Below, one piece after another: positions 1 to 51,467 of a DNA stretch of 51,467 nt; positions within the stretch are counted from its first letter, which is position 1; every line of letters starts with the position of its first letter. The stretch is from assembly GCA_012516125.1 (NCBI GenBank), contig JAAYXB010000010.1, positions 79,984-131,450 of the forward strand. The letters are read 5' to 3'. The notes below the pieces were generated by a model. It was not told where the DNA came from. It made no database searches and saw only the letters and a program-made list of their open reading frames with translations. The position numbers were made by a program, and so were the translations under genes. This stretch comes from Bacillota bacterium. GTDB lineage: Bacteria > Bacillota > SHA-98 > UBA4971.

Positions 1-8
1 CAGGCGTT

Positions 9-17
9 CCCTCCTCT
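9..17 (-). promoter_or_regulatory. Ribosome binding site of a gene starting beyond the left edge
   Basis: Read on the minus strand, this is an AGAGGAGGG-type Shine-Dalgarno sequence about eight bases before the window edge. It lies downstream of the MoaD-like gene in the same direction. Nearly every operon gene here has such a site 6-11 bases before its start, so I infer that the next operon gene starts just outside the window. The 13-base-period direct repeat of CGTCCCTCTCC (29-39 and 42-52) and the palindrome GGACGCGCGTCC (55-66) also lie in this short gap. Confidence 0.5.
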
Positions 18-73
18 CCATGCACGCGCGTCCCTCTCCCACGTCCCTCTCCGCGGACGCGCGTCCTCCAGGC

Positions 74-301
74 TCACCCGCCCCCGACAGGGGTCAGAAT
101 GTGCACGTTCGCACCATCGGTGAGCACAGTGTCCTCGTCCGCGCGCCGGCCGTTCACGAGCACAATGATATACACCCTGTCCTCTATCTTGAGGCGGTCG
201 AGGAGGTCGGAAAGCTTCGCGCCTTCCTCGAATTCCATCTGGAACTTGTCTTCTTTCGCATACTTCCGCATGGTTCCGAACAGGACGACGTTAACTTTCA
301 T
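74..301 (-). CDS. MoaD/ThiS family ubiquitin-like sulfur carrier protein
   Basis: This 75-residue beta-grasp protein ends in TPVGGG. In MoaD/ThiS proteins the C-terminal Gly-Gly is adenylated and thiocarboxylated to deliver sulfur, for example for molybdopterin synthesis. The start at 301 is chosen because AGGAGG stands nine bases upstream and the protein then begins MKVNVVLFGTMRKYA, typical of the family; longer in-frame starts lack this support. It is the last gene visible in the operon with molybdenum-hydroxylase subunits, so a role in cofactor supply is likely. No partner activating enzyme (MoeB/ThiF) is visible, and MoaD-like proteins also accompany tungsten enzymes, so the exact role is open. 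Its ribosome binding site directly abuts a repeat element (copy A). Confidence 0.85.
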   Translation of the reverse strand: MKVNVVLFGTMRKYAKEDKFQMEFEEGAKLSDLLDRLKIEDRVYIIVLVNGRRADEDTVLTDGANVHILTPVGGG

Positions 302-317
302 CGTCTGTAGACCTCCT

Positions 318-513
318 CTAAGTGAAGGCGCGTTAGCCCTTGTTCCTTTGCCAATAGTTGGCGGGTTGCCGGTGTTGCACTCGGGGACGGCGCCCCAAGC
401 GGGGCGCCTTGACAAAATCCGGCCCGTCGGGCGAGTGGCCGGATTTTGACACCCCTCGTGCAATCACCGGCAACCCCTCCCAAAAGTCGGGAGCGCTTCT
501 GCCGCCTCACTCG
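318..513. repeat. Nested-palindrome intergenic element, copy A (long form)
   Basis: The ends are CTAAGTGAAGGCGCG (318-332) and an inverted relative at about 499-513. Inside lie nested perfect arms: GGGTTGCCGGTG (363-374) with CACCGGCAACCC (465-476), TTGCAC (375-380) with GTGCAA (458-463), GGCGCCCC (389-396) with GGGGCGCC (401-408), and CAAAATCCGGCC (413-424) with GGCCGGATTTTG (437-448). A small CTCCC/GGGAG hairpin follows. The right end contains the TGA stop of xdhB (507-509), and the left end abuts the AGGAGG of the MoaD-like gene, so the element fills the whole gap between the two genes. Similar copies lie at 4290, 16852, 41830, 43325 and 49031. Confidence 0.85.
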
Positions 514-1421
514 GCGTTCCCCGAAAGCAGGCCGAGCAAACCCTCGTACAGGAGGTTACACGCCATTTCCTGACGGTACGCCTGCGATCCCCTGATGTCG
601 GTTATGGGCATCACGTCGCGGAACGCAAGGCGCGAGATGTGTCTCGCGGTCGCCGCGTCCAGCCTCTTGCCATCGAGTGCCTTCTCCACCGTGCGGGCCC
701 TTACGACCGTGGGCGCCACGGCGCCGAAGGCCACGCGTGCGTCCTCAAACGTGTCGGGACCCAGGCGCCGCGCGGCGAACGCCACACTCACGACGGATAT
801 GGCCAGCGACTTCCTCTGGCCCAACTTGCGGAAGAACGAGACGTGCTCCGGCCCGTGCGCCCGGAACCTCACCCCAAGGACGATCTCGTCGGGGGCGAGA
901 GCCGACCTCTTGGGCCCCACGAAGAACGACTCCACGCCGACGCTTCGCACCCCGCGGGGGCCTGCAACATCGACCGACGCCTCCAGAGCGAAAAGCGGGG
1001 GTATGACATCGCCTGCCGGCGAGGCGGTACACATGTTCCCGCCGATGGTCCCTCTCCCCCTTATCTGGGGTGAGCCTACATGAGCGCAGGCGTCCGCGAG
1101 CAGCGGGGCAGCCGCCCTCACAAGGGGAGACGATGCGACCTCGGCGTGGGTGGCGAGCGCCCCCACCCACACCACGTCGCTTTCGCCCACGCTCTCGGCT
1201 TCGTCCTCGCCACGTGCCCCGGCCCTCTTTTCGACCCGTATCTCGCGAAGCTCGTGGAGCCGGCTTATGTCCACCAGGACCGCCGGGGAACGCCTGTCCT
1301 CCTTGAGCTCAACAACGAGGTCCGTCCCCCCGGCTATGACGCGCGCCTCGGACCCCCACCTTGCGAGGGCCTCGACAGCCTCATCCACGCTTTCAGGGAC
1401 CGTGACGCTAAACGGCCTCAC
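507..1421 (-). CDS. xdhB: Molybdenum hydroxylase FAD-binding subunit (XdhB/CoxM family)
   Basis: This 304-residue protein is the FAD subunit of a xanthine-dehydrogenase-type molybdenum hydroxylase; it passes electrons from the 2Fe-2S subunit to NAD or another acceptor. The FAD-binding motifs VIAGGTDL (residues 28-35) and TIGGNMCTASPAGD (from about 125) are intact, and the C-terminal CO-dehydrogenase flavoprotein domain follows. It starts with GTG at 1421, which overlaps the PreA stop by four bases (GTGA), so the two are translationally coupled. Its stop codon lies inside repeat element A. The 2Fe-2S subunit is 6 kb upstream in the same operon; the molybdenum-binding large subunit is not in the window. 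Confidence 0.92.
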   Translation of the reverse strand: MRPFSVTVPESVDEAVEALARWGSEARVIAGGTDLVVELKEDRRSPAVLVDISRLHELREIRVEKRAGARGEDEAESVGESDVVWVGALATHAEVASSPLVRAAAPLLADACAHVGSPQIRGRGTIGGNMCTASPAGDVIPPLFALEASVDVAGPRGVRSVGVESFFVGPKRSALAPDEIVLGVRFRAHGPEHVSFFRKLGQRKSLAISVVSVAFAARRLGPDTFEDARVAFGAVAPTVVRARTVEKALDGKRLDAATARHISRLAFRDVMPITDIRGSQAYRQEMACNLLYEGLLGLLSGNAE

Positions 1422-2623
1422 ATCGCTCCCACCTTCGGCTTAAGCTGTATGCACTCGTAGACCGGGCAGACCGTGGCGCACATGCCGCAGCCTTTGCACT
1501 TGTTCTCGTCCACCCTGGGCAGGCGGTTTGAGTCGAGCTCGATGGCCTGGTGCCCTCCGTCCCTGCAGGCGATGTAGCAGAGGTCGTCCTTGACGCATGT
1601 CTCGTGGTTGATCGTGGCGACGACCTTGTGCTTGCGCGAGAGCTGCGAGTGCTCCACGATGTATGGAAGGGATCTGCCGACAAGCTCCCGGACGGAGCTC
1701 ATGCCCTTCTCCTCGAGGTAAACGTCGAGGCCGTCGATGAGGTCCTCGATGATCCTGAACCCGTGGCGCATCACCGCCGTGCAGAGCTGGATGTTGGTGG
1801 CACCTGCCAGGAGAAACTCCACGGCGTCCCTCCATGTGCTGATGCCGCCGACCGCCGCGATGGGGATGTCGACCGCTTTCGCGATCTCAGCCACGCACCG
1901 GAGGGCCACAGGTTTGATCGCAGGGCCGGAATACCCGCCGAACGTGGAGTATCCGCCCACGTTCGGGTACGGCACGAACGTGTCGAGGTCGATGCCGATG
2001 AGGCTCTTCAGTGTGTTGATGGCGCATACGCCATCCGCCCCCGACCTCTTGACGGCGCGCGCCGCGGCGGTGATGTCGGCTATCTGCGGGGTCAACTTGA
2101 TGATGACCGGGACGCGCTTCGCGGCCTCCTTGACCCAGCGTGCGGTGCGCTCCGTGAGCTCGGGGTCCTGGCCGATGGTGGAGCCCATGCCCCGCTCAGG
2201 CATACCGTGCGGGCACGAGAAGCTGCATTCGATGAGGTCCACGCCGGCCGCCTCGAGCCTGCGCACAAGCTCCTGCCAGTCCTCTTTCTTTGCCCCCATG
2301 ATGCTGGCGCCGACCACTCTGTCAGGGTACTCTTTCTTGAGGGCCTTCACATCCTTCTCGACCTCGTCGATGTGACGCTCGGAGATGAGGTCGATGTTCT
2401 CGAGGCCCACGAGCTTCTTGTCCTCGTAGTCGAGCCCCGCCATCATGGGGTACACGAGCTCGACGACCTCGGTTTCGACCGAGGTCGTCTTGAGGATCGC
2501 CCCTCCCCAGCCGGCCTCGAACGCCCTCGCGACCATCTCCGCACTATCTGTGGGTGGCGCCGCTGCGAGCGTGAACGGGTTTGGGAACTTCACTCCACAG
2601 AACTCGATAGATAGGTCTGCCAT
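1418..2623 (-). CDS. preA: Dihydropyrimidine dehydrogenase-like subunit PreA
   Basis: This 401-residue protein has a dihydroorotate-dehydrogenase-type FMN barrel, with the catalytic-loop sequence CSFSCPHGMPERGMG near residues 133-147. Two 4Fe-4S clusters follow in the last 60 residues (CVKDDLCYIAC, then CKGCGMCATVCP). This is the domain order of E. coli PreA, the FMN/Fe-S half of NAD-dependent dihydropyrimidine dehydrogenase, which reduces uracil and thymine with PreT. The start at 2623 follows GGAGGG by seven bases. The PreT-like partner is in the same operon, separated by an M1-like gene. An alternative reading is that PreA and PreT replace the single large YgfK protein of enterobacterial purine clusters, which combines related domains. 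The substrate cannot be told from sequence alone. Confidence 0.9.
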   Translation of the reverse strand: MADLSIEFCGVKFPNPFTLAAAPPTDSAEMVARAFEAGWGGAILKTTSVETEVVELVYPMMAGLDYEDKKLVGLENIDLISERHIDEVEKDVKALKKEYPDRVVGASIMGAKKEDWQELVRRLEAAGVDLIECSFSCPHGMPERGMGSTIGQDPELTERTARWVKEAAKRVPVIIKLTPQIADITAAARAVKRSGADGVCAINTLKSLIGIDLDTFVPYPNVGGYSTFGGYSGPAIKPVALRCVAEIAKAVDIPIAAVGGISTWRDAVEFLLAGATNIQLCTAVMRHGFRIIEDLIDGLDVYLEEKGMSSVRELVGRSLPYIVEHSQLSRKHKVVATINHETCVKDDLCYIACRDGGHQAIELDSNRLPRVDENKCKGCGMCATVCPVYECIQLKPKVGAM

Positions 2624-2664
2624 CTCCGGTCCCTCCTGCGAGTCAGAATACATGATTGTACGGA

Positions 2665-4269
2665 TTATGGACTCGACCCGGGCGTAAGGATAGCTCTGCA
2701 GTGCCTCCAGCTCCGATTGGGAAGGTAAGCGTCCGGGTCAAGAATAACGCAGCTCACCGGGTGTTTCGTGCAGATCACGAGGACCTGATCCCGCCCGCTG
2801 AGAGTGACTTTCTCACGTGTCTTCCACTCATCGCCCGTGAGCAGCACATCCGCCTGGACGGGTCCCACGGCGTCGCCCATGTTGACAAGGGAGAACTTCG
2901 TCACGAAGCCGCCCCCCGGTTTCGGGGAGCAGCGGGCGTTACGGATCTCGTATGCGAAACTTGCGGTCGTGCCGAGCCACTGCCTGATAAGGCTATCGAC
3001 CGGCTTGCCCGACACTCTCTCTGCGACCTTGACGAACTCCGCAAGCCCGGATGGCTTCGCCCGGTACATCGACACGTGCCGCCTGAGCGTCTCGAAGAAG
3101 GCCTCGTTTCCAAGGGTATAGTGAACGAGCCTCAGCACGAGGGCTGCCCTGATGCATACATGCCTCGGCGCGTCAAGCACGCGGCTTCTCGCCCATGAGA
3201 GAACGCTTTCCTCGGCGCCCGAGCCGATGGCCGAATCAGCGGCGTACCTGTCGATTTCCTCGTGAATGAGCGCCGCCCTCGCCTCATCGCCCAGGACGCG
3301 CCCGACGGTCTCGTACGCCATCGACCGTGCCAGCGCCTCGTGAAACCACGTGTCGCCGAACCCCACGGATATGGGGCTGCCCCACCAGATGTGGGCCGTT
3401 TCATGGGCGAGGGCCGCGACAAGCCGCACGAGGTGCTCGTCCCCTGGGTACTGGCGCCTCAGGACGGCCACAAAACGCCGGGCCACGGGCTCACCAAGCA
3501 TCGAAACATAGGCATCGATCACGCCGCAGAAGAGGTCCATGGCCTGCAAGGCCTGGTCCTTGAGACGAGGCCCGAGATAAAGCTCGAGTTCCACGCCTCT
3601 ATACGTTCTACGCTCCAGCGCGAATCTGCCCGATGTGAGCGCAAGGCCCGAGAGGGGTTCGCGCGCCTCCCAGACGTACACGGCCTGATCCTCGGTTTCT
3701 GACGACACGGCGAGGTCCCCGTCTGTGACGGCGATCATCCCTGGGAACGTCGCACACGAGACTCTCGCCGTGAACGAGTCGAACCCCGCTCCTACCGGGT
3801 ACCACGCGGACCTGCGTGAAAGGCGCAGGCCGCCCTCGTCTATGTGCGCCCACCTGCCGCCGGCCGGCCGCCCGGCATATACGAAGGTAAGCCGCGCTTC
3901 CTGCCCCTCGTTGAGAGGCCTCGGCAGGTGAACCCACACTGCCTTGAGGCCGGGCGCGTCGGCAAGCTCGACCTCGCGCGTGTCCAGGCGCTCGCCGTCC
4001 ATGGCCACGGCCCGCACGGCAAGTCCGCTGTTCAGGATGAAACAGTGCCTGGTCACGCCGGATGCGAGCGCCCTGAGGACGAGAATAGCGGTGGCCTCGA
4101 GCCTTCCCTGTTCAACGTCGGTGCGCACAGAGATGTCGTAGTGCGTAACCGTGGCCTCGTCGCCCGAGCGCGCGAGCGACGAGAAGAGATGAGTCCGCTT
4201 TTGCCTCGCCACCCAGCCAATGCCCATCGCCCGCATCTCACCTCCGCGCGTTTCCGAGTGCAAGTTCAT
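2665..4269 (-). CDS. M1-like (gluzincin) metallopeptidase-fold protein
   Basis: This 534-residue protein has an N-terminal beta-sandwich like the M1 aminopeptidase amino domain (about 40-220) and a gluzincin-type catalytic region. HETAH (residues 289-293) gives the two zinc histidines and the base, and the third ligand is Glu311 in WFHEALA. The spacing between HEXXH and this Glu is 17 residues, not the usual 18. I see no GxMEN exopeptidase motif where M1 aminopeptidases carry it, so it may not be a typical aminopeptidase. The C-terminal helical part (ALVLRLVHYTLGNEAFFETLRR) is M1-like. No signal peptide is clear. It sits between preT and preA in a catabolic operon, where a peptidase is unexpected. 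AGGAG lies ten bases before the start, and repeat element B is just upstream. Confidence 0.75.
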   Translation of the reverse strand: MNLHSETRGGEMRAMGIGWVARQKRTHLFSSLARSGDEATVTHYDISVRTDVEQGRLEATAILVLRALASGVTRHCFILNSGLAVRAVAMDGERLDTREVELADAPGLKAVWVHLPRPLNEGQEARLTFVYAGRPAGGRWAHIDEGGLRLSRRSAWYPVGAGFDSFTARVSCATFPGMIAVTDGDLAVSSETEDQAVYVWEAREPLSGLALTSGRFALERRTYRGVELELYLGPRLKDQALQAMDLFCGVIDAYVSMLGEPVARRFVAVLRRQYPGDEHLVRLVAALAHETAHIWWGSPISVGFGDTWFHEALARSMAYETVGRVLGDEARAALIHEEIDRYAADSAIGSGAEESVLSWARSRVLDAPRHVCIRAALVLRLVHYTLGNEAFFETLRRHVSMYRAKPSGLAEFVKVAERVSGKPVDSLIRQWLGTTASFAYEIRNARCSPKPGGGFVTKFSLVNMGDAVGPVQADVLLTGDEWKTREKVTLSGRDQVLVICTKHPVSCVILDPDAYLPNRSWRHCRAILTPGSSP

Positions 4270-4289
4270 ATATCGCAGGCTCCTGCCGC

Positions 4290-4487
4290 CAAGTAGGGGT
4301 CCGTTAGCTCCTCCTCGCTTGCCAACATCTGGCGGGCTCCCGGCGTTGCGCTCGGGGACAGCGCCCTAAGCGAGGCGCGCTCCACCAAAGCCCGGCCCGT
4401 AGGGCGGGTGGGCGGATTTCGACACCCATCGTGCAACTACCGGCAACCCTTCCCAGAAGGCGGATGCATTTCTGCACCCCTACTTAC
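4290..4487. repeat. Nested-palindrome intergenic element, copy B (long form)
   Basis: The ends are AAGTAGGGGTCCG (from 4291) and its inverted partner TGCACCCCTACTTAC (4472-4486). The internal layout matches copy A: a GGGCTCCCGGCGTTGCGC arm, a paired CGGGGACAGCGCC region and a GTGCAACTACCGGCAACCC arm. The TAG stop codon of the PreT-like gene (4480-4482) lies inside the right terminal repeat. The left end stops about 20 bases before the M1-like gene's start, next to its ribosome binding site. Confidence 0.8.
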
Positions 4488-5886
4488 AAACCCGTCGCAG
4501 GTAAGCATCGATGGCCTTCGCCGCTCTCTTTCCTTCGGCAACCGCCTGCACCACCGTCGCGCCGCCGTTCGCAGCATCGCCCCCGGCGAACACGCCCTCG
4601 ACCGAGGTCATCTGGGTTTCTCGGCACACCTCGATGGCGCCCGCTTTCCCGGCGGCAAGACCGCCGAAAAGCTCGACAAGCCCAGGCCAGGGCGCCTGGC
4701 CTGTGGCCACGATGGCGGTGGGTACCTCGATTATATGCTCACTCCCGGGGATCATTTCCGGCCTTCTCCGCCCGCTCGAGTCGGGCTCGCCCAGGCGAGT
4801 CCGCACGCACTCGACTCCCGTGAGGCGTCCGCCGTCCTCGACGAACCGCACCGGAGTCGTAAGGAACTCGAACTTCACTCCCTCGGCCGCGGCGAACTCG
4901 TACTCCCTCTTCCAGGCGGGCATTTCGTCGTGCGAGCGTCGATAGAGCACCACGACCTCCGAGGCGCCGCAGCGGAGCGCCGCGCAGGCGGCATCCATCG
5001 CCACGTTCCCGCCGCCGATGACCACCACTTTTCCAGCAAGGCGTACGTCATCGCCGGCGGCCACCTTTCTCAGGAACTCGCCCGCCTGGAGAACGCCGGG
5101 GAGGTCCTCTCCTCGGACCCCGAGCGATGACTGGTACCCGAGGCCCGGGGAAAGGAACACCGCGTCATGCGACCTGCGGATTTCGGCGGCCGCAACGTCC
5201 CTCCCCACGCGAACCCCTGTCTTGACCTCCACACCGGACGATTCAAGCACGGCGCCCACCTCGGCCTCGGCGACAGCGAGCGGCAGCCTGTACCGGGGTA
5301 TCCCGTGGACTAGAAGCCCGCCGGGCCTCTCCTCGGCCTCGTAGACCGTTACAGCGTGTCCAAGCCTCGCAAGCTCGTGGGCGCAGGCAAGCCCCGCGGG
5401 GCCTGATCCGATGACCGCCACCTTCTTTCCGGTGGGCGCGCCCGGCCCGGGCAGCTTGATTCCCCGTTTCATCTCCTCGTCGGCCACGAACCGCTGAAGC
5501 GCAGCGATGGCTATCGGTTCCGACAGGTTCGTGCTAGAGCATCTTTTCTCGCAAAGCTCCTCCGCCGGGCAGACCCTCGCGCAAACCCCTGCAAAAACGT
5601 TGGCCTCGCGCATGAGCCGCGCGGCGCCGACGAAATTCCTTGTCTTAAGCCTCCGGATGAATCCCGGCACGTCCACACCGGCAGGGCACCCCGCGACGCA
5701 CGGGGCATCGTGACAGAAAAGGCACCTCGAAGCCTCGGCGAGCGCCTGGTGGATCGCAAGCCCCCGTTCAACTTCGTCGAACCCCGTCTTCCGCACTTCC
5801 GGTGAAAGCTCCTGCATCCTGGCTCTCACACCCATTTCAACGACTGCCTCCTCATTGAAGCGCTGCGAGGCAAGTGGCGTCCTCAC
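4480..5886 (-). CDS. preT: PreT-like NAD(P)H-dependent Fe-S/FAD oxidoreductase (GltD family)
   Basis: This 468-residue protein has an N-terminal cysteine-rich Fe-S domain (CLFCHDAPCVAGCP, then CARVCPAEELCEKRC, about residues 55-115). A two-dinucleotide-binding flavoprotein follows: VAVIGSGPAGLACAHELARL for FAD near 155 and VVVIGGGNVAMDAA for NAD(P) near 290. This is the glutamate-synthase small-subunit/PreT architecture, which moves electrons from NAD(P)H to a partner, here most likely PreA. It starts with GTG at 5886, overlapping the XdhC stop by four bases. Its stop codon falls inside repeat element B. The name rests on domain layout plus PreA in the same operon; a general sulfide-dehydrogenase or GltD-like role is the alternative. 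Confidence 0.82.
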   Translation of the reverse strand: MRTPLASQRFNEEAVVEMGVRARMQELSPEVRKTGFDEVERGLAIHQALAEASRCLFCHDAPCVAGCPAGVDVPGFIRRLKTRNFVGAARLMREANVFAGVCARVCPAEELCEKRCSSTNLSEPIAIAALQRFVADEEMKRGIKLPGPGAPTGKKVAVIGSGPAGLACAHELARLGHAVTVYEAEERPGGLLVHGIPRYRLPLAVAEAEVGAVLESSGVEVKTGVRVGRDVAAAEIRRSHDAVFLSPGLGYQSSLGVRGEDLPGVLQAGEFLRKVAAGDDVRLAGKVVVIGGGNVAMDAACAALRCGASEVVVLYRRSHDEMPAWKREYEFAAAEGVKFEFLTTPVRFVEDGGRLTGVECVRTRLGEPDSSGRRRPEMIPGSEHIIEVPTAIVATGQAPWPGLVELFGGLAAGKAGAIEVCRETQMTSVEGVFAGGDAANGGATVVQAVAEGKRAAKAIDAYLRRVCK

Positions 5887-6800
5887 TTTTTCTTGTTCTT
5901 GTTCTTTATCGAGATCATCTGTGCCACGATCGCCACGGCGATCTCCTGTGCGGTTTCCGCACCGATGTCAAGCCCTATCGGCGCGTGCACGCACGCCACA
6001 TCCTCCTGAGAGAAGCCCTCGCCGAGCAGCGCGTCGAAGGTAGCGCGCACCTTTGACCGGCTCCCGATCATGCCGATGTAGCTCGGGCGCGGCCTGCGTC
6101 TCAGGCACTCTGCGAGCACCTCCCGGTCATGGGCATGACCACGCGTGACGATGACCACGTACGTCCCAGCGTCCATTGGCACAGTGCGCGCCGCACCACC
6201 GAGGTCCGAGACGACCACTTCATCGGCCACGAGCTTTTCCCTGTCAGCAAACTCCGGCCGATCATCCACGACCACGACGCTGAACCCGGCCACGGTTGCA
6301 ATGTGGGCTACGGCGGCGCCCACGTGCCCCGCCCCGAACACATAGACTCTCGGCTTGGGGACGATGGGCTCGATGTAAACCCTCGCCGTGCCGCCGCAAA
6401 TCATCCCCAGGTTGTCCTGGGCCCCTGGCGCAAGCTCGAGTTCAACGAGCCTTGGCGTGCCCCCTGCCAGGGCGTCTCGCGCCTCGCGGATGATCCTGGC
6501 CTCGAGCGCCCCCCCGCCGACCGTGCCGAGCGTGGCCCCGTCGGGGAATACCAGCATTTTGAAGCCGGGAAGGCCCGGCGACGACGCCTGCGTCGCGATC
6601 ACGGTGGCCAGCGCCGCACGCCGGCCCTCGTCGATGAGGCGGGCTATCTCCTTGTAGATGGCCACGGAGTCGGCAGGAGCGGCACTGGTTACAGGTCCGC
6701 CAGGTCGCAATGCGAGTCCAGACCCGGTTCCAGACCCGCCTCCAGACTGACATTCGGGCCCTGGTCCCACCTCTGGTTCACGTGTACGTTCGGTGTTCAC
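5883..6800 (-). CDS. xdhC: XdhC/CoxI family molybdenum hydroxylase maturation protein
   Basis: This 305-residue protein has the XdhC N-terminal domain (TVGGGALEARI and MICGGTARVYIEP) and a C-terminal Rossmann domain (VYVFGAGHVGAAVAHI, near residue 145). XdhC proteins bind molybdenum cofactor, help its sulfuration and insert it into xanthine-dehydrogenase-type enzymes. GTG start at 6800 overlaps the MocA stop by four bases. The first 40 residues are a Gly/Ser-rich low-complexity tract, and the C-terminus is a short Lys/Asn run, both outside the usual family length. It lies between mocA and preT in the operon. Confidence 0.9.
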   Translation of the reverse strand: MNTERTREPEVGPGPECQSGGGSGTGSGLALRPGGPVTSAAPADSVAIYKEIARLIDEGRRAALATVIATQASSPGLPGFKMLVFPDGATLGTVGGGALEARIIREARDALAGGTPRLVELELAPGAQDNLGMICGGTARVYIEPIVPKPRVYVFGAGHVGAAVAHIATVAGFSVVVVDDRPEFADREKLVADEVVVSDLGGAARTVPMDAGTYVVIVTRGHAHDREVLAECLRRRPRPSYIGMIGSRSKVRATFDALLGEGFSQEDVACVHAPIGLDIGAETAQEIAVAIVAQMISIKNKNKKK

Positions 6801-7489
6801 TGCGAGCTCGTCCCTTTCTTCATGAAGAAATCACGTACTGGTCGTGGTGGCACGACAATCGGACTGCCGTAGCCGCCCCTACGCATCGTCTCCAGAGCCC
6901 GCTCGTAATCCTCCGCCGTGTCCAGGTCCTCGACCATCCCCGGCCTCCCCAACTCCACCCGGAGGACCCGGCCTTCGCGCCGCACGATGAGGTCGCGAAG
7001 CCCCTGCCCGTCGTCGGGCAGGTCCAGCACTCCCTGCCTGAGCGCGCTGGCGAAGAGAGTCGGATGGCCACCTCGACCGCCATACGTCGGCACCACGATG
7101 TCCACCCGAGGCCGCGCACGCCGGTACGCCTCCACGACCAGACCATAGTCCTCGGAGCAGATGCCAGGCTGGTCTGCCGGAGCAATGAAGAATGCTCCGG
7201 TCTCCGCAGCGAGCGCTCTCACCCCGGACTTGACGGACGAGAGCATCCCGAGGTGGTAATCGGCGTTGACGACGATGCGCATCCCCGGGCGGGCGCGCGA
7301 CATGAGCGCCGCCCGCACCACCTCGGCCTCGTGCCCCAGCACCACCACAACCTCATCGACGTCTGGCGCGGCAAGAGCCGCGTCAACCGCCGCCTCCACC
7401 ACCGTGCGGTCGCCCCAGGGGAGAACCTGCTTGAGCCTGCCCATCCTGCGCGACTCGCCCGCCGCCAGGATGACGGCAGCGCAGGTCAT
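6797..7489 (-). CDS. mocA: Molybdenum cofactor cytidylyltransferase-like protein (MocA/YgfJ)
   Basis: This 230-residue nucleotidyltransferase begins with the signature AAVILAAGESRRMGRLKQ (residues 4-21) and carries APADQP, the metal-binding aspartate motif. MocA adds CMP to molybdopterin to form the cytosine dinucleotide cofactor of xanthine-dehydrogenase-type enzymes; YgfJ relatives sit in purine clusters. ATG start at 7489 overlaps the stop of the 2Fe-2S subunit gene (ATGA). The neighbouring 2Fe-2S, XdhC and XdhB genes support a dedicated role in maturing a molybdenum hydroxylase. Confidence 0.9.
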   Translation of the reverse strand: MTCAAVILAAGESRRMGRLKQVLPWGDRTVVEAAVDAALAAPDVDEVVVVLGHEAEVVRAALMSRARPGMRIVVNADYHLGMLSSVKSGVRALAAETGAFFIAPADQPGICSEDYGLVVEAYRRARPRVDIVVPTYGGRGGHPTLFASALRQGVLDLPDDGQGLRDLIVRREGRVLRVELGRPGMVEDLDTAEDYERALETMRRGGYGSPIVVPPRPVRDFFMKKGTSSQ

Positions 7490-8211
7490 CTCGCGTCAGG
7501 GCCAGCAAAATCCCCGACCCCTCCGAGGGCGCCCGCACCCGTGCCGTCGCTGCCGGCGCTGCCGGCGCTGCCAGCGCCAGCGCCAGCTCTAGCTCTAGCT
7601 CCAGCTCCAGCTCCAGCTCCAGTGCCTGTGGTCCCGGGATCGTCGCCCCGCTCCGGCCCCCGGAGCCTCGCGGCCGCCACCTCGATGGCCCTGATTATCT
7701 TGGCGTAGCCGGTGCACCTGCAAAGGTTGCCCGATATCGCCTGCCGGATCTCATCCTTCGTCGGGGACAGGTTGGCATCGAGCAAGGCCTTCGCGGACAT
7801 GATCATCCCCGGTGTGCAGAACCCGCACTGCACGGCACCTTCGGTCACGAACGCTTCCTGGATCGGGTGAAGGCTGCCATCACGCTCCAGGCCCTCGATG
7901 GTCACCACCCGCTTCCCGTCCGCCTGGTAGGCCAGCATCAGGCACGAATTCACCGGCTTCCCGTCGACGAGCACCGTGCACGCCCCGCACTCGCCCTTAC
8001 CGCACCCTTCCTTCGTGCCGGTGAGGCCCAGGTCCTCGCGCAGGAACTCAAGCAAGGTGCGCGTTGCAGGAACCTCGGCCCGGACGGTGCGGCCATTCAC
8101 CCACATATCCACACTAAACGTCCCCCTGGACGTCACCCCGGACGTCTCCCTGGGCCCGAAGGCGCTCGCCGCGCCCTCACCAGCACCCACGGGACCGCAA
8201 CACTCGCTCAC
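7486..8211 (-). CDS. Molybdenum hydroxylase 2Fe-2S subunit with Gly/Ala-rich tail
   Basis: This is the small iron-sulfur subunit of a xanthine-dehydrogenase/CO-dehydrogenase-type enzyme. The plant-type cluster uses Cys70, 75, 78 and 90 (CGKGECGAC), and the second cluster uses Cys129, 132, 164 and 166 (CGFC and CRC). The core spans about residues 33-183 and matches the family. The extra tail of about 52 residues (190-241) is almost entirely Gly, Ala, Ser and Thr, encoded by GCx/GGx hexamer repeats at about 7520-7640. GTG start at 8211 has GGAGGG 13 bases upstream, rather far, so a slightly different start is possible. E. coli calls this subunit XdhC, which differs from the maturation factor of the same name. 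Confidence 0.92.
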   Translation of the reverse strand: MSECCGPVGAGEGAASAFGPRETSGVTSRGTFSVDMWVNGRTVRAEVPATRTLLEFLREDLGLTGTKEGCGKGECGACTVLVDGKPVNSCLMLAYQADGKRVVTIEGLERDGSLHPIQEAFVTEGAVQCGFCTPGMIMSAKALLDANLSPTKDEIRQAISGNLCRCTGYAKIIRAIEVAAARLRGPERGDDPGTTGTGAGAGAGARARAGAGAGSAGSAGSDGTGAGALGGVGDFAGPDAR

Positions 8212-8292
8212 TCGCGATCACCAACCCTCCATCCTGCTGCGTCACGCCGCCGGGCCGGGCGCCCCCCTCCCCACAGGCTCGGGCGGAGGAGC

Positions 8293-8340
8293 GACAGGCA
8301 GTCCGACAGGCAATCCGACAGGCGGTCCGGCATGCGGTCC
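8293..8340. repeat. Four tandem 12-bp repeats
   Basis: Four contiguous 12-bp units lie in the 138-bp gap between ygeW and the 2Fe-2S subunit gene: GACAGGCAGTCC, GACAGGCAATCC, GACAGGCGGTCC and the diverged GGCATGCGGTCC. They are not part of a supported coding region. They may be simple-sequence expansion like the tails seen in nearby genes, or a binding-site array; the sequence does not decide. Confidence 0.7.
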
Positions 8341-8349
8341 GCGCCCGCC

Positions 8350-9339
8350 TCACGGCCGCCCGCCCATGCAAAGCGCGAGAAGCGCCTTCTCAACGTGCAG
8401 CCTGTTCTCGGCCTCGTCGAACACCACCGAGTGCGGCCCGTCGATGACCTCGTCGGTGACCTCATAGCCACGGTCCGCCGGCAGACAGTGCATGTAGATC
8501 GAGTCCGTGGCCGTGAGCTTCATGCGTCTTTCGTCGCATATCCAGTCCGTATACTTCTTTGCAATGGCCATGGACTCGTCCTTGTCCTGGGTGGTCATGA
8601 GCGCGCCCCAGCTCTTCGGGTAAACCACGTGCGCCCCCTCGAAGGCCGCGTCCATGTCGTGGACCACCTCGAATTTCACGCCCGCCTGCCGGGCGTTCTC
8701 CTCGGCCTGTTTCAATATCTCCGGCATCAGCTTGAACTCGGGCGGGTGAGCCAGGGTCACGTCCATTCCGAACCTCGTCATGAGGAGAATGAGCGACTGC
8801 GGGACCGACATGGGCTTCATGTAGCTTGGTGCGTACGCCCACGATATCACGAACTTGCGCCCGCGAAGCTCGTTCGAGAACTTCTCCTTTATCGTCATGA
8901 GGTCCCCGAGCGCCTGGCACGGGTGGTAGATGTCGCACTGCATGTTGAATACCGGGACGCTCGACCACTTCGCGACCTCGCGTATGTACTTGTTGCCGAT
9001 CCCGAAGAAGCAGTTCCGAATGGCAATGCCGTGCCCGTACCTGCTCAGGACCATCGCGGTGTCCTTGGCGGCCTCTCCGTGGCTTATCTGCAGCTTGTCC
9101 GGGGTGAGGTCGTGAGCATGCCCGCCTAGCTGGGTCATGCCGGCCTCGAACGAGTTCCGCGTCCTTGTGGACTGCTCGAAGAACATCATGAAAAGGGTCT
9201 TGTCCTGCAGGTAGCGGTGTGGGACGCCCAACGCGAAAAGCTTCTTGAGGTCCCAGGCGACGTCCAGGACCATCTCAAGCTCCTCCCGTGTCCACTCCTG
9301 CGTCGTGATGAAGTGCTTGCCGCGCAATAGCGAGTGCAT
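8350..9339 (-). CDS. ygeW: YgeW-type carbamoyltransferase
   Basis: This 329-residue protein belongs to the aspartate/ornithine carbamoyltransferase superfamily. The carbamoyl-phosphate loop STRTR (57-61), HPCQ (139-142) and HCLP near 290 are present, and the overall sequence reads as the YgeW group found in purine/selenium-associated clusters. Carbamoyltransferases exchange a carbamoyl group between phosphate and an amine. With carbamate kinase and hydantoinase in the operon, the useful direction would be phosphorolysis of a carbamoylated intermediate to carbamoyl phosphate. The substrate of YgeW is not settled, so this is inference. ATG at 9339 follows AGGAGG by eight bases. Confidence 0.9.
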   Translation of the reverse strand: MHSLLRGKHFITTQEWTREELEMVLDVAWDLKKLFALGVPHRYLQDKTLFMMFFEQSTRTRNSFEAGMTQLGGHAHDLTPDKLQISHGEAAKDTAMVLSRYGHGIAIRNCFFGIGNKYIREVAKWSSVPVFNMQCDIYHPCQALGDLMTIKEKFSNELRGRKFVISWAYAPSYMKPMSVPQSLILLMTRFGMDVTLAHPPEFKLMPEILKQAEENARQAGVKFEVVHDMDAAFEGAHVVYPKSWGALMTTQDKDESMAIAKKYTDWICDERRMKLTATDSIYMHCLPADRGYEVTDEVIDGPHSVVFDEAENRLHVEKALLALCMGGRP

Positions 9340-9400
9340 CGTATCTTCCTCCTCTTCTCCCTCTTACCCTCTCAGCCAGGGCTTTCCGTCTCCGGTCGGC

Positions 9401-10624
9401 TCACCTGGTTACCTCACAGTATACCATCGGGAACAGCGCGTAGAACATGGCGGATTTCACAAGATGCTCCACGCTCACCTGGTCGTCCACGGAGTGCGAG
9501 TGCCTCTCCTCGCCCGGACCGAACCCTATGGTCGGGATGCCGAGCCTGCCCATGGTGGCGGTGCCGTCCGTCGAGAACACCCACTTGCTCGTGCGGGGCT
9601 TCTCGCCGAAGAGCATCTCGGCGCACTTCACACCGGCCTGCACCAGAGGGTGGTCCTCCTCCAGGACCCACGTGGGAAAATACTTCTCCCACTTCGGCCG
9701 ATATCCTGTGTAGCTCGGCGAATCGTAGGTGAGAAGGCTCACCTCGGCGCCCTCGGCTCCCGGGAGGGACCGGATCTCCTCGATGGAGGACTCGGTGGTC
9801 TCGCCCACCGTCATCCGCCTGTCCACATAGATGGTGCACTCGTCTGGGACAGCGTTGAGCGAGCCGGTCTTGCACTCGATGGACGTGACGGCGATGGTTC
9901 CGCGCCCGAGGAACGGATCATCCTTGAGCCTGCCATTGAGCTCCTCGATGCCTGCCACTATGGGCATCATCTTGTAGATGGCGTTCACCCCGCGCTCGGG
10001 AGCGCTGGCGTGGCAGGACACGCCCTTCGTGGTTACCTTGATCTCGCACCGCCCGCGATGCCCCCGGTTTATCTGCAGGTTCGTGCATTCGCCCAGCACC
10101 ACGCACTCCGGCCGGACCCCTTGAGTCGTGATCATCTCGTACACGGCCCACCCGTCGCAGTCCTCCTCCTGCACTATCCCCGCAACGTAAAGCGTGGCAT
10201 CGCGAGGAAGGAGCCCGAGGTCCTTCATGACGCGGGCGCCCCACACCATGCACGCGATGGCGGCCTTGTTGTCGGACGCGCCGCGCCCGTATATGATGCC
10301 GTTCTCGTACTTACCCTGGAACGGGTCCCACTTCCATGCCGCACGGTCTCCCACGCCCACCGTGTCGATGTGGGAGTCGTACAGGATCTTGCGGCGCCCC
10401 GCGCCCATCGTGCCGATGACGTTGCCGATGGCGTCTATCCTGACGTCGTCAAACCCCGCTTTTTGCATCTCGTCGCGGATCCGGCGGATGCACTCGCCTT
10501 CGTTCGTGCTAGTGCTCGGTATGACGATAAGGTCCCGCAGGAATGCGATGATGTTGTCCCTGTACCGCCCCACAGCCTCTGCGATCTTTGTTGTCTGTTC
10601 ACTGTCGATGCTGTCGATGCTCAA
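9401..10624 (-). CDS. ygeY: YgeY family M20 metallohydrolase
   Basis: This 407-residue protein is an M20-family amidohydrolase/peptidase. The dinuclear metal site is visible as YDSHIDTV, GRGASDNKAA (bridging Asp), and QEEDCDG (catalytic Glu), with a late histidine in ERHSHSVDD. It matches the YgeY group that accompanies YgeW and selenium-associated molybdenum hydroxylases. A hydrolytic step on a ring-opened purine or pyrimidine product is the likely role. The start is TTG at 10624 with GGAGG seven bases upstream. It is separated from hyuA by 268 bp, an unusually long gap for this operon. Confidence 0.9.
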   Translation of the reverse strand: MSIDSIDSEQTTKIAEAVGRYRDNIIAFLRDLIVIPSTSTNEGECIRRIRDEMQKAGFDDVRIDAIGNVIGTMGAGRRKILYDSHIDTVGVGDRAAWKWDPFQGKYENGIIYGRGASDNKAAIACMVWGARVMKDLGLLPRDATLYVAGIVQEEDCDGWAVYEMITTQGVRPECVVLGECTNLQINRGHRGRCEIKVTTKGVSCHASAPERGVNAIYKMMPIVAGIEELNGRLKDDPFLGRGTIAVTSIECKTGSLNAVPDECTIYVDRRMTVGETTESSIEEIRSLPGAEGAEVSLLTYDSPSYTGYRPKWEKYFPTWVLEEDHPLVQAGVKCAEMLFGEKPRTSKWVFSTDGTATMGRLGIPTIGFGPGEERHSHSVDDQVSVEHLVKSAMFYALFPMVYCEVTR

Positions 10625-10670
10625 AGTTACCCCTCCTCCGGTTTCCAGTCACCGGTCGCCCGTTCCCCGG

Positions 10671-10870
10671 GTCAACCGCTAGCTACAAACTCCGAGGTCG
10701 CCGGTTTCTCGCGAGTGGCCAGCGCTCGGGTCCCGCAACGGCGCCTCAAGCAGGGCCTCTTGATCAGGTTTGGTGCGCACATAGATCATCGGATTTCGAC
10801 GCCCCTCGGGGAGGCACCCGCGCATCCGCACCCCATACCCTCCGCAACGACACCCTCCGCAGCGACAAAC
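10671..10870. repeat. Probable decayed relative of the nested-palindrome element
   Basis: The gap between ygeY and hyuA resembles the long elements A and B in patches: a GCTAGCTAC end, GCCGGT, GCGCTCGGG followed by an imperfect GGCGCC arm, and GGATTTCGACGCCCCTCG, which parallels GGATTTCGACACCCATCG in copy B. Clear terminal repeats are lost. It also holds a two-unit tandem CCTCCGCARCGACA (about 10844-10873). I treat it as a degenerate copy with low confidence. Confidence 0.4.
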
Positions 10871-10892
10871 AGCATGAATTCTCCACATCTCA

Positions 10893-12278
10893 CTACGGGG
10901 ACGTGCCGCCGGGCCCGGGCGCGGCCGCGACGAACCGGCCCCAGCCTGGGGCTCCGACGAACTGATCGTTCGCGAGCACGACCCTGCCGCGGACCATCAC
11001 CATCCTCGGCCAGCCCTGCACCTTCATCCCCTCGTAGGGCGTGTACCCTGCGTTCGAGTGGAGGACCGAGGCGGCAAGCGTGCGGGCGCACCCGGGGTCG
11101 AAGATCACCATGTCCGCGTCCGAACCCGGGGCGATGGTCCCCTTGCGGGGATAGAGCCCAAATAGCCTGGCCGGATTGTACGAAAGCATCCTCACCATGT
11201 CCCGGAGCGCCATGCCCCGCCGCACCACTCCCTCATGATGAACGAGCGGAAGCAAGGTCTCGACCCCGGGAATTCCCGGCAGGACGTCGAAGCACGTCTC
11301 GCCGAGGGTCTTCTGCTCCCGCGTGAAGGCGCAGTGGTCGGTGGCGATGACATCGGTCTCTCCTCCAAGGACGCCATCCCAGAGCGCCGCCGTGTCCGCC
11401 GCCGTCCGGAGCGGCGGCGTCATGATGAGCTCCCGCGCCCTATCCCCTGAGTATTCCTCCGCGGTCAGCAGGAGGTAATGAGGACAGGTCTCCGCATAGA
11501 CGGTGTAGCCCAGCCGCCGCGCCTCGCGGACCGCCTCGAGCCCCGCGCCGCTGGACACATGCACGAAATAGACGGGGATGCCGAGCCTGCCGAGCCGGGC
11601 GGCCACGTTCCGGATGGCGATCGCCTCGGCCTCGGACGGGCGCGACTCGGCGTGCCGCGACGGCGATGCCTTTCCGTGCTTCCGAAACTCCGCCTCGAGC
11701 CGCTCCACCGTGTCGTTGTCCTCGGCGTGGACCGTGACCAGGAGCCCTGCGTTCCTTGCCGCTTCGGACACCGCCAGGAAGTCTACGTCCTCGAGGAGGT
11801 AACCCGCCGCGCGGTAGGTCGTGAAGAGCTTGACGGCCCCCACGCCCATCCTGGCGAGCGCCGCCATTTCGTCCGCAAGATCCCTGGGCACCTTCGTCAC
11901 CGTCATGTGCAGCGCGAAGTCCACCGAGGCTCCGGCCGTCGCCTCGTCGATGCGCCGCCGGGCGGCGCTGGCCATCGACATCCCGGGAACCTGGTCCGCG
12001 AAGTCGATGACGCAGGTCACCCCGCCACACGCCGCGGAGCGCGTGCCCGAGGCGAAGTCATCGGCGGTAACCGTCCCGCGCGAGCGAAGGGCAAAGTGGG
12101 TGTGCGCGTCTATGACCCCGGGGAGCACGTACTTGCCCGACGCGTCGAGCACCACGGCCTCGGGCGTCCTGGGAAGGCCCTCGCCGACGGAGGCGATCTT
12201 TTCCCCGTCCACGGCCACGTCCGCCCAAAACTCGCCTTCCGCCGTTACCACAAGTCCCCCTGTGATGAGGAAGTCCAC
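10893..12278 (-). CDS. hyuA: Dihydropyrimidinase/hydantoinase (cyclic amidohydrolase)
   Basis: This 461-residue protein is a cyclic-amidase-type amidohydrolase. The metal ligands are visible: His59 and His61 (DAHTHF), the carboxylated Lys150 (VKLFTTY), histidines in HAEDN and HVSSG, and Asp in ATDHCAF. Hydantoinases open cyclic ureides such as dihydropyrimidines, hydantoins or allantoin-like rings to carbamoyl amino acids. The start chosen is GTG at 12278, six bases after GGAGGG; a longer ORF to 12386 would overlap the previous gene. In this operon it would act before YgeY/YgeW, which handle the carbamoylated product. Confidence 0.9.
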   Translation of the reverse strand: MDFLITGGLVVTAEGEFWADVAVDGEKIASVGEGLPRTPEAVVLDASGKYVLPGVIDAHTHFALRSRGTVTADDFASGTRSAACGGVTCVIDFADQVPGMSMASAARRRIDEATAGASVDFALHMTVTKVPRDLADEMAALARMGVGAVKLFTTYRAAGYLLEDVDFLAVSEAARNAGLLVTVHAEDNDTVERLEAEFRKHGKASPSRHAESRPSEAEAIAIRNVAARLGRLGIPVYFVHVSSGAGLEAVREARRLGYTVYAETCPHYLLLTAEEYSGDRARELIMTPPLRTAADTAALWDGVLGGETDVIATDHCAFTREQKTLGETCFDVLPGIPGVETLLPLVHHEGVVRRGMALRDMVRMLSYNPARLFGLYPRKGTIAPGSDADMVIFDPGCARTLAASVLHSNAGYTPYEGMKVQGWPRMVMVRGRVVLANDQFVGAPGWGRFVAAAPGPGGTSP

Positions 12279-12337
12279 GTCCACCCCTCCCTGCCCGCGC
12301 CCTGTCTGCCCCGCGTCGGTCTTCTCATCTTTGCACA

Positions 12338-13273
12338 CTACCTCGAGACCCTCGTGCCGCTCCGGCCATCGAGGGCGTCCAGGCACCTGTCGAGCGACGC
12401 GATTATCGCAAGCCCGCCGGACGAGGCGAAGTTGATGGACGCCTGTACCTTGGGGCCCATGCTGCCTGCCTTGAAGTGCCCTTCGGCCATGTAGCGCCTG
12501 GCCTCCTCGACGGTCATGCTGTCCAGAAACACCTGCGACGGCGTGCGATAGTTGAGCGCGACCTTCTCCACGTCTGTCAGGATGAGCAGGACGTCGGCAC
12601 CGATGTCCGTCGCGAGCTTGGCGCTGGCAAGGTCTTTGTCGATGACGGCCTCGACGCCGCGCAGCATCTCGCCTTCCTTGATGACGGGGATGCCCCCACC
12701 ACCCGCAGCGATGACCACCTCGCCCCTGTCGAGAAGGCTCTCAATGGCACGCTTCTCGAATATCTGCACCGGGAGCGGCGACGGCACCACCTTGCGCCAG
12801 CCGCGGCCCGCGTCCTCCTTCCAGACCTCGCCCCGTTCCGCCACGAAGCGCTTTGCCTCTTCTTCTGTGTAGAACGGCCCTATCGGCTTGGTGGGATTCG
12901 CGAAGGCGGGGTCGGCCGGGTCCACCACCACCTGCGTGAGCACCGTGACGACCGAGGCCCGCAGCCCCTCGCGGGCGATCTCGTTGTGCATAGCCTGCTG
13001 GATCATGTAGCCAATGAGCCCCTGGCTCTCGGCGCCGCAGATGTCGAGCGGCATCGCCGGCACAATGTCGCGCGCGCTGTGGTTCTGGATAAGGATGTTC
13101 CCGACCTGCGGGCCGTTGCCGTGGGTGATGACCACCCTGTGACCCCTCTTTATGAGCTGGACGATGCTTCTGCACGTGGACTTGACGTTGGCCATCTGCT
13201 GCGCGGCGGTGCCTTTCTCGCCGGGCTTCAGAATGGCATTGCCCCCGAGTGCCACAACGATCGTCGTCTGCAC
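12338..13273 (-). CDS. arcC: Carbamate kinase
   Basis: This 311-residue protein has the amino-acid-kinase fold: VVALGGNAIL at residues 6-15, THGNGPQVG near 50-58, and AGGGGIPV near 208. The loop VIDKDLASAKLA is characteristic of carbamate kinase. It converts carbamoyl phosphate plus ADP to ATP, ammonia and CO2, so it would be the ATP-yielding step of the operon. It starts with GTG at 13273 after a strong GGAGGAGAGG site. E. coli has a similar kinase (YqeA) in the yge/xdh/yqe region, which supports a nucleobase rather than arginine pathway here. Confidence 0.93.
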   Translation of the reverse strand: MQTTIVVALGGNAILKPGEKGTAAQQMANVKSTCRSIVQLIKRGHRVVITHGNGPQVGNILIQNHSARDIVPAMPLDICGAESQGLIGYMIQQAMHNEIAREGLRASVVTVLTQVVVDPADPAFANPTKPIGPFYTEEEAKRFVAERGEVWKEDAGRGWRKVVPSPLPVQIFEKRAIESLLDRGEVVIAAGGGGIPVIKEGEMLRGVEAVIDKDLASAKLATDIGADVLLILTDVEKVALNYRTPSQVFLDSMTVEEARRYMAEGHFKAGSMGPKVQASINFASSGGLAIIASLDRCLDALDGRSGTRVSR

Positions 13274-13384
13274 CTTGTCCTCTCCTCCCCCGGATGCCCG
13301 GTCCGCGGACCCCCTGTCCCCAGGAGCCGGTCTGGATTTCGCTCCTCCGCCCTCCGTCTTTCGCTACCGTCCAGGTCAAGCCCG

Positions 13385-13927
13385 TCAAAACGCCGGCGGC
13401 GTGATGGCAGAGATGAAAACGAGATCCTTGTCGCCGACGCTCGTGATCTTATGCGGGATGGCGCAATAGTAGTAGATGCTGTCGCCCTCCTCCAGGTGGT
13501 AGCGCTCGTCCCCGATCTGGATGTCCATGGCGCCCTGTAGCACCACGGTGCACTCCTCTCCGGGATGGGCAAGCGGCTCCTCGCACGTCGAGGTGCCGGG
13601 TTTGAGCGTCGCCATCATGACCTCCATCTGCCTGTTGAGGTCCGGCGACAGAAGCTCGAACGCCAGGTGCGATCTGGGGAATTTCAGGGTCTTTCGGCTG
13701 TCCCTCCTCACCACAGGGCTGTAACCGTCCGAGTTGAGGAGAAAATAGAATATGGGCACGTTGAGAGCTTCCGCGATCTTGCGCAGAGACGTTATGGACG
13801 GCTCGGCCACGTCCCTCTCGACCTGGCTCAAAAAGCTTGCGGTAAGCCCCGTGAGCGCCGCAAGTTCGTTTAAGCTCTTTCCTCGTTCCCGGCGCTTTTC
13901 GCGTATCTTCTTGCCGAGCAACGTCAT
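13385..13927 (-). CDS. XRE-family HTH regulator with C-terminal cupin domain
   Basis: This 180-residue regulator has an XRE helix-turn-helix at about residues 5-60 (LTGLTASFLSQVERDVAEPS) and a small-molecule-binding cupin at about 105-178 (HPGEECTVVLQGAMDIQIG). Regulators of this type sense metabolites and often control adjacent catabolic operons. Its ATG overlaps the stop of the threonine-synthase-like gene by four bases (ATGA), so it is the second gene of the operon it probably regulates. The spacing of the ribosome binding site suggests a nearby TTG as an alternative start. Confidence 0.9.
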   Translation of the reverse strand: MTLLGKKIREKRRERGKSLNELAALTGLTASFLSQVERDVAEPSITSLRKIAEALNVPIFYFLLNSDGYSPVVRRDSRKTLKFPRSHLAFELLSPDLNRQMEVMMATLKPGTSTCEEPLAHPGEECTVVLQGAMDIQIGDERYHLEEGDSIYYYCAIPHKITSVGDKDLVFISAITPPAF

Positions 13928-15210
13928 TCCCCCTGCGTTAGAAGGTCTTTGGCGCGGGCCTCGAGCATCTGGCGGAGGTCTTCGATGCTCGGCCCGACTT
14001 CTATAGGAGACGGCGCGGCCCGCTCGGCGTTGGCGATGTCCTTCAGGCCGTTGCCCGTGGCGATGACGACCACCGTCTCCTCGCGGCCTATGATGCCGCT
14101 TTCGAAGGCGGCGGCCAGGCCCGCTAGGCTCGCCGCGCCGGCGGGCTCACTGAACACACCGGTCGTCGACCCGAGCAACCTCATGGCGCGGAGGATCTCC
14201 TCGTCGGGCACGGCGATCATGTCCCCGCCGGATCGGCGGACGGCGTTCAAGGCCTTGGTGGGGTTGCGCGGCACACCCACCGCAATGCTGTCAGCTATGG
14301 TGTTCTCTGGCGACGGCCGGAAGCGCTCGCCCGACCTGAACGCCTCGACCAGCGGCTGGCATCCGGCGGCCTGGACGCCGAGAATGCGCGGGATCCGCGT
14401 TATCAGCCCAGTGTGGTAGAAATCGTGGAAGCCTTTATACACGCCCGCTATGGTGCAGCCGTCGCCGACGGAGACCACCACCCAGTCGGGGACCTGCCAG
14501 CCAAGCTGCTCGCATATCTCGAAGCTCACGGTCTTCTTGCCCTCGACGAGGTAAGGGTTGATGGCAGCGTTGCGGTTGTACCAGCCCCATCTCTCGATGG
14601 CTGCCGCCGAGAGCGAGAAGGCCTCGTGGTAGGACCCATCCACGGAGACGACGGTGGCCCCGTATATGAGAAGCTGCATGAGCTTGCCGCGCGGCGCCCG
14701 CCTCGGCACGAAGATACACGAGCGCAGGCCCATCGACGCCGCGCACCCCGCGAGCGACGAGGCGGCGTTGCCCGTGGAGGCGCAGGCGACGATGCGTCGC
14801 CCGGCCGCCTTCGCGCGGACGGCCGCGATGGCCGACGCCCTGTCCTTGAGAGACGCGGTGGGGTTCACCCCTTCGTCCTTCACGAAGACGGAGCGTGCCC
14901 CAAGGGCGCGGGCAAGGCGACGGGCGTTGTAGAGCGGGGTCCATCCGACCCGAAGCGGCGGCCTCTCCCAGACTGGGTCGACCGGCAGGAACGGCATATA
15001 GCGCCACATGGAGTTCTCACCGGTGGCGGCGAAGCAATCCCGGCCCATATCGCGCCCAGTATCGCAGCCTATCCTGTGCGCGATGGCCTCATAGTCGTAG
15101 ACGACGTCTAGAATGCCTTCGCTGCCGCAGGAAGGGCACGTGAGCGCGGCGTGGCCATACTCCACGACGGCACCGCACGTGGTGCACTGAAGGTGTCTTA
15201 CGTAGCTCAC
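13924..15210 (-). CDS. Threonine-synthase-like PLP-dependent lyase
   Basis: This 428-residue fold-type II PLP enzyme has an N-terminal zinc-ribbon-like segment (CTTCGAVVEYGHAALTCPSC), the Schiff-base lysine in NPTASLKDRASA and the phosphate-binding loop ASTGNAASSLAG. The layout is that of threonine synthase, which makes threonine from O-phosphohomoserine. Its position as first gene of a purine/ureide-type operon, coupled to the regulator, suggests a catabolic lyase instead, in the place where YgeX (diaminopropionate ammonia-lyase, also fold-type II) occurs in enterobacterial clusters. That is inference; the sequence looks closer to ThrC. GTG at 15210 is chosen because GGGAGGG lies six bases upstream. 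Confidence 0.8.
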   Translation of the reverse strand: MSYVRHLQCTTCGAVVEYGHAALTCPSCGSEGILDVVYDYEAIAHRIGCDTGRDMGRDCFAATGENSMWRYMPFLPVDPVWERPPLRVGWTPLYNARRLARALGARSVFVKDEGVNPTASLKDRASAIAAVRAKAAGRRIVACASTGNAASSLAGCAASMGLRSCIFVPRRAPRGKLMQLLIYGATVVSVDGSYHEAFSLSAAAIERWGWYNRNAAINPYLVEGKKTVSFEICEQLGWQVPDWVVVSVGDGCTIAGVYKGFHDFYHTGLITRIPRILGVQAAGCQPLVEAFRSGERFRPSPENTIADSIAVGVPRNPTKALNAVRRSGGDMIAVPDEEILRAMRLLGSTTGVFSEPAGAASLAGLAAAFESGIIGREETVVVIATGNGLKDIANAERAAPSPIEVGPSIEDLRQMLEARAKDLLTQGE

Positions 15211-15418
15211 CTGTCGCCCTCCCGAACCGCGTGAGGACACCCCCTGGCAGAAGCATTCACGCTCAGTAGGGAGTGTTTAACGTGGCTTAATTCCATATGG
15301 ATCTATTCAACTCTCATTGAAGGAATCCTCCTGCGAGCACCAAGAATATGACTGAACCAGACAGAGCCGCGTCGTGCCCCGACCGATGCGCGTACCGACT
15401 GGCACGGGAGGGCTACAG

Positions 15419-16684
15419 GTGAAACGAGCGACGACCCGGCAGACAGGCGGGCACAAGCCATCGAAACTACCAGGCTGTTACCACCCACCTTTCATCCTCT
15501 CCGTCGTAACGGTATTCGTGGCACTGGTAGCTGAGATCCTTTGGTGTCCGCCACCTCAACTGGATGCCGCCGGTGCGCGGGAACCCGCTCTCCGCCCCGT
15601 CGAACTTCACTTTTTCTACAGCTCAGCCTGTCCGGGCTGCGAGATCGCGAGATTGCAGCTCGCACGCCTCGTGGCCGTTCGCCCTTACGTGTCGGTGGCA
15701 GAGCACGATGTAGTGCTCGCCCACAACCAGGCGCTGCACCGGGCGTTCGCCACCGCCGCCAGTGTCCCCGCCAGAATGCGAGGCTATGTACCTGTGGTTT
15801 TCGTCGGCTCGCGGTACCTTGTTGGGGACGAGATCACCCTTGAAGGTCTCCTGGAGGCGGTTGATGGGTACAACTCCAGCGCAGGGCCCATCGGGGTCCG
15901 AACCGAGGAGATCGAGGCCGCGGGGCGCGCCCTTCTGAGAGAAGGCTCCATACTGAGCGCCGCTGTCGTCGCTGTCGCAGGGCTCGTAGATGGGATCAAC
16001 CCGTGTGCCTTTGCTATCCTAGTCTTCCTCGTGTCGTATCTAACGCTCGCAGGCAAGGACAGGCGGCAGATCCTTTCAACCGGCCTGGCGTTCGCAGGAG
16101 GGGTCTTCGCGACGTATGTTGCGGCGGGCTTCGGGCTACTCGGGGTCATCCACGCCTTCCGGGGCATGCCCTTCGTTCACAGGGCGGTATATCTGGCGGC
16201 CGCCGTCATGTGCTATGCACTAGCAGCCGTGACAATACGTGACTTGTTGGAAATGCGCTCGGGCTTTCCCTCCAACGTGAAGCTAAGGCTCCCTCGTCGC
16301 CTTACGAAGTTCGCCCACGCCGCGATCAGGCAGGCGGCATCCTCGCCCTATCTTGGGGCGGCGGCCCTGCTGACGGGGACGGTCGTCGCAACCACGGAGT
16401 TCGTATGCACCGGCCAGTTGTATCTGCCCACCATCGCATACATGGTGCAGGCAGGTGGCGATACAGGACGTCCCGCTGCCATGCTGATCCTGTACAACTT
16501 GGCGTTCATAGCGCCGATGCTATGCGGGGTTACCCTCGCGTATCTCGGCACGACCTCGGAACGCCTAGCAGCTTTGACGCGACGCCACGCTATGACAGTG
16601 AAGGCTGCCATCGCACTGGTCCTGGTTTGCCTAGGAAGTTACCTCGGCCTGGAGTTTCTCGGGATGCTGGGCCTCGTGGCGTAG
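15419..16684 (+). CDS. Thioredoxin-like domain fused to CcdA-type membrane protein
   Basis: This 421-residue protein has a signal-anchor segment (about 22-42), then a thioredoxin-like domain with HFFYSSACPGCEIARL (a CPGC redox pair near residue 75). A CcdA/DsbD-type membrane domain follows, with LVDGINPCAFAILVFLVSYL near 195 and EFVCTGQLYLPTIAYM near 330, which hold the conserved membrane cysteines. Such proteins pass reductant from cytoplasmic thioredoxin across the membrane to extracytoplasmic disulfides or cytochrome maturation. The start is GTG at 15419 with GGGAGGG upstream. It is a plus-strand gene diverging from the catabolic operon, with no cytochrome genes nearby. Confidence 0.85.
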   Translation: MKRATTRQTGGHKPSKLPGCYHPPFILSVVTVFVALVAEILWCPPPQLDAAGAREPALRPVELHFFYSSACPGCEIARLQLARLVAVRPYVSVAEHDVVLAHNQALHRAFATAASVPARMRGYVPVVFVGSRYLVGDEITLEGLLEAVDGYNSSAGPIGVRTEEIEAAGRALLREGSILSAAVVAVAGLVDGINPCAFAILVFLVSYLTLAGKDRRQILSTGLAFAGGVFATYVAAGFGLLGVIHAFRGMPFVHRAVYLAAAVMCYALAAVTIRDLLEMRSGFPSNVKLRLPRRLTKFAHAAIRQAASSPYLGAAALLTGTVVATTEFVCTGQLYLPTIAYMVQAGGDTGRPAAMLILYNLAFIAPMLCGVTLAYLGTTSERLAALTRRHAMTVKAAIALVLVCLGSYLGLEFLGMLGLVA

Positions 16685-16851
16685 GTATGGCGTCGTGGCG
16701 CCGGGGCGCCGGGCACCTCGCCTGGGCGTCCCGGAGCATGCTCCGAAACGCCTCCTGAGCCTATCAAGGGCGTCCTGTGCGCCTTGGTGGGCGCCGCGTT
16801 AGCGCGTTAGACCCGTATCCACTGAAGAGCGACAGGTCTTGGAGAGGACTT
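16685..16851. other. Non-coding gap with palindromes, downstream of the CcdA fusion gene
   Basis: No gene is seen. The palindrome GGAGCATGCTCC (16733-16744), flanked by GCGT/ACGC, and GGCGCCGGGGCGCC (about 16698-16711) could form hairpins and may end transcription between the convergent CcdA-fusion and HEPN genes, but neither is followed by a T-run. A doubled GCGTTAG near 16795-16810 resembles the left interior of the nested-palindrome elements. Confidence 0.4.
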
Positions 16852-16990
16852 CTAAGTATGGGGTCATTAGTTTTCTCTCGTTTTCCGAGGTCTTGGGTTG
16901 CCGGTGACTCAAAGAAAGAGTGCAACACCGGCAACCATGCACGGCGCGTCGCTCTCTGGAACCGGCGATTACTTATGGCGATCTACTTAG
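16852..16990. repeat. Nested-palindrome intergenic element, copy D (inverted core)
   Basis: The left end is CTAAGTATGGGGTCATTAG (16852-16870) and the right end is ATCTACTTAG (16981-16990). The central hairpin is GGTTGCCGGTG (16896-16906) paired with CACCGGCAACC (16926-16936). Its 19-base loop is the reverse complement, with one mismatch, of the loop in copy C, so the core is flipped relative to the flanks. The TAA stop of the HEPN gene (16987-16989) lies inside the right end. Confidence 0.75.
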
Positions 16991-17403
16991 GTCAGCTCTT
17001 CTTCATTCCCTACCAGCTTGTTGAGGACGCGCTCACACTCCTCAATGAACCTCCGCACGTCCTCCTTGAGTGAGCTGACCTCGGCACGCGTCACGGTGAC
17101 GAAGTCTTCGTAGTCGGTGTCCTGCCGTTTCTCAAATGCAGATGGCAGGACCTTGGAAACTTGCGCGTCGATCAGACGGTCTTTGACGAAATGGCGCTGA
17201 AAGAGGGATATCACTCCGCTGTGTTTGGATGAGTCCAGTTGCTTGAGCGCCAGGAGGGCCCTTGCCGCATAGAACGCTGCATAGTAGAAGCGGTTCACCG
17301 CCCCCGTGAGACCGCCAGTCTCGAGCAGCGTCGAGCCCTCCTCAAAGGATTCCTTCGCACGCCCCATCCGGTACCTTGCCAGGACGCGTACCTCAGGCTT
17401 CAT
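16987..17403 (-). CDS. HEPN domain protein
   Basis: This 138-residue all-helical protein matches the HEPN family, with AVNRFYYAAFYAARALLAL near residue 38 and HSGVISLFQRHFV near 62. HEPN proteins are commonly paired with minimal nucleotidyltransferases in toxin-antitoxin-like modules or as substrate-binding partners. Its ATG overlaps the stop of the upstream nucleotidyltransferase by four bases (ATGA), so the two are translated together. I do not see a clear RxxxxH ribonuclease motif, so calling it a toxin is not supported. Its stop codon is supplied by repeat element D. Confidence 0.85.
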   Translation of the reverse strand: MKPEVRVLARYRMGRAKESFEEGSTLLETGGLTGAVNRFYYAAFYAARALLALKQLDSSKHSGVISLFQRHFVKDRLIDAQVSKVLPSAFEKRQDTDYEDFVTVTRAEVSSLKEDVRRFIEECERVLNKLVGNEEELT

Positions 17404-17735
17404 AAGGACACGCCCTCGCGCTCTAGAGTCTGGATGAACGGCGTGAGTTTCCAGACGGGATCTCGGAACACGTGTTCCGGGATGACCCGAGGAGAAATGT
17501 ACACGTCGTGACGCAAGTTGACGTCAAAGGCGACGTCGATGACCGCATCCCTCACGCCTCGGTCTAGCCTCGACACAATGACGAGCACGTCTATATCCGA
17601 ATCAGGCGTATCGTCCCCCCGCAGCTTGGAGCCGAAGAGTCTGATATCTCGTATTTCCTCTCTGAGAGGGCTTTCTCGAAGCCGCTTTACGAAGTCCTCC
17701 AGGGCGTCCCTGTCCCTCATCTTTAGCGGCGTCAT
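17400..17735 (-). CDS. Minimal nucleotidyltransferase (MNT), partner of HEPN protein
   Basis: This roughly 111-residue protein has the nucleotidyltransferase motif LFGSKLRGDDTPDSDIDVLV (GS...SDID) that binds metal and nucleotide. It directly precedes, and overlaps by four bases, the HEPN gene. In MNT/HEPN modules the MNT member can AMPylate its partner or act as antitoxin; here that is inference. The longer open frame to 18398 overlaps the SCIFF maturase gene and is not real coding. I choose ATG at 17735; ATG 17720 or an upstream GTG are alternatives, as no strong ribosome binding site is present. Confidence 0.8.
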   Translation of the reverse strand: MTPLKMRDRDALEDFVKRLRESPLREEIRDIRLFGSKLRGDDTPDSDIDVLVIVSRLDRGVRDAVIDVAFDVNLRHDVYISPRVIPEHVFRDPVWKLTPFIQTLEREGVSL

Positions 17736-17838
17736 CCCGCGGAGATCCCTGCGGCGGCGCACTCTGACCACCCCGCTTCCACACCAAATGATACCACGAG
17801 ATAGCAAGACGAAACAAGGTACGGGCGCGGTTGCCAGG

Positions 17839-19209
17839 TCACAACGCGGCATGTACATCTCGCAAGACCTGCACAGCCAGCGCGCACTCGATGCGCTTCT
17901 TCTGGATGGCGCACGCAACGGGGTCAGGGGTGAGGATATCGCCCGATGAAGCGTAGGCGCTCGCGTGGCACCCGCCGCTGCAGATGAACCGCGCCCAGCA
18001 CTCGGCGCAGCCGCGCTTCGTGTAGACATGCGCGCCCCGGAACCTTTCCACAAGCACGGGGTCCACTTCGCCCTTAAACACGTCGCCCATGAGAAACTCC
18101 CGCCGACCCACGAATTGATGGCACGGGTAGATGCTGCCATCGGGCGCCACAGCAAGGTAGTCCACGCCAGCGCCGCACCCGGCAAGGCGCCGTGCAAGGC
18201 ACGGTCCGCCGTCCAGGTCCACGTTGAAGTGGTAGAACGAAAACCCCTCCCCCCGGGCATGTCGCTCGAGGAAGAGCGTGGCCAGACGCTCGTACTCCCT
18301 CCCGATGGCGTCGAGGTCGTCGGCACGGATCCCATACGACGTATCGCGCGCTCCGACCACGGGCTCCACGGATATGCTGCGGCAACCGAGGTCCGCAAGG
18401 TGCATGACGTCGGACGCGAAGCCCAGGTTCGCCCTGGTATAGGTGCCCCGCACGAAGTACGACTCGGGCGGGCGGCCGGCGATAAAGCGCCTCACCCTGG
18501 GGACGACCTCATCGTAGCTCCCGCCGCCCCCGGGCGCAACTCGCATCCTGTCGTGCGTCTCCTTGCGGCCGTCGAGGCTGAGCACCACGAGCATGTCGTT
18601 GTCGTTGAGGAACCGGGCCACGTCATCATCGAGGAGAACGGCGTTGGTGGTCAGAGTGAACTCAATACGTTTCCCGAGCCGCGCCGCTTCTGCCCGCCCG
18701 TACTCGACGGCAGACCTCACCACGCCGAAGTTGAGGAGCGGCTCACCTCCGAAGAAGTCCACGTTGAGGTTGCGACGCCCACCTGACCTCGCAAGCAGGA
18801 AGTCTATCGCCGCCTTCGCCACTCGCTCCGGCATGAGTTCCCTTGTCATGCCGAAACTCCCCGTCTTGCCGAAACAATACCGGCATCGGAGGTTGCAGTC
18901 GTGCGCGACGTGAAGGCAGAGCGCCTTGACGAGCACCTCGCCGGCGGGTTCGTAAGGCTCGTCGGGAGCGTAAGGATGAGAAAGGCGGCCATCGGCCACC
19001 ATTTCGTCGATCTCGTCATAAACTTCGGCTACGGCCTCGTCCGTATGAACCGGCCCGAGCCTTCGGATGACCTCGTCCCTCGGCTCTCCGTAAGCAACAA
19101 TCACATCGCGGGCCACCTCGTCGAGCTCATGAAGCCCGCCGGTCTTTACGTCGAGGAGAAGGTTCGTCCCAAGTGCGGAGAATACGTGCCAGTTAGCTTC
19201 CTTCTGCAT
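17839..19209 (-). CDS. scfB: SCIFF peptide radical SAM maturase (SPASM family)
   Basis: This 456-residue radical SAM enzyme should install thioether cross-links in the SCIFF peptide encoded just upstream. The radical SAM motif is CNLRCRYC near residue 110, and the C-terminal SPASM region carries many cysteines, including CAECWARFICSGGC, for auxiliary Fe-S clusters. The N-terminus (ANWHVFSALGTNLLLDV) matches the peptide-binding leader domain of SCIFF maturases. I choose ATG at 19209: GAAGG lies ten bases upstream, and the longer frame to 19410 only adds sequence overlapping the SCIFF gene in another frame. The gap to the SCIFF stop is 113 bp. Confidence 0.92.
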   Translation of the reverse strand: MQKEANWHVFSALGTNLLLDVKTGGLHELDEVARDVIVAYGEPRDEVIRRLGPVHTDEAVAEVYDEIDEMVADGRLSHPYAPDEPYEPAGEVLVKALCLHVAHDCNLRCRYCFGKTGSFGMTRELMPERVAKAAIDFLLARSGGRRNLNVDFFGGEPLLNFGVVRSAVEYGRAEAARLGKRIEFTLTTNAVLLDDDVARFLNDNDMLVVLSLDGRKETHDRMRVAPGGGGSYDEVVPRVRRFIAGRPPESYFVRGTYTRANLGFASDVMHLADLGCRSISVEPVVGARDTSYGIRADDLDAIGREYERLATLFLERHARGEGFSFYHFNVDLDGGPCLARRLAGCGAGVDYLAVAPDGSIYPCHQFVGRREFLMGDVFKGEVDPVLVERFRGAHVYTKRGCAECWARFICSGGCHASAYASSGDILTPDPVACAIQKKRIECALAVQVLRDVHAAL

Positions 19210-19322
19210 TTCTTGCCAGCCTTCAGTAGTCAGCCTTCCGGGCTCAGCCTCCTTAGCCTCCCGGAGCCGGCTCTGACGCCGCCCCGCCTTGAGCGTCGCC
19301 GCCGTCTCCGGCTCGCGAGAGG

Positions 19323-19487
19323 TCACTTCCCGCGCTGCCGGCACACCTGATTGCCGACGGTGCATGAAGTCTTGCACGCCGACTGGCATGACGCCTGGCA
19401 CTCCTTGCATCCGCCCTCGGCAAGGCCGGCTCTCGTCGAGCCCTCGCTCACGGTGCGAATGTGCTTCGTTGCGTTTTTCTGCGCCAC
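19323..19487 (-). CDS. scfA: SCIFF (six cysteines in forty-five residues) precursor peptide
   Basis: This 54-residue peptide has exactly six cysteines at 27, 30, 34, 38, 42 and 49, with the core CQSACKTSCTVGNQ that defines the SCIFF family. SCIFF peptides are modified by the adjacent radical SAM enzyme to form thioether bonds; they are near-universal in Clostridia, but their function is unknown. It uses GTG at 19487, eleven bases after AAAGGAG (19499-19505); an in-frame GTG at 19496 is too close to that site. Short length and GTG start make it easy to overlook. A promoter is seen about 100 bp upstream. Confidence 0.95.
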   Translation of the reverse strand: MAQKNATKHIRTVSEGSTRAGLAEGGCKECQASCQSACKTSCTVGNQVCRQRGK

Positions 19488-19589
19488 GCTTACCACGTCT
19501 CCTTTATGTAATGTTACGTATCCAGACCCTGGTCCCGCTGCCCCGGGGATGCTGCGGCAAGCCAGGCCGGGGCAGGCATTCCAGAAAAC

Positions 19590-19618
19590 ATTATAGCATC
19601 GGCCTGGTGAAGTATGAA
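19590..19618 (-). promoter_or_regulatory. Predicted sigma-A promoter of the SCIFF operon
   Basis: On the minus strand, TTCATA (19613-19618) is followed after 17 bases by a perfect TATAAT (19590-19595). Transcription would start near 19583 and give a leader of about 95 bases before the SCIFF start. The intergenic region 19488-19873 otherwise holds only this and the divergent ubiA promoter. Confidence 0.6.
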
Positions 19619-19745
19619 GACCATTGGCTCAAATTCCCCCGGCATCATCCAGGGTACTATCCGACACGAGCCCGACACGGGCAACGGCTGCGCTGCACAT
19701 TCGCGATAACGCGTCCCGGCGGCCCAAGAGTTGCCCACACTGGCA

Positions 19746-19774
19746 TTGTCCGCTCTGCGTTATAAAGCTATAAT
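19746..19774 (+). promoter_or_regulatory. Predicted sigma-A promoter of the UbiA-family gene
   Basis: TTGTCC (19746-19751) and TATAAT (19769-19774) are separated by 17 bases. The leader before the gene's ATG would be about 95 bases. It points away from the SCIFF promoter. Confidence 0.65.
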
Positions 19775-19873
19775 GATTGACAGGCCCGGCCCCGGGACGT
19801 GCCGCCGGGGAACGCCGGCTTTCTTTAACCGTCCCAACCGCACATCGCAACATCCCCAAGGAGGGAACGACTC

Positions 19874-20818
19874 ATGTCTCTTCCGGCTTCATCAACCTCA
19901 CGGCGCCTGCGCGGGCTTGTGCAGCTTGCCGACCCGAAGATATGGGTCGCATCAACGGTGCCCATGTTCGTGGCCGCTGCGCTGGCTTATGCAGACACGG
20001 GCCGCTTTGCGCCCGGGTGGTTTCTTCTCACCCTCGTGGGAATTTACGCGGTGGAAGTGGGCAAGAACGCAGCGAACGAGGTCGTTGACTGGCGCTCCGG
20101 GGCCGACAGGTTCGTCGAGCCCGAGGACGCCACCCCGTTCTCAGGAGGCAAGAAGACGATAACCGGCGGCCTGCTTTCCGAACGCGACGCGCTCTGGATA
20201 GCAGTGGGCAGCTTCGCTGTAGCGGCCATCGCGGGCCTTCCCATCGGGCTTTTCCGCACCTGGCACGCGTTCTGGATCGCGGCGCTGGGCGGGTTCCTCG
20301 CACTCGCGTATAGTGTCCCGCCTTTCTCCTTCTGTTACCGCGGCCTCGGGGAGCTCGTGGTAGGCATGACCTTCGGCCCGCTCCTGATGCTCGGCACTTA
20401 CGTGGTCCAGACGAGGCAGCTTTCGGCAAGGCCGCTCGTTGTCGGGGTCCCTCTCGGCATCCTCATCGCAACCGTCCTCTGGATCAACGAATTCCCCGAC
20501 TTCGAGGCCGACAGACGCGCGAACAAGCGAAACCTCGTGGTGCGCATGGGAAAGGCCAGGGCGAGGGTGGTCTACGCGTGGCTTCTTGGCCTCGCCGAGG
20601 CGGCTGTCATCGGCGTGGCGCTGTGTCTCCGCAGCCCGTGGATGCTCCTGGGCCTTGCGGGAGGCGTCGAGGCGTCCCGCGCCGCCAGGGTTTGCTGGCT
20701 CGCTTACGATTCGACGGCCGAACTCATGCCCGCCAACGCCGGCACCGTGAAGACCTACATCCTCACTGGCGTCGGGCTCATCGCCGGGGCGCTGCTGCAG
20801 CGGTGGCTACCCCTGTAG
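19874..20818 (+). CDS. UbiA-family membrane prenyltransferase
   Basis: This 314-residue integral membrane protein has the two aspartate-rich motifs of UbiA prenyltransferases: NAANEVVDWRSGAD near residue 58 and FPDFEADRRANKRNLVVRMG near 203, which bind the prenyl diphosphate through magnesium. About eight hydrophobic segments can be seen. MenA (menaquinone synthesis) is a close possibility, but no other quinone genes are nearby, so the aromatic acceptor is unknown. AAGGAGG stands nine bases before the ATG, and a good promoter precedes it. It is a single plus-strand gene between minus-strand operons. Confidence 0.85.
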   Translation: MSLPASSTSRRLRGLVQLADPKIWVASTVPMFVAAALAYADTGRFAPGWFLLTLVGIYAVEVGKNAANEVVDWRSGADRFVEPEDATPFSGGKKTITGGLLSERDALWIAVGSFAVAAIAGLPIGLFRTWHAFWIAALGGFLALAYSVPPFSFCYRGLGELVVGMTFGPLLMLGTYVVQTRQLSARPLVVGVPLGILIATVLWINEFPDFEADRRANKRNLVVRMGKARARVVYAWLLGLAEAAVIGVALCLRSPWMLLGLAGGVEASRAARVCWLAYDSTAELMPANAGTVKTYILTGVGLIAGALLQRWLPL

Positions 20819-20915
20819 CCGCCCTCGTGCACCTGTAACTTTCCCCCGAAGAGCTCGTGAGCTGGCTGCCTATGGGCAAAACACTAACCTTGGTTGGCCG
20901 GTGGCTGGCGGCCGC

Positions 20916-21617
20916 TTAGGACCAGTCCCGGACCCGAACCCACGCTATCGACACCACGCAGCTCAGGGCATAGATGACAAGGCCGGCGGCGGCCACCAGC
21001 AACGGCGCCATCAACGACTGCCCCGGGGCCCCTATCCACGCAGGTGGCTGCACTTGCACCCGCCGCAGGATCGTGGACCCAGCCATGACAGCCGCAAACA
21101 CGCCGAGCATGACGATGCGGTTATAAGCGCTGGCCCTGGCATATCCCAGGCAGAAGAACATCGCGAGGTAGACCCCGCATATCACCGCGACTATACCCAA
21201 CAGCATCGCGGCACGCCCCAGCACCCCGCGAAGAAGAGCGCCGAGATCGCCCGGAGTCACGGCGGACCCCCCGAGGCCCACGCGTGGTGAGATGATCCCC
21301 TGCCCGATGATGGCGATCACCCCGAAAACCGCGCCGAAAGCTACCGCGGCAACAAGCACAGACAGGAACTTGCTCGTGACTATGGCGGTATCCGAGAGCG
21401 GCAGGCCCTTGAGGAAGAGGTGCGCACCGGACTTGTCCTCGTCGTACGTGGACCTGATGGCAAACCCGTACGCCGAGACGGTCATATAGACGGCGATGAT
21501 GGAACTTGCGTCCGTAACGGCAAACGACATCGTAAGCCCCAGGAGCGACCCGATCAGGAAATACATGAGCAATGTCCTCTTCCCCTGGATGATGTCCTTC
21601 CATACGAGGTCTAGCAT
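20916..21617 (-). CDS. ABC transporter permease (ABC-2 type)
   Basis: This 233-residue protein has about six hydrophobic segments and an N-terminal MLDLVWKDIIQGKRTLLMYF, typical of ABC-2 permeases of the YtrC/bacteriocin-export type. Its ATG (21617) overlaps the end of the ATPase gene by seven bases and has GGAGTGAGG just upstream. With the ATPase and the GntR regulator it forms a three-gene operon. A role in exporting or responding to cell-envelope compounds is likely by analogy with YtrA-regulated transporters; the substrate is unknown. Confidence 0.85.
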   Translation of the reverse strand: MLDLVWKDIIQGKRTLLMYFLIGSLLGLTMSFAVTDASSIIAVYMTVSAYGFAIRSTYDEDKSGAHLFLKGLPLSDTAIVTSKFLSVLVAAVAFGAVFGVIAIIGQGIISPRVGLGGSAVTPGDLGALLRGVLGRAAMLLGIVAVICGVYLAMFFCLGYARASAYNRIVMLGVFAAVMAGSTILRRVQVQPPAWIGAPGQSLMAPLLVAAAGLVIYALSCVVSIAWVRVRDWS

Positions 21618-22783
21618 GCCTCACTCCCCCTCACGATCGCCACCAGAATGTCATCGAGCGACACCGGAAGCACCCGCGGCCTTGTCCCAGCGAGATGCCC
21701 AACTTCTCTTGCGACATCTTCGGAATACGCGCACGTAATGCCGGTGAAGGTCAGGCCCTCGATCTTGTGCGCCGCGAACGCCCTTCCGAGGGCTCCTCTC
21801 ATCGCTTGCTCCACCTTTGCCCTGGCCTCGGCGACGCCCGCCTCGAGGCCGGCCCGGTCAGATGAGCCTCTCGCCTCGGGCCGCAGGGGGAGAGGAAACG
21901 AAACCCTCTTCCATCTGGCGAGGACATCATCTTTCACGTCGGAGATGACGACCCGCCCGTCATTGATGAATGTGACGTAGTCCGCGACCTTCTCCACATC
22001 CTGCGTGATGTGGGTCGAGAAGAACACGCTCCGCCGCTCGTCCTGGATGACCGACATGAGCTCCGCCAGGACGTCGTGGCGTATGACCGGGTCGAGCCCG
22101 CTCGTGGGCTCGTCGAGTATCAGGAGTTCCGGCCTGTGCGAGAGCGCGAGGGCCAGGCCCAGCTTCACCTTCATGCCCTTGGAGAGGGTCTTGACCCGCT
22201 TCGACTGCTCTATCCCGAACCTTTCGAGGGTCGCCTTGTAGAGCCGCGCGTCCCACGTCGGGTAGTACTTGCCAACGAAACCGCCGAGCCAGGCCGGGGT
22301 CACCTCTTCGTAGAAGTGGGGCTCTTCGCCCAGGTAGCCGATGTGCCGCTTGACCTCGGTCTCGAACGCCACGTGGTCGAGGCCCAGCACCTTCACGGCA
22401 CCCGTGGACTTCCTTACCATGTTCATGATGATCTTGATGGTCGTGCTCTTGCCGGCTCCATTTGGCCCGATGAACCCCATGATATAACCCCTGGGCAGCG
22501 TGAAGGACACATCCTTGAGCTGGAATTTCGGGTACCGCTTGCCCACACCTGACAGCATGAGTGCCGGCACGTCGCGACCGGCGGTGCTTTCAGCCCCTGA
22601 TCCTGTCGTCGTGCGTGCAGTCCATCCTACCGCCGCCGTCCTCGTCTTCACCGAAGTCACCGCCCTCGTCGCGCTCGTCGTCGCCGCCTCAGCCGTCGCC
22701 ACCGTACGCGTTGCCGCCGCGGCTGTCGTCGGTACCGTGGCACTCGCAGTCTCAGCCGGCGCCAACATCGCCATGTGCATCAC
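21611..22783 (-). CDS. ABC transporter ATP-binding protein with Ala/Thr-rich N-terminal extension
   Basis: The ATPase core starts near residue 76 (MLSGVGKRYPKFQLKDVSF) and has Walker A GPNGAGKSTT, signature LSKGMKVKLGLALALS and Walker B LLILDEPTSGLD. It energises the permease encoded next. The first 75 residues are low-complexity Ala/Thr/Val and are not part of the family. Translation from GTG/ATG at 22783 is supported by TGATG overlap with the GntR stop; initiation at ATG 22558 would give the usual length and is the alternative. The extension is encoded by GCC/ACC-rich simple sequence. Confidence 0.88.
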   Translation of the reverse strand: MMHMAMLAPAETASATVPTTAAAATRTVATAEAATTSATRAVTSVKTRTAAVGWTARTTTGSGAESTAGRDVPALMLSGVGKRYPKFQLKDVSFTLPRGYIMGFIGPNGAGKSTTIKIIMNMVRKSTGAVKVLGLDHVAFETEVKRHIGYLGEEPHFYEEVTPAWLGGFVGKYYPTWDARLYKATLERFGIEQSKRVKTLSKGMKVKLGLALALSHRPELLILDEPTSGLDPVIRHDVLAELMSVIQDERRSVFFSTHITQDVEKVADYVTFINDGRVVISDVKDDVLARWKRVSFPLPLRPEARGSSDRAGLEAGVAEARAKVEQAMRGALGRAFAAHKIEGLTFTGITCAYSEDVAREVGHLAGTRPRVLPVSLDDILVAIVRGSEAC

Positions 22784-23148
22784 CCAATCGCCTCCTTGAG
22801 AAGCCTCAGCAGCTCCTCTACGGTCACACCGCTTGCCCGCGCGTCGGCCACAATCTCGGCAAGCCGCTCGCGGAGAGCCCGCATTCGGATAGCCTTCAGG
22901 CGCTCGGCGTCGAGATCCGCTACGAACGACCCCAGCCCCGCCCTGGTCACGATGATCCCCTCGGCCTCCAGCTCCGAGTAAGCCCTCTTCGTCGTTATCA
23001 CGCTGGTTCCAGCCTGCTCGGCAAGCTGCCGGATTGAGGGCAGGCTTTCGCCCGGCGCAAGCTCGCCGGATAGCACTTTCTCCCTGATCTGGTCGACTAT
23101 CTGCCTGTACAGCGGCACCGGGTTGCTGTATGACACGTGGACCTGCAC
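22780..23148 (-). CDS. GntR-family regulator (YtrA subfamily)
   Basis: This 122-residue protein has a winged helix at about residues 8-75 (PVPLYRQIVDQIREKVLSGE; RQLAEQAGTSVITTKRAYSE) and a short C-terminal helical dimerisation region, the YtrA layout. YtrA regulators usually repress an adjacent ABC transporter operon. I choose GTG at 23148, which leaves the operator and promoter just upstream; the longer frame to 23316 would run through both. The stop overlaps the ATPase start, so regulator and transporter are coupled. Confidence 0.9.
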   Translation of the reverse strand: MQVHVSYSNPVPLYRQIVDQIREKVLSGELAPGESLPSIRQLAEQAGTSVITTKRAYSELEAEGIIVTRAGLGSFVADLDAERLKAIRMRALRERLAEIVADARASGVTVEELLRLLKEAIG

Positions 23149-23161
23149 GGCATCACCGCCA

Positions 23162-23190
23162 TGTGTATATCGTCTATACACAGTATAGAC
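23162..23190. promoter_or_regulatory. Overlapping palindromic operators for the GntR regulator
   Basis: Two perfect inverted repeats overlap: GTCTATAC-ACA-GTATAGAC (23172-23190) and TGTGTATA-TCGTC-TATACACA (23162-23182). They lie between the promoter and the start of the GntR gene and cover the -10 box and likely start site. AT-rich palindromes of this kind are typical GntR sites, so autorepression is the simple reading. Confidence 0.8.
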
Positions 23191-23210
23191 ATGATGTCGC
23201 CCCTTGTCAA
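23182..23210 (-). promoter_or_regulatory. Sigma-A promoter of the GntR-ABC operon
   Basis: On the minus strand, TTGACA (23205-23210) is followed after 17 bases by TATACT (23182-23187). The -10 box is part of the palindromic operator, so regulator binding should block RNA polymerase. Transcription would start about 27 bases before the GTG. Confidence 0.8.
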
Positions 23211-23255
23211 GCATGGGGTCAGTAGTGCTCTGGAAGAGTTCACACTCACGTGGGA

Positions 23256-23285
23256 TTGTCGGGAATCGCGCCGCCGTGGTATTAT
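23256..23285 (+). promoter_or_regulatory. Predicted promoter of the Uma2-family gene
   Basis: TTGTCG (23256-23261) and TATTAT (23280-23285) are separated by 18 bases, and the -10 is preceded by TGG, an extended -10 feature. The leader would be about 75 bases. Confidence 0.5.
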
Positions 23286-23368
23286 GTGGCTGGAACAATC
23301 GAAACGAAGCATCCATCGGAAATACGCACGGTGTAGAGACACGCCGTGCTTGAAAGGGTGGACGAAAG

Positions 23369-24022
23369 ATGCGGGCGTCGGCAAGCTGGGATGAGTTCGA
23401 GCAATCCTTGTTGCAGGCGCCCTTGCCGGATGGAAGCGCCTCTGTGCAGGGCGCCGCTCACCAGCCCGTGTTCAGAAAGCGACTCGTGACGTACGCTGAC
23501 TACGCTGCGCTTGACAACGGGAAGCGTTATCAGGTCTTCTCGGGGATGTTGGTGGCCGAACCCGCCCCTACCACATACCACCAGCAAGTCGTGGTGAGGC
23601 TCGTACACCGTTTGAAGTCCTACATCGACCAAGCTCCCGTCGGAGGGTTACTCCTCGTTTCACCGGTGGACGTCATTCTCGACCCGGCGGAGCAGATCGA
23701 GGTCCTCCAGCCGGATATCGTATGGGTCTCCCCCGAGCGCATGGACATCGTCAAGAAGGCGGCCATATTCGGCACGCCCGACCTCGTGGTAGAGGTGCTC
23801 TCACCATCCAACGCCCGCAGGGACCGCCTCGAGAAGGTTGGCCGCTACCGTAGGTTTGGCGTGGCCCACATCTGGGTGCTCGACCCTGAACGCCGCTTGT
23901 TCGAAGAAGAGGTGCGGGCCGAAGAAGGCTACGTGTCGCCGAGGACCTATATGGACTCCGAGATCGTGCAACCAAGGTGCTTCCCAGGGCTTTTGCTCTC
24001 CCTGTCGGAGCTATGGCCGTAA
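23369..24022 (+). CDS. Uma2-family (DUF820) putative restriction-fold endonuclease
   Basis: This 217-residue protein fits the Uma2/DUF820 family, which has a PD-(D/E)XK-type nuclease fold. The conserved acidic residues appear in LQPDIVWVS and DLVVEVLSPSNARRDRLEK, followed by YRRFGVAHIWVLDPERR. The family is very expanded in cyanobacteria and some Firmicutes, and its biological role is unclear. It is a lone plus-strand gene with its own promoter. The first 35 residues before FRKRLVTYADYAAL are a family-specific lead-in or extra. Confidence 0.85.
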   Translation: MRASASWDEFEQSLLQAPLPDGSASVQGAAHQPVFRKRLVTYADYAALDNGKRYQVFSGMLVAEPAPTTYHQQVVVRLVHRLKSYIDQAPVGGLLLVSPVDVILDPAEQIEVLQPDIVWVSPERMDIVKKAAIFGTPDLVVEVLSPSNARRDRLEKVGRYRRFGVAHIWVLDPERRLFEEEVRAEEGYVSPRTYMDSEIVQPRCFPGLLLSLSELWP

Positions 24023-24189
24023 GGATGGTGACAGGGTGCGTCCCTATCGCGATCCCAGGAGCCCGACGCCCTGTATCACAGGCGGGTGCTCGCAGAAAGC
24101 GTGAATGCTCCGCTCCTGCCGAGCGGGGACGCAAACCACGGACGCCCCGCGAACAGGTTACGAACTCGAATCTGCCTTCTCATCGACCT

Positions 24190-25863
24190 CTAGCTGTCAT
24201 CCTCAATAGCCAGGACCCTCATGCCGTACGGTTCGAGCGCAAGTTCGAGCGAGGCGAGGTCTCTGCCGCGGATGCGTGCCGGACAGGGGGACGTCTGGCC
24301 CCTCAAAGCGCGCACGCCATACACGGCATCGGGGTCGACGCCCGCAAGGCTCCCATCGAGCGCGTTCAGTTTCGCATGAACCACGTCGCCTGCGAAGTTT
24401 AGCACCACGAGCACACGGCTGCGCCCATGCTCCCTGAAGTAAGCCAGGACTGCGTCTTCCCTGCTGGCGTCCAGAAAAGTCAGCGACCCGCGTCGTAGAG
24501 CAGGCGTGTCGCGCCTTAAGTGGCAGAGGTCCCTGTACATGGCCCTGATGACAGGGTCCCCAGCCTCCCACCGGATCTTGAACGGGTCGAAGAGCGACGG
24601 CCGCTCCTCTGCGCCTATCTCCTGGCCGTTGTAGATGAGCGGGACGCCGTCAAGGGTGAGGAGAAGCGTTGCCGCAGCCTCGTAGCCCCTGCGGCCCAGA
24701 GCGCGCGTGGCGCGCAGCTGGTCGTGGTTCTCCAGGTACCGCAGCCTCAACGAGCCCACCGGGAATGTGCACCGGTCGTGCTCGATCATATCCCTGACCG
24801 CCTTCGCCGGAAGCTCGCCGGCAAGCACCTGGGCCAGGATCTTGGGAAGCGTCTCCTCGTACGTGACATCGAACGCCACCGCATTGTGGGACGGCTCGTG
24901 CGACTCTGCCAGCAGAAGCACGTCAGGCTTGGCCTCCTTGAGCGCGCGCCTTGCAGCTCTCCAAAAGTCCTCAGGCACCAGCGCCGCCACATCGCACCGG
25001 TAGCCGTCGATGTCGAACTCTTCGACGTAGTAGCGCATCACGCGAATCATGTACTCACGGAGGTCGGCACTTGAGTAATCGAACGCCACCACGTCGTCCC
25101 ACCCGAACCCGGCACACTGGATATTCCCGCACGCATCTCTCCGGTACCATTCGGGGTGCGCCACCGTCAGGGGACAATCGTGCGCGCTATGATTGGCGAC
25201 AAAGTCCATGATGACGCGCAGGCCGTGATCGCGGGCCACCTGCACCAGTCGCCGCAGGTCATCGGCCGTCCCCAGATCAGGATGTATGCTGAGGTAATCG
25301 TAGATCGCATAGGGGCTGCCCAGGCTTCCTTTCCGCCCGCGCCTGCCGATATCATGGATGGGCATGAGCCAGATGCACGTGGCGCCCAGGTCCGCGATCT
25401 CGGGGATTCGCCGCGTCACGCCCTCGAGGGTCCCCTTCTCGCTGAAGACGCGCGGAAACACCTCGTATATCACGGCGTCCCGGACCCAGTCGGGACTCAC
25501 AACCGCCCTCAACCTGCCGAAGCCGCACGCTTCCCTCTGCGGCGCAGGCGTGTGGACCTCGCCGTCCGCCGCGACCTCCACCACGGAGTTCACCGTGCCG
25601 TGCTCGTTCAGTATCATACACGGATTATGCGGATCGCGAGTCCACTCTCCATCAACGACGAACTTGTACTCGTGCGCACCCTCTCCCAAAGGGACCACGA
25701 TCTCCCACACTCCACAGGGATGCCTGTGCATCTCGCAATCCGCCGCGCGCCAGTTGTTGAACTCGCCCGCGATGTACGCCCGCGAGGCGCGCGGGTTGAA
25801 GTAACGGAACTTGACCCCACGGCTTGCGCGCGCGGGGCCCAGCTCTCCAACAACCTCGCCCAA
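24190..25863 (-). CDS. GH13 alpha-amylase-family glycosidase with N-terminal CBM48
   Basis: This 557-residue enzyme has an N-terminal starch/glycogen-binding CBM48-like domain (about 15-100, YIAGEFNNWRAA) and a GH13 barrel. Catalytic residues are visible: nucleophile Asp in DGYRCDVAALVP, acid/base Glu in LLAESHEP and third Asp in LENHDQ. The FVANHSAHD segment is the usual region I. It should hydrolyse or rearrange alpha-glucans; the neopullulanase/maltogenic group is likely. No signal peptide is seen, so it is probably cytoplasmic. I choose TTG at 25863: GGGAGGAGG lies seven bases upstream and a promoter lies at 25927-25956, inside the longer frame to 26031. Confidence 0.88.
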   Translation of the reverse strand: MGEVVGELGPARASRGVKFRYFNPRASRAYIAGEFNNWRAADCEMHRHPCGVWEIVVPLGEGAHEYKFVVDGEWTRDPHNPCMILNEHGTVNSVVEVAADGEVHTPAPQREACGFGRLRAVVSPDWVRDAVIYEVFPRVFSEKGTLEGVTRRIPEIADLGATCIWLMPIHDIGRRGRKGSLGSPYAIYDYLSIHPDLGTADDLRRLVQVARDHGLRVIMDFVANHSAHDCPLTVAHPEWYRRDACGNIQCAGFGWDDVVAFDYSSADLREYMIRVMRYYVEEFDIDGYRCDVAALVPEDFWRAARRALKEAKPDVLLLAESHEPSHNAVAFDVTYEETLPKILAQVLAGELPAKAVRDMIEHDRCTFPVGSLRLRYLENHDQLRATRALGRRGYEAAATLLLTLDGVPLIYNGQEIGAEERPSLFDPFKIRWEAGDPVIRAMYRDLCHLRRDTPALRRGSLTFLDASREDAVLAYFREHGRSRVLVVLNFAGDVVHAKLNALDGSLAGVDPDAVYGVRALRGQTSPCPARIRGRDLASLELALEPYGMRVLAIEDDS

Positions 25864-25926
25864 CCTTCTGCCTCCTCCCGCCACACGGACCGGAGCGTCA
25901 AGGCATAGCCCGCATCCGGCAGCTCC

Positions 25927-25956
25927 ATTATAGCGGCGCGTTCGAAGGATGGGCAA
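25927..25956 (-). promoter_or_regulatory. Predicted promoter of the GH13 gene
   Basis: On the minus strand, TTGCCC (25951-25956) precedes TATAAT (25927-25932) by 18 bases. The leader to the TTG start is about 55 bases. Its position argues against the far-upstream ATG as the start. Confidence 0.6.
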
Positions 25957-26103
25957 AAGAACTTTCTTCCTCAGCTTCCGAAGAGGCGGGACCACCGCCG
26001 TCCCACAGGGCCGCGACGAGGCCTCCGCCATACCGTTCCCGGGCCCGAAGCGATAAGCCGTCGCCGGAAGACCGTCGTCTCAGATGAGTCAGATGGGCGT
26101 CAA

Positions 26104-26135
26104 GCGGGCGACAGACCACGCCGCCTGTCGCCCGC
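26104..26135 (-). terminator. Probable terminator of the amidase gene
   Basis: A perfect 11-bp stem, GCGGGCGACAG (26104-26114) with CTGTCGCCCGC (26125-26135), has a ten-base loop. On the minus strand it lies 50 bases after the amidase stop, but only TTGACG follows, so it is weak as a U-tract terminator. A direct repeat of AAGCGTTTCAG (about 26148 and 26164) lies between the stem and the gene. Confidence 0.5.
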
Positions 26136-26184
26136 AACATTTCGGGAAGCGTTTCAGATCGGAAAGCGTTTCAGGACAGGACCC

Positions 26185-26844
26185 TCAAGGCGCCACGCCG
26201 AAATGATCGGTGATGCCGAGGTAGATGTAGTAGCCCTCGCGCCAGGTGTAGCCCATGTCCTTGAGCCGTGCCTCCTGGTAGGGATTGCTGATGTAGGACG
26301 CCTCCGTGAGGATCGCAGGCATCCACGTGTTTCGCAGGACGTAGAAGTTTGCGGTGTGCACTCCGCCGTCGGGGAGCCCGAGGCCCGCCACGAGCTTTCG
26401 GTGGACCTTGTTGCGAAGGTCGAGCGCGGTCCAGCCTGCATATGTGTATGCATAGGTCTCAGTCGCGTTGTAGCTCCGGTTGTATGAGGCGTTGTGGTGG
26501 ATGGAGATGAACCTGTCGGCGCCCCAGTAGTTTGCCGCTGCGGTCCTCTCGCCGAGGCTCACATCAACGTCGCCCGTGCGTGACATCTTCACGGTGGCGC
26601 CGCCGTACTCGACGAGGCAGTTCCGTAAGACCGTAGCCACCCGGAGGTTCACGTCGGCCTCACGTAACCCAGACGGGCCGATGGCGCCCGGCTCAGGCCC
26701 GCCGTGGCCGGGGTCGATGAAGATTCTGACTCCCTGCAGCCCCCCGCGCGCGAGTGCCGCGGGCGATGCGGCCGCCACGGCGGTCGCCATAGCCGCACAC
26801 AAAACCAGCGCTCTCATCATGCTCTTCATGCTCGTCTTTCTCAC
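26185..26844 (-). CDS. N-acetylmuramoyl-L-alanine amidase (Amidase_3), secreted
   Basis: This 219-residue protein has an N-terminal signal peptide (hydrophobic ALVLCAAMATAVAAA, cleavage likely after ALA near residue 32), then a zinc amidase domain. Zinc ligands appear in DPGHGGPEPGAIG, Glu in LREADVN and His in SIHHNASYN; the catalytic Glu is in AILTEASYISNP. It cleaves the amide bond between muramic acid and the stem peptide. There is no cell-wall binding repeat. The start is GTG at 26844, or the ATG five codons later. A putative porin gene lies just upstream on the same strand and may be cotranscribed. Confidence 0.92.
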   Translation of the reverse strand: MRKTSMKSMMRALVLCAAMATAVAAASPAALARGGLQGVRIFIDPGHGGPEPGAIGPSGLREADVNLRVATVLRNCLVEYGGATVKMSRTGDVDVSLGERTAAANYWGADRFISIHHNASYNRSYNATETYAYTYAGWTALDLRNKVHRKLVAGLGLPDGGVHTANFYVLRNTWMPAILTEASYISNPYQEARLKDMGYTWREGYYIYLGITDHFGVAP

Positions 26845-26978
26845 TTGTCTTTTCGCCCCTCTCTATCCCTGTCCTTCTTCTCCGTCCTTGTTCTTCCTTC
26901 GCGTTCTCCGTTCGCCTTCTCCCTTCGCCGAGTGAGCTCCGTCGGCCGACCTCCGGCGTCTAGGTGCCGCGAACAGCT

Positions 26979-28553
26979 TCAGAAGCTAACCGCCAGGCCT
27001 GCCGTAAGTCTCCCGTAGCTTCTGCCGCCCTCCATCCACCAATGGTCGTACGCTGCGCGAGCGCTTGTGTTGGGGCCGAGCTCCTTCGTCACCTGCACGG
27101 ACGCGGTCAGCGTGGGCGTGATTTCGGCCTGGGCGAGGCTGTGATCCTGCTCTTCTCCTCCCGCCGCTCCGCCGTGCGCCGCTGCCTCGTCCACAAATCG
27201 CAGCCACGTGGCGCGGATGTTCACCTCCGTGTCCCCGGAGATTCGCCTGTCGTAGCCTGCCGCCAGCCCCTCGGTGTTCTGGTCGAAGGGAATCCCCTGC
27301 CCGCCGGACCGCGAGGCGACGCTCGAGTAGTAGGGCGCGAACCCCCGCGCGATCCTGCCGTATGAGAGAGTCAGCCTGTGGACGGGAGTGTTAAGGGGCT
27401 CGACCTTCACGACGACCGCCGGCACCCATCCGTCGGTGCGGAACTCGGGATACAGTGTGGAACTCGACCTGAAAAACGCGACCTCAGCCGCGATGCTGCG
27501 TCCCAGCACGCTCGCGGAAACGTCCAGGGAGTGACCAGACTCATCCCCGAGGCCGCTTGCGAGGTAGTTCCAGGCTACAGCCGCGTGCTTCCATGGCTTC
27601 TCAACCCTCAAGGCGAAAAGGTCGTCAGCCCGCGTAACAAACGAGCTGTTATAGTAGTAGCCTGAGCTCAGCCTGGCCCAGATACCGGTGAGGCCCAACC
27701 CGCGCATGGTCGCGTCAGCGTACACCCCCTCGGGCGCCTCCAGGTCGGTCCTGCCAAGGAGCCCGATGGGGCCGAGGGAGAATCTGCGCTTTCCAGCAGA
27801 CACCTGAAAGCCCTTCCCCGAGTATCGGGCCCAGGCCTCGTCTATCAGGAGCGGGCGCGCCACTGCCGGCATCCAGGGGCTTGCATCGCTCGGGCTGCCG
27901 ACCCCCCAGAACCCCTGGATGGAAAGGCGCGTGAACGCCTGGATGGTGTCGCCGAACCTCGCGTCAACCATGAGGTCGAGGTCCTGCCTGATGCCGGGGA
28001 GCGTGACGCCGGATGGCCTCGGCGGCAAGAAGCTTTCGCCGGACCCGCCCGATGCAGAGTCGTCGCCTTGCGGCGCGCTGCCGTCGTCGCTTGTCGCGCC
28101 GGGGGCGGCACCGCCCGTCCCATCAGCAGGATCAGCCGCAGCGGGATCCTCCGGTCCAGCGGGAATGTCCCCGAGGAACATCTCAGCGGTTATGCCCAGC
28201 GTGCCTCCGATGTAGAGGAGCGGGCTCCCCTCGCCGCGCACAACCACGCGGCCGGGGGTCGCCTTTAACCCCTCATAGCGCGCGCCTCCGGCGGCGCCCG
28301 CGCCCGCCGCGCCTGGCGGCGCCGTGACCCCCAGCCCAAGCACGCACGCGGCCACGAAGGCCACGACCTTCTCGGCAAACTGTGCGCGCGGCAGCAGTAC
28401 CCTTGGCGCGCGTGGCAGCGGCGCCCTTGACGCGCGTGCCAGTAGCGTCCTTGACGGCAACCGGAGCCCCCAGTCGGCGCGGTCCCTGCACCTGCAAACC
28501 TGTCCTTTCCCTCCGTGGAACCGCAGTCTGCCTGGTTTCGCTTTCAGCCTCAT
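26979..28553 (-). CDS. Putative outer-membrane beta-barrel protein (porin-like)
   Basis: This protein, up to 524 residues, has a hydrophobic export segment (VVAFVAACVLGLGVTAPPGAAGA, near residues 65-87) and a long C-terminal part with alternating short beta strands that ends in GRLTAGLAVSF. A terminal phenylalanine is the classic outer-membrane barrel insertion signal. An acidic low-complexity stretch lies near residues 130-170. The first 60 residues are Arg/Pro-rich repeats and probably not translated; the true start is uncertain, as no ribosome binding site marks ATG 28553. The family is not recognised. Confidence 0.65.
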   Translation of the reverse strand: MRLKAKPGRLRFHGGKGQVCRCRDRADWGLRLPSRTLLARASRAPLPRAPRVLLPRAQFAEKVVAFVAACVLGLGVTAPPGAAGAGAAGGARYEGLKATPGRVVVRGEGSPLLYIGGTLGITAEMFLGDIPAGPEDPAAADPADGTGGAAPGATSDDGSAPQGDDSASGGSGESFLPPRPSGVTLPGIRQDLDLMVDARFGDTIQAFTRLSIQGFWGVGSPSDASPWMPAVARPLLIDEAWARYSGKGFQVSAGKRRFSLGPIGLLGRTDLEAPEGVYADATMRGLGLTGIWARLSSGYYYNSSFVTRADDLFALRVEKPWKHAAVAWNYLASGLGDESGHSLDVSASVLGRSIAAEVAFFRSSSTLYPEFRTDGWVPAVVVKVEPLNTPVHRLTLSYGRIARGFAPYYSSVASRSGGQGIPFDQNTEGLAAGYDRRISGDTEVNIRATWLRFVDEAAAHGGAAGGEEQDHSLAQAEITPTLTASVQVTKELGPNTSARAAYDHWWMEGGRSYGRLTAGLAVSF

Positions 28554-28874
28554 GATGGCACAACCATCCTTTTCCCTCGTATGATGCGTTCGCCTTCCGA
28601 TCCTGCGCCGGCGTGAGGCCGCGCAGTCCCGGAAGGCGCTTGTCCATTGCGTATTTCGCTACGTGCCTCTCAATATCCTGCTAGACGTGGACTTTGGCAT
28701 TCAGGAAATGACAGGAAAGGCGCCCGGGCGCGGGCTCCAGGAGGCAAGGCGCGCGTCAGAGAGCGCAGAAGTTCATAACATGGACCCGCGCCGGGCAGAA
28801 TAGAACGGAAACAGCCGCTCGGGCCGTAGAATGGGCCAGTGCCGGAGCCCGCTCGCCAAAGGAGGGTTCATCAC
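28554..28874. other. Intergenic region without a recognised gene
   Basis: The region separates the divergent porin-like and DUF1540 genes. The only clear signal is the ribosome binding site AAAGGAGGG (about 28858-28866) for the DUF1540 gene. No convincing promoter or hairpin was found. Confidence 0.5.
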
Positions 28875-29120
28875 GTGGACAACAGGATAATGTGTAGCGT
28901 GAGCAACTGTCACTATTGGAAAAACGGAAACGTCTGTGGCGCGTCGCAGATCATGGTCACTTCTGACCAGCTCGCCCAGGAGAAACCCGATAGTTTCGAT
29001 GCGCCGCAGGCATCGACGGCGCCCCCCACCCCCGCAGGACGCTGTGAGGAGACTTGTTGCAAGACATTCGTCCAGAAGGGCTCGGACCAGACGCACGCTG
29101 ATAACGTGCAGCGCATGTGA
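28875..29120 (+). CDS. DUF1540 domain small cysteine-rich protein
   Basis: This 81-residue protein has the DUF1540 pattern near its start (IMCSVSNCHYWKNGNVCGAS) and a further cysteine group (CEETCCKTF) near residue 60. DUF1540 proteins are short, probably metal-binding, and common in Firmicutes, with unknown role. GTG at 28875 is chosen because GGAGGG lies eight bases upstream; upstream in-frame codons lack a site. It stands alone on the plus strand. Confidence 0.8.
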   Translation: MDNRIMCSVSNCHYWKNGNVCGASQIMVTSDQLAQEKPDSFDAPQASTAPPTPAGRCEETCCKTFVQKGSDQTHADNVQRM

Positions 29121-29190
29121 GTGAGCAGCCAGAGCCGCTCACAACCACAGCCGCCGGGGTTCCCACACCCCTCTCGCGCCCGCGCCACGG

Positions 29191-29219
29191 CGGGCGGGCG
29201 AGGCGAGGCGAGGCGAGGT
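29191..29219. repeat. Short tandem GGCGA repeat
   Basis: The 5-bp unit GGCGA is repeated about five times, following the DUF1540 gene. It is non-coding and probably a simple-sequence tract. The remaining space up to the tRNA shows no gene. Confidence 0.7.
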
Positions 29220-29360
29220 GGACCACCCCGCCGGCACCGGTACATCCCCCGCATGGAGCATGACCCCGATGCTGATACGGTCGCTGCGCGCCGTAGTCCC
29301 CGGCGCTGTGTCCAGAATTGGCATCTCGCCCGTGGCTGCGAGATTCGTGCGCTCAAATGA

Positions 29361-29446
29361 TGGTGCCCGGGACGAGACTTGAACTCGTACGGGGGTTACC
29401 CACACGCCCCTCAAACGTGCGCGTCTGCCATTTCCGCCACCCGGGC
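29361..29446 (-). tRNA. tRNA-Leu (anticodon GAG)
   Basis: On the minus strand the acceptor arms GCCCGGG and CCCGGGC pair, the discriminator is A and CCA is encoded (29361-29363). The anticodon loop TTGAGGG, closed by CACGT/GCGTG, gives anticodon GAG, which reads CUC/CUU leucine codons. A long variable arm (GGGTAACCCC) fits class II tRNA-Leu, and the T arm is ACGAG-TTCAAGT-CTCGT. The gene ends with a weak 7-bp stem ATCTCGC/GCGAGAT about 20-40 bases downstream. Confidence 0.97.
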
Positions 29447-29765
29447 ACAAACCTTAAGCGTATTGAACTGTCTACGTCAACGATTATAAGGCGTTAAAGC
29501 CGACATGTCAACAACAAGATCCTCTGGCAAGCTGGAAGAGCCGCGCCGGCCTGCGGGCAGCCCGTTAGGCAGGCCCACGGATGACCCATACGAAGCGGGA
29601 GAGAGTGTGCCCGCTCGTCCCCGGCGGGCCCGCTGTCACTGCCGGATTGCAGGCGAGCCCGCGAGACCCTCACATGGTGAAGCCGCCCACCACTCCTGAC
29701 CGGGCTTGCCTGGCCTTCGTCCCCCGGCGCTCCAGCGCGGCACTCCTTGGCCCTTCAGCGCACCA
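29447..29765. other. Region between tRNA-Leu(GAG) and oppF
   Basis: Apart from the tRNA promoter at 29483-29511, I see no supported gene or regulatory element in this interval. Confidence 0.5.
29483..29511 (-). promoter_or_regulatory. Consensus promoter of tRNA-Leu(GAG)
   Basis: On the minus strand, TTGACA (29506-29511) and TATAAT (29483-29488) are both perfect and 17 bases apart. The start site would lie about 30 bases before the mature tRNA. Confidence 0.85.
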
Positions 29766-30767
29766 TCAGTGCACCATCGCTTTCCTGTTCCCCAGGGACT
29801 TTCTGAAGTGGCACGCGACGAAATGGTTGTCGCCGATATCGACGAACTCCGGGTCCTCTCTCGAACAGATGTCCTGCGCGTACCTGCACCTCGTGTGGAA
29901 CCTGCACCCACTCGGCGGGTTTATCGGGCTTGGCACGTCTCCCTCCAGGATGATGCGCTGCTTCTTCCTGGTCGGGTCCGGTATCGGCACCGCCGAGAGA
30001 AGCGCCTCAGTGTATGGGTGTTGCGGGTTGTTGTATAGCTCGTGCTTTGCCGCAAGCTCCACTATCTTGCCAAGATACATCACGGCGACCCTGTCGGATA
30101 TGTGCTTCACCACGCTCAGGTCGTGAGCGATGAAAAGATATGTGAGCCCGAACTCCTTCTGGAGGTCTTGCAGGAGGTTGATGACCTGCGCCTGGATGGA
30201 CACATCGAGGGCCGACACAGGCTCGTCGCAGATGATGAGCTTCGGATTCACCGCAAGCGCCCGCGCGACACCGATCCTCTGCCGCTGCCCGCCGGAAAAC
30301 TCGTGCGGATACCTCCTCGCGTGAAGCGGCGAGAGACCCACGACCTCGAGAAGCTCGCGCACTCTCTTGTCTTTCTCCTTGCCCCGCGCTATCCTGTGGA
30401 TCTCCATGGGCTCCCCGATGATGTCACCCACGGTCATCCTGGGGTTCAAGGACGCATAAGGGTCCTGGAAGATTATCTGCATGTCCTTGCGAAGCTCGCG
30501 CATCTCCTCGCGCCCAAGCTTGAGGATGTTCTTGCCCTCGAAGATTATCTCGCCAGACGTGGCCTCGATGAGCCTCAGGATGAGCCTCCCGGTCGTTGAT
30601 TTGCCGCAGCCGCTTTCTCCCACAAGCCCCAGGGTCTCGCCTCGGTTTATGTGAAAACTCACGCCGTCAACGGCCTTTACCGCGCCGACTCTCCTGGAGA
30701 TGACTATGCCTTTCGTTATCGGGAAGTGTTTCACCAGGTCTTTTACCTCAAGAAGCACCTCTGCCAT
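29766..30767 (-). CDS. oppF: Oligopeptide ABC transporter ATPase (OppF type)
   Basis: This 333-residue ATPase has Walker [17 protein letters not shown], the Q-loop in [14 protein letters not shown], the signature [16 protein letters not shown] and Walker [15 protein letters not shown]. The C-terminal oligopeptide-transporter extension with [14 protein letters not shown] is typical of OppD/OppF/DppF proteins. ATG at 30767 follows AGGAG. It lies 37 bp after oppD in the same direction. No peptide-binding protein or permease genes are nearby, so the pair must serve permeases encoded elsewhere. Confidence 0.93.
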
Positions 30768-30804
30768 GACGCTCTCCTGCCTCCTCGAGTCCTCAGGTTC
30801 TCGA

Positions 30805-31788
30805 CTAGTTCTTGTGGTAGCCGAGGAACTTCCAACACCTGACCTGGTGACCGTCCTCGACGTCAACGAGTTCGGGCTCCTCTTCCTTGCAGATGTCCCG
30901 CACGAAGCTGCACCTCGGGTGGAACCTGCACCCCGTGGGCATGTCGAACGGGTTCGGGACGACGCCCTCTATGACCTGCAGCCGCTCGCGATCCTCGTTC
31001 ACTTTGGGAATGGACCCGAGAAGCCCCAGTGTGTACGGATGCTCGGGTTTCTTGAAGATGCTCACCACATCGGCGCTCTCCACGATCTTCCCGGCATACA
31101 TGACGACGACTTTGTTCACAGTCTCCGCGATAACCCCGAGGTCGTGCGTGATGAGCATGATCGCGGTCCCCAGGTCCTCCTTGAGCTTGAGCATGAGGTC
31201 GAGGATCTGCGCCTGGATGGTCACGTCAAGCGCGGTGGTGGGCTCGTCCGCGATGAGGAGTTTCGGGTTGCACGACAGCGCCATGGCGATCATGACCCTC
31301 TGCCTCATCCCGCCGCTCATCTGGTGCGGATACTCGTCAACCCGCTTCTCGGCGGACGGAATGCCCACCAGCTTCAGCATCTCGATAGTCTTCTTGCGGG
31401 CTTCCCTCTTCCCCACCTTCTGGTGGAGCATGATCGCCTCCATGATCTGGTCGCCAATGGTGAATACCGGGTTGAGGCTGGTCATGGGCTCCTGGAATAT
31501 CATGGAGATCTCGTTGCCACGGATGTGCCTCATCTCGGCCTCGCTCTTTTCGAGGATGTTTTCCCCCTCGAAGATTATCTCGCCGCCGACGACCTTGCCA
31601 GGCGGGTTGGGAATGAGCCGCATCACCGAGAGAGACGTGACGCTCTTGCCACACCCGCTCTCTCCCACGATGCCGATGGTCTCTCCCTTGTCCACCGAGA
31701 ACGAGACCCCGTCCACGGCCGGCACGACCCCATCTTCAGTGTAGAAGTATGTCTTGAGGTCCCTTACCTCCAAAAGCGTCTCGCCCAT
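30805..31788 (-). CDS. oppD: Oligopeptide ABC transporter ATPase (OppD type)
   Basis: This 327-residue ATPase starts [20 protein letters not shown], with Walker [18 protein letters not shown], signature [16 protein letters not shown] and Walker [15 protein letters not shown]. The cysteine-containing C-terminal domain ([14 protein letters not shown]) is typical of peptide or nickel importers. It is the first gene of a two-gene oppD-oppF unit. Membrane partners are absent from the flanking 10 kb on either side. Confidence 0.93.
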
Positions 31789-32169
31789 CGCCCAGCAACT
31801 CCTCCCTACGCGCTACGCTTCTCCTACTCTTCCGACATACATTCTAGGCTAAGGCCTGATTTCCTGCTTTGAAGCAACCCCGGCCTGCCCAACGCACCTC
31901 CGCGTGGAACTCCACAACTGCATGCCCCGCTTGCTCCGCACGCTTCGCCAGGTCCGTGCTCTCAAACATCTCAAACCGCTCCGACCTCGGATATACTTCG
32001 GCGGCTCACCAAGCTCGGCAAGTCCAGGCTGCCAAAACGCCCAAATCGCTGCTCGCCAGCCACAGCAGCACCGGCCCTGCGGCGCCCCGGTAGTACCCCT
32101 GCAGCGTCCACACAGCGACCATGCGGCGCCCACGTAGCGCCCACGCACCCTCCCCGAGGTGTCCCGGGC
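31789..32169. other. Intergenic region between pncB and oppD with no recognised feature
   Basis: Open frames here show no family resemblance or ribosome binding site. I see no strong promoter, hairpin or repeat-element copy. Confidence 0.5.
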
Positions 32170-33258
32170 TCACCCCATGACCAGCTGCAGCTTCTCGTTG
32201 GGGATCCTTCCCGGTATCCTGCCCCTCTTGGCGATGGGCTTGCCGGCGACCTCTTTTAGGTCGAGGGTCATGTCGATCGGGGGTGCCTGCGAGATGAAGC
32301 TACCCACCCCGAACGCATGCGCCCCGGCCGCCGCAAGTTCCCGGATCTTGTCGGGATACAGCCCCCCGGAAACGAAGATTTTCACGTGGTTATACCCGGC
32401 CTGGTCCAGGCGGGCGCGGACCTCGGCCACAAGGTCGGCCGTCACTCCACCCCGCTCGCCAGGTGTGTCCAGGCGGACCCCGGCGAGGTGTTTCCCGAGC
32501 GCCTCCGCGACCCGCAGGGCTTCCTCCGCCTCGTCCTTGAAGGTGTCAACCAGGATGATCCTCGCGGCATCGGGCGGCATCAGCTCGTCGTAAGCCTTGG
32601 CCACCTTCACTGTGTCCCCCACGATGAGGAAGATCGCGTGCGGGACGGTGCCCGATGGCTCGCGACCGAGGAGCTTTGCCGCAAGGATGCAGCTTGCCCC
32701 ATCAATGCCGCCGATGACCGCAGCGCGCTCCATGACAGGCGCCACTGCCGGGTGGACGTGCCTTGCGCCGAAGCATATGACCTGCCTGTCGCCGGCAGCC
32801 TCCTTCACCTGGCGCGCAGCGGTGGCCCACCCGCTGGAGCTTGCGAGGAACCCGAGGATGGTGGTCTCGAACATGCCGAACTCCTCATAGGGTCCCTCTA
32901 TCCGCATCACGACATCCTTGGGGGCAAACTCCCCGCCCTCGGGGACTGACCACACTTTGACCTGTTTCCCTTCGAGGAGGTGAAGCACTTCTCCGACGCC
33001 CGCAAGTATGCCGGGTTTACGCGGAAAGATCTCACCAACCACGGGTGTTCGGCCGAGGTGCAGCTTGTCCAGGATCTCGCGCGTCCTAACGAAGTAGATG
33101 TCGGTCGTGAGGCCCCGACGGATCTCGTCGTGTTGCGCAGAGTAGAACCGCGTCTTCGGGTCTACGCGCACGGCCCGGACATCGTCAAGGGTGCGGATCT
33201 CGCGGATCCCGCCTGTGGCATCCGAAGCAGGTGTATGGCCACTCGCGTTCTCGGGCAT
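32170..33258 (-). CDS. pncB: Nicotinate phosphoribosyltransferase
   Basis: This 362-residue enzyme matches the NAPRTase family in its short bacterial/archaeal form. Recognisable parts are the start FYSAQHDEIRRGLTTDIYF, the central CFGARHVHPAVAPVMERAA (with a catalytic histidine region) and the phosphate-binding end FVSGGLYPDKIRELAAAGAHAFGVGS. It converts nicotinate and PRPP to nicotinate mononucleotide for NAD salvage. ATG at 33258 is chosen because AAAGGAG stands eleven bases upstream; an ATG at 33282 lies before that site. It is monocistronic, with an extended -10 promoter upstream. Confidence 0.93.
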   Translation of the reverse strand: MPENASGHTPASDATGGIREIRTLDDVRAVRVDPKTRFYSAQHDEIRRGLTTDIYFVRTREILDKLHLGRTPVVGEIFPRKPGILAGVGEVLHLLEGKQVKVWSVPEGGEFAPKDVVMRIEGPYEEFGMFETTILGFLASSSGWATAARQVKEAAGDRQVICFGARHVHPAVAPVMERAAVIGGIDGASCILAAKLLGREPSGTVPHAIFLIVGDTVKVAKAYDELMPPDAARIILVDTFKDEAEEALRVAEALGKHLAGVRLDTPGERGGVTADLVAEVRARLDQAGYNHVKIFVSGGLYPDKIRELAAAGAHAFGVGSFISQAPPIDMTLDLKEVAGKPIAKRGRIPGRIPNEKLQLVMG

Positions 33259-33370
33259 GGCAGGGTATTCTCCTTTCATCATCGGCGCATCATCATCGGC
33301 GCAGGGTCGGCGGGGGCTACTAATGAACTAAAACTGCCACGATGTGGGAGCACGCCCCAACTCAACCAAG

Positions 33371-33379
33371 ATTATACCA
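33371..33379 (-). promoter_or_regulatory. Extended -10 promoter element of pncB
   Basis: On the minus strand TGGTATAAT provides a TGN-TATAAT extended -10; the -35 region is poor. The leader would be about 105 bases. Confidence 0.45.
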
Positions 33380-33451
33380 CGGACGCCCACCAAGTGGAAC
33401 GGGTTAGCTGCGGTGCAGTGGCCTGCGAAGCGGCCCCGCGCACGGCGGGGG

Positions 33452-34069
33452 TCAACAGCGACGAGACGTCTTCAGCCCCTCGCTCTGCGCCGACCAGCGG
33501 CCGTCATAGACCCGGACGTACGTTTCGTAGAATCTGAGGACTTTCCTTACGTAGTCCCGGGTCTCAGGAAATGGGATGCGGTCTATCTCCTCAATCCGTC
33601 CTGTCCAGCGCGCTGTGTCCAGCCATTTTCGGACGTTCCCGCGCCCAGCGTTGTACGCGGCGAGCACGATCACCTTGTCGCCCCCGAACTCGCGCTCGAG
33701 CGACGCCAGGTACCACGTTCCGATGCGAAGGTTAGTCCTGGGATCGTGGAGCATCTCGGGGTCGAACCGGTCCATCCCGAGTTCCTGGGCCACCCATCTG
33801 GCGGTGTCTGGCATCACCTGCATGAGGCCGCGCGCGCCTTTCTCGGACACCACATGAGGCCTGAACCTGCTCTCCACGCGCATGAGCGCGGTCACGAGGA
33901 ACGGGTCCACGTTGTGTTCGGCGCAATACTGCGTCACGAGATCTTTGTAAGGAGTTGGATACGCTCTCTCCAGGTACCACCTGGAGTGAAAGAAAAGGTA
34001 GAGGCAGAGGAGCACGCCGAGAAAAGTGAGCGCCCACCGCGCCGCCCGACGAAGACTGATTACTGCCAC
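33452..34069 (-). CDS. Membrane-anchored lytic transglycosylase (SLT domain)
   Basis: This 205-residue protein has an N-terminal membrane anchor (residues 13-28, ALTFLGVLLCLYLFF) and a soluble lytic transglycosylase domain. The catalytic Glu is in ALMRVESRFRPHVVSEKGARGLMQVMP-like sequence near residue 65, with later motifs AYNAGRGNVRKWL and ETRDYVRKVL. It cleaves peptidoglycan between MurNAc and GlcNAc to form anhydro ends. It follows coaE on the same strand by 150 bp, as SLT genes often do near coaE in Firmicutes. The extreme C-terminus is Ser/Arg-rich. Confidence 0.93.
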   Translation of the reverse strand: MAVISLRRAARWALTFLGVLLCLYLFFHSRWYLERAYPTPYKDLVTQYCAEHNVDPFLVTALMRVESRFRPHVVSEKGARGLMQVMPDTARWVAQELGMDRFDPEMLHDPRTNLRIGTWYLASLEREFGGDKVIVLAAYNAGRGNVRKWLDTARWTGRIEEIDRIPFPETRDYVRKVLRFYETYVRVYDGRWSAQSEGLKTSRRC

Positions 34070-34220
34070 GCTCTCACCATCCTGGGGTCGCGTTCGTTAC
34101 TATTCGATATACATCTCGGCGGCGGTCTATTCGCATAGCAGCTAACATGACGGCAAGCGATTCCATGCCGCCCCGCGCGGCATCACGTCGCGCCGCGCCC
34201 GTCGCGTCACGCCAGTCGCG

Positions 34221-34826
34221 TCAAGTCCGTCGCAGGTTTGCGTCGAGCCGGTTGAGGATCAGCTCCACCTGCCGCGCGGTATCTTCCGGCGCGCCAGAAT
34301 TGTCCACCACGAAGTCTGCCCGGCGGGCCTGCTCTTCAAGGTCTGTCTGCGCCTTCACGCGGTCGAGGGCCTCCCGGCGCGAAAGGCCGTCTCGCGCCAT
34401 GATCCTCTTCACGCGCACCTCTTCGTCAGCCGTCACGCAGATGACGCAGTCAACTAGCGAATCGAGGCCGGCCTCATAGAGGACAGCGGCGTCCACCACG
34501 ACAAGGGAGTGCTCGCGGGCGGCCTCCCGGACCCGCTTCTGGGTGGCTTCGCGAAGCCGGGGAAACATGATCCTGTTCAGGCGGGCAAGGGCATCGGAGT
34601 CGCTGAACACGAGCCTGCCGAGAGCCCTGCGGTCGAGGGTGCCGTCGTCGCGGCGGAACTCGGACCCGAACTCCCGGATGATGGCCTCGAGCGCCGGCTC
34701 GCCGGGCTCGACGAGCTCGCGCGCTATCTGATCCACGTCGATGACGAAAACCCTGACGCGGCGCGCTAGCTCCGAGGAGACGAGGCTCTTGCCGCTTGCG
34801 ATGCCGCCTGTTACGCCGATGATCAC
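34221..34826 (-). CDS. coaE: Dephospho-CoA kinase
   Basis: This 201-residue kinase begins IIGVTGGIASGKSLVSSEL, with the P-loop, and carries DVDQIARELVEPG and VVDAAVLYEAGLD, all typical of CoaE. It phosphorylates dephospho-CoA in the last step of coenzyme A synthesis. GTG at 34826 follows CGGAGG by eight bases. The order polA, (beta-barrel gene), ytaF, coaE resembles the polA-mutM-ytaF-coaE order of Bacillus. Confidence 0.95.
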   Translation of the reverse strand: MIIGVTGGIASGKSLVSSELARRVRVFVIDVDQIARELVEPGEPALEAIIREFGSEFRRDDGTLDRRALGRLVFSDSDALARLNRIMFPRLREATQKRVREAAREHSLVVVDAAVLYEAGLDSLVDCVICVTADEEVRVKRIMARDGLSRREALDRVKAQTDLEEQARRADFVVDNSGAPEDTARQVELILNRLDANLRRT

Positions 34827-34947
34827 CGCTTTAGCCTCCGGGTGTGCCAGAAGTCACGCTGTGCCAGAAACCACGCGTGGAGAGATTCGCGGAAGACCCG
34901 CGAATTCCTTCATGTTGCCCCTCCAGCGTCTAGGCAAGACCCGCCTG

Positions 34948-35904
34948 TTATCTGAGCCTCATGAGCCCGAGCAGGATAAGGATGCCGCCAGGCACCTTTT
35001 CGAGGCCTGGAGCAAGAGCACTCATCTTGATCCTCCGCCCGATGGTGATGCCTGCGCTCACGAAGACGAACTGAGTGGCGCCGGCAATGAGCGGGGTCAA
35101 GGTGCTCGAAAGCCCCGCCATCCCGGCTCCGAACCCCACGCCGAGAGCGTCAATGGCGAGGGCGAGGCCGAGGAGGAAGGCCTCACCCGGTGTAAGGGTA
35201 CCGGACGAGTCGAGGTCCGCGCGTGCAGGCTCGTCGAGAAGGCCGGGCACCATGGCAAGAGATCTCACAAGCCGTGCACGCCACAAGAATGCACCCGGGG
35301 TCTCGCGACTTTCGGCTGCCCGCACAGCTGTGCCTCCCGTCTCGATCCTGCCGCCGTCGCCCATGGCTTCGGCATCATCGTTACCCTCACCTGTGCCTTT
35401 CTCTTCAGAAACAGGTTTCCTACAAGCTCCACTCGCAATCCCGTTTCCGGCTTCGCTCTCAGACACAACGCGGCATGTAGCCACATCCATCTGTCTGCCA
35501 GCAACCTTTCCTGGAGCCTTCCCTCGTCTGTCGCGCCCTACAGTAGCCTGACGAGCTATCGAGAGGTCGGGCAGCTCCGGGTCTTTCGCTGCCACGTTCT
35601 CGTGCGCGGTCCCCGAGGCGCGTCGCGCTTCCCCCGCCGGTGCGGTTGACGTCTGCCCGCGCAACAGCATCCATGCCCCGAGCGTCATGAGGATGCCACC
35701 GCCGATCAGTCTACCCGCAATGGGAGTGAGAAATCCTGCGACAGCGCGCCCGCTGCCCACGGATAGGAACACAACCACAGCAGACACCACGTTCATCACA
35801 AGAAGCGAGCCCAGCGGCACCTTTATGCCGCGCAAACCCTCGGCCACCCCCGCAGCGAACCCGTCGATACTGACAGCAATCGCAAACAGCAAGACCGCAA
35901 GCAC
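34948..35904 (-). CDS. ytaF: Sporulation membrane protein YtaF
   Basis: This protein, about 318 residues, has the duplicated MntP/YtaF half-domain: LLFAIAVSIDGFAAGVAEGLRG at the N-terminus and LGLALAIDALGVGFGAGMAG in the second half. The conserved Asp residues are typical of MntP-type membrane proteins. YtaF is a sporulation-associated membrane protein of unknown function. Between the halves lies an unusually long hydrophilic insert of about 140 residues. The GTG start at 35904 fits homologue length; an in-frame ATG at 36015 would add 37 residues without family similarity. It follows the OMP gene and precedes coaE. Confidence 0.85.
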   Translation of the reverse strand: MLAVLLFAIAVSIDGFAAGVAEGLRGIKVPLGSLLVMNVVSAVVVFLSVGSGRAVAGFLTPIAGRLIGGGILMTLGAWMLLRGQTSTAPAGEARRASGTAHENVAAKDPELPDLSIARQATVGRDRRGKAPGKVAGRQMDVATCRVVSESEAGNGIASGACRKPVSEEKGTGEGNDDAEAMGDGGRIETGGTAVRAAESRETPGAFLWRARLVRSLAMVPGLLDEPARADLDSSGTLTPGEAFLLGLALAIDALGVGFGAGMAGLSSTLTPLIAGATQFVFVSAGITIGRRIKMSALAPGLEKVPGGILILLGLMRLR

Positions 35905-36234
35905 TCGCTGATCGCCCCTTCCACCCGCAGCCATCGCCGCTTTCGCGGCGGTCCCGATGGTTACGATACGGGGCGCGCGAGCAAAGGGTGCCTGTACGTA
36001 CACGCGGTGGGACATTGCCTACAGCCGCGCAAAACACGTCCCGCGGTGCCCTCGACTAGCAGGCCTGCAGGGCACGTACCACGGTACGGTCGCCTTGCTC
36101 AGAGTTGATCAGGGTCTCCGCCAAAAGGCGCGCTCGGGGAGAGGTGCGGGAGCCAGCACGTCCCCCCTATCCTCCTGCGATCCTGGGACCGCCGGTAGGT
36201 ATCGGCCACGTACCGCCCACACCCATCCAATAGA
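35905..36234. other. Region upstream of ytaF
   Basis: The interval holds the alternative, longer N-terminus of ytaF (to 36015) and then non-coding sequence ahead of the terminator of the beta-barrel gene. No clear ytaF promoter is seen. Confidence 0.4.
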
Positions 36235-36262
36235 GCGAGCCCCGGGAAATCCCGGGGCTCGC
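36235..36262 (-). terminator. Terminator of the outer-membrane beta-barrel gene
   Basis: A perfect 12-bp GC-rich stem, GCGAGCCCCGGG (36235-36246) with CCCGGGGCTCGC (36251-36262), has a four-base loop. On the minus strand it starts 24 bases after the gene's stop and is followed by TCTATTGG. The strong stem fits an intrinsic terminator despite a poor T-tract. Confidence 0.75.
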
Positions 36263-36285
36263 CAGAAGTCAGATTGCAGTTTCAA

Positions 36286-38244
36286 CTAGAACGGGATAGT
36301 TATCTTCAGCTTGTAGAGGTCGGTGTCAGGAGTGACGCTCGCGTTGCACAGCCACGACCACGGCCTATCCTCGTCAAACGCGTCCGTGCAGGACCACGGC
36401 AGGAGGGCACCCTTCCCGTAGCTGAGCACTATGGTGCTATCGCCAAGCTTCACCGTATACGCGACATCGAAGGTGCCTTGCTTCTTATCGGTCCCGTCGT
36501 AGGTGTAGCCGAGAGCAAGAGTGCTGTTCGACGACACGTTATAGGTGAACTTGTTGTGCACCAGAGTCCTGTAGTGCTCCTCACCATCGACGACACTCTG
36601 GTACTCAGTGCTCTTGCCACTCATCACGGCTATCTTGTCAGAGAACAGGTCATTCAGGGTGATGTTAGCCTCGGCGTAGCCGATGTACGTGGTCTGTGCG
36701 TTCTCCGAGGCGAGCCACACGCCCCTTGCGAGACCTGCCAGCAGAGTGTCGACCTGCTTGATGCCCGCGGGCACGAATGTCTGCTTGGCCTCGGCGTACA
36801 CCTGACCGTCGAGCCTGGTGTGCTCTGTGTGTAGGGTGTCCGCGGCGCTCACTGTCCCGCCATTCTCATCGTACCACTTCTTGAAGCAGTACTCGCCTGC
36901 TTCATACTGGGCGTCGCCTTGGATAACCACGCCTGCCACGGGCTTCACTGTTGCGGAGCCCTTGAGCTGGATACCAGATCCTGCCTCGTCCGCAAGGTTC
37001 GCGCCCATCCACTGGGCCTCGCCGGTCACGCTGAGGTTCTCGGCTGGATTGTACTCGACCTTGCCGGAAATGTTCTTCCGGTAGTCGTCATTCACAGGAG
37101 CATCCTTCGTCAGGAAGTCCTGGTACGAAGCTCCGAGAGTCACCTTCACGGGCTCGGACGGGTTGAACTCGGCCTTTCCATAAACCTTGTTGTAAGCCGC
37201 CGCCTCCAGTTTCCCGTCGTAAGCCACGCGGTAGTCGTCACCCAGCGTCAGCTTCACGGCCTGGCCGCCCACGTTGACGTTGGTGACCGCCTCGCCCTGG
37301 ATCTGACGCTTTCCGGCGAAGTCCGCGGCATCGCTCGAATCCCACCAGGGGCCAGGCGCGACCGCGTGGAAGTCCTTGGCGACTGCCCGCAGGTTCCCGC
37401 TCAGGGTGAAGTTGCCAGCTGCGATCCCCTTGAGATTGACTTCGTACGCGTTCACCGGGTCTGTCCACACGCCCTTGTTGTCGCCATTTTGGTATCTGCT
37501 CAGGGCGAGAGCGGCGGTGAACGTGGCACCTTCGGAGATCGGGAGCGGACCGGTCACATCAAACGCATAGTTCGCCAGAACGTACGGGTCATACCCGTAC
37601 TCCACCGGTTCATCCTCATCGGAGACTATCCCGTCCGCCTCAGTATCCTCCTTCACAGCGACTAAGGCTCCGACGGTGTGGCCACTTGCCAGCGCGTACG
37701 TCGCCCGACCCATCGCGTAGCGAGGATTCGCTGCTCCTGTCGGGTTCTGCGCTATGTAGTAGCTCGTGACCCCGATCCCGAACGGCTGGCCTGCGGCCTT
37801 GAACGTCGCGTAGCTGATGTCCTCAGTGTCAAGCCACTTCACGAGGCCGAGCGGGTCGCCGAAGCTTGCGAAGAAGTACTCGCCATCGGTCGCATCCGTC
37901 AGGCTGAGCGCAAGCGGAGCGCCCTTAAAGACGAAGAGGTAGTTGTCGTAGGGGTTCTGCTCGACTTGGAGCTCCTCGTCCTTATATAGCCGGAGCGGAA
38001 CGTGCGCGGACATCGCTTCGCCTTCGGCGAAATCGATATTCAGGTACAACGTTGAGAACCTGAGCAGGTCGACGCCTTTGTACTCATCAGTACCAGCCGA
38101 CGGGTTCTTTGAGTAGATGTCCCCGCCGTCATAGACGATCTGGCCCTCGTACTTGCCGCTCACCTTGAGAGTAGCGCCCATGGCCGGGACGGACATGGCC
38201 GCCACCAGGAGAACAGCGAGGACTATTCCCAGGCTTTTCCTCAT
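36286..38244 (-). CDS. Outer-membrane beta-barrel protein (porin-like)
   Basis: This 652-residue protein has a clear signal peptide (MRKSLGIVLAVLLVAAMSVPAMGA) and then alternating amphipathic strands throughout, ending in YKLKITIPF. A terminal phenylalanine and many Tyr/Gly turns are typical of outer-membrane barrels. There is no SLH domain, unlike OmpM of Negativicutes. The gene has a consensus promoter, a leader of about 270 bases, an AAGGGGG site seven bases before ATG, and a strong terminator, so it is probably highly expressed as a single gene. The family is not recognised; an abundant porin is the simplest idea. Confidence 0.75.
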   Translation of the reverse strand: MRKSLGIVLAVLLVAAMSVPAMGATLKVSGKYEGQIVYDGGDIYSKNPSAGTDEYKGVDLLRFSTLYLNIDFAEGEAMSAHVPLRLYKDEELQVEQNPYDNYLFVFKGAPLALSLTDATDGEYFFASFGDPLGLVKWLDTEDISYATFKAAGQPFGIGVTSYYIAQNPTGAANPRYAMGRATYALASGHTVGALVAVKEDTEADGIVSDEDEPVEYGYDPYVLANYAFDVTGPLPISEGATFTAALALSRYQNGDNKGVWTDPVNAYEVNLKGIAAGNFTLSGNLRAVAKDFHAVAPGPWWDSSDAADFAGKRQIQGEAVTNVNVGGQAVKLTLGDDYRVAYDGKLEAAAYNKVYGKAEFNPSEPVKVTLGASYQDFLTKDAPVNDDYRKNISGKVEYNPAENLSVTGEAQWMGANLADEAGSGIQLKGSATVKPVAGVVIQGDAQYEAGEYCFKKWYDENGGTVSAADTLHTEHTRLDGQVYAEAKQTFVPAGIKQVDTLLAGLARGVWLASENAQTTYIGYAEANITLNDLFSDKIAVMSGKSTEYQSVVDGEEHYRTLVHNKFTYNVSSNSTLALGYTYDGTDKKQGTFDVAYTVKLGDSTIVLSYGKGALLPWSCTDAFDEDRPWSWLCNASVTPDTDLYKLKITIPF

Positions 38245-38512
38245 TTTCTTTCCCCCTTACTGGTTATTTCTTGTCTCTTGTTGAGACCCCGGGGGAAACC
38301 TCCGTCATGAGTCACCTTGTTTCCTCACGACCTCGTGCGTTCCCCGAGGATCTCCGCTGCGTGACTTGTTCCAAAGTGTGCTGCGATAAAGCTACATCGT
38401 ATGCATGCGTATTCGTTTACTTAGCCGCGTAGCTAACCTCTGGGGTTTCACCTCCTTTCTGGCTACGTGGCTAAACTTGAACACACAAACAACAGTCAAA
38501 GACCGGGCTTCT
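38245..38512 (-). ncRNA. Structured 5' leader of the beta-barrel gene (unassigned RNA)
   Basis: The leader transcribed from the promoter at 38519-38547 is about 270 bases. It has a 13-bp stem with one mismatch, TTAGCCACGTAGC (about 38461-38475) with GCTACGCGGCTAA (about 38420-38433). The loop carries AGAAAGGAGGTGA, which would pair fully with the 16S rRNA 3' tail yet has no start codon at useful spacing. A stem GACCCCGGGGG with CCCCCGGGGTC-like bases lies nearer the gene. I cannot match it to a known riboswitch class; an attenuation or ribosome-standby element is inference. Confidence 0.45.
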
Positions 38513-38518
38513 TTTCCA

Positions 38519-38547
38519 ATAATATAGGGGACTAACTGGGATGTCAA
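38519..38547 (-). promoter_or_regulatory. Consensus sigma-A promoter of the beta-barrel gene
   Basis: On the minus strand, TTGACA (38542-38547) is followed after exactly 17 bases by TATTAT (38519-38524). It is among the best promoters in the window and lies about 275 bases before the ATG. Confidence 0.85.
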
Positions 38548-38622
38548 TGATTTCTCTTCGCTCCACACTGCCCCTATTATTCTACACGATGCCAAATTCT
38601 CCTTCTGCACTTTGAGGCCAAC

Positions 38623-41559
38623 TCAAACATTTGTTGCTGCAACCGCGCCGAGATCAAGCCAGTTGGGCCCGGCTTTGACGTCTACCTTCAGCGGCACGTC
38701 GAGGGTCACCGCCTCCTCCATCGTCTTCCTCGCCAGCGCCGCTACCTTGCCAAGCTCGCTTTCAGGCACCTCGAAGACTAGCTCGTCGTGGACCTGGAGG
38801 ATCATCTTGCTCGCAAGGCCGCGCCGTTCAAGCTCCCGGTGGACGTTCACCATGGCAAGCTTTATGATGTCCGCCGCGGTGCCCTGGATGGGCGTGTTCA
38901 TCGCGGTCCTTTCCGCGAACTTCCTGGCGGGCACGTTCTTGCTGTTAAGGTCCGGTAGGTAGCGGCGCCTGTTCAGGAGGGTGGTGACGTAGCCGTCTCG
39001 CCGCGCCGCCTCCACCACCTCGTCAAGGTACTTCTTCACCCCACGGTAGTGGCGGAAATACGCGTCTATGAAGCTGGCGGCTTCTTTCCTGGAGATCCCC
39101 ACTCCCTTCGCAAGGCCGAAGTCGCTGATACCATACACTATGCCGAAGTTCACCGCCTTGGCCCTGCTCCTCATCTCCGGGGTCACGTCGCGGATGTCCA
39201 CCCCGAAGACGGACGCAGCAGTGCGGGCATGGACGTCCTCGTCGCGCAGGAACGATTCCACGAGCGCCTCATCCCGCGAGAAGTGCGCCAGTACCCGGAG
39301 CTCGATCTGGGAGTAGTCTGCGCTCAGTATAAGACTATGCGCCTTGCCCGGAACAAACACCGCACGGATGCGGCGTCCCTCCTCCTTCCGGATGGGTATG
39401 TTCTGGAGGTTGGGATCGCTGCTGGACAGCCTGCCTGTCGCCGTCACGGTCTGGTTGAACGTCGTGTGGATGCGCCCGGTGGCGGGGTTTATGAGGGACG
39501 CCAGTGCGTCCGCGTACGTCCCTTTTAGCTTGGCAATCTCCCGATATTCCACGATCTTCGCGGCGATGTGGTGGTGCGACGAAAGCTCCTCCAGGACCTC
39601 GGCATCCGTGGAATAGCCGGTCTTTGTCTTCTTCACCGCAGGCAGGCCCAGCTTCTCGAAAAGGACGTGGCCGAGCTGCCTCGGAGAATTGATGTTGAAC
39701 TCCTCCCCGGCAAGCCGATAGATCTCCTGCTCGAGTTCGGCCATGCGCAGAGCCATATCGCGTGAAAGCCGGCGCAGCTCCTCCGGGTCTACCGCGACGC
39801 CCGTCATCTCCATGTCGGCAAGGACGGCAACCAGCGGCATCTCCACAGAGCAGAAGAGCTTTTGCATGCCGAAGTCCATGAGCTTTTTCGTGAGAGTCTC
39901 GCGAAGGCGCGGAAGCAGGACGAGGCCTCCGCAGACGGCGTCCCTCACAGCGTCGGCTTGCGCCTCGGCGATGGTCCTCGGGAGCCCGCCACGCCCCGCG
40001 CGCGAGAAGAGCGCGTCAACAGTCTGCACATCCTCCCCGAGCTGGTCGCGGATCACGTGCTCGAGGTCGCTCCTGCGCTCGGGATTGACGAGGTAGGCGC
40101 CGATCATGGTATCGAAGTAGAGGCCCGCAAGCTCGACGCCCCTCCTGCGCAGGTGAATCATCTTGGGTTTGGCATCGTGGCATACCTTGGAGATCCCGTC
40201 GTCCTCGAAGATGGGCCTGAGGATGTCGAAGACCGCCTTCTCCGCAAGGCCGGGCGCCCCCAGGTACGAGTGGGCGAAGGGCAGGTAGAACGCCCTGCCG
40301 TCGGGAATGGCGAATGCCATGCCGACGAGGCCCGAGCGCATCGAGTCGGGACCGTCAGCCACGATGTCGAACGTGAAGTCTTTCGCTGCCGCGAGGTCGC
40401 GCGCGAGCGCCCGGACGCCGTCGAGGTCTGCCACGGTCACGCACCGGCCTCTGCCCGCTGCTTCCCCCGCTCCCCCAGAGACAGCGCCCAGCCCCGCCGC
40501 CCCCTCGCAGGTCGCGTCGGCACCCACCTGGCGCGCTTCGCCCGGTCGCAGCTCCCCCTCGTCGAACAGGCTCCCCACGGAGGGCACGCCCTGCGCCGCC
40601 TTCGCCGTCGGCTTCGCGTTCGCCCTGGCCTCCGCCTCTGCCCCTGCCCCTGCCTCTGCTTCTACTTTCGCCTCGAGCGGCATTTTCGACTCAAGGCGCC
40701 TGAGGAGGCTGCGGAATTCGAGACGTCTGAAGAGCGCCGCCAGTTTCGCGTAGTCTGGCTCTTCCAGCCGGCACCTATTCAGATCGAACTCGATCGGGAC
40801 CTCCCGTTCTATCGTGGACAGCTTCTTTGAAAGCTCGGCCTGCTCCGCGTGCTGGCGGATGAGCTCGCGCGCCCGCGCGGGCTCGACCCTGTCGATCTCG
40901 CGGAGGATGTCCTCGATGCCTCCAATGGTCTGGATCAACTTCACCGCGGTCTTCTCACCGATGCCGGGCACCCCAGGGATGTTGTCGGACGCGTCGCCCG
41001 CAAGGCCCTTCAGGTCGGGCACCTGGCCGGGAGCGACGCCAAACCGCTCTTTCACCGCGGCCTCGTCGAACGTCTCCATTTCGCTGATGCCTTTCTTCGT
41101 TATCATGGCGCGGGTAAGCGGCGAGACAAGCTGGAGCGTGTCCCTGTCCCCCGTCACGATGAGGGACTCGTACCCCGCTTCCTCGGCCTTCTTCGTCACC
41201 GTCCCGATGATGTCGTCGGCCTCGTAGCCGTCGATCTCCAGGACGGGGGCGCGGAAGGCCTCCACAAGCTCCTTGATGAGGGGCATCTGGGACGCAAGCT
41301 CGTCGGGCATGCCTTTCCGGGTAGCCTTGTATCCGTCGTACTGGAGATGCCTGAAGGTGGGCGCCGCTTTGTCGAAGGCCACCGCGAGAAAGTCAGGCTT
41401 TTCCTCGTCGATGAGGCGGAATAGCATGTTGGCGAAGCCGTACACGGCGTTCGTGCGCTCCCCGCTCTTCGTGCTGAGGTCGGCCTGGATGGCGTAGAAC
41501 GCGCGGTTTGCGAGGCTGTTGCCGTCGATGATAACAAGCTTTTTCCGTGCCATCTTCAT
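38623..41559 (-). CDS. polA: DNA polymerase I
   Basis: This protein of about 978 residues has the full PolA layout. The 5'-nuclease (first 290 or so) begins KKLVIIDGNSLANRAFYAI and includes LKGLAGDASDNIPGVPGIG. Polymerase motifs are A (ADYSQIELRVLAHFS), B (RAKAVNFGIVYGISDFG) and C (LQVHDELVFEVPE). The middle 3'-5' exonuclease domain has lost acidic residues: the usual FDTET motif reads FDIVA, and the second motif lacks its Asp, so proofreading is probably absent, as in many PolA proteins of this kind. An Ala/Glu/Gly-rich linker of about 70 residues joins nuclease and exonuclease domains. I choose ATG 41559; the frame runs on to 41685. Confidence 0.95.
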   Translation of the reverse strand: MKMARKKLVIIDGNSLANRAFYAIQADLSTKSGERTNAVYGFANMLFRLIDEEKPDFLAVAFDKAAPTFRHLQYDGYKATRKGMPDELASQMPLIKELVEAFRAPVLEIDGYEADDIIGTVTKKAEEAGYESLIVTGDRDTLQLVSPLTRAMITKKGISEMETFDEAAVKERFGVAPGQVPDLKGLAGDASDNIPGVPGIGEKTAVKLIQTIGGIEDILREIDRVEPARARELIRQHAEQAELSKKLSTIEREVPIEFDLNRCRLEEPDYAKLAALFRRLEFRSLLRRLESKMPLEAKVEAEAGAGAEAEARANAKPTAKAAQGVPSVGSLFDEGELRPGEARQVGADATCEGAAGLGAVSGGAGEAAGRGRCVTVADLDGVRALARDLAAAKDFTFDIVADGPDSMRSGLVGMAFAIPDGRAFYLPFAHSYLGAPGLAEKAVFDILRPIFEDDGISKVCHDAKPKMIHLRRRGVELAGLYFDTMIGAYLVNPERRSDLEHVIRDQLGEDVQTVDALFSRAGRGGLPRTIAEAQADAVRDAVCGGLVLLPRLRETLTKKLMDFGMQKLFCSVEMPLVAVLADMEMTGVAVDPEELRRLSRDMALRMAELEQEIYRLAGEEFNINSPRQLGHVLFEKLGLPAVKKTKTGYSTDAEVLEELSSHHHIAAKIVEYREIAKLKGTYADALASLINPATGRIHTTFNQTVTATGRLSSSDPNLQNIPIRKEEGRRIRAVFVPGKAHSLILSADYSQIELRVLAHFSRDEALVESFLRDEDVHARTAASVFGVDIRDVTPEMRSRAKAVNFGIVYGISDFGLAKGVGISRKEAASFIDAYFRHYRGVKKYLDEVVEAARRDGYVTTLLNRRRYLPDLNSKNVPARKFAERTAMNTPIQGTAADIIKLAMVNVHRELERRGLASKMILQVHDELVFEVPESELGKVAALARKTMEEAVTLDVPLKVDVKAGPNWLDLGAVAATNV

Positions 41560-41829
41560 GCCCCCGCCCGGCCTGGACCGGCCTGGATTAGTATGCGCCC
41601 GCCATGCAAGCGTCATCAGTTTCTTCCTCATATGCCGCGAGATTCCTGCAGGAGAGCGGAGAAAACGGCACGGTTCGCCACGCAAAGACTAAAAAGACCG
41701 GCCCCGCCCCCTGTCCGTGGCTCTGGGGGTCAGCGCCGGTCGTTCCATACCGGTAGTCGGACGCCGGTCAGACCTGACTCATAGGGGGTCAGCACCCGAC
41801 CGGCAAATCGGGCAGCATCGTAGACGCAG
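41560..41829. other. Region upstream of polA
   Basis: No gene is supported. The polA frame stays open to 41685 without family similarity. Between 41740 and 41815 several CCGGT/ACCGG motifs could pair into weak hairpins. I found no clear polA promoter. Confidence 0.4.
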
Positions 41830-41955
41830 CTAAGTGAGGGTGCGTTAGTTCTCGCCCCTTTTCCAGTAGTTGCCGGGCTGCCGGTGTTGCACTCTCTCTT
41901 TGAGTCACCGGCAACCTCTCCCAAAAGTCGAGAGCATTCCTGCACCCCCACTTAG
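41830..41955. repeat. Nested-palindrome intergenic element, copy C (short form)
   Basis: This is the clearest short copy. The terminal inverted repeats are CTAAGTGAGGGTGCG (41830-41844) and TGCACCCCCACTTAG (41941-41955). The central hairpin is GCCGGTG (41880-41886) with CACCGGC (41906-41912) and a 19-base loop; the right arm has CTCCC/GGGAG-like CTCTCCC...GAGAG. The TAA stop codon of the SLH gene (41952-41954) is part of the right terminal repeat. The 37 bases 41880-41916 are identical to 49033-49069 in copy F. Confidence 0.88.
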
Positions 41956-43259
41956 AGGTTCAGGAGCTTGGCAAGCAGGTACTGCGCCACCTCGATCTCG
42001 CCATAGGTTTTCGCAAGCTTCCAGTCCTGGTTGAGGACGGCCGTAATGAGGTCCGATGATATGCCAAGCTCTGCCGAGAGCGCGTCGGCGAGCCGCTTTT
42101 TCGCGAGATCCCCAAGCTCGGTCCAGTTCTGGTTGACCAGGCTCGTCGCCTCCTCTTCGGTGAGGCCGCGCTCAGTAAGCCGCTCGATGAGCCTGGGTTG
42201 CAGGCCTTCCTTAACCGAGTTCCAATCGCCGCGCGCCAGCGCCTCCACATCCGATGGGGTGAGCGTACCCTTCGAGAGGATGCTCACCTTGGCTGTCACG
42301 TCATCCTTTGTGACGAGGCCGCGCGCCTTAATGAACTTGGGTTCGCCCGTCGCGTCGGCCACCACGTAGACGTCGTCGCCGCGCAGGAGCTTGTCCAGGC
42401 TGGTGGCAACGCTGTTCCTGTAGATCTGGGTGTCCAGGCCGCAAGTCACAGTTTGCTCGGTGTTCCCGGGCGTGGTCACCGTGAGCGTGCCTTCGCGCGT
42501 GTCCACGCGAGCCAGTTTGCCCTCGGTGATTCTGAGGTCGATGAGGGACTTCACCATCCACGCCGTCTCAGCCCTCGTGGTGGCGGCGTTAGGCTCGAAG
42601 ACCACGCCGAAGTGGACAGGAAGGATACCGAGAGCGTGCGCGGTCTCAACAGCCCGGAACGCCCAGTGGTCGGGTGCGACATCGGTAAAGCTGGGCTCGG
42701 GCTGCTGCAGCGAGTCCATCTTGTCGGCGAGTTTCACGACGCGCACGAGCATCGTCACCATCTCCGCGCGCGTGATGTGCCTCTCCGGCTTGAACGTGCC
42801 GTCGGGGTAGCCCGAGACGATCCCGGCTTCGGTGAGGGCTGTAATGTAGGCTTTCGCCCAGTTGTTCTTGATGTCGCGGAACCTGGGCTCGCCCGTGGGA
42901 CGTATGGCGAAAGCCCTCGCCACCATCTTCGCGAACTCCGCGCGCGTGACGGGGTTCTCGGGCTTGAATGTCCCGTCAGGGTAGCCCGCGATTATCCCCT
43001 CGTCCACGAGGGATGCGATGGCGTCCTGTGCCCACGAAAGCTCGATGTCCTTCAGGCGGGCAGATGCGCCCGCGACAGGCGCCGGCGCGGGCGCTGCGGC
43101 CTCCGTAAGCGCCGGAAGCAGCGGGAGCGTCACAAGTGCCAGCGCGAGCGCCGCGAGCAGCCCGACCACAAACGACGCCTGCGCATCCCCGCCCTGAGCT
43201 AGCCTCCCGCGATTCGCACCGCCGCGTCTCACAACGAATCCGTGCTGAGCGTCTTTCAA
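41952..43259 (-). CDS. Secreted protein with three SLH domains
   Basis: This 435-residue protein has an N-terminal membrane/signal segment (about 29-55), then three S-layer homology domains: SWAQDAIASLVDEGIIAGYP, NWAKAYITALTEAGIVSGYP and HWAFRAVETAHALGILPV. SLH domains bind pyruvylated secondary cell wall polymer or, in diderm Firmicutes, link peptidoglycan to the outer membrane. The C-terminal half holds a small beta domain (near 245-320) and helical repeats of unknown function, with no barrel. TTG start at 43259 has GGAGGGG eight bases upstream. The stop codon lies in repeat copy C, and copy E lies upstream. Confidence 0.9.
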   Translation of the reverse strand: MKDAQHGFVVRRGGANRGRLAQGGDAQASFVVGLLAALALALVTLPLLPALTEAAAPAPAPVAGASARLKDIELSWAQDAIASLVDEGIIAGYPDGTFKPENPVTRAEFAKMVARAFAIRPTGEPRFRDIKNNWAKAYITALTEAGIVSGYPDGTFKPERHITRAEMVTMLVRVVKLADKMDSLQQPEPSFTDVAPDHWAFRAVETAHALGILPVHFGVVFEPNAATTRAETAWMVKSLIDLRITEGKLARVDTREGTLTVTTPGNTEQTVTCGLDTQIYRNSVATSLDKLLRGDDVYVVADATGEPKFIKARGLVTKDDVTAKVSILSKGTLTPSDVEALARGDWNSVKEGLQPRLIERLTERGLTEEEATSLVNQNWTELGDLAKKRLADALSAELGISSDLITAVLNQDWKLAKTYGEIEVAQYLLAKLLNL

Positions 43260-43324
43260 GGATGAGTCCCCTCCTCATATCGATAGTCCCAGGAATAGCC
43301 CTATCAAAACCCCTGAGGATTACC

Positions 43325-43443
43325 CTAAGTGAGGGTGCGTTAATCGGGTGCGTTAGTCCTTGTGCCTTTGCCAATAGTTGCCGGGTTGCCAGTGTTGAAC
43401 TTTCCCCTTGAGTCACCAGCTAAACCGTGTGCCCCCAAGCCAG
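43325..43443. repeat. Nested-palindrome intergenic element, copy E (partly decayed)
   Basis: The left end CTAAGTGAGGGTGCG (43325-43339) is intact and followed by a duplicated GGGTGCGTTA. The core (GGTTGCCAGTG, then GAGTCACCAGC) has mutated so that the stem no longer pairs well. The right end is a degenerate GTGTGCCCCCAAGC. It lies 66 bases before the start of the SLH gene, so that gene has a copy on each side. Confidence 0.7.
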
Positions 43444-43774
43444 GGGTTAGGCTCGTGTCGCCCGGCGCCGCCGCCAGCCTCACGTGCGCCTTTGGAGTGC
43501 TCTCTTGGGGCCGGCAGCCTGGATGGGCGCTGATCCCATTATCCTGCTACAGGTGCAGATTCAACGCAGCCCGCGTCATACCTTTATGTAATTGATGGAC
43601 CTTTCGGGAGTTTGCGGCGTTTCCGGCGAACGTTGGCCTTACTGGGTTGGATCGGAGATCCTGCCAACGCACGCCTGGTCCCTCGACTGGGTGCAGGATT
43701 GCCTGGGATCGCAGAATGCCCGAGACGGCGGAATGAGGAGACAAACACCGGTGGTAACCCAGGTGTGACCTGGT
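43444..43774. other. Intergenic region downstream of the L,D-transpeptidase gene
   Basis: No gene is supported on either strand. I see no strong hairpin near the transpeptidase stop apart from a short palindrome CTACTCGAGTAG at about 43774-43785 that spans the stop codon itself. Confidence 0.45.
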
Positions 43775-45622
43775 CTACTCGAGTAGAAACTGCACGGCGA
43801 GCGTCCGCGTCCAGCGGACCTGGGATCCGTCGTCCTCGCGGGCCCTTTGGCCCTCCTGGGCCGCCGGCCCCGGCTCCGGCTCTCCCCGCTCGCTCCATAT
43901 AAGCGCGGGCTCACCTTCGTCTGTCTGCACAAGACCAGGGTTGAGCGTGACGAGCGGCGCATCGGGGTCGTCCGGGCCCAACTCGGATGCCGCCGCAAGG
44001 TCCTGCTCCTCCGCTGGGGCAATCTCACGTAGAGGTGGCCGGCCCGGGGGTCCGGGTACACGCTCCACCGTCGCTGCCGGCGCAGGTGCCGGCGCAGGTG
44101 CAGGTGCAGGTGCAGGTGCGGGCACGGGCATGGGTACAGGCGTATCCGCGGGCGGAGCTACAGGCGCCGGCGCAGGCGTGGGTGCGGACGGGGGTGTGGA
44201 CGGGGGCGCGGTTGCAGCTCCGGGAACGGGTGTAAGTACGGACTCCGGCACCGTCACTGGTGGTGGCACCGGGGCCGGAGCTGCAGCTGGGCCTAGAGCT
44301 GGAGCTGGAGCTGGAGCTGGAGCAGCTGGCGGCGATGGTACCGCCTTTTCGGCCCGCACCTCCTGCGCGGTCGGAGCCGGACGCGTCGAGATTGCGAGCC
44401 TAAGGGCTTGCGGATCCCAGTTGATGAGCACTGTAAGGAAGATCCGTTGTAGATCATCAAGAGGCACATGGGCCCTGCCGGCCACGACGACGCAGCGCAC
44501 GGGCACCCCGCCGACGATGGCCAGGCGGCGCGCCTGGTCCCAGTGGACGTAGCATTTCAACGCATCGGCGACGGGACGCACGGCCACCAGCACGTTCCCC
44601 GCAGCGTCAATTCGCACCGCGTCCGCCGGGAGGGGGCAGCCGTCCACCTCGACGCGAGGCTTCCACGGCACAGGCTCCGGCCTGCCGCTGGCAGCCGCCA
44701 CGATTGCTCCGAGAGCGTCTTCGTCCACGTCGGGCGCGGGCCACGGCAGTGCCGCCTCCAGCGCCGCGACGGCAGCTTCAAGAGTGTTGACGCCACGCTC
44801 GTAGATGTCCCTGTAGACCGTGATGCGTGCCCCGAGAAACCCTGGCCGCCCGTCCCCCGGGCGGACCTCGATGGTCCGGTACACGAACTCGACCTGCGTC
44901 CCGACGGGCACGATGTCGTAGAGTTCCCTCGCGTCCTCGTCGCGCATCCGGATGCAGCCCAGGCTAACCGCCTTGCCGATGGATGCAGGGTTGTTGGTCC
45001 CGTGAATGCCGTACCCGGGCCAGCTCAAGCCCATCCACCGCGACCCGACCGGGTTGTCGGGCCCCGGCGGCACGGGTGGACGGCCGTCGGGCGGGAACCA
45101 GGTGGGGTTCTTCGCTTTGTGAACGATGGTACACGTCCCGATACGGCTCGGCGAAACGGCTTTTCCCACGGCTATAGGGTACTCTTTCACCAACTCATCG
45201 CTGCGGAAGAGGGAGAGGCGATACGCCGGGATGTTGATCACTATCCTGTAGTCTCCTTGGCCCGTTCCATGTCGTCCGCCAGGCACAGCGCCTATCCCGG
45301 CAGCCTGGCCCTGCAGCGCGCGTGCGGCCTCCGCGTCGTCGCTGCCGATGCCGCTGTCGACGCCGACGCCGCTAGAGATCTGCGCCGAGTCCAAGGTCGA
45401 ACCCGGAGTCTTGGCTGCTGCCGAGACCGAGGCAGAGTCGGAGGCCAAGACCGAGACCGAAACCGATACTGGGACCGGGACCGAGACCGGGAGCGGGACC
45501 GGGAGCGGGACCGGAACCGCGACCGAGGCCCGCGACCCGGAAAATCCAACTTCCTGAAAGAACACAAAAGGCGCGATGCCGAGCGCCACACACAGCCACA
45601 GCACACATGTTCTCCGACGCAC
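43775..45622 (-). CDS. L,D-transpeptidase (YkuD) with repeat-rich linkers and a copper-amine-oxidase-like domain
   Basis: This 615-residue secreted protein has a signal peptide (VLWLCVALGIAPFVFF), then a Val/Pro/Ser dipeptide tract (about 35-65). The YkuD catalytic domain spans about 125-260, with HGTNNPASIGKAVSLGCIRM carrying the catalytic His and Cys. It forms or exchanges L,D cross-links in peptidoglycan. A domain like the N-terminal copper-amine-oxidase fold (AVRPVADALKCYVHWDQARR) follows near 345-420. A long Pro/Ala/Val tract (about 430-545) comes next, then a short tail. GTG at 45622 follows AGGAGGG. The low-complexity parts are encoded by GGTGCA/GGAGCT-type hexamer repeats. Confidence 0.9.
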   Translation of the reverse strand: MRRRTCVLWLCVALGIAPFVFFQEVGFSGSRASVAVPVPLPVPLPVSVPVPVSVSVSVLASDSASVSAAAKTPGSTLDSAQISSGVGVDSGIGSDDAEAARALQGQAAGIGAVPGGRHGTGQGDYRIVINIPAYRLSLFRSDELVKEYPIAVGKAVSPSRIGTCTIVHKAKNPTWFPPDGRPPVPPGPDNPVGSRWMGLSWPGYGIHGTNNPASIGKAVSLGCIRMRDEDARELYDIVPVGTQVEFVYRTIEVRPGDGRPGFLGARITVYRDIYERGVNTLEAAVAALEAALPWPAPDVDEDALGAIVAAASGRPEPVPWKPRVEVDGCPLPADAVRIDAAGNVLVAVRPVADALKCYVHWDQARRLAIVGGVPVRCVVVAGRAHVPLDDLQRIFLTVLINWDPQALRLAISTRPAPTAQEVRAEKAVPSPPAAPAPAPAPALGPAAAPAPVPPPVTVPESVLTPVPGAATAPPSTPPSAPTPAPAPVAPPADTPVPMPVPAPAPAPAPAPAPAPAATVERVPGPPGRPPLREIAPAEEQDLAAASELGPDDPDAPLVTLNPGLVQTDEGEPALIWSERGEPEPGPAAQEGQRAREDDGSQVRWTRTLAVQFLLE

Positions 45623-45796
45623 TCAGGGGGTCCCTCCTGCTCCACCCAACCCGCCGCCACAGGTAACTCGTCGCCGCTGTTACCGGCAACAGTATATTCA
45701 GGAGGCCGCGCACGTAGACCGCGCGACTGTGGCGAGGCGGGCCGCAAGCCAGGAGGTATCGGTCAGGACAGCGGACGAGGGCACCCAGACAGCTCG

Positions 45797-45827
45797 AAGG
45801 CCCGGCCTTGCGGCGAGGCCGGGCCTT
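45797..45827. terminator. Hairpin downstream of the M42 operon
   Basis: A perfect 12-bp stem, AAGGCCCGGCCT (45797-45808) with AGGCCGGGCCTT (45816-45827), has a seven-base loop. It lies 33 bases after the last M42 stop on the minus strand and before the transpeptidase start region. No T-run follows on the minus strand, so it is a probable rather than certain terminator. Confidence 0.6.
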
Positions 45828-45859
45828 AATGTAGCATGGTGCAGCGGAAGGCCGCGGAA

Positions 45860-46876
45860 CTAGAGTACCTTCTCGCCCAGCGGCTTCTCAAGCAGCGCCA
45901 CGATGAGCTTGACGGCGTTCTCGATATCGTCAATATCCGCCATTTCCGACGGGGTGTGCAAGTACCTGGTAGGGATAGAGATCGCCCCAGAAGGGACGCC
46001 CTCCCTCGTGAGATGGATCGGCCCCGTGTCGGTGCCGCCGTGCTCCAGCACCTCCAGCTGGTATGGGATCCCCTTCTCCTTCGCCGTCTCCACCATCAAC
46101 TGGCGGACGCGCGGGTGGGCTATCACAGACGAGTCCTTCACCTTGATGGCGGGCCCCTTGCCGAGGCTGACCGCCATCGGGTGCGCCTCCGGCGTGTCGC
46201 CGGTCCCCGTCACGTCCACCGCTATGCCGATGTCTGGATTGACGCCGTACGCCGCGGTCTTGGCCCCGCGCGTACCAAGCTCCTCTTGCACCGAAAAGAC
46301 TACGTACACCTGGTTCGGTATGTCCCGCCCCTTGAGCTCCTTCAGCACCTGGACGAGCACGGCGCACCCTGAGCGGTCATCGAGGGATTTCGCGATGATG
46401 CGACCGCCGCCGTCCACGCGTGCGTCTCGCTGGAAGCCCGCGATGTCGCCGACGGAAACTTTCTCCTTCGCGGACTTCTCGTCAGTCGCGCCGATGTCGA
46501 TGAACATCTTCCCAAGCTTCAGGTCCTTGATGTCATCGAGTTTCTCGGTGCCGAACGTCCCCACGGTGCCGTTCTCGAACACGACCCTCTCGCCGAGAAG
46601 CACGTAGGGTGAGACCCCTCCGATGTTCGAGAACCTCACAAACCCCTTCTCGTCGATGTGGGTCGCGATGACCCCGATCTCGTCCATGTGCGCCGCGAGC
46701 AGCACGCGCGGGCCTGCGCCTGCTGCCTTTCGGACCACGATGAGGTTCCCGAGCGCGTCCACCTTGACCTCGTCGGCGAACCCCTCCACCTCCTTGCGGA
46801 GGATCTCCCGCACGGGACCCTCGTTGCCCGACGGGCCATACGCCTCAAGCAGCTTCTTCAGAAGTTCCTTCAACAC
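45860..46876 (-). CDS. M42 family aminopeptidase, copy 1 (third in operon)
   Basis: This 338-residue protein is a dinuclear-metal M42 glutamyl aminopeptidase/cellulase-M-like enzyme. Metal ligands and catalytic residues are in LLAAHMDEIGVIA, DDRSGCAVLV, QEELGTRGA (catalytic Glu), and HGGTDTGPIHL. M42 enzymes form large tetrahedral complexes that trim peptides in the cytoplasm. Its GTG overlaps the end of the preceding paralogue by seven bases. It is the last of three tandem paralogues, each sharing motif order but clearly diverged in sequence. Confidence 0.92.
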   Translation of the reverse strand: MLKELLKKLLEAYGPSGNEGPVREILRKEVEGFADEVKVDALGNLIVVRKAAGAGPRVLLAAHMDEIGVIATHIDEKGFVRFSNIGGVSPYVLLGERVVFENGTVGTFGTEKLDDIKDLKLGKMFIDIGATDEKSAKEKVSVGDIAGFQRDARVDGGGRIIAKSLDDRSGCAVLVQVLKELKGRDIPNQVYVVFSVQEELGTRGAKTAAYGVNPDIGIAVDVTGTGDTPEAHPMAVSLGKGPAIKVKDSSVIAHPRVRQLMVETAKEKGIPYQLEVLEHGGTDTGPIHLTREGVPSGAISIPTRYLHTPSEMADIDDIENAVKLIVALLEKPLGEKVL

Positions 46877-47904
46877 GGCAGCCCCCTCTCGTCAATGCTG
46901 TCCAGAAACGCACTTACAAGCGCGAGTGTGTGCTCGAAGTCCTGCTTGTCGATGATTGAAACCGGCGAGTGGATATACCTGGTGGGGACGGACACCACCG
47001 CAGCCGGGATGCCCTCCCGGATGAGGTGTATCCTGCCCGCGTCGGTGCCGCCGACGGCAAGTTCCCTGAACTGGAACGGGATGCCCCGCGCCTCCGCGAC
47101 CTCCACCAGGCGCCGGACTATCCGCATGTCCGCTACGAGGCTCGCGTCGGTGCGAGTGAGGGCCGGGCCTTTCCCGAGGCGGGTGGAATACTGGTGCTCC
47201 TTCGACCCGGGGACGTCGGACGCCGTCGTGCCCTCCAGCGCGATAGCAAGGTTGGGCCCGAGCCTGTAGGCGGCCACCTGCGCGCCGCGCGCCCCTACCT
47301 CTTCCTGCACGGTGAACACCGCCTGCAGCGTGAACCCCCAACGCCGGTCCTTGGCGAGGAGTTCGGCGATGATGGCGCACCCGACCCTGTCGTCGAAGGC
47401 CTTGGCCTTGGCGCGACCAGACCCGATCTCCGCGTACTGCGTCGCGAACACCACGCCGTCCCCGAGCTTGACTAGTTTCTCCGCCTCGTCCTTATCCTTG
47501 GCGCCGATGTCGATGTACAGGCCCTCGAGTTCGAAGGGCCTGTCAGCCTCGTCGCGCTTCTGAAGATGGATGGGCTTCGCCCCGATGACCCCAGGGATGC
47601 GGTCTCTGCCGACCAGGACCTGCTTGGACACGAGGACACGCGGGTCAATGCCGCCGACAGGGTAGAACCGCAGCACCCCTGACTTCTCGATGTACGTGAC
47701 CATGAGGCCGATCTCGTCCATGTGCGCGGCAAGCATGACCTTCGGGCCGTCCTTGGAAGTGCCGCGCTTGATGGCGATGAGATTTCCGATGGAGTCGGTC
47801 TCGATTTCGTCGCAGTGAGGACGGACGTGGTCACGCAAGATATCGCGGACCTCGTGTTCCTGCCCAGGCACGCCGAAAGCCTCGGTGAGGGCCTTTAGAA
47901 GCAT
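46870..47904 (-). CDS. M42 family aminopeptidase, copy 2 (second in operon)
   Basis: This 344-residue paralogue has the M42 motifs MLAAHMDEIGLMVTYIEKSG, FDDRVGCAIIAELL, QEEVGARGAQVA and VGGTDAGRIHLIREGIP. ATG at 47904 follows GGAGGG and overlaps the first gene's end by ten bases. Specificity within M42 (leucyl-, lysyl-, or glutamyl-aminopeptidase) cannot be read from sequence alone; three diverged paralogues suggest complementary specificities or a mixed complex. Confidence 0.92.
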   Translation of the reverse strand: MLLKALTEAFGVPGQEHEVRDILRDHVRPHCDEIETDSIGNLIAIKRGTSKDGPKVMLAAHMDEIGLMVTYIEKSGVLRFYPVGGIDPRVLVSKQVLVGRDRIPGVIGAKPIHLQKRDEADRPFELEGLYIDIGAKDKDEAEKLVKLGDGVVFATQYAEIGSGRAKAKAFDDRVGCAIIAELLAKDRRWGFTLQAVFTVQEEVGARGAQVAAYRLGPNLAIALEGTTASDVPGSKEHQYSTRLGKGPALTRTDASLVADMRIVRRLVEVAEARGIPFQFRELAVGGTDAGRIHLIREGIPAAVVSVPTRYIHSPVSIIDKQDFEHTLALVSAFLDSIDERGLPC

Positions 47905-48959
47905 GTCAATCCCTCCACAAACTTCTTGTCGAGCCGCACGATGAACTCCGCCAGCAGCCTCCCGGCCTTCTTTATGTCGGCGAGCGACACGGTCTCCACG
48001 GCGGTGTGCATGTAGCGCAGCGGGATGGAAATGAGAGCCGAAGGGATGCCGCCGCGGGTGACCTGAATCGCGAAGGCGTCGGTACCTCCGGGGTGCGGGC
48101 TTGGCTCCACCTGCACGCCGATGTCGAGATCATCGGCGATCTCCTTGAGCCTCGCGAAGATGGCCGGGTGGACCTGCGGCCCGAAAGCTATCGCCGGGCC
48201 CTTCCCGAGGGTAAGCGTGTCGTATTCGGGGACCCCGAGCATGTCGCCGTGCCCGACGTCGATGGCGATACCGATGTCGGGGACGATGCCGTAGGTGCTC
48301 GTGATGGCGCCGCGAAGGCCAACCTCCTCCTGGACGGTCGCGACGCAATAGACGTCCGCGTGATGACGCGTGTTCGCGAGCACCTTCAGGCACTCGAACA
48401 TCACGGCGACGCCCGCCCTGTCATCCATGGCCTTACCCGCCATCAGCTGGCCTTTGAGGCGCGTGGGCCTCGCGGCGAAGGTAGCGGTGTCGCCGACCTC
48501 CACGAGTTCACGAGCCTCCTCGGCGGTGAGGCCAACGTCGATGAAGAGGTCCTCCCACTTCACGGACTTCTTCCGCTCGTCGGGCTCCTGCACGTGGGGT
48601 GGCTTGGCGCCGACCACCCCAGGGAGGTCGCGGCGGCCGTGGACGACGACCTCGAGACCGGGGAGAATGCGCCTGTCAATGCCGCCGACCTCCGTGACGC
48701 GCAGGCACCCTTCATCTTCGATCTTGGTGACCATCAGGCCGATCTCGTCCATGTGGGCGGCCAGCATCACGCGAGGATGCGGGGCGCGCCCCATGCCGCG
48801 CTTGAGCAGAATGAGGTTTCCGAGAGCGTCGTGGCGGGCCTCGTCGAAGATCCCGGACATCTGCCCCTTCGCGACCTCGGCAACCTCGCGCTCGTGGCCC
48901 GAAACGCCGGCCTCCGAGAGCAGACCGGCCAGAAAGTCAGCCAGATCCCGTGTTGCCAT
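47895..48959 (-). CDS. M42 family aminopeptidase, copy 3 (first in operon)
   Basis: This 354-residue paralogue starts MATRDLADFLAGLLSEAGVS and has MLAAHMDEIGLMVTKIEDEG, MDDRAGVAVMFECL, QEEVGLRGAITS and HPGGTDAFAIQVTRGG. ATG at 48959 with GGAGG seven bases upstream is preferred to a longer frame to 49067 that would enter repeat copy F. It is the first gene of the three-gene peptidase operon. Confidence 0.92.
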   Translation of the reverse strand: MATRDLADFLAGLLSEAGVSGHEREVAEVAKGQMSGIFDEARHDALGNLILLKRGMGRAPHPRVMLAAHMDEIGLMVTKIEDEGCLRVTEVGGIDRRILPGLEVVVHGRRDLPGVVGAKPPHVQEPDERKKSVKWEDLFIDVGLTAEEARELVEVGDTATFAARPTRLKGQLMAGKAMDDRAGVAVMFECLKVLANTRHHADVYCVATVQEEVGLRGAITSTYGIVPDIGIAIDVGHGDMLGVPEYDTLTLGKGPAIAFGPQVHPAIFARLKEIADDLDIGVQVEPSPHPGGTDAFAIQVTRGGIPSALISIPLRYMHTAVETVSLADIKKAGRLLAEFIVRLDKKFVEGLTCF

Positions 48960-49030
48960 GACCACTCCTCCAATCACGTAACCTGCCTGGACTAAATGTG
49001 AGTTCGAGAATAGCCGTCGCCTATCCAGGG

Positions 49031-49108
49031 TCGCCGGTGTTGCACTCTCTCTTTGAGTCACCGGCAACCCCTCCCAAAAGTCGGGAGCGTTTCGGCACTC
49101 TCACCCAG
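49031..49108. repeat. Nested-palindrome intergenic element, copy F (left-truncated)
   Basis: The core 49033-49069 is identical over 37 bases to copy C, followed by the CTCCC/GGGAG hairpin and a diverged right end GCACTCTCACCCAG (49095-49108). The left terminal repeat is missing. It lies 72 bases upstream of the first M42 gene and may carry or precede its promoter. Confidence 0.8.
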
Positions 49109-49800
49109 CACGGACTAATCAACCCATACTCAAGCCGAGCTAAGTCCCTATGGCTAGGCCTTCCAGGCATTCCATGTTCGCCAGCGAGCGCGGAATTCCT
49201 GCTAGCGGCGCCAGGGATTCTACGAATCTCGTAAATACGGCCGGGAGCAGGCGGCGGGCCGCTGGCACCGGGTCTCCGGCCCCCGGCGCCCAGCACCCAG
49301 CGCCCAGCGCGCGGCAGCTGGCGGCAAGGGCGGCCAGGAGAGCGGCGCGGAGAGCGGCGCGGAGTGCAGCCCCGGAGGACCGGCCCGGGAAACGGGCCTC
49401 GGCAGGCCCCGTAGAGCCGGGTCGCACAGGGTGATATCGGACTTCACAAGGCAGCGCCGGATCGCTCAGGGCGGCGGGTCGCTCAGGCTTAGTGCCAGGT
49501 CGCACGCATGGGGCGGCGCCTGGTCGCACGGGGCGGCAGCTGGCATACGGAGGCGCCCGACCCAACAGAAGTAGTGTGCGCCCCGACCATGTGCGGCATA
49601 CAGAGGCATACACAGTGGTTACCACTTTCATCCTCTCGATGGCGGCGGCTGGCTGCTATGGCCGACTACTGCGGAAAACAGGCTTAGCCACCGCAATCAG
49701 TGCCGCCTGAGGAAGCCCGTTGTTGGCACCAACCTGCCGTGACATAGTAGACGTGAACAGCAAGTTCACCTAATACGAGTTCAGCTACGCAGGAGTAACC
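49109..49800. other. Non-coding or decayed GC-rich region with imperfect repeats
   Basis: No gene family is recognised on either strand over almost 700 bases. Bases 49240-49400 are very GC-rich with short repeats of GAGAGCGGCGCG and GCCCAGCGC type. Bases 49420-49550 contain several imperfect units beginning GGTCGCACG or GGTCGCTCAGG. Long open frames exist on both strands, but they encode only low-complexity sequence. Near the end, AGGAG at about 49790 is the ribosome binding site of the next gene. Confidence 0.45.
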
Positions 49801-50274
49801 TTGGTGAAGTGGGGCGTGAGTAGGGTAATGGGGGCACCCGCTGGCATGGCCGAGAATGCGTGGGAACACGAGGTCGCAGAGTGCCTGGCACGCCATCCGA
49901 AAGTTGTCCTGGCCTTCCTATTCGGGTCGTTTTCGAAGGGCAGGTCCAGGGCGGGCTCTGACGTGGACGTGGACGTGGACGTGGACGTCTACCTCACGCC
50001 GCCCTATTCCACTAATGATGTTTCCGAAATCTGGAGCCGTCTTGAGGACATCACCCATCGCGACGTCGATCTGCTGGTGCTCAACACGGCACCCCCGATC
50101 ATATCGTGGACAGCGATGAAGGGGAAGGTCCTTGTCGATAAGGACCCAAAGCTACACCTGGAACTTACGCTCGAAAGGTCGCGTGAGGCCGAGGATTTCC
50201 ACGAGTTCCTGATGGACTTCTGGCACGAGAGAAGGCGTCGCCGGAGGGATAACGATGCTCAGACTCTCGACTGA
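49801..50274 (+). CDS. Nucleotidyltransferase-domain protein with expanded DV repeat in the active site
   Basis: This 157-residue protein has the minimal nucleotidyltransferase motif FLFGSFSKGRSRAGSDVD, followed by a run of five Asp-Val pairs (residues 54-63) where family members have one or two. The run is encoded by five 6-bp GACGTG/GACGTC units (49960-49989). The third catalytic Asp region is HRDVDLLVLN. Such proteins AMPylate or pair with HEPN partners. TTG at 49801 or GTG at 49804 lies six to nine bases after AGGAG. A short overlapping frame follows, perhaps the stub of the partner gene. Confidence 0.8.
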   Translation: MVKWGVSRVMGAPAGMAENAWEHEVAECLARHPKVVLAFLFGSFSKGRSRAGSDVDVDVDVDVYLTPPYSTNDVSEIWSRLEDITHRDVDLLVLNTAPPIISWTAMKGKVLVDKDPKLHLELTLERSREAEDFHEFLMDFWHERRRRRRDNDAQTLD

Positions 50275-50362
50275 ACAGGTAGAGGGCATTGCGCGGAGAG
50301 TGGACTTCACGAGGGTCGAAAAAGCAGGCCGTGCCCCCACTTGCCCCGAGGCTCAGTCGTGA
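50255..50362 (+). pseudogene. Short ORF after the nucleotidyltransferase, possible truncated partner gene
   Basis: ATG at 50255 is preceded by a strong GGAGGG at six-base spacing and opens a 35-codon frame (MLRLSTEQVEGIARRVDF...) that overlaps the end of the nucleotidyltransferase gene. The overlap and strong site are how MNT/HEPN-type partner genes start, but the frame ends after 35 residues and resembles no complete family. I read it as the decayed 5' end of a partner gene; a genuine small protein is the alternative. Confidence 0.4.
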
Positions 50363-50370
50363 TGTATAAT
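50341..50370 (+). promoter_or_regulatory. Predicted promoter of tRNA-Leu(CAA)
   Basis: TTGCCC (50341-50346) and a perfect TATAAT (50365-50370) are separated by 18 bases. The tRNA begins about 90 bases further on. Confidence 0.6.
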
Positions 50371-50462
50371 TCAAAACGGGCGAAGGTCGAGAGGCGTTAG
50401 GCCTAACCCCGACGCCCCCGGCGGCCACGCCGTCATGAACCACATACGAACCAATTTCAGGT

Positions 50463-50550
50463 GCCGAAGTGGCGGAACTGGCAGACGCACGCGACTCAAA
50501 ATCGCGCGGAGTGACCCTCCATGGGGGTTCGATTCCCCCCTTCGGCACCA
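50463..50550 (+). tRNA. tRNA-Leu (anticodon CAA)
   Basis: The acceptor arms GCCGAAG (50463-50469) and CTTCGGC (50540-50546) pair, followed by A and encoded CCA (50548-50550). The anticodon stem CGCGA/TCGCG encloses loop CTCAAAA, giving anticodon CAA, which reads UUG. A long variable arm (GAGTGACCCTCCAT) fits class II tRNA-Leu, and the T arm is GGGGG-TTCGATT-CCCCC. Confidence 0.97.
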
Positions 50551-50586
50551 ACTTTTTAGGCAGAATTGGTCAAACAGGCATTTAGG

Positions 50587-50619
50587 CAGTGAGCAGGACT
50601 TTTGCGGTCCTGCTCACTG
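50587..50619 (+). terminator. Long hairpin downstream of tRNA-Leu(CAA)
   Basis: A perfect 13-bp stem, CAGTGAGCAGGAC (50587-50599) with GTCCTGCTCACTG (50607-50619), has loop TTTTGCG. It may terminate or process the tRNA transcript; no T-run follows (TCGCTTATG). A direct repeat of TTTAGGCAG lies between tRNA and hairpin (about 50555 and 50581). Confidence 0.5.
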
Positions 50620-50725
50620 TCGCTTATGACGCCGTTGTCCCCCTCGAAATCGGAAATTGGTCACAAAATGGTCACCGCTGCCAGAGCCGTTATCCTGCAA
50701 ACTCAGGGTAGAACCTGGATGCAAA

Positions 50726-50754
50726 ATGGCCAGTCCCTTGAGAGGACTGGCCAT
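50726..50754 (-). terminator. Intrinsic terminator of the XRE regulator gene
   Basis: A perfect 11-bp stem, ATGGCCAGTCC (50726-50736) with GGACTGGCCAT (50744-50754), is followed on the minus strand by TTTTGC. It begins 18 bases after the regulator's stop codon. Confidence 0.8.
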
Positions 50755-50772
50755 GACAGTCCTATACGGGGG

Positions 50773-51111
50773 TCAGTTGCTTTGAAAGATGTCCTCCACC
50801 TTGCACTGCAAAGCCTTGGCCAGTTTTAACGCCACGCTCACCCGCGGGTCCCGCCACTGCCCGAGCTCGAGCATCGATATCGCCCGGTGCGAATAGCCGA
50901 CCATCCGGCCGAGCTCGGTCTGAGACAGCCCCAACGCAAGGCGCCGCTCGCGGATCCGATTGCCGACCGTCTCCGCTCTGTCCTCCGGAACCCCCGCTTC
51001 CCGCAGAGCCTCGGTCCAGGATGGGAAATACTTTCGGGCTATGGCCTCCATAACCCGATCGTGCCGGCCCGCCCGGATCGCTTCGAGTACCTTGCTGCGT
51101 GACCAATTCAC
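50773..51111 (-). CDS. XRE-family HTH regulator with an N-terminal WxxxALRxAG-type repeat
   Basis: This 112-residue protein has a C-terminal XRE helix-turn-helix (RIRERRLALGLSQTELGRMV... ISMLELGQ, about residues 50-110). The N-terminal 45 residues (NWSRSKVLEAIRAG and FPSWTEALREAGV) resemble the short repeat found beside HNH homing endonucleases and in some regulators. Its target is unknown; no phage or restriction genes are nearby. It starts with GTG at 51111, with only a weak GAGG upstream. A good terminator follows. Confidence 0.85.
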   Translation of the reverse strand: MNWSRSKVLEAIRAGRHDRVMEAIARKYFPSWTEALREAGVPEDRAETVGNRIRERRLALGLSQTELGRMVGYSHRAISMLELGQWRDPRVSVALKLAKALQCKVEDIFQSN

Positions 51112-51467
51112 TGTGCATCGGGCCTCATCAGCAGCGCAGGACCTCAGCCAACCTCAGCTCGACGCTCTCACGCTCCGCTAATCCCGTCATAATTGAATGT
51201 AACGCCAACTATCAACAGGGTATGGTGACATTCTGCAAAGTGGGTTCAGAAGGTCCACAGGTTGTGATAATCTTGAAGCCAAAGGGAGTCGATCATATGT
51301 TTTGGGGAGCGCATTAGGCTCCTCTGTGTCGGCGCCGGTGCGATCTGACGTTGATGTAGGCGGGATTTCCGGTGGAAGGTGGCATACCTCCGGGACCCCC
51401 TTGGGGATGGGGTGGTGACCGGGGGTGTTGTTTTGCCTGGGTGGTAGCAGGATAGCTGCGAGTGGCG
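51112..51467. other. Right-end region without a recognised gene
   Basis: No supported coding region or RNA is visible. Sequence upstream of the XRE gene (51180-51300) is less GC-rich and may contain its promoter, but no consensus pair stands out. The last 100 bases are G/T-rich and could be the start of a feature outside the window. Confidence 0.4.

Follow-up and report, generated by a model that had tools for sequence, protein, structure and literature searches.

Proteins of the OmpM/SlpA type tether the outer membrane (OM) to the cell wall in deep-branching diderm phyla, where they are among the most abundant proteins, and in Thermus thermophilus a long 5' UTR has been reported to participate in the control of slpA. 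Among described leader RNAs, the closest to the element studied here is the "SLH motif", a riboswitch candidate found in Thermovirga lienii (Synergistetes) by Stav et al. 2019 (PMC6429828), the text of which counts 80 examples in Synergistaceae, Clostridia and Negativicutes, about 60% of them ahead of genes for SLH-domain proteins and the others ahead of genes of unknown function; its mechanism is there limited to a guessed ligand, a cell-wall signal such as c-di-GMP being suggested. In the STAB-SD of Bacillus thuringiensis cry3A, an established precedent for 5' mRNA stabilisers (PMC4113751), a leader sequence resembling a Shine–Dalgarno (SD) sequence and devoid of a start codon is likewise thought to bind the 30S subunit, whereas our SD lies inside a conserved hairpin, beside a segment pairing with the ribosome-binding site (RBS) and upstream of a second conserved hairpin. 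In the E. coli tisB mRNA (PMC7708055), a standby site also lies far upstream of a sequestered RBS and a pseudoknot is essential, but this enterobacterial toxin mRNA relies on a single-stranded region and S1, with no complement of the 16S tail.

The window analysed here, i.e., the whole stretch of 51,467 nucleotides from a Bacillota bacterium (assembly GCA_012516125.1, contig JAAYXB010000010.1), carries promoter, leader and OM-protein gene in that order, all features lying on the minus strand. The sigma-70 promoter TTGACA-N17-TATTAT, which the original prediction had given without a strand, is present at 38547-38519, where it matches 11/12 consensus positions and is supported by the genus alignment; promoter-like sites with at least 9/12 matches number two in the 3 kb scanned (this one included), against 0.7 expected. 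We infer a transcription start near 38512 and hence a leader of about 268 nt down to the ATG at 38244, close to the 270 bases originally proposed, and the whole leader folds at -89 kcal/mol (z -3.0). The regulated gene (36286..38244) encodes a putative exported OM protein of 652 aa with a C-terminal F and no Pfam match, predicted by AlphaFold (mean pLDDT 78, pTM 0.62) to be a large beta barrel, for which the best TM-score overlap among the matches listed is with the SlpA/SDBC barrel complexes of Deinococcus (TMq 0.42, E 3e-7), the overall TM being modest.

Neither the window leader nor 21 loci carrying relatives of it match any covariance model of Rfam 15, from which the SLH motif is absent. 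The earlier statement that the leader matches no riboswitch thus holds for Rfam, but it fits the published SLH candidate by genes and taxa (PMC6429828); because gene context and taxa agree, we file it under the SLH motif, to whose class it very probably belongs, the match being one of genes and taxa and not of the consensus drawing. As in the text on that motif, the RNA lies in the 5' leaders of genes that either encode SLH-domain OM proteins or lack an assigned function, and the taxa are the same: many leaders precede SLH-OmpM proteins and the rest barrels (that of the window having no Pfam match), and records include 102/151 Synergistota genomes, Clostridia and Negativicutes, with OmpM leaders. 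Our set additionally comprises Deinococcota, Atribacterota, Halanaerobiales and others, as well as a complement of the 16S tail, a pair of RBS masks and forms retaining only the second hairpin (H2), some of which the published figure may already draw. Relative to the text of that description, the docking and dual-mask anatomy, the wider distribution including Deinococcota and the H2-only variants are apparently new.

The first hairpin, H1, consists of a 5' arm TTAGCCACGTAGC (38462..38474) and a 3' arm GCTACGCGGCTAA (38421..38433), both recovered by alignment, folding and partner tests (see below), with 38474-38462 facing 38433-38421. What had been described as a 13-bp stem does have 13 rungs, but one is an A.C mismatch, which leaves 12 true pairs; the hairpin folds at -21.7 kcal/mol (z -4.5), far beyond chance. 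Its loop contains AGAAAGGAGGTGA and, within it, GAAAGGAGGTG (38449..38459), the proposed 30S docking site, which is, as claimed, the exact complement of CACCUCCUUUC. This 11-mer complements CACCTCCTTTC of the 16S tail GGATCACCTCCTTTCT, a tail read from the genomes of two relatives; a search of the assembly found no 16S gene in the window's own MAG. In the window, the 16S tail pairs with the H1 SD at -22.2 kcal/mol versus -10.6 kcal/mol with the RBS, and the medians over the leaders are -20 kcal/mol for H1 versus -10.6 kcal/mol for the true RBS.

The argument for an upstream-ORF or transcription-attenuation leader is that strong SDs in leaders normally have an ORF behind them. However, no start codon lies at SD spacing downstream of the H1 SD in the window leader, as the original prediction had it, and across 107 non-redundant leaders start codons are not enriched after this SD (15/107, versus 25/107 in a linker window), so the H1 SD serves no upstream ORF and we rejected that explanation. 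Terminators are not in excess either: the leader yielded a single scored terminator-like site, of 5 pairs, and shuffles contain more sites of this kind. Antitermination, one of the functions originally envisaged, was consequently discarded together with terminator control for want of a convincing site in the leader, and we regard attenuation and upstream-ORF readings as highly improbable.

An SD-like complement of the 16S 3' end that is not used for initiation is, judged by sequence, also the hallmark of a STAB-SD. The 30S subunit parked on the H1 SD would then block 5'-to-3' decay by RNase J and yield a long-lived OM-protein mRNA, the rest of the leader acting as scaffold; the established precedent (PMC4113751), the stable mRNA that major OM proteins need and the location of the STAB-SD-like sequence without start codon, some 50 nt into the inferred transcript, all speak for such a stabiliser. 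Yet it leaves the covarying RBS-pairing segments and the conserved H2 loop unexplained, it does not account for H2-only leaders devoid of SD, and lineages do not keep a sharply defined spacing between promoter and H1 (a fixed distance, considered as support, gave only a weak peak over shuffles and was abandoned). Stabilisation by a parked subunit is thus an unlikely account of the leader, while mRNA stabilisation could act alongside a switch.

Next to the H1 SD, at a distance of 0-3 nt in most leaders, the H1 loop carries a segment, AACCCCAGAGGTTA (38434..38447; anti-RBS 1), that can form a long-range pseudoknot with the RBS region TAACCAGTAAGGGGG of the OM-protein gene (38252..38266), in which 38445-38442 pair with 38256-38253 and 38438-38434 with 38266-38262. 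Such pairings were evaluated by comparing cognate arms with permuted partners in the 107 leaders (5000 permutations). The H1 stem (z -22.0), the H2 stem (z -11.1) and the H2 outer stem (z -22.4) are each recovered with 0/5000, and so is the pseudoknot between H1 loop and RBS (cognate -13.36 versus swapped -10.41 kcal/mol, z -14.7, 0/5000), while SD with RBS, linker with RBS and H2 loop with RBS are all null in the same leaders. The pseudoknot has a median of 9 pairs, covers about 78% of the SD bases and shows compensating anti-RBS 1/RBS pairs (TTATCCCCC/GGGGGATAA, CGTTCCCC/GGGGAACG, CTCTGGAA/TTCCAGGG and CTTGAA/TTCAAG); its signal persists when swaps are confined to one SD class (z -12.7) and in Deinococcota taken separately (z -6.0), and becomes weak when the comparison is confined to close relatives, in one small Bacillota sample (z -2.8) and one small Synergistota sample (z -1.8). 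A local mini-hairpin ACC-n-GGU, first read in the H1 loop from the class alignment, was replaced by this long-range pairing, because other phyla do not have it and its bases are the ones that pair with the RBS.

A second mask emerged while a sequestrator rival was being tested. The 3' arm of the H2 outer stem (TTCCCCCGGGGTCTC, 38283..38297; anti-RBS 2) can pair either with its 5' arm (GAGATCCTCGGGGAA, 38340..38354) or with GGGGGAAA in the RBS, and the latter pairing is recovered at z -8.1 (stratified, -5.6). Since anti-RBS 1 tested against the H2 5' arm is null, the two masks are independent. The permutation tests leave some relatedness in, and composition-only controls still show a slight signal (z -2.0 and -2.8); nevertheless, the null controls on the same sequences and the stratified and within-phylum repeats argue against relatedness as the cause. 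In the window, the computed energies are -25.0 kcal/mol for closed H2, -17.2 kcal/mol for the H2 arm with the RBS and -11.9 kcal/mol for the pseudoknot. An RBS with two mutually exclusive partners, the second of which also closes H2, has the wiring of a switch, and its predicted masking by two covarying structures is what a standby mechanism calls for.

The pseudoknot also brings to mind the split ribosome-binding site proposed for phage T4 gene 38. Here, folding of the leader would bring the H1 SD to the distant AUG, and in most leaders this SD does end up some 9-14 nt away from the AUG once the helix is skipped; however, the combined distance varies more (sd 3.0) than does its RBS–AUG side taken by itself (sd 1.9), and the AUG is already preceded by a normal SD at normal spacing. 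As the spacing is not constant, we rejected the split site, which is improbable as the function of H1.

In the genus-to-class alignment, two blocks are conserved, namely the H1 loop and H2 with GAAACAAGGnnA, and the RBS AAGGGGG is invariant. The H2 inner stem is made of GTCGTGAG (38324..38331) and CTCATGAC (38304..38311), with changes on both sides in 6/8 pairs (152 cells versus 66 shuffled), and encloses the loop GAAACAAGGTGA (38312..38323; consensus GAAACnnGGnnA), which is retained more widely than any other part of the leader. Altogether, sequence comparison indicates that H1 bears a full complement of the 16S tail without a start codon, that the H2 loop is invariant and that the RBS can pair either with the H1 loop or with the H2 3' arm, the invariance of SD and H2 loop being partly imposed by the search pattern, with weaker model matches retaining both with few changes. 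Short leaders in which H1 and its SD are lost precede Selenomonas-type ompM (L230, L231, L232) and Thermus/Meiothermus-type slpA (L276, L280, L282, L284), and they retain the invariant loop; H2 is thus apparently the indispensable part, and some leaders do without docking. The pairings described above leave the H2 loop without a partner, and it is probably the recognition site of a regulator. Two readings of the loop were rejected, one that it mimics 16S helix 44/45 (the window has AACAAGGT, but the middle AA varies in relatives: TT, AT, AC, GA, TA), the other that it holds a CsrA-type GGA site (the A following GG is not conserved).

At face value, the leader has the usual marks of a translational riboswitch, namely strictly conserved loop bases, a pseudoknot and an RBS with alternative partners, and the motif has been published as a riboswitch candidate (PMC6429828); H1 and/or H2 would form a ligand pocket, and binding would lock one of the RBS-masking states. 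Against this, the most conserved stretch of H1 is the exact 16S complement, and its deviations in relatives are mostly A-to-G (exceptions: L305, L309, L311, L315, L316, L317), which preserves a G.U pair with 16S and so points to the ribosome rather than to a ligand; moreover, no Rfam aptamer is matched. A metabolite riboswitch is, in our opinion, rather unlikely, even if ligand sensing and ribosome standby, both part of the original prediction, are still live readings.

We favour, with some reserve, a reading in which the leader belongs to the SLH-motif class and acts in cis as a translational switch, by which the output of the main OM barrel or tether genes would be set. The competing anti-RBS segments make translation the likeliest level of control, so that the leader probably controls the translated amount of the main surface protein, and control through RBS masking seems quite probable. 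A 30S subunit would dock on H1 through an SD/anti-SD helix of 11-12 bp, a step that we hold to be just on the probable side; the docked subunit would disfavour the pseudoknot and free the RBS, to which it could then slide from standby. A closed H2, either alone or through a protein or ligand on its loop, would keep anti-RBS 2 engaged, whereas opening of H2 would let anti-RBS 2 mask the RBS. Full expression would thus require both free 30S subunits and a closed H2, in which the role of H2 as the sensor is conceivable, if somewhat short of probable. A nucleotide-level model of this kind can be tested in existing laboratory species (Thermus, Deinococcus, Veillonella).

The collection of homologous leaders and the test for covariation, suggested as checks of the original prediction, revealed an RNA conserved and covarying across several phyla, so that the outcome named as speaking against it, a leader not conserved in relatives, clearly did not occur. 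By DNA search, none of the six genomes of the genus lacks the leader, which also occurs in most of the family and class, and an H1 covariance model detects it in 16/17 genomes of the class and in families dispersed over the phylum. When GTDB genomes were scanned for a two-block pattern, at least 118 stretches were returned (less than one chance match being estimated from the base count), the taxa among the matches listed being Halanaerobiales, Synergistota, Atribacterota, Limnochordia, Negativicutes, Riflebacteria, Wallbacteria and Trueperaceae; apart from a few unreadable exceptions, the matches listed precede genes for proteins with a signal peptide, either SLH-OmpM proteins or barrels. With model R2, which combines the H1 sequence and H2, matches were obtained in 95/398 Bacillota and, as given above, in most Synergistota, as well as, at E<=0.01, in 85/111 Deinococcota; about 40 of the latter matches are strong (mostly Trueperaceae and Deinococcus, in our reading) and the others weak. 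Among ten Deinococcota loci fetched from both strong and weak matches, eight have H2 ahead of slpA-type genes and two (L277, L278) look false; Deinococcus-type slpA leaders have H1, whereas those of Thermus/Meiothermus type share H2 only, without the H1 SD (the labels Thermus, Deinococcus and Selenomonas type are our reading of recognisable proteins). The weak Bacillota matches with a readable gene are ahead of OM-type proteins in 18/18 cases, and nearly every inspected full-length match with a readable gene precedes an exported OM or SLH protein. The linkage of the leader to OM-protein genes, as read from these genomes, is near-exclusive, which, together with its conservation and covariation, strongly supports the original view that it controls a major envelope protein.

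Within Bacillota, the leader was found in 85/101 genomes with Omp85 (PF01103) versus 10/297 without (hypergeometric p ~4e-58, an optimistic value because the genomes are related), which makes it a sequence marker nearly coinciding with the outer membrane in this phylum. The 16 genomes with Omp85 and no leader (G051, G078, G085, G096, G116, G149, G202, G226, G273, G302, G322, G329, G363, G369, G382, G387) are concentrated in few families (f22, f61, f97), which suggests lineage-specific loss or divergence. One RNA element stands ahead of OM genes in most sampled diderm Bacillota and Synergistota, its H2 occurs at slpA of Thermus and Deinococcus as well, and this distribution suggests that OM-protein translation is under a common control of ancient origin. 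On these comparative grounds, the leader is a real, ancient folded RNA common to OM genes from Thermus to diderm Firmicutes. More tentatively, and with less confidence than for any single part of the switch, it may represent a class of ribosome-sensing RNAs, in which free 30S subunits are read through the 16S-tail complement and unmask the RBS of OmpM/SlpA-type tethers, with two anti-RBS segments and H2 as sensor, a class that would predate the split between Deinococcota and diderm Bacillota/Synergistota.

The genome of the window has four copies of the leader, all ahead of OM proteins. Besides the copy described above, two lie about 3.7 kb apart ahead of SLH-OmpM-type genes (frames of 927 and 946 aa) and the remaining one ahead of a 491-aa barrel gene, these extra copies being located at L228 (G000:C89:35500-43500) and L229 (G000:C94:17500-21500). 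On contig C11 of G054 (L055; putatively Candidatus Frackibacter), three leaders occur within about 3 kb in front of tandem OM-protein genes, and a fourth copy lies about 16 kb off on the same contig. Elsewhere in the window, a gene at 41952-43259 (minus strand), separated from the barrel gene by a polymerase I gene, encodes a protein with three SLH repeats, at which model R2 found no leader of its type. Finally, the gene at 34948-36015 (minus strand) encodes a putative manganese efflux pump (MntP), the family match of which is split by a long low-complexity insert that may be lineage-specific.

Follow-up and report, generated by a model that had tools for sequence, protein, structure and literature searches.

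The MntA-like gene and its hexanucleotide array

Near the end of the window (the whole stretch of 51,467 nucleotides analysed here), the ORF list, Pfam, and Foldseek identify an MntA-like minimal nucleotidyltransferase ORF on the forward strand at 49801-50274. The ORF encodes 157 aa if read from the TTG at 49801 and 142 aa if read from the ATG at 49846, with the stop at 50274 in both cases, and it is the ATG that matches the start of the orthologues in the alignment. Because the sequence AAGGAGG found upstream of the aligned ATG in one relative (G003) is replaced by AATGGGGG in the window genome (G000) and in its closest relative (G004), the true start in G000 is uncertain. The first-pass annotation had recognized the gene as a nucleotidyltransferase, and this identification is supported by scores above cut-off for two Pfam families, Polbeta PF18765 (61 bits; cut-off 26.9) and NTP_transf_2 PF01909 (28 bits; cut-off 21), which place the product among the minimal nucleotidyltransferases of the NTP_transf_2/Polbeta clan. 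Specifically, in a phmmer search of the PDB the short-form orthologue from G004 matched the S. oneidensis MntA antitoxin (5yep/7bxo, E 2.5e-6), and the best Foldseek matches of AlphaFold models of the long and short forms were the MntA chains of the MntA-HepT complex (7bxo, 6m6u), with TM scores of 0.80-0.82 by target length. PADLOC returned nothing beyond weak, uninformative matches to candidate families containing nucleotidyltransferases. The closest known system is the type VII MntA-HepT (HEPN-MNT) module of S. oneidensis (SO_3165/SO_3166; PDB 7bxo, 6m6u, 5yep), with which the window gene shares a nucleotidyltransferase that has GSX10DXD by literal spacing, and the predicted MntA fold. Modules of this type are further characterized by the adenylylation of a HepT Tyr by MntA.

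In frame within this ORF lies a hexanucleotide array at 49960-49989 (+), which reads (GACGTG)4GACGTC in the context tct (GACGTG)4 GACGTC tac and codes for residues D39-V48 in S-DVDVDVDVDV-YL. Tandem Repeats Finder reports a perfect period-6 array of GACGTG x4.8 at 49960-49988; together with the sequence itself this confirms the five GACGTG/GACGTC units originally annotated, and the accompanying statement that six-base units keep the frame also holds for this ORF. No other perfect period-6 run in the window is as long as this 29-bp array, and because the maximum run in order-2 Markov simulations of the window (n=200) was 17 bp, we ruled out a chance run as its origin. Given Asp-Val repeats in the protein, runs of GAC GTG are fairly likely from codon bias alone (joint codon probability ~0.02). 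The array is not unique in the genome, where perfect period-6 runs recur: a 311 kb sample contained nine runs of at least 22 bp, of which four lie in the window and two reach 29 bp. Separately, the ORF at 43778-45622 (-) carries hexanucleotide and longer arrays at 44082-44119, 44277-44323, and 45421-45541; it has a low-complexity linker region with a raised dN/dS relative to G004 (0.43).

Array length and the catalytic motif

The closest orthologue, with 95% protein identity, is that of G004 (Bacillota MAG-64, record JACIXY010000001), which belongs to the same genus. At the position where the window reads SDVDVDVDVDVYL, G004 reads GACGTG GACGTG GCCGTC (SDVDVAVYL), G003 and G001 read GACGTG GACGTG GCTGTC, and the G016 protein reads SDLDIAVYL. 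Because homologues already have two GACGTG units and then GCCGTC or GCTGTC, only two units are extra in the window, and the derived change in its gene consists of 12 additional bp, equal to two units or four residues, and the replacement of Ala (GCC) by Asp (GAC), for which the minimal history is one 12-bp insertion of two units and one C-to-A change. Thus, the insertion of additional Asp-Val pairs proposed in the first-pass annotation is real, but the extra units number two rather than four or five.

The repeat-number comparison covers four orthologues (G004, G001, G003, and G016; one genome per species), and the expansion is present in the window genome only; paralogues aligned from that genome also have no expansion, and a scan of genome contigs returned the G004 locus only. 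Across 31 aligned homologues, the four-residue insertion is unmatched, and more than 90% of them have Ala at the position that is Asp in the window. We also considered homologues with naturally long Asp-Val tracts and rejected them: there was none among the 31, and a search of 398 genomes from the phylum with the pattern FG[ST]-X-DxDxDxD matched the window gene and, as a low-complexity false match, G154. The canonical pattern FG[ST]..[S]DxDx was present in 313 genomes of this set, a count that includes some chance matches as judged by a reversed control. Homologues of the same length had been named, along with a repeat number fixed across strains, as the finding that refutes a repeat-number switch; the homologues are shorter, so this part of the refutation fails.

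The array directly follows G27-S28-X10 and hence overlaps the GSX10DXD catalytic signature (49924-49968, +; G27-S28 ... D39-x-D41 by literal spacing, from sequence and alignment), in agreement with its earlier placement at the metal-binding DxD. In S. oneidensis MntA, GSX10DXD binds two Mg ions and the phosphates of ATP through S28, S38, D39, and D41, together with D71, and D39E/D41E or changes in GS abolish modification of HepT (PMC7641770). Because the array of the window gene is in frame and exactly at the DxD, it could alter catalysis. The window protein retains a literal GSX10DXD (G27 S28 X10 D39 x D41), and AlphaFold places the register four residues later, with the strand at 44-50 versus 40-46 in G004, although the gap placement in the AlphaFold input alignment favours this later register and makes the model weak evidence on the point. 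Because the signature overlaps the array, D43/D45 could replace D39/D41. If D39/D41 were used, the strand would have to absorb four residues; if D43/D45 were used, the loop would be four residues longer and Ser38 would no longer precede the first Asp. Residues 36-39 of the catalytic loop have a pLDDT below 50 in the window protein with no such segment in G004, and the mean pLDDT is 82 and 86, respectively. In either register, the expansion likely weakens or abolishes adenylyltransferase activity.

The HepT remnant and the order of events

In G001, G003, and G016, the MntA gene is followed in an operon by an overlapping, intact HepT gene of 146-151 aa, which is the order of genes in the MntA-HepT module. 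The intact HepT contains RNILAHQY, which fits the RX4HXY motif of HEPN RNases, and matches PF01934 with 66 and 73 bits; the HepT proteins of G001 and G003 are 99-100% identical to each other. In contrast to this module, the window has a HepT stub, next to an MntA gene in which the DxD strand region is four residues longer and carries the Ala to Asp change. Both G000 and G004 lack the same ~513 bp of HepT, leaving a stub of ~25 codons before a tRNA-Leu gene. In the window, the remnant of this HEPN toxin gene lies at 50255-50362 (+) and consists of approximately the first 25 codons and, past the junction, unrelated codons up to a stop, as seen in the frame +1 translation compared with G001, G003, and G016; it begins with the HepT N-terminus, MLRLSTEQVEGIARRVDFTRVEKAG, and then breaks off, has no Pfam match, and is all that is present in place of an adjacent HEPN toxin with RX4HXY. 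The deletion junction is at 50328-50334 based on a junction alignment and on BLAST collinearity, in which window positions 50329/50334 correspond to 16397/16910 in G001 and 12816/13330 in G003 (stretch coordinates) with both flanks collinear. The remnant and the junction are identical in G000 and G004; in G004 the start ATG of the remnant is now ACG.

M42-type peptidase genes upstream and the tRNA-Leu (CAA) gene downstream (50463-50550, +; ARAGORN), a conserved landmark that aligns with G004, G001, and G003, identify this as the same locus in the relatives. In the remaining part of the window (50551-51467), the alignment with G004 ends past tRNA-Leu(CAA) and that with G001 continues to ~50663, so that an insertion may be present at this tRNA gene in G004. 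An HTH_3 regulator is encoded at 50773-51111 (-), near the contig end.

A cognate HepT is absent from the rest of G000 and G004; the nearest HepT proteins are ~43-44% identical and come from other pairs, and each of the six HepT genes of G000 adjoins its own nucleotidyltransferase gene. Near-identical MntA-HepT pairs occur in the first 2 kb of G000 contigs C6 (L023) and C70 (L032) and are probably part of a repeated element. Because the junction is common to G000 and G004, the HepT deletion predates the split of the two lineages; the expansion is found in G000 only. By parsimony, the most likely order is that the toxin was lost first and that the repeat in the antitoxin gene expanded afterwards.

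We also considered that the extra 12 bp, or a chimaeric junction, could be artefacts of a metagenome-assembled genome and not present in the organism. The close relative is a MAG, which the window genome with its 98 contigs resembles, the locus is ~1.5 kb from a contig end, and the estimated contamination is 4%. However, ordinary reads easily span a 29-bp array, a substitution (GCC to GAC) accompanies the extra units, both flanks are collinear with G004 across tens of kilobases, and the HepT deletion is seen in two genomes independently. We, therefore, regard an assembly artefact as highly improbable.

Selection on the orphan gene and interpretation of the array

Outside the insertion, the nucleotidyltransferase genes of G000 and G004 differ by six nonsynonymous and seven synonymous codon changes, corresponding to a dN/dS of 0.25, compared with 0.06-0.09 for the neighbouring conserved peptidase genes (45863-46891, 46873-48129, and 47898-49100). 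When G003 and G001 are used to polarize the differences, three amino-acid replacements, Ala to Asp among them, and a single clear synonymous substitution fall on the window lineage; all these counts are small. Neither G000 nor G004 has a stop or frameshift in the ORF. Judged from these substitutions, constraint on the orphan gene is weaker than on its neighbours, which does not prove a dead gene. Because dN/dS is likewise about 0.25-0.33 when the orthologue of G001 or G003 is compared, the data do not demonstrate that the gene evolved faster once the toxin was lost.

The open frame and the dN/dS of 0.25 would also fit retained activity of the orphan enzyme, directed in trans at a HepT from a different pair or at a new target, with the altered loop as an adaptation. 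Paralogous HepT proteins ~44% identical to the lost one are available at C6 and C70, and the model keeps the MntA fold. However, these HepT proteins have nucleotidyltransferases of their own next to them, the expansion alters a motif, including the >90%-conserved Ala, that is otherwise invariant in the 31 aligned homologues, and the lost partner is the sole parallel to G004. On balance, we consider activity in trans unlikely. We give even less credence to a version in which the orphaned MntA is retained while repeat number reshapes its active site, yielding an adjustable adenylyltransferase for a HepT elsewhere or for a new target.

A perfect five-unit array slips more readily than the ancestral two units, and the first-pass annotation had read the array as a contingency-like switch whose repeat number could vary and could tune or abolish catalysis. 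In such a rheostat, slippage would vary the repeat number within the population. Simple-sequence contingency loci are recognized by a perfect tandem repeat inside a coding region or close to one, and the perfect 29-bp array, which lies in frame at a catalytic motif, is such a repeat. A precedent exists in the GCTGGC repeat of mutL in Salmonella and E. coli, likewise an in-frame 6-bp tandem repeat at a functional site with copy-number changes by slippage, where three units (wild type) are functional and two are not, so that loss of one unit inactivates MutL (PMC2955026). Unlike mutL, which changes within populations with a selectable phenotype, the window array is one known allele and its partner gene is gone. 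Also, several repeat lengths among close relatives, the other hallmark of such loci, were not found: all four orthologues have two units and only the window has five, with no intermediate lengths, and no toxin remains at the locus to control. Moreover, the array at 7597-7622 in the window, a CCAGCT-type hexanucleotide, exceeds its G004 counterpart by 12 bp as well (two further window arrays have the same length in G004), and a change in array length is, therefore, not special to the MntA gene. MutS and MutL are encoded in the genome, with no sign of a general mismatch-repair deficiency, which is thus unsupported as the cause of the expansion. Taken together, the lack of a range of copy numbers, the HepT deletion in both G000 and G004, and the 12-bp difference in another array speak against the proposed switch, which we consider very unlikely.

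Our working hypothesis, and quite probably the correct one, is that the GACGTG array is a slippage expansion in an MntA gene that had been orphaned by an earlier HepT deletion, and that it is tolerated under relaxed constraint. In this scenario, the HepT partner of the type VII antitoxin MntA was deleted in the common ancestor of G000 and G004; slippage, the presumed mechanism, would then have converted GACGTG GACGTG GCCGTC to GACGTG x4 GACGTC; and damage to the adenylyltransferase site would cost little or nothing without a toxin at the locus, allowing the expansion to persist because no toxin is left there to neutralise. The array, its absence in the relatives, the common HepT deletion, and the parsimony order of events are shown by the data; we infer slippage as the mechanism, reduced or lost activity, and relaxed selection as the cause of this persistence. 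Against decay of the gene stand the open frame in both G000 and G004, a dN/dS that is above that of the neighbours but below the neutral value of 1, and the predicted fold of the window protein, which is still MntA-like. Thus, the orphan MntA may remain expressed and partly constrained, e.g. by acting in trans on another HepT.

We suggest that the locus represents a small, well-ordered example of possible toxin-antitoxin decay, in which the toxin is lost first and the catalytic motif of the antitoxin follows. It also cautions against equating a repeat that lies in frame within an active site with a switch before the partner gene and the relatives have been checked. The orthologous loci with an intact HepT in G001, G003, and G016 are ready controls for how far the GSX10DXD loop can be lengthened.
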